NCBI GenBank assembly: GCA_934569425.1
Contig: CAKTKM010000029.1
Span: 1-13,045, forward strand
From: an uncultured Oscillospiraceae bacterium
GTDB taxonomy: Bacteria; Bacillota; Clostridia; Oscillospirales; Oscillospiraceae
Reading direction: 5' to 3'
Length of the DNA stretch: 13,045 bases
Below, in pieces: positions 1-13,045 of the stretch. Both the position numbers and the translations under genes were made by a program. The notes beneath the pieces are model-generated. The model made no database searches. It was given only the letters and a program-made list of their open reading frames with translations, and had not been told where the DNA came from. Position 1 is the stretch's first letter. The number at the start of each line of letters is the position of its first letter.

Positions 1-1730
1 GTATGATACAGCCGGGCGTAAGCGCCCTGCTTTGCTAACAGTTCTTTGTGACTTCCCTGCTCGATAACGCGACCGTCCTGCACCACCAGGATCCGGTCAG
101 CATTGCGGATGGTGCTGAGCCGGTGGGCAATGATCAGGGTGGTGCGCCCCTCGGACAGCTGGTCAAAGGCATGCTGGATCCGCGCTTCGGTGACGCTGTC
201 CAGCGCCGAGGTGGCCTCGTCCAGGATCAGGATGGGCGGATCCTTCAAAAACACGCGGGCAATGGCGATGCGCTGCTTCTGTCCGCCGGACAGCAGCACG
301 CCCCGCTCTCCCACATAGGTGTCGAAGCCCTGCGGCATGGCCAGAATATCGTCGCAGATCTCCGCCCGCCGGGCGGCTTCCTCCACCGCGGCGTCGGAGG
401 CGTCGGGACGGCCATAGCGGATATTCTCCCGCACCGTTCCGGCAAACAGGAACACGTCCTGCTGCACCACGCCGATGGCGCGGCGCAGATCCTCCAGACG
501 GATCCGGCGCACATCCACGCCGTCAATGGCAACGCTGCCCGCCGTTACATCGTAGAAACGGGGGATCAGCTGACACAGGGTGGATTTTCCGCCGCCGGAG
601 GGACCTACCACCGCCACCGTCTCTCCCACCGCGGCGTGCAGCGTCACGTCATGCAGCACCTCCTCGGCGCCGTCATAGGTAAAACTCACGTCCTTCACAT
701 CCACCGCGCCGCGGACATGGGGCATGGGCGCGGCGTCCGCCGCATCGGTGATGGTGGGCTCGGTACCCATCAGCTCAATGAACCGGTGCAGCCCTGCAAA
801 GCCGTTGGAGAACAACTCCGCAAAGTTGGCCAGCTTGCGGACCGGCGTGATAAACGTGGTGATATACAGGCTGAAGGTGATCAGATCCACATAATCCATC
901 CGATCCCCCATCATCAGCCAGCCGCCTCCGGCGATGACCGCCACATTCAGCAGCGTTACAAACAGCTCCATGGTGGCGTTGAAGCGCCCCATCTCCTTGT
1001 GAAAGCCCCGTTTGGCGGTTTTGAATATCTCGTTGGCGCAATCGAACCGCCGCTGCTGGATGGCCTCGTTGCCAAAGGCCTTTACGGTGCGGATCCCGCT
1101 CAGACCGGATTCGATCTCGGCGTTGATGGCGCCGGTCTTCTGCTTGGCCGCCACGGAGGCGCGGCTCATGCCGCCCCGCAGCAGCATCAGCACCACCAGA
1201 AACACCGGAATGATGGCCAGCACGATCAGCGCCATGCGCCATTCGATGCGGAACATCACCGCCAGCGCCCCCACGATGGTAATGAGGGAGATGGTCAGAT
1301 CCTCCGGCCCGTGATGGGCAAGCTCCGTCAGCTCGAAAAGGTCAGTGGTCAGGCGGCTCATCAGCTGCCCCGTCCGGTTGCGGTCATAGAAATCGAAGCC
1401 CAGCATCTGCATATGTTGAAACAGATCCCGGCGAATATCCGCCTCCACCCGTATACCGAAGGTATGCCCCCAGTAGGTGACAATATAATATAGTATCGCC
1501 CGCAGTACGAATGCCAGCGCCACAACGGCCATCACCGTAAAGAACACCCTGTAGTTCTTTTCCGGCAGCCACTGATACAGCGCCGCACGGCTCACCAGCG
1601 GAAAGGCCAGATCCACCAGCGCGATCAATATGGCGCAGCCCAGATCCAGCGCAAACAGCTTCCGGTGGGGCTTGAAATAGCTCAAGAAGATCCGCAGCGG
1701 GCTGCGGGTGCGGTAATCCTGCGTGGTCAT
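1..1730 (-). CDS. ABC exporter half-transporter (fused permease and ATPase), C-terminus cut by window edge
   Basis: This is a fused membrane and ATPase subunit of an ATP-driven exporter of the MsbA/LmrA/BmrA type, which works in the inner membrane as a homo- or heterodimer. The frame opens at ATG 1730 (MTTQDYRTRSPLR) and stays open to base 1, giving 576 visible residues; such proteins are usually 575-620 long, so only a short tail is missing. An N-terminal six-helix membrane domain fills about residues 15-320. The nucleotide-binding domain follows: Walker A GPSGGGKST at 376-384, Q-loop near VVQQDVFLF, signature LSGGQ at 480-484, Walker B ILILDEA near 500, and the H-loop IIAHR. All ATPase residues look intact. 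A Shine-Dalgarno AAAGGA precedes the start. The substrate (drug, lipid or peptide) cannot be told from sequence. It may be half of a heterodimer whose partner lies beyond the left edge. Confidence 0.93.
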   Translation of the reverse strand, partial: MTTQDYRTRSPLRIFLSYFKPHRKLFALDLGCAILIALVDLAFPLVSRAALYQWLPEKNYRVFFTVMAVVALAFVLRAILYYIVTYWGHTFGIRVEADIRRDLFQHMQMLGFDFYDRNRTGQLMSRLTTDLFELTELAHHGPEDLTISLITIVGALAVMFRIEWRMALIVLAIIPVFLVVLMLLRGGMSRASVAAKQKTGAINAEIESGLSGIRTVKAFGNEAIQQRRFDCANEIFKTAKRGFHKEMGRFNATMELFVTLLNVAVIAGGGWLMMGDRMDYVDLITFSLYITTFITPVRKLANFAELFSNGFAGLHRFIELMGTEPTITDAADAAPMPHVRGAVDVKDVSFTYDGAEEVLHDVTLHAAVGETVAVVGPSGGGKSTLCQLIPRFYDVTAGSVAIDGVDVRRIRLEDLRRAIGVVQQDVFLFAGTVRENIRYGRPDASDAAVEEAARRAEICDDILAMPQGFDTYVGERGVLLSGGQKQRIAIARVFLKDPPILILDEATSALDSVTEARIQHAFDQLSEGRTTLIIAHRLSTIRNADRILVVQDGRVIEQGSHKELLAKQGAYARLYH

Positions 1731-1767
1731 GGCCGTTCCTTTCTTTTCGATAATTCCCCAGTATTTG

Positions 1768-1796
1768 ATTATACCACAGAGCTCACCGCTTGACAA
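1768..1796 (-). promoter_or_regulatory. Sigma-A-type promoter of the ABC exporter gene
   Basis: Read on the minus strand, a -35 TTGTCA (1791-1796) is followed by a 17-nt spacer and a perfect -10 TATAAT (1768-1773). The TG one base before the -10 makes it an extended -10. Transcription would begin near 1760, about 30 nt before the ATG at 1730. It lies directly downstream of the terminator of the preceding minus-strand gene, so the exporter is probably its own unit. Confidence 0.8.
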
Positions 1797-1809
1797 GGCG
1801 GACAACAAG

Positions 1810-1837
1810 AAAAAGCAGCGGCGGCGCCGCTGCTTTT
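1810..1837 (-). terminator. Rho-independent terminator of the zinc-ribbon/Big2 gene
   Basis: A perfect 12-bp stem pairs 1811-1822 with 1826-1837 around a 3-nt GGC loop. Read on the minus strand, it is followed by a short U-tract (TTTTTC, from the A-run at 1810-1814). It begins 17 nt past the stop codon of the gene ending at 1855. On the plus strand the right arm also ends in TTTT, but no plus-strand gene lies upstream. Confidence 0.85.
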
Positions 1838-1854
1838 CGGGTGTCGGTTATGGA

Positions 1855-2811
1855 TCAGTTGACGCGCACCAAGATCTCCGCCGTGGAGCTGCCCAGCGTG
1901 ATGGTAACGGTGGCCTCGCCCTTCCCCACACGCTGCAGCGTGCCGGTCTCGGTGACCTTCACCACGTTGGTATCGGAGCTCTTCCACTTGGCGGTACCGG
2001 TGACGCCCTCCAGCGTCAGCTCACAATCGGGATCGCCCTTGTTGATGGTCATATCAAACTGACCGTCGGGGTTCTTGTCCAGATAGGTGCCGTACATGGT
2101 CTTGATCTTCAGGTTCTTCAGAGAGGAACTGACATTCGTATTGCCGCTGTTGGGCTTATTATTGGTGCTGTTGCTGGTATCGGGTTTATTGGTGCTGGTA
2201 TCCGGCTTGTTGGTGGTACTGGTGTCGGGAGTATTGGTGGAGGTATCTGCCTTCTTCTGCACCGCCACGGCGCAGGCCACGCTCTCCTCACCGCAGGTGA
2301 CGGTCACAACGGCGCTGCCCTCGGTCAATGCGGAGATGGTGCCGTCCTCGCTGACCTTCAGCACGGCGGAATCGCTGGTAAGCCACTGGTAGACCTCATC
2401 ACTGCCGCCGGAAACGGTCAGCTTCTGGGTCTCGCCGGGCGCCATCAGCAGCGACATATGATCCAGCGCCAGCGGCTTCACCGTGGGCTGCGCGTCCGTC
2501 ACGTCCTCCGGTGTCTTGGCCGGAAGCTCCTGAGAGGTACCCGGGTCGTTGTCCGAGGGCTTTTCACCGCCGAACCAGCCCCGCACCGTGTCGCCGGCAA
2601 AGGCCCACACCAGCACGCCTGCCAGCAGCAGTACCGCCAGCACCAGAACAGGTCCCACGATACTGGGTGCCTTCTTCTTTTTCTCCAGCTGGCGGTGGCC
2701 CCGCTTTTTCACTTTACCGTTGTAGTATTCTTCATCTTCCGCGCAGAAAGGACAGGTTTTATAGCTGTCGGAGAACACTTCTCCGCACTTATTACACTTA
2801 ATGAGACTCAT
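1855..2811 (-). CDS. Membrane protein with N-terminal zinc ribbon and two extracellular Big2 (Ig-like) domains
   Basis: The protein has 318 residues from ATG 2811, preceded by a strong GGAGGGAAG site. The open frame continues upstream across the udk gene, but that part is antisense shadow. Domain order: a zinc ribbon with CxxC pairs at C6/C9 and C20/C23; a basic stretch (KKRGHRQLEKKKK, 35-47) that places the N-terminus in the cytoplasm; one membrane helix at about 51-72; an acidic and polar stretch; a Big2-like domain at about 115-185 (SDSAVLKVSEDGTISALTEG is typical); a Thr/Asn/Pro/Asp repeat linker at 186-230; and a second Big2-like domain at about 233-318 (KWKSSDTNVVKV, VGKGEATVTI). Big2 domains are common in surface and adhesion proteins. 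The ribbon-helix-surface design is seen in many Clostridia proteins of unknown role; envelope sensing or cell-surface structure is possible. I do not recognise a specific gene. It has its own promoter and terminator. Confidence 0.88.
   Translation of the reverse strand: MSLIKCNKCGEVFSDSYKTCPFCAEDEEYYNGKVKKRGHRQLEKKKKAPSIVGPVLVLAVLLLAGVLVWAFAGDTVRGWFGGEKPSDNDPGTSQELPAKTPEDVTDAQPTVKPLALDHMSLLMAPGETQKLTVSGGSDEVYQWLTSDSAVLKVSEDGTISALTEGSAVVTVTCGEESVACAVAVQKKADTSTNTPDTSTTNKPDTSTNKPDTSNSTNNKPNSGNTNVSSSLKNLKIKTMYGTYLDKNPDGQFDMTINKGDPDCELTLEGVTGTAKWKSSDTNVVKVTETGTLQRVGKGEATVTITLGSSTAEILVRVN
2128..2256 (-). repeat. In-frame degenerate tandem repeat coding a Thr/Asn/Pro/Asp linker
   Basis: Inside the Big2 protein gene the codons for about residues 186-228 repeat a PDTS(T)NK-like unit of roughly 7 residues (about 21 nt), with variants such as NTPDTST, NKPDTST and NKPDTSN. 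This forms a flexible, probably extended spacer between the two Ig-like domains. Copy number may vary between strains. The repeats are imperfect and in frame, so they are coding and not a CRISPR array. Confidence 0.75.
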
Positions 2812-2856
2812 GCTGTTTCTTCCCTCCAAAGGACATACTCTTGATAATACTTTGCT

Positions 2857-2886
2857 ATCATACCCCAAAAGCAACAGTGCCGTCAA
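2857..2886 (-). promoter_or_regulatory. Promoter of the zinc-ribbon/Big2 gene
   Basis: On the minus strand a -35 TTGACG (2881-2886), an 18-nt spacer and a -10 TATGAT (2857-2862) give transcription from near 2850, about 40 nt before the start codon. A small inverted repeat, TGATA (2842-2846) and TATCA (2856-2860), overlaps the -10 and start site and could bind a repressor; that is speculation. Confidence 0.72.
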
Positions 2887-2926
2887 CTGAAAAACATGGA
2901 AATTCATCATTTTTTTACATCTTTTC

Positions 2927-2955
2927 TTGCTTTTCCGCCGTTGAGTTTCTATAAT
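2927..2955 (+). promoter_or_regulatory. Promoter of the udk-ydcF-like unit
   Basis: A -35 TTGCTT (2927-2932), a 17-nt spacer and a perfect -10 TATAAT (2950-2955) place the transcription start near 2962, with a leader of only about 24 nt. It is divergent from the promoter of the zinc-ribbon gene, and the two share a 175-nt low-GC gap (2812-2985). Apart from these promoters and the Shine-Dalgarno sites I see nothing else there. Confidence 0.8.
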
Positions 2956-2985
2956 AAAAGGGAATAATACAAGGGAGGCTTCCCC

Positions 2986-3600
2986 ATGAATACCATTTTC
3001 ATCGGCATTGCCGGCGGCACCGGCAGCGGCAAAACCACACTGACCGAGCATCTGGCGCAGCGCTTTGGCAGCGACATCAGCGTGGTGCATCACGACAACT
3101 ACTACAAACGGCAGGACTGCTCCTTTGAGGAGCGGTGCCGCCAGAACTACGACCATCCCGACGCCTTTGACACGGCGTTGATGATCGAGGATCTGAAGGC
3201 ACTGAAGCGGGGCGAGACCATCCACTGCCCCGTGTACGACTACGCCATCCACAACCGCACCGATGAGACCGTGGAGATCAAACCCACCAAGGTGGTCATC
3301 GTGGAGGGGATCCTGATTTTCCAGAACAAGGCGCTGCGGGATCTGCTGGACATCAAGATCTTTGTGGAGACCGACGCGGACGTCCGCATCCTGCGCCGCG
3401 CCCTGCGGGATGTGGAGGAACGGGGCCGTTCGCTGGAATCGGTGGTGACCCAGTATCTGACCACCGTCAAGCCCATGCACGAGCAGTTCGTGGAGCCTAC
3501 CCGCAAGTACGCGGACATTATCGTATTGGAGGGCGGGCATAATCTGGTGGCGCTGGATATGATCATGCAGCGCATCGCCCATCACATCGCGGAGAATTGA
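2986..3600 (+). CDS. udk: Uridine kinase
   Basis: This 204-residue protein phosphorylates uridine (and usually cytidine) to UMP/CMP with ATP or GTP, the key step of pyrimidine nucleoside salvage in the cytoplasm. Family hallmarks are clear: Walker A GGTGSGKTT at 10-18, HHDNYY at 35-40, NYDHPDAFD at 54-62, the substrate-side VYDY at 83-86, VEGIL at 106-110, and an arginine-rich lid (RILRRALRDVEERGRS). Length matches bacterial Udk (about 205-215). The start is fixed by GGGAGG at 2973-2978, 7 nt before the ATG, and by a promoter just upstream. The next gene starts 3 nt after the stop, so the two are co-transcribed. The family also contains phosphoribulokinase-like enzymes, but the motif set favours uridine kinase. 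Confidence 0.93.
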   Translation: MNTIFIGIAGGTGSGKTTLTEHLAQRFGSDISVVHHDNYYKRQDCSFEERCRQNYDHPDAFDTALMIEDLKALKRGETIHCPVYDYAIHNRTDETVEIKPTKVVIVEGILIFQNKALRDLLDIKIFVETDADVRILRRALRDVEERGRSLESVVTQYLTTVKPMHEQFVEPTRKYADIIVLEGGHNLVALDMIMQRIAHHIAEN

Positions 3601-3603
3601 TCT

Positions 3604-4347
3604 ATGCTGTTACCTATCCTCGGCACCCTCTCCCTGTTGGGAGCGGTCTACTTTCTGCTTCCCCTGAGCATCGGTGTATGTCATATCGGCATGTTCTGGC
3701 CGGCGGCGCTGCTGCTGCTGGCGGCGGCCTATTGCTTCTTTCCCGGCTTTTTCCGGCGTTTTCCCCGGTGGCTGAAGGCTTTGCTGCTCTCCGGCGTGGG
3801 ACTGGTGCTGGCGGCAGCGCTGACGGTACTGACCGTTATGGCCGCGGCGGCAGCGGATCGCCCCACAGGAGACAATGCGCCGGAAACCGTGGTGCTACTG
3901 GGCTGTCAGGTCTATCACGGCCGCCCCAGCATGATGCTGCGAGGACGGATCAACGCGGCCTATGATTACCTGACCGCCCACCCCGGCGCGGTGTGCATCA
4001 CCACCGGCGGGCTGGACAGCAGCAGCGAGACCCTGACGGAGGGCGGCTGCGCCCGGCAGGAGCTGATCGCCATGGGCATCGCGCCCGAGCGCGTTTATGC
4101 CGAGGAAAGGTCCTTCGACACCCGGGAAAACCTGCTGTTTGCCGCCGAAATCATCGAAGAACATAAACTAAGCGATCATATAGTTATTGCGAGTGACAAT
4201 TTTCACCAATATCGCGGCCAATTATTTGCCCGCGAGGCGGGTTTGACGGCACAGTCCGCCGGCTGCTTCAGTCCGTGGTTTTTAGGGGCCGGCTACGCCT
4301 GCCGCGAAGTCGTGGGTATTTTGGCTACCTGGGCAGGGCTGGCATAG
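3604..4347 (+). CDS. Membrane-anchored DUF218 (YdcF/SanA/ElyC-like) protein
   Basis: The protein has 247 residues. Three hydrophobic segments at about 1-25, 30-48 and 58-84 anchor it in the membrane, followed by a DUF218 domain. Visible DUF218 signatures are VVLLGCQV (96-103), TTGG (133-136), a conserved Glu in LTEGG (near 146), SFDTREN (170-176) and SDNFHQYR (197-204). Members such as E. coli SanA, ElyC and YdcF are linked to envelope integrity or peptidoglycan lipid-carrier metabolism, and YdcF binds SAM; the exact reaction is not known. The start lies 3 nt after udk, with GGAGA (3591-3595) inside the end of udk, so translation is probably coupled. An oddity is a patch from about 4150 to 4227 that drops to roughly one-third G+C and uses codons rare in this window (CTA, ATA, TTA). 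Two hairpins follow the stop. Confidence 0.85.
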   Translation: MLLPILGTLSLLGAVYFLLPLSIGVCHIGMFWPAALLLLAAAYCFFPGFFRRFPRWLKALLLSGVGLVLAAALTVLTVMAAAAADRPTGDNAPETVVLLGCQVYHGRPSMMLRGRINAAYDYLTAHPGAVCITTGGLDSSSETLTEGGCARQELIAMGIAPERVYAEERSFDTRENLLFAAEIIEEHKLSDHIVIASDNFHQYRGQLFAREAGLTAQSAGCFSPWFLGAGYACREVVGILATWAGLA

Positions 4348-4365
4348 GTTACTAAACGTTTATTT

Positions 4366-4405
4366 AGAAAAGGATTCCGTGCCGTTCGGCGCGGAACCCT
4401 TTTCT
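4366..4405. terminator. Long hairpin between convergent units, possibly terminating the minus-strand operon
   Basis: The arms 4366-4384 and 4387-4405 pair almost completely, with one A-C mismatch and one G-T pair. The T-rich segment (CCTTTTCT) is part of the stem on either strand, so it is not a textbook terminator. On the minus strand it is followed by the A/T-rich TAAATAAA, and it lies about 64 nt beyond the stop of the aldolase gene, so it may end that operon. On the plus strand it is the first of two hairpins after the ydcF-like gene. Confidence 0.55.
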
Positions 4406-4419
4406 GAATTTGGCAGTTC

Positions 4420-4458
4420 AAAGGCTCCCCTTGCTGTAAGGAGAGCCTTTCTCTTTTT
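4420..4458 (+). terminator. Rho-independent terminator of the udk-ydcF-like unit
   Basis: AAAGGCTC (4420-4427) pairs with GAGCCTTT (4443-4450). Inside this stem CCTT pairs with AAGG around a 5-nt loop. The stem is followed by CTC and a five-T run (4454-4458). The U-tract is on the plus strand only. It lies between the convergent ydcF-like and aldolase genes, 10 nt before the aldolase stop codon. Confidence 0.82.
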
Positions 4459-4468
4459 ACAACACGGA

Positions 4469-5074
4469 TCAAAGGCGTCTGAGCTCCACCGGTTCACCCA
4501 CCTGCAAAGCATAGTGGTAAATACGGGCGCTGTCTTCAATGTACTGAGCGCGGAGGCGCGCCTCGTTCAGGTCTTTTCCCACCGCCAGCACACCATGATT
4601 ACCCAACAGGCAGCCGCCGCGGCCATCCCGCAGGCAGGGTATCGCGTTCTCCCCCACCGCATCGGTACCGGGAGTGGCATACGCGGCGCACTCCACCGCG
4701 CCACCCAGAAAGAGAGCGGTCTCGATCAGCACCGGAGGGATCGGCTTATGCACCACGGCAAAGGCCGTGGCATAGGGGGAATGTGTATGGAAAATGGCCT
4801 GATGCGCCGGATACGCCCGGTACACGGCGGCATGCATCCGCCACTCGCTTGAGGGGCACAGTTCCCCCTCCACAACATTTCCCTCCAGATCGCACCGGAC
4901 AATATCCACAGGCCGCATGACCGTATAGCGCACCGAGGTAGGCGTGATCAGCATGGTACCGTCCCCCAGCGCCACGCTGAGATTTCCGCTGGTGCCGGTA
5001 AACAGCCCCTCCCGCAGAGATTCCAGACACACGTCCACCATTTCCTGCCGCAGTTCTTTCCGGGAATACTCCAT
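4469..5074 (-). CDS. Class II (FucA-type) aldolase, probably 5-deoxyribulose-1-phosphate aldolase
   Basis: A zinc-dependent class II aldolase/adducin family protein of 201 residues, the last gene of a four-gene operon. Visible are the phosphate-loop motifs GTSGNLS (27-33) and TPTSVRY (44-50), PSSEWRMH with the catalytic/zinc Glu (E77), the zinc pair HTH (H96, H98) and the third zinc His in GNHGVL (H160). These match E. coli fuculose-1-phosphate aldolase Glu73, His92, His94, His155. Family members split ketose-1-phosphates into dihydroxyacetone phosphate and an aldehyde. Placed after an MtnA-type isomerase, the likely substrate is 5-deoxy-D-ribulose 1-phosphate (giving acetaldehyde) and/or methylthioribulose 1-phosphate (giving methylthioacetaldehyde). 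This step is inference from context. L-fuculose- or rhamnulose-phosphate aldolase and MtnB dehydratase are alternatives; no fucose, rhamnose or further mtn genes are nearby. The start is preceded by a G-rich site (GCGGGGGCG), and the gap to the isomerase gene is 41 nt. Confidence 0.85.
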   Translation of the reverse strand: MEYSRKELRQEMVDVCLESLREGLFTGTSGNLSVALGDGTMLITPTSVRYTVMRPVDIVRCDLEGNVVEGELCPSSEWRMHAAVYRAYPAHQAIFHTHSPYATAFAVVHKPIPPVLIETALFLGGAVECAAYATPGTDAVGENAIPCLRDGRGGCLLGNHGVLAVGKDLNEARLRAQYIEDSARIYHYALQVGEPVELRRL

Positions 5075-5115
5075 TTTTACGCCCCCGCTTATTTTAGAAT
5101 GATCATTTTGTTTCC

Positions 5116-6183
5116 TTAAATTACCATTTCGTAGGGTCCCAGCTCACTGACCTTCAGATATTCCCGCAGCGCATAGGGGGAGTAGATGCCCAGATCTGTT
5201 ACCACCCCCGTGATCAGCTGCGGCGGCGTGATGTCAAAAGCGGGATAATAGCCCTTGACCCCATCGGCGGCGGTCTTCACCCCCATGGCCTCCAGCGTAT
5301 CCCGGGGGTCGCGCATTTCGATATGGACGGTGTCCACGGTGGGATGCCCCTTGTCGGGGATCCCGCTGACATATACCGGCACCCCCAGATAATTGGCCGC
5401 AATGGAGATCTGGAAGGTTCCCACCTTATTGGCGATATAGCCGTCGCAGCAGATGGCGTCCGCCGCGCAGGTGAACACGTCCACATGCTCCTTCTGCATC
5501 ACATAGGCGGGCATATTATCGGTAATGACCGTCACATCAAAGCCCATGTCGTGACAAACGGTGGCCGTCAGCCGCGCCCCCTGAAAATAGGGGCGGGTCT
5601 CCGGGCAGAACAGCCGGATGTTCTTGCCCCGCTGCCGGCACTCCCGCAGCATCATGGCCACAATGGTCTCGCCAAAGCACTGGGTCATCACGGTACCGTT
5701 GTCGGGGATCCTGTCCACCAGAAATTTGGCCATTTGCCCCACACGCCCATAGCGGCGGTTATTGGTGGCCACGGTATAGTCCCGAATAGCCAGCGCCACA
5801 TCCGGCACTCCCCTGGCAATGGCCTCTCTGGCCGCCTCCAGACAGCCGCCGCAGATCAGCTGCATCCGCCCCACGGTGGTGGGACGGGCGTGAGAGATGG
5901 TGTCCATCGCCTGTTCCAGGTAGGCCACCTGCTTTTCCGCCGTCATGTCCCGGCATTCATAGGCCGCCAGCGCCATGCCCATGGCGGCGGCGGTAAAGGG
6001 ACCGGTGGACTGGGTGACCATGTCCGTCAGCGCCTGCGCCACCTCGCCGTGGGTGCGGCAGGTGACAAAGGACACCTTGCGGGGATACACCCGCCGATCC
6101 AGAATACGAACCTCGCCGCTGTCATACCACGCCACGTTTTCATATCGCATCATAAAGGCAAGGCCTTTGTCCGCTCGCTCCAT
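5116..6183 (-). CDS. MtnA-type aldose-1-phosphate isomerase (5-deoxyribose / methylthioribose 1-phosphate)
   Basis: A 355-residue member of the MtnA/eIF2B-like isomerase family, which converts methylthioribose 1-phosphate or 5-deoxyribose 1-phosphate to the ketose 1-phosphate. Family motifs seen are ARPTTV (99-104), TQC with the catalytic Cys (C169), CPETRPYFQGARLT (193-206), VITDNMP (219-225), the catalytic Asp in AAD (D242), IANKVGT (250-256) and PAFDITPPQLIT near the C-terminus. It is divergent from classical MtnA. The usual RPTAVNL is RPTTVGR, the usual GADRI/NGD segment is AADAICCDG, and NPAFD is YPAFD. That fits a subgroup with a different substrate, but I cannot assign it by sequence alone. 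The start is supported by AAGGAGAG 8 nt before ATG 6183; the deaminase stop is 15 nt upstream, so the genes are co-transcribed. A translation initiation factor role is unlikely given the intact catalytic pair. Confidence 0.87.
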   Translation of the reverse strand: MERADKGLAFMMRYENVAWYDSGEVRILDRRVYPRKVSFVTCRTHGEVAQALTDMVTQSTGPFTAAAMGMALAAYECRDMTAEKQVAYLEQAMDTISHARPTTVGRMQLICGGCLEAAREAIARGVPDVALAIRDYTVATNNRRYGRVGQMAKFLVDRIPDNGTVMTQCFGETIVAMMLRECRQRGKNIRLFCPETRPYFQGARLTATVCHDMGFDVTVITDNMPAYVMQKEHVDVFTCAADAICCDGYIANKVGTFQISIAANYLGVPVYVSGIPDKGHPTVDTVHIEMRDPRDTLEAMGVKTAADGVKGYYPAFDITPPQLITGVVTDLGIYSPYALREYLKVSELGPYEMVI

Positions 6184-6198
6184 GCTTTTCTCTCCTTT

Positions 6199-7488
6199 TT
6201 ACACGCCGTACAGCCGCTTGACGGCGGCGCGGGCTTCATACAGCACCCGCTCTTTGTCCAGCGTCAGATATTCTCCGTTTTCATACAGCACCTGTCCGTC
6301 CACCATGGTCATGCACACGTCCGAGGCCTGCGCGCTGTAAACCACCAGCCCCGCCGTGTCCAGATGGGGAAACAGGTGCGGCGCACTCAGGTCAATGGCG
6401 ATAATGTCCGCCCGCTTCCCGGCCTCAAGAGTGCCGGTATCGCCGCGCCCCTGTAGCTTTGCGCCGTTGGCAGTTGCCATCGTCAGCACCTGCGGCGCGC
6501 TGAGAAGCGCTGCGTCCTGACAGTGTCCGTTGTGGATCACCGCCGCCAGATGCAGCTCCTCCAGCATATTGAGGTTGTTGTTGCTGGCGGCGCCGTCTGT
6601 TCCCAGCGCCACGTTGACGCCCTCCTCCAGCAGCTGCGGCACGGGGGCAAAGCCGCTGCCCAGCTTCATATTACTGGTAGGATTGTGGATCACGCTGACG
6701 CCCTTTCGCCGCAGCAGCGCCCGGTCTTCCGCCGTCACCCACACGCAATGGGCAGCGGCGCAGGGTACCTCGAACACCCCCAGATCGTTCATCCATTGTG
6801 CCGGCGTCTTGCCGTATTTCTCTATGCAGCCCTTATGCTCGCTTTTCGTCTCGCTGAGGTGAATGTGCATCCTCGCTCCGTTTTCCCGGCACCATGCCGC
6901 CATCCCCGCCGCCACGTTGGCATTACAGGTGTACTCGGCATGAAGACAGCCCTCCACCACGACGCGCCCCCCGGCGGCACCGTTCCAGCAGCGGTAGCAT
7001 TCCTCCAGCTTTCTGGCGCTCTCGTTTTTCTCATAGGTTTCCTCCGGATCGAAGGCCCGCACCGGATAGCAGAGGTTTGCCTTGATGCCGCAGCGCGCCG
7101 CCAGTTCCGCCGTCTCCCATGTGAAAAAGTACATGTCGGAAAAGCTGGTGGTGCCGCAGGAGAGCATCTCCAGCAGCGCCAGCGCCGTTCCGGCGCGGAT
7201 GTCCTCCGCCGTCATGCGTCCCTCCACCGGAAACACGTTGTCAAACAGCCATTTTTGCAGGGGGAAATCCGTCCCAACGCCCCGCAGCAGTGTCATGGCC
7301 GCGTGGGTATGGGCGTTCACCAGCCCCGGCAGCAGCAGCTTGCCGCTCATGTCCTTCTCCCGGTCAAAGCCTCCCTCCGGACGTTCTTCACATACAGCGG
7401 TGATGCTGCCGTCCTCGATGGCCACAAAGCCGTTTCGCAGCACGCCATGGGGCGTGTAGACCCATGCGTTTTTCAGCAGTTGTCTCAT
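6199..7488 (-). CDS. MtaD-family deaminase (5'-deoxyadenosine / methylthioadenosine / SAH deaminase)
   Basis: A 429-residue amidohydrolase of the MtaD/TrzA/DadD group, which removes the 6-amino group of adenosine derivatives with ammonia release in the cytoplasm. Zinc and catalytic residues are visible: NAHTH (H60, H62), HIHLSET (zinc H210, catalytic E213), AAAHCVW (H247) and GTDGAAS (D298), spaced as in Thermotoga TM0936 (MTA/SAH deaminase). ASNNNLNML after the Asp is typical of the family. Start ATG 7488 lies 4 nt after the stop of the phosphorylase gene, with a GGAGAGG site inside that gene's end, so translation is coupled. Because it feeds an inosine-type nucleoside phosphorylase and then deoxysugar-phosphate enzymes, 5'-deoxyadenosine and/or methylthioadenosine is the expected substrate. 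SAH or adenosine remain possible. Chlorohydrolase or guanine deaminase roles are less likely because the HxHLSET spacing fits MtaD. Confidence 0.9.
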   Translation of the reverse strand: MRQLLKNAWVYTPHGVLRNGFVAIEDGSITAVCEERPEGGFDREKDMSGKLLLPGLVNAHTHAAMTLLRGVGTDFPLQKWLFDNVFPVEGRMTAEDIRAGTALALLEMLSCGTTSFSDMYFFTWETAELAARCGIKANLCYPVRAFDPEETYEKNESARKLEECYRCWNGAAGGRVVVEGCLHAEYTCNANVAAGMAAWCRENGARMHIHLSETKSEHKGCIEKYGKTPAQWMNDLGVFEVPCAAAHCVWVTAEDRALLRRKGVSVIHNPTSNMKLGSGFAPVPQLLEEGVNVALGTDGAASNNNLNMLEELHLAAVIHNGHCQDAALLSAPQVLTMATANGAKLQGRGDTGTLEAGKRADIIAIDLSAPHLFPHLDTAGLVVYSAQASDVCMTMVDGQVLYENGEYLTLDKERVLYEARAAVKRLYGV

Positions 7489-7492
7489 GGGC

Positions 7493-8314
7493 TCAGATCC
7501 TCTCCAGTACCTTTTTCAGGTACGCGCTGAAGTTATCCGCCACCAGATGCCCCACCTCGTTGACCTCTTCGTCGGTAAGGGGCTGATCCAGAATGCCCGC
7601 CGCCATATTGGTAATGACGGAAAAGCCCAGGCAGGGCAGACCGCAGTGCGCCGCCGTCAGTGCTTCGGTGACGGTGGACATGCCCACCGCGTCGCCGCCC
7701 AGCGTGCGGATGGCGCGGATCTCCGCCGCCGTCTCGAACTGGGGACCCTGCATGAAGAAATAGCAGCCCTCATGGAAGGTCAGGCCGCTGTCCGGGGCGC
7801 ATTCCCGGGCGATGGCCCGCAGGCGGGGACTATACATCTTCTGCACGTCAAAGAAGCGGGGTCCGAACTCCGGAATATTGGGTCCCCGCATGGGCGAGCA
7901 GCCCGACAGCATGATCTGATCGTTGATGATCATGATGTCGCCGGGCTTATAGTCCAGATTAACGCCGCCGGCGGCGTTGGTCAGGATCACCGCCTGACAG
8001 CCCAGCAGCTTGAACAGCCGGATGGGCGCCGTCAGCTGCGGAAAGTCATATCCCTCGTAGGAATGGAACCGCCCCGACATGCACACCACCTTACGGCCGT
8101 TGACGGTGCCGCAGATCAGCTTGCCTGCGTGGGTGGCCACGGTGGAGCGCAAAAAGTTGGGGATCTCCTCATAGGGGATCACCACCGGATCCTCCACCTG
8201 TGCCGCAAAGGGACCCAGAGACGAGCCTAATATCATGCCGATCTCCGGCTGAAAATTCAGCTTTTCCCGGACATAGCGGGCGCTTTTCTCAAAAAAATCA
8301 TAGGTATATTCCAT
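7493..8314 (-). CDS. Purine nucleoside phosphorylase family (trimeric PNP/MTAP class), inosine-type specificity
   Basis: A 273-residue family 1 nucleoside phosphorylase, first gene of the operon. Motifs seen: MILGSSLG (27-34, phosphate loop), GRFHSYEGYD (81-90), TNAAGG (112-117), GPNIPEFGPRF (144-154), GPQFET with base-binding E194, VGMSTVTE (210-217), and VITN with N236. The Glu/Asn pair corresponds to human PNP Glu201/Asn243, which selects 6-oxopurines. MTA phosphorylases have Asp at the Asn site, so this enzyme should act on inosine- or guanosine-type nucleosides, matching the adjacent deaminase. The position of human His257, which contacts the ribose 5'-OH (PLSHEEV in related bacterial enzymes), reads PLTDEEV here (D248). 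A changed 5' pocket is therefore likely; this is my alignment by eye. Start ATG 8314 is chosen over an ATG 78 nt upstream because GGGAGG lies 7 nt before it and the longer form would overlap the promoter -10. Confidence 0.9.
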   Translation of the reverse strand: MEYTYDFFEKSARYVREKLNFQPEIGMILGSSLGPFAAQVEDPVVIPYEEIPNFLRSTVATHAGKLICGTVNGRKVVCMSGRFHSYEGYDFPQLTAPIRLFKLLGCQAVILTNAAGGVNLDYKPGDIMIINDQIMLSGCSPMRGPNIPEFGPRFFDVQKMYSPRLRAIARECAPDSGLTFHEGCYFFMQGPQFETAAEIRAIRTLGGDAVGMSTVTEALTAAHCGLPCLGFSVITNMAAGILDQPLTDEEVNEVGHLVADNFSAYLKKVLERI

Positions 8315-8345
8315 CGGACATCCTCCCTGTCTGTTTCTGCTTTCG

Positions 8346-8374
8346 ATTGTACCACACCGCCTACATGGTGTCAA
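8346..8374 (-). promoter_or_regulatory. Promoter of the four-gene deoxynucleoside salvage operon
   Basis: Reading the minus strand, a perfect -35 TTGACA (8369-8374), a 17-nt spacer and a -10 TACAAT (8346-8351) predict a start near 8339, giving a leader of about 25 nt before ATG 8314. This near-consensus promoter suggests strong or constitutive expression. No other promoter of this quality was seen in the short gaps downstream to the aldolase gene, consistent with one transcript from about 8339 to 4469 or beyond. Confidence 0.85.
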
Positions 8375-8406
8375 TTTCACCGCCTTCCACAATTTTCACA
8401 GCTTTT

Positions 8407-8419
8407 CCTTTCAGAAAGG
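8407..8419. promoter_or_regulatory. Perfect 6+1+6 palindrome between divergent promoters (possible operator)
   Basis: CCTTTC-A-GAAAGG is a perfect palindrome. It sits between the -35 of the salvage operon (8374) and the -35 of the ferredoxin gene (8422), two bases upstream of the latter. A site like this could be bound by a dimeric regulator affecting one or both promoters, but the regulator is unknown. A chance palindrome of this length in a low-complexity gap is possible. Confidence 0.35.
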
Positions 8420-8421
8420 TC

Positions 8422-8449
8422 TTGCATTTTTTTATTTTCATGATACAAT
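8422..8449 (+). promoter_or_regulatory. Promoter of the ferredoxin gene
   Basis: A -35 TTGCAT (8422-8427), a 16-nt T-rich spacer and a -10 TACAAT (8444-8449) predict a start near 8456, with about 26 nt of leader before ATG 8482. A TTGACA at 8454-8459 has no matching -10 and is downstream of the inferred start. Confidence 0.72.
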
Positions 8450-8481
8450 AGCCTTGACAAATCTTAATGGAGGTACTCAAA

Positions 8482-8655
8482 ATGGCTTATCAGATCGGTT
8501 CCGCTTGCGTTAGCTGTGGTGCTTGTGCAGACGCTTGCCCCGTGGGCGCTATCTCTCAGGGCGATTCTCAGTATGTGATCGATGCCGGCGCTTGCCTGGA
8601 TTGCGGTTCCTGCGCGGATACCTGCCCCAACGGCGCTATCAATCCCGCTGAGTAA
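8482..8655 (+). CDS. 2[4Fe-4S] clostridial-type ferredoxin
   Basis: A 57-residue low-potential electron carrier of the cytoplasm. Two classical cluster motifs are complete: C9-x2-C12-x2-C15-x3-C19-P and C38-x2-C41-x2-C44-x3-C48-P. The length and internal two-fold symmetry match clostridial ferredoxins used by pyruvate:ferredoxin oxidoreductase, hydrogenases and some radical SAM enzymes. The start is ATG 8482 and not the in-frame ATG at 8467, because GGAGG (8469-8473) overlaps that upstream ATG and lies 8 nt before 8482. Codons are more A/T-rich than in neighbours (for example GCT, CAG GGC GAT TCT), as often seen in highly expressed small genes. It has its own promoter and a perfect terminator, so it is monocistronic. 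The partner enzymes cannot be told from the window. Confidence 0.96.
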   Translation: MAYQIGSACVSCGACADACPVGAISQGDSQYVIDAGACLDCGSCADTCPNGAINPAE

Positions 8656-8669
8656 ACAATGCGTACATG

Positions 8670-8701
8670 AAAAGTGGCCGGATGTATCCGGCCACTTTTT
8701 T
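8670..8701 (+). terminator. Strong terminator of the ferredoxin gene
   Basis: The arms AAAAGTGGCCGGAT (8670-8683) and ATCCGGCCACTTTT (8686-8699) are perfectly complementary around GT, with a six-T run (8696-8701). It starts 15 nt after the ferredoxin stop. The -35 of the next promoter begins two bases after the T-run. Confidence 0.93.
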
Positions 8702-8702
8702 A

Positions 8703-8731
8703 TTGTGTGCCGCCCGCTTGTATGCTATACT
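8703..8731 (+). promoter_or_regulatory. Promoter of the trmN6-like / rsmI unit
   Basis: A -35 TTGTGT (8703-8708), a 17-nt spacer and a -10 TATACT (8726-8731), preceded by TGC, form an extended -10 promoter. Transcription would begin near 8738, about 26 nt before the GTG start at 8764. It is packed directly against the ferredoxin terminator. Confidence 0.75.
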
Positions 8732-8763
8732 GTTCCCCAGAATACGGCAAAGGAGGGCTTACC

Positions 8764-9477
8764 GTGGAACGCACCGAACAGCTTTGGCCGGGCGGCCCCC
8801 GCTACCGCTACGATGAACACTGCTTCCCGCCCTCCACGGACTCCTTCCTGCTGGGCGGCTTTGCCGCACCCCGCAGGGGGCAGCGGGTCTGCGATCTGGG
8901 GGCGGGCGCCGGTCTTCTGGGGCTGCTGCTGCTGGGACACGAGCCAACCGTGACCGTTACCGGCATCGAGCGGGATGCCCACGCCTGCGATATGCTCCGG
9001 CGCAACGCCGTGGAAAACGCCCTGCCCATGACGGCGCTGTGCGCCGACCTGCGGCAGCGTGACGCCCTGCCCAACGGCGCGTTTCAGCTGGCAGTATCCA
9101 ATCCCCCCTACTTTCCGCCCCACACCGGCGCGGTAGCGGCAGGTACGCGGGGCGAAGCCCGCGCCCAGCTGACCGCCGCGCTGCCGGACGTTTTCGCGGC
9201 GGCGGCACGGCTGCTGCAATGGGGCGGACGCTTCTGCCTTGTCTACCGGCCGGAGCAGCTGCCCGCCCTGATGACCGCCGCCGTGGAGTACGGCCTTGCG
9301 CCCAAGCGCCTGCGTATGGTACAGCACACGGCGCAGAGCGCCCCCTCGCTGGTGCTGCTGGAGTGCCGCCGCGGCGGCAAGCCGCACCTCTCCGTGGAGC
9401 CGCCGCTGCTGCTGCGGCTCGCCGACGGCAGCGAATCCCCCGACGTCCGCCGCGCCTACTTTCGAGACAAGGAGTGA
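8764..9477 (+). CDS. tRNA1(Val) A37 N6-methyltransferase family (TrmN6/YfiC, B. subtilis YabB-like)
   Basis: A 237-residue Rossmann-fold SAM-dependent methyltransferase; the family methylates N6 of adenine 37 in tRNA. Visible features are the SAM-binding DLGAGAG (44-50), an acidic ribose contact in GIERD (E69), and the N6-adenine motif NPPY in SNPPYFPP (113-116). The N-terminal STDSFLLG (24-31) is typical of the YfiC/YabB group. The start is GTG 8764, set by AAAGGAGG at about 8750-8757; the frame is open further upstream but would overlap the promoter and terminator. The rsmI gene starts 5 nt after the stop, so they form an operon. B. subtilis carries yabB-(yazA)-yabC(rsmI) followed by reversed abrB; the same order here supports the assignment, though yazA is absent. 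The exact modified base is by family only. Confidence 0.88.
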   Translation: MERTEQLWPGGPRYRYDEHCFPPSTDSFLLGGFAAPRRGQRVCDLGAGAGLLGLLLLGHEPTVTVTGIERDAHACDMLRRNAVENALPMTALCADLRQRDALPNGAFQLAVSNPPYFPPHTGAVAAGTRGEARAQLTAALPDVFAAAARLLQWGGRFCLVYRPEQLPALMTAAVEYGLAPKRLRMVQHTAQSAPSLVLLECRRGGKPHLSVEPPLLLRLADGSESPDVRRAYFRDKE

Positions 9478-9482
9478 TCCTG

Positions 9483-10310
9483 ATGAACGGAACGCTATAT
9501 CTGGTGGCCACCCCCATCGGCAACCTGGGAGACTTCTCCCCCCGCGCCGTGGAGACCCTCCGTCAGGTTGATTTCATCGCCGCCGAGGATACCCGGGTGT
9601 CCCTCAAGCTCTTGAACCATTTCGGCATCAAAAAACCCATGGTCAGCTATCACGAACACAACCGCGCCGCCGCCGGACAGGCTGTTCTGGAGCGCCTGCT
9701 CTCCGGCGAGAGCTGCGCGCTGGTCACAGACGCCGGTATGCCCGCCATCAGCGACCCCGGCGAGGATCTGGTGCGGCTGTGCGCCGAAAACGGCGTACAG
9801 GTGCTTGCCATCCCCGGCTGCTGCGCCGCCGTGTACGCGCTGGCGGTATCCGGCCTGCCTACGGGACGCTTTACCTTTGAGGGCTTTCTTCCCTCCGGCA
9901 AAAAAGAACGCCGCGACCAGCTTCATGCCCTCAGCGGCGAACCGCGCACCATGGTGTTCCACGAGGCGCCCCACCGTCTCCGTGCCACCCTTGCCGATAT
10001 GGCGGAGGCCTTCGGCGGGGAACGCCCCGTTGCCCTGTGCCGCGAGCTGACCAAGCTTCACGAGGAGACCCTGCGTGTCACGCTGGCGGAGGCTGTGACC
10101 CACTACACGGACAACGAGCCGCGAGGCGAATATGTACTGGTCGTGGCAGGACGGAAGTCCGCCGAAGCCGGCATGACGCTGGAAGAGGGTGTGGCGCTGG
10201 TACTGCGCCGCCGGGAGGCAGGGCAACGGCTGAAGGACGCCGTCCGCTCCGTGGCCGACGACACCGGTCTGAGCCGCAACGCCCTCTACGACGCAGCCTT
10301 GAAGCAATAA
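9483..10310 (+). CDS. rsmI: 16S rRNA (cytidine-1402) 2'-O-methyltransferase
   Basis: A 275-residue SAM-dependent enzyme that 2'-O-methylates C1402 in the decoding centre of 16S rRNA. Motifs of the tetrapyrrole-methylase fold are clear: LVATPIGNLGD (7-17), AEDTR (34-38), SYHEHN (55-60), VTDAGMPAISDPG (81-93) and IPGCCAA (110-116), where E. coli RsmI has PGPCAA. GRFTFEGFLP and MVFHEAPHR follow, then RELTKLHEE and GEYVLVV. The C-terminal region ends in a small helical domain typical of RsmI. The start is ATG 9483, with AAGGAG at 9469-9474 inside the end of the preceding gene. Length is near the usual 275-290. Two hairpins follow the stop, shared with the convergent AbrB-type gene. Confidence 0.95.
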   Translation: MNGTLYLVATPIGNLGDFSPRAVETLRQVDFIAAEDTRVSLKLLNHFGIKKPMVSYHEHNRAAAGQAVLERLLSGESCALVTDAGMPAISDPGEDLVRLCAENGVQVLAIPGCCAAVYALAVSGLPTGRFTFEGFLPSGKKERRDQLHALSGEPRTMVFHEAPHRLRATLADMAEAFGGERPVALCRELTKLHEETLRVTLAEAVTHYTDNEPRGEYVLVVAGRKSAEAGMTLEEGVALVLRRREAGQRLKDAVRSVADDTGLSRNALYDAALKQ

Positions 10311-10331
10311 AAACGCCGCCCCCCGGGCGGC
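10309..10331 (-). terminator. GC-rich hairpin, second terminator for the AbrB-type gene
   Basis: A 7-bp all-GC stem (10315-10321 with 10325-10331) has a 3-nt C loop. On the minus strand it is followed by G and five T (from the A-run 10309-10313), so it is oriented to stop leftward transcripts from the AbrB-type gene before they run antisense into rsmI. On the plus strand it has no U-tract. Confidence 0.6.
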
Positions 10332-10356
10332 ACGGCCTGTAAATTTCTCCGGACTG

Positions 10357-10389
10357 AAAAAACGTTCCCGCTTTTAGCGGGAACGTTTT
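10357..10389. terminator. Bidirectional terminator between rsmI and the AbrB-type gene
   Basis: A perfect 13-bp stem pairs 10359-10371 with 10377-10389 around a 5-nt TTTTA loop. The left side continues an A-run (10357-10362), which gives six U on the minus strand; on the plus strand the stem ends in TTTT. It lies between the convergent stops at 10310 and 10395 and probably serves both. Confidence 0.88.
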
Positions 10390-10394
10390 CGTGC

Positions 10395-10640
10395 TTACAA
10401 GACACCTTTCAGTTCTTTCAGACACTTGGGACAGACATTCTTGTCCTTGTACGCCACCAGATCCTTGCTGCTGTCACAGAAAACACAGCTCAGCCGATAC
10501 TTCTTCAAGACAATGTTGGAACCATCCACATAGATCTCCAAAGCATCCCGCTCAGCGATGTCCAGCGTGCGGCGCAGCTCGATGGGCAACACGATCCGTC
10601 CCAGTTCGTCCACCTTGCGCACGATACCGGTTGACTTCAT
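10395..10640 (-). CDS. AbrB/SpoVT-type transcription regulator with C-terminal zinc ribbon
   Basis: An 81-residue DNA-binding protein. The N-terminal swapped-hairpin AbrB domain spans about 4-48 (GIVRKVDELGRIVLP, ELRRTLDI, ALEIYVDG, IVLKKY) and closely follows the AbrB/Abh/SpoVT pattern. A short C-terminal zinc ribbon has C52-x2-C55 and C70-x2-C73, the form common in Clostridia, where AbrB-like proteins control the switch from growth to stationary phase and sporulation. The start is ATG 10640, preceded by GAGGAGAGG; an ATG at 10688 is in frame but lies across the Shine-Dalgarno region. Its position, reversed after rsmI, matches abrB in B. subtilis. An inverted repeat overlaps its -35, so autoregulation is plausible. 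I leave the symbol blank because several paralogues share this form. Confidence 0.9.
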   Translation of the reverse strand: MKSTGIVRKVDELGRIVLPIELRRTLDIAERDALEIYVDGSNIVLKKYRLSCVFCDSSKDLVAYKDKNVCPKCLKELKGVL

Positions 10641-10690
10641 AGAAACCTCTCCTCTGCTCTTACGGCGGATAGGAATTCCTCCGCTCATTT

Positions 10691-10719
10691 ATCATGACAT
10701 ATTTTTTCCATTTTGTCAA
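10691..10719 (-). promoter_or_regulatory. Promoter of the AbrB-type regulator gene
   Basis: On the minus strand a perfect -35 TTGACA (10714-10719), a 17-nt A/T-rich spacer and a weaker -10 CATGAT (10691-10696) predict a start near 10684, about 44 nt before the ATG. The surrounding DNA, 10690-10756, is very A/T-rich, as is usual at AbrB-regulated promoters. Confidence 0.68.
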
Positions 10720-10732
10720 CTGTATATTGACA
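10714..10732. promoter_or_regulatory. Inverted repeat TGTCAA-N7-TTGACA upstream of the AbrB-type gene
   Basis: TGTCAA (10714-10719) and TTGACA (10727-10732) are perfect inverted copies separated by ctgtata. The left copy is the -35 of the AbrB-type gene. The right copy is a consensus -35 facing the spm genes, but I find only a poor -10 (ACAAAT, 3 of 6) at the correct distance. It may be an operator for autoregulation or the core of two outward promoters. Confidence 0.45.
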
Positions 10733-10753
10733 TTTTTCCCAATAAAGAGACAA

Positions 10754-10781
10754 ATACGGGAGTGTCCTCTGTGCATATAGT
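10754..10781 (+). promoter_or_regulatory. Possible sigma-E-like sporulation promoter of spmA-spmB
   Basis: CATATAGT (10774-10781) differs at one informative base from the sigma-E -10 pattern CATAcAnT. An ATA at 10754-10756 lies 17 nt upstream, where a sigma-E -35 core would be. The predicted start is about 10 nt before the spmA Shine-Dalgarno. In B. subtilis spmA and spmB are in the mother-cell sigma-E regulon. The match is short and from memory of the consensus, so it is tentative. Confidence 0.35.
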
Positions 10782-10799
10782 TGGACAGAGGTGAGTTTT

Positions 10800-11378
10800 G
10801 TGGCCATGTCTTACTTTTTGGGGGCTTTTTTCGTGCTGTCGCTGGTTTTTGGCGGCGCCGCCGGGCGGCTGGCAGAGGTTTCCGCCGCCGCCATGGAGGG
10901 GGCGGGCGCGGCGGTGGAGCTGTGTCTGTCCATGGCAGGCGCCATCTGCCTGTGGAGCGGCGTCATGACCCTGATGGACCGCTGCGGCATCAGCGACAGG
11001 CTGGCAAAGCTGCTGCGTCCGGTGCTGCGGCGCATCCTGCCCCGTGCCAGCCGTGACAGCGCCACCATGGCCGCTGTCAGCGCCAACGTGTCGGCAAACC
11101 TGCTGGGGCTGGGCAATGCCGCCACACCGCTGGGCATTCGTGCCGCCACGCGGATGGCACGGGGATGCGGCGGCGTTGCCGACGACGAGCTGTGCCGACT
11201 TGTGGTGCTGAACACCGCCTCCATCCAGCTGCTGCCCACCACCGTGGCCGCTGTGCGAAGCGCCCTCGGCTGCACCGCGCCCTTTGACATCCTGCCCTCT
11301 GTGTGGCTTTCCTCCCTACTGTCGGTGTCGGCGGGACTTCTGGCGGCGCGGGGACTTCAGGCGCTATGGCGAAGCTGA
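10800..11378 (+). CDS. spmA: Spore maturation protein A
   Basis: A 192-residue multi-helix membrane protein of the SpmA family (nucleoside-transporter/FeoB 'gate' type domain). SpmA and SpmB act together in the forming spore and are needed for core dehydration and heat resistance in Bacillus and Clostridium. Diagnostic stretches are LWSGVMTLMDRCGI, LLRPVLRRILP, and the highly conserved segment from SANVSANLLGLGNAATPLGI to ATRMA. LVVLNTASIQLLPTTVAAVRS is also typical. Length fits (B. subtilis about 196). The start is uncertain: GTG 10800 is chosen because GAGG of a good Shine-Dalgarno (10788-10791) is 8 nt upstream. GTG 10791 overlaps that site and ATG 10806 is 14 nt away. spmB follows with an overlap, so the pair is translated together. 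Confidence 0.93.
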   Translation: MAMSYFLGAFFVLSLVFGGAAGRLAEVSAAAMEGAGAAVELCLSMAGAICLWSGVMTLMDRCGISDRLAKLLRPVLRRILPRASRDSATMAAVSANVSANLLGLGNAATPLGIRAATRMARGCGGVADDELCRLVVLNTASIQLLPTTVAAVRSALGCTAPFDILPSVWLSSLLSVSAGLLAARGLQALWRS

Positions 11379-11893
11379 TGGACGCCACGGCGGCGGTGAT
11401 CCCGCTGCTGCTGGCGGCAGTGACCGCCTGCGCCCTGCGGCGGCGGGTGGACGTCTACGCCGCCCTGACCGACGGCGCGGCGGAGGGGCTGCGGGTGGTG
11501 CTGCGCATCTGCCCCAATCTCATCGCGCTGTTGACGGCGGTCTACATGTTCCGCGCCTCCGGCGCGCTGGATCTGCTCACCTCTCTGCTGGCGCCGGTTC
11601 TGACAGCGCTGGGCATTCCGCCGGAAACTGCGCCGCTGCTGCTGATCCGCCCCATAAGCGGCAGCGGCGCTCTGGCGGCCGGCAGCGAGCTGATGGCCGC
11701 CTATGGCCCCGACAGCGCTATCGGCCGCACGGCGGCGGTCATGCTGGGCTGCACCGAGACCACCTTTTATACCATCGCCGTCTATTTCGGCGCGGCAGGC
11801 ATCAAAAAGATCCGCTATACCATTCCCGCCGCCCTGACGGCGGATCTTGTGGGCTTTCTGGCGGCGGCGTGGTGCGTGCGGTTCTTTTTCTAA
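11366..11893 (+). CDS. spmB: Spore maturation protein B
   Basis: A 175-residue partner of SpmA with the same gate-type membrane fold. Clear family motifs are VYAALTDGAAEGLRV, RICPNLIALLTAVYMFRASGALD, the core RPISGSGA, ELMAAYGPDSAIGR, MLGCTETTFYTIAVYFGA and GIKKIRYTIPAALTADL. ATG 11366 overlaps the end of spmA by 13 nt and gives an N-terminus whose spacing to the conserved IP matches B. subtilis SpmB as I recall it. ATG 11378, which overlaps the spmA stop as TGATG, is an equally simple choice and would be 171 residues. Neither has a strong Shine-Dalgarno, so translation is probably coupled to spmA. The stop is followed by a hairpin. Confidence 0.93.
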   Translation: MAKLMDATAAVIPLLLAAVTACALRRRVDVYAALTDGAAEGLRVVLRICPNLIALLTAVYMFRASGALDLLTSLLAPVLTALGIPPETAPLLLIRPISGSGALAAGSELMAAYGPDSAIGRTAAVMLGCTETTFYTIAVYFGAAGIKKIRYTIPAALTADLVGFLAAAWCVRFFF

Positions 11894-11932
11894 GGCAGAC
11901 GCACGATTCTTTTTCCAAATTGTAAATTTTGC

Positions 11933-11982
11933 CGAAAAGCGCCGTTTGTCAGGCTTTTAACTTGCCTGCGGCGCCCTTTTCG
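11933..11982 (+). terminator. Hairpin after spmB, overlapping the next promoter
   Basis: CGAAAA and GCGCCG (11933-11944) pair with CGGCGC and TTTTCG (11969-11982), leaving two bases bulged. Inside, CAGGC (11950-11954) pairs with GCCTG (11964-11968). The 3' side ends in TTTT, but there is no longer U-run. It begins 40 nt past the spmB stop and probably ends that transcript. Its right arm contains the -35 of the following promoter. Confidence 0.6.
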
Positions 11983-11990
11983 TGTATACT
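11962..11990 (+). promoter_or_regulatory. Promoter of the DUF1538 gene
   Basis: A -35 TTGCCT (11962-11967), a 17-nt spacer and a -10 TATACT (11985-11990) place the transcription start near 11997, about 65 nt before the TTG start. The leader contains an imperfect hairpin (around 12008-12032, GTGGCGC with GCGCCAC), whose role, if any, is unknown. Confidence 0.72.
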
Positions 11991-12061
11991 GAAATCAAAA
12001 TACGCTGTGGCGCACCGGTCTCCGGCGCGCCACAACCAAACAGAAGCAAAGGAGCGATAGC

Positions 12062-13045
12062 TTGACCAGTCGTAACGTCATCAACAGCAAACTGAAAGAA
12101 GCGGTGGATTCCGTCGTCCCCATCACACTGATCGTGGCAGTGCTGTGCTTTTTCTTCATCCCCATCGGCAGCGGCCTGATGCTGGCCTTTCTGGTGGGCG
12201 CGGCCATGCTGATCGTGGGCATGGGTCTGTTTACCCTTGGCGCGGAGCTGTCCATGACCCAGATGGGCAATCTGGTGGGCGCGAAAATGACCAAATCCCG
12301 CCGCCTGTGGCTGATCCTTGTGCTGGCCTTCGTGCTGGGACTGGTGATCACCATTGCCGAGCCGGATCTGCAGGTGCTGGCGCAGAATGTACCGGGCATC
12401 GACAAGACCGCCCTGATCCTGACCGTCTCCGTGGGCGTGGGTATTTTCCTGACCATCTGTATGCTGCGCATCCTGCTGGGCATCTCCCTGCGGCTGCTGC
12501 TGCTGATCTTCTACGGACTGGTGTTCCTGCTGGCGGCTCTGTCCGATCCCGGCTTCCTGTCCGTAGCCTTTGACTCCGGCGGCGTCACCACCGGCCCCAT
12601 GACGGTACCCTTCATTATGGCGCTGGGCGTCGGCGTGGCCTCCATCCGAAGCGACGAAAACGCCAAGACCGACAGCTTCGGCCTTGTGGCGCTGTGCTCC
12701 ATCGGCCCCATTCTGGCGGTACTGCTGCTGGGCTTTCTGTATCCGGAGAACACCGCCTCCGCCGCGGAGACTGCGGTATCCGGCTTCGAGACCACCGTCT
12801 CCGTAGGCTTCAGCTATCTTGAAGAGCTGCCCGCCATGATGGGTGAGGTGGCGGTCGCCCTGCTGCCCATCTGCGTGTTCTTCCTGCTGTTTCAGATCTT
12901 CTCCCTGCGCCTGCGGAAGCTGCCGCTGCTGCGGATCTTCATCGGCGTGGGCTATACCTATGTGGGACTGGTTCTGTTCCTCACCGGCGTCAACGTTGGT
13001 TTCTCGTCTCTGGGCTATGTGCTGGGCGGCGCCATGGTGGACGAG
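12062..13045 (+). CDS. DUF1538 multi-pass membrane protein, C-terminus beyond window edge
   Basis: The frame opens at TTG 12062, with AAAGGAG (12048-12054) 7 nt before it, and stays open through the right edge: 328 codons, no stop. It starts MTSRNVINSKLKEAV and is highly hydrophobic with many membrane helices. It matches the DUF1538 pattern by recall: LGAELSMTQMGNLVGAKM (about 59-76), the LVITIAEPDLQVLAQ segment (about 95-109), AFDSGGVTTGPMTVPFIMALGVG (about 169-191), and LCSIGPI. Two inverted or repeated halves are common in this family; a second half probably follows the edge. Members are thought to be transporters, but no substrate is established to my knowledge. A TTG start is unusual but the Shine-Dalgarno and promoter agree; no nearby ATG in frame occurs before the first helix. 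Confidence 0.85.
   Translation, partial: MTSRNVINSKLKEAVDSVVPITLIVAVLCFFFIPIGSGLMLAFLVGAAMLIVGMGLFTLGAELSMTQMGNLVGAKMTKSRRLWLILVLAFVLGLVITIAEPDLQVLAQNVPGIDKTALILTVSVGVGIFLTICMLRILLGISLRLLLLIFYGLVFLLAALSDPGFLSVAFDSGGVTTGPMTVPFIMALGVGVASIRSDENAKTDSFGLVALCSIGPILAVLLLGFLYPENTASAAETAVSGFETTVSVGFSYLEELPAMMGEVAVALLPICVFFLLFQIFSLRLRKLPLLRIFIGVGYTYVGLVLFLTGVNVGFSSLGYVLGGAMVDE

What the first reader, a model, noticed from the sequence alone, without database searches (positions are those of the whole stretch)
4469..8314. Four-gene operon that reads as a complete deaminase-first 5'-deoxyadenosine (DHAP-shunt-like) salvage route
Seen: phosphorylase, MtaD-type deaminase, MtnA-type isomerase and class II aldolase genes lie in one minus-strand unit with gaps of 4, 15 and 41 nt, behind one near-consensus promoter. 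Known: 5'-deoxyadenosine from radical SAM enzymes and methylthioadenosine from polyamine-type reactions must be removed; DHAP-shunt pathways use an MTA phosphorylase or a nucleosidase plus kinase, then an MtnA-type isomerase and a class II aldolase, to yield DHAP and an aldehyde. DadD-type deaminases make 5'-deoxyinosine in some methanogens. Inference: here the route is 5'-deoxyadenosine to 5'-deoxyinosine to hypoxanthine plus 5-deoxyribose 1-phosphate, to 5-deoxyribulose 1-phosphate, to DHAP plus acetaldehyde. It needs no kinase and no oxygen, which suits a strict anaerobe. I do not know of this exact four-gene arrangement being characterised.
Basis: partly seen in the sequence, partly recalled or inferred. 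Interest (0 to 1): 0.85.

Follow-up and report, generated by a model that had tools for sequence, protein, structure and literature searches.

The report
Deaminase-first salvage operon for SAM by-products
A gut-type anaerobe carries four neighbouring genes that together look able to turn toxic leftover nucleosides from S-adenosylmethionine reactions into an ordinary sugar phosphate and an aldehyde; each chemical step is known or proposed from elsewhere, but this deaminate-first, kinase-free gene set looks like an undescribed bacterial version.

Summary
In detail: PNP (8314-7493), MtaD/DadD-group deaminase (7488-6199), MtnA-type isomerase (6183-5116) and class II aldolase (5074-4469) form one minus-strand unit with gaps of 4, 15 and 41 nt behind an 11/12 promoter, seen in 5 of 6 relatives aligned. 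The pathway reading is supported but unproven. Among 80 related loci in Bacillota, Spirochaetota and Chloroflexota, phosphorylase, deaminase and isomerase lie together in 39; the aldolase is in 23. Neighbours point to SAM by-products: AhcY-family genes in 12 loci, a methionine gamma-lyase family in 4, a PnrA-type nucleoside transporter in 11. The PNP keeps its 6-oxopurine residues in 51 of 51 copies but lost the His257 equivalent in 47; 12 of 14 genomes searched have a separate DeoD, none MtnK. Against: the nearest relatives also carry MtnN-LuxS, Asp replaces His257 here, most clusters lack the aldolase, and ordinary nucleoside catabolism is not excluded. The chemistry was already proposed for Methanocaldococcus jannaschii (PMC6302742, passages).

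The parts
8346..8374 (-). sigma-70-type promoter TTGACA-17-TACAAT with TG before the -10
   Evidence: 11 of 12; present in 5 of 6 aligned relatives
7493..8314 (-). trimeric-type purine nucleoside phosphorylase (PNP) keeping Asn243/Glu201 equivalents; Asp at the His257 equivalent (window residue 248)
6199..7488 (-). amidohydrolase deaminase of the MtaD/SahD/DadD group, metal ligands present
5116..6183 (-). MtnA-type aldose-ketose isomerase of a divergent clade; catalytic Cys and Asp in 82 of 82 aligned copies (window included)
4469..5074 (-). class II (FucA/DrdA-like) aldolase; metal-binding His and catalytic Glu in 24 of 24 aligned copies (window included)
4370..4400 (.). palindrome with T-rich flanks between the convergent genes, plausible bidirectional terminator (inference; the scan listed it on the + strand only)

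Best explanation
The operon encodes a kinase-free, deaminase-first DHAP shunt for adenosine nucleosides that lack a normal 5'-hydroxyl (5'-deoxyadenosine from radical SAM enzymes and 5'-methylthioadenosine). The deaminase makes the hypoxanthine nucleoside; the PNP, which by its Asn243/Glu201 pair takes 6-oxopurines, splits it with phosphate to hypoxanthine and 5-deoxy(methylthio)ribose 1-phosphate; the isomerase makes the ribulose 1-phosphate; the aldolase cleaves it to DHAP and acetaldehyde (or methylthioacetaldehyde). Shown here: gene identity, operon form, conserved catalytic residues, recurrent association of the first three genes. Inferred: the substrates, the order of steps and the physiological role.
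For: PNP, DEA and ISO lie near each other in 39 of 80 related loci, 12 of these also with ALD, in three phyla. Order varies: in Spirochaetota L071 and L078 a DEA-PNP-ALD block is divergent from ISO, and in L074 one strand reads BMP, ATPase, two permeases, ALD, PNP, DEA with DeoR-ISO divergent. SAM-linked neighbours: an AhcY family, grouped by BLAST, in 12 of 80 loci (575 and 596 bits on TIGR00936 for the two members scanned, cut-off 498), the next gene upstream of DEA in all 4 Chloroflexota loci; a methionine gamma-lyase-family gene between ISO and ALD in L018, L020, L030 and L011 (one scanned, 514 bits on TIGR01328, cut-off 550). PNP: Asn243 and Glu201 equivalents 51 of 51, His257 lost in 47 of 51; the 4 His copies are the Chloroflexota ones on the opposite strand. 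A separate DeoD is over cut-off in 12 of 14 genomes. MtnK 0 of 14 (the control rang in E. coli and B. subtilis), ARD over cut-off 0 of 14. The three Oscillibacter genomes (L014, L025, L029) have no over-cut-off MtnN, no LuxS and no AhcY match, yet keep DEA-ISO-ALD. ISO is far from a second MtnA-family protein in Bullifex (33% identity; very long branch of unsure place).
Against: No activity data. Aldolase in only 23 of 80 related loci; 10 of 80 loci have PNP and ISO without DEA nearby and 16 have ISO alone. The deaminase's three best-scoring models are chlorohydrolase/TRZ-ATZ names; 5'-deoxyadenosine and MTA/SAH deaminase models rank 4th and 5th, all under cut-off. The nearest relatives also hold MtnN plus LuxS. 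The window PNP has Asp at position 257, which could still bind a 5'-OH; a control in 39 genomes of one order gave His in 1 of 9 DEA-linked and 7 of 12 unlinked PNPs, two-sided Fisher p = 0.067, kinship not corrected. DeoB over cut-off in only 4 of 14 genomes leaves R1P from ordinary nucleosides without that outlet in the rest, which suits the rival. The aldolase scores no better on DrdA than on FucA. The window's own genome is not held.
Confidence: 0.58

Rival explanations
1. Ordinary purine-nucleoside catabolism without phosphopentomutase: adenosine to inosine to ribose 1-phosphate to ribulose 1-phosphate to DHAP plus glycolaldehyde.
For: PNP and deaminase families act on ordinary nucleosides in many organisms (general knowledge); DeoB over cut-off in only 4 of 14 genomes; PnrA-type nucleoside transporter genes in 11 of 80 loci; the aldolase's third-best NCBIfam model is haloarchaeal ribulose-1-phosphate aldolase (141 bits, cut-off 300); the Chloroflexota PNPs keep His257.
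Against: A separate DeoD in 12 of 14 genomes; loss of His257 in 47 of 51 PNPs; AhcY and methionine gamma-lyase-family neighbours.
Confidence: 0.25
2. Promiscuous module for all SAM-derived adenosine nucleosides, S-adenosylhomocysteine included: DEA makes S-inosylhomocysteine, an AhcY-family enzyme splits it, and PNP-ISO-ALD clear ribose, deoxyribose and methylthioribose products together.
For: AhcY-family gene beside DEA in the 4 Chloroflexota loci, and in one block with the nucleoside transporter in 6 Clostridia loci (L037, L045, L049, L054, L055, L061); the S-inosylhomocysteine route of methanogens is recalled, not from a call.
Against: No AhcY among the window ORFs scanned; PF05221 in only 2 of 14 genomes; the five nearest of the genomes searched have LuxS.
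Confidence: 0.12
3. Incomplete disposal: the conserved PNP-DEA-ISO core recovers hypoxanthine and makes a ketose phosphate with another fate; the aldolase is a lineage-specific addition.
For: PNP+DEA+ISO without ALD is the commonest pattern (27 of 80; some loci are cut by contig ends, but 20 of the 59 with enough flank show it too); the gene order downstream of ISO in L001 and L004 matches apart from ALD.
Against: ALD occurs in the same set in distant subclades and three phyla with varied gene order; its catalytic residues are invariant in 24 of 24 copies.
Confidence: 0.05

Closest known systems
DHAP shunt, kinase form (drdK-drdI-drdA of Bacillus thuringiensis, PMC6079011; mtnK-mtnA-ald2 of E. 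coli ATCC 25922, PMC10986504)
   Same: MtnA-type isomerase and class II aldolase giving DHAP plus aldehyde from 5-deoxyribose 1-phosphate
   Different: no kinase or nucleosidase gene in the cluster; entry by deaminase plus PNP
DHAP shunt, MtnP form (named in PMC10986504; a phosphorylase cluster predicted for Clostridium phytofermentans in PMC6079011; its use in Rhodospirillum rubrum is recalled)
   Same: phosphorolytic entry, isomerase, aldolase
   Different: the known form cuts the adenine nucleoside with an MTA phosphorylase; here a PNP-I-type enzyme with 6-oxopurine residues, plus a deaminase
M. jannaschii 5'-deoxyadenosine/MTA route (5'-deoxyadenosine deaminase, MtiP, MJ0454), discussed in PMC6302742 with a proposed aldolase step
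   Same: deaminate, phosphorolyse, isomerise; aldolase to DHAP plus acetaldehyde proposed in print
   Different: archaeal; PMC6079011 notes another proposed fate there (6-deoxy-5-ketofructose 1-phosphate); here a bacterial operon with its own class II aldolase
Pseudomonas aeruginosa MTA deaminase plus methylthioinosine phosphorylase (described in PMC6302742)
   Same: deaminase-first MTA degradation
   Different: the passage follows the route as far as MTR-1-P; here isomerase and aldolase are in the operon

Membership tests
DHAP shunt | MtnA-type isomerase and class II aldolase in one cluster with an enzyme making (deoxy)ribose 1-phosphate | tested here: met
DHAP shunt | nucleosidase plus MtnK kinase, or MtnP phosphorylase, as entry step | tested here: not met
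   MtnK 0 of 14 relatives' genomes; the window's phosphorylase is PNP-I type, 88 bits on TIGR01694 MTAP (cut-off 275); MtnN over cut-off in 7 of 14 genomes but not in the operon
DHAP shunt | conversion of 5-deoxyribulose 1-phosphate to DHAP plus acetaldehyde | not testable with these tools
   needs enzyme assay
MtnA (S-methyl-5-thioribose-1-phosphate isomerase) | over the TIGR00512 equivalog cut-off | tested here: not met
   191 of 279 bits; over the wider subfamily PRK05720, 323 of 271
MtnA (S-methyl-5-thioribose-1-phosphate isomerase) | catalytic Cys and Asp | tested here: met
   82 of 82 aligned copies, aligned with 1t9k; residue roles recalled
Trimeric PNP | over PNP model cut-off; Glu201 and Asn243 (6-oxopurine) equivalents | tested here: met
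   residue roles from passages of PMC9916683
Trimeric PNP | His257 in the sugar pocket | tested here: not met
   Asp in the window; lost in 47 of 51 related copies; the 5'-OH contact itself is recalled
DadD/MtaD deaminase | amidohydrolase metal ligands (HxH, H, H, D) | tested here: met
   window residues 60, 62, 210, 247, 298; kept in 55, 55, 57, 56 and 57 of 57 aligned copies, the misses being gaps and one Tyr
DadD/MtaD deaminase | over a deaminase equivalog cut-off | tested here: not met
   all models under cut-off
Class II aldolase DrdA/Ald2 | metal His triad and catalytic Glu | tested here: met
   24 of 24 copies; roles partly recalled
Class II aldolase DrdA/Ald2 | closer to DrdA than to FucA | tested here: inconclusive
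   E. coli-type FucA entries 114.5-124 bits, 4c24/4c25 FucA 114, DrdA 6btd 108
Classical aerobic methionine salvage | ARD (MtnD) | tested here: not met
   0 of 14 over cut-off, one match of 22.7 bits below it; the window's own genome not held

The most novel reading that the evidence does not exclude
Anaerobes of at least three phyla run a regulated scavenging system for SAM-derived nucleosides from outside and inside the cell: a PnrA-type ABC importer, AhcY, a broad deaminase, a 5'-modified-nucleoside PNP without the His257 contact, a private MtnA-like isomerase clade and, in some, a methionine gamma-lyase-family enzyme and a class II aldolase. The window would be the minimal form, without a linked transporter.
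Probability: 0.3. Interest if true: 0.68.

Novelty: new variant of a known kind. Interest (0 to 1): 0.52.

Why it matters
Strict anaerobes rely on radical SAM enzymes, which 5'-deoxyadenosine inhibits, and cannot use oxygen-dependent methionine salvage. If right, the operon explains how such bacteria, including three Oscillibacter genomes without over-cut-off MtnN and without LuxS, AhcY or MtnK matches, clear these by-products; it would spare ATP, recover hypoxanthine and give DHAP. It also offers a simple residue marker (loss of PNP His257) to test for re-annotating 'inosine/guanosine' phosphorylases, and four small proteins to assay.

Tried and rejected
Riboswitch control: at gathering thresholds no Rfam match near the operon in 7 sources (window, L001, L018, L027, L039, L054, L074); only two tRNAs and a 6S RNA elsewhere. 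Horizontal gain of the unit by composition: GC like the flanks. Phylum jumps: the isomerase tree keeps Spirochaetota and Chloroflexota each on one side of a branch, so recent transfer between phyla is not shown. 'DEA anywhere in the genome predicts loss of PNP His257': rejected, six His-type PNPs lie in genomes with a 37-47% DEA relative elsewhere; only linkage showed a trend. LuxS or MetK beside the Chloroflexota AhcY (guessed from lengths): rejected, in L036 they are GreA and dGTPase. Not used: structure prediction, fold search, the viral contigs and metagenome contigs collections, the phage, plasmid and E. coli collections, and two of the three homologous-protein searches, the one used, found 6950 proteins related to the isomerase among the 8000 scored. 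Residue comparison of the deaminase with T. maritima TM0936 was not done.
Full report
OBSERVATION. For three the listed ORF has exactly those ends; the PNP frame is listed mechanically from a TTG at 8392, and the ATG at 8314 inside it gives the 273 aa seen in most relatives. Gaps are 4, 15 and 41 nt. The families are PNP, amidohydrolase deaminase, MtnA-type isomerase and class II aldolase. A promoter-like site (TTGACA-17-TACAAT, 11 of 12) ends 31 nt before the ATG. I aligned the upstream region of six relatives out of 80: the -35 is present in five (not L010); the -10 is TAGAAT in L001 and L002 and TACAAT in L004, L005 and L006. GC content matches the flanks. No whole genome is held for the window.

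RELATIVES. A scan of genome contigs with the isomerase found 344 relatives; the best 80 were kept. By tblastn, 80 of 80 hold ISO, 55 DEA, 51 PNP and 23 ALD; 15 hold all four somewhere in the fetched DNA. With distance limits around ISO (DEA and ALD 4 kb, PNP 6 kb) the patterns are PNP+DEA+ISO 27, ISO alone 16, all four 12, PNP+ISO 9, DEA+ISO+ALD 8, DEA+ISO 7, PNP+ISO+ALD 1, of 80; some loci are cut by contig ends, and among the 59 with at least 3 kb upstream and 1.2 kb downstream the figures are 20, 9, 11, 9, 4, 5 and 1. DEA is upstream of ISO on the same strand in 52 loci, at 52 nt or less in 51. Gene order differs in Spirochaetota: in L071 and L078 a DEA-PNP-ALD block diverges from ISO, and in L074 one strand reads BMP protein, ATPase, two permeases, ALD, PNP, DEA, with DeoR and ISO divergent. 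Different gene orders of the same set argue for a functional link. In the tree the window sits with L001 and L002 (100/99); Spirochaetota (9 rows) and Chloroflexota (4 rows) each form one side of a branch; the one outside MtnA-family row (L109) has a very long branch of unsure place. The family is patchy: of 39 genomes of one order (centre genome included) two hold a close isomerase (61 and 69%) and nine a distant one of 29-34%.

NEIGHBOURS. Neighbours were grouped by BLAST into 315 families (proteins of 100 aa or more within five genes of ISO). I scanned 32 neighbour proteins from 29 of these families, so most neighbours are unnamed. An AhcY family occurs in 12 of 80 loci (two members scanned): it is the next gene upstream of DEA in L036, L041, L046 and L050, and stands in one block with a BMP/PnrA-type ABC transporter that diverges from PNP-DEA-ISO in L037, L045, L049, L054, L055 and L061. 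The BMP family is in 11 of 80 loci; the L018 member resembles solved lipoproteins such as BmpA and TmpC. A methionine gamma-lyase-family gene lies between ISO and ALD in L018, L020, L030 and L011; the one scanned scores 514 bits on TIGR01328, under its cut-off of 550. A DeoR-type regulator adjoins ISO in L067 and L074. Many other scanned neighbours have no evident link (for example lipase, glycosyl hydrolase, glutamine synthetase, NusA). None of the SAM-linked or transporter families is among the five flanking window ORFs that were scanned.

PNP RESIDUES. In the bovine chain 1fxu alignment the His of '-NHEEV-' counts, by hand, as residue 257; Asn243 and Glu201 fix the 6-oxopurine base (passage of PMC9916683), and Phe200, His257 and Phe159 form a pocket in human PNP (passage of PMC10226123). 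That His257 touches the ribose 5'-OH is recalled. Of 51 PNPs in the 80-locus set (one locus, L003, counted twice; L011's fragment left out), Asn243, Glu201, Met219 and Tyr88 equivalents are kept in 51; His257 is replaced in 47 (Asp 20, Gly 6, Thr 6, Ser 4, Asn 3, Glu 2, Ala 2, Leu 2, Gln 1, Val 1), the window having Asp; the 4 with His are the Chloroflexota copies on the opposite strand. Three Oscillibacter PNPs outside the operon have Gly; the Bullifex one has His. Control: among 39 genomes of one order, 21 have a trimeric PNP. His is present in 1 of 9 with DEA in the fetched 4 kb and in 7 of 12 without (one of the 12 is an Oscillibacter PNP just named); Fisher two-sided p 0.067, one-sided 0.037, not corrected for kinship. 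This is suggestive only, and Asp can still accept a hydrogen bond.

REST OF THE GENOME. I chose 14 of the 80 loci and searched their genomes (completeness not given; several are MAGs). Over cut-off: MtnN 7 of 14, LuxS 6, AhcY 2, MtnK 0, ARD 0 (one match below cut-off), DeoB 4, DeoD 12. All 14 have at least a weak MtnN match; in the Oscillibacter genomes the best one lies on the DeoD gene. The trimeric PNP was found in 14; two genomes had a second, weak match of 25-31 bits. The aldolase has a match of at least 50% identity in 9 of 14, only 29-39% in 4 (behind L006, L044, L047, L065) and none in one (L004). Reading: the five genomes nearest the window (L001, L002, L004, L006, L010) hold MtnN beside LuxS, so they have another way to hydrolyse these nucleosides; the three Oscillibacter genomes have no MtnN over cut-off and no LuxS, AhcY or MtnK match, yet have DEA-ISO-ALD, which makes the deaminase-first route their only outlet among those I searched for. 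A second general phosphorylase (DeoD) in 12 of 14 suggests the trimeric PNP does something else. DeoB missing from most cuts the other way.

MECHANISM. Best reading (0.58): deamination first, because the PNP keeps a 6-oxopurine site; phosphorolysis replaces nucleosidase plus kinase; isomerase and aldolase then follow the DHAP shunt. Catalytic residues are invariant in isomerase (82 of 82) and aldolase (24 of 24) and nearly so in the deaminase. The deaminase's substrate cannot be read from its family scores: the three best models are named chlorohydrolase or TRZ/ATZ hydrolase, with 5'-deoxyadenosine and MTA/SAH deaminase 4th and 5th, all under cut-off. Substrates are inferred. The chief rival is ordinary nucleoside catabolism through ribulose 1-phosphate (0.25).

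KNOWN WORK. PMC6079011 (passages) showed the kinase form in B. thuringiensis, predicted a phosphorylase form in C. phytofermentans, and noted transporter genes in some clusters; PMC10986504 and PMC12632272 (passages) cover the E. coli form and its regulation. PMC6302742 (passages) describes the M. jannaschii deaminase and MtiP, cites the isomerase, and proposes the aldolase step to acetaldehyde and DHAP. So the chemistry was proposed before; a bacterial operon with deaminase, PNP-I-type phosphorylase, isomerase and aldolase did not appear in my searches, which cover open-licence papers only and whose longer lists (13 and 58) were capped. The M. jannaschii original papers were not read (one not held).

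VERDICT. Real operon, sound reading, moderate novelty: a new variant of the DHAP shunt. Interest 0.52.

Noticed in passing
L036, L041, L046, L050 (AhcY next upstream of DEA); L037, L045, L049, L054, L055, L061 (AhcY in the transporter block): AhcY-family genes beside a nucleoside deaminase and a PnrA-type importer suggest uptake or recycling of SAH or S-inosylhomocysteine in gut anaerobes.
   Followed up: partly
L012, L021, L072: The same isomerase family stands without PNP, DEA or ALD in the fetched DNA, beside rimP/nusA-type genes, in Sphaerochaeta-like spirochaetes (families scanned in L012 only).
   Followed up: no
L058, L063, L080: The isomerase stands beside an AMP-binding acyl-CoA ligase family gene (scanned in L058 only), without PNP, DEA or ALD in the fetched DNA.
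   Followed up: no
L003:415-6846: PNP-DEA-ISO appears twice in mirrored coordinates with equal lengths and identities on a 7,260-base contig, probably an assembly artefact; not compared letter by letter.
   Followed up: no
L014, L025, L029: Oscillibacter genomes with no MtnN over cut-off and no LuxS, AhcY or MtnK match: how they recycle S-adenosylhomocysteine is unclear.
   Followed up: partly
window 10395-10688 (-): Short protein (97 aa) matching only the AbrB-like N-terminal part of the SpoVT model (57.9 bits, cut-off 235.9).
   Followed up: no
window 2986-4347 (+): Uridine kinase (over NCBIfam cut-off) followed by a DUF218 protein, convergent with the operon.
   Followed up: no
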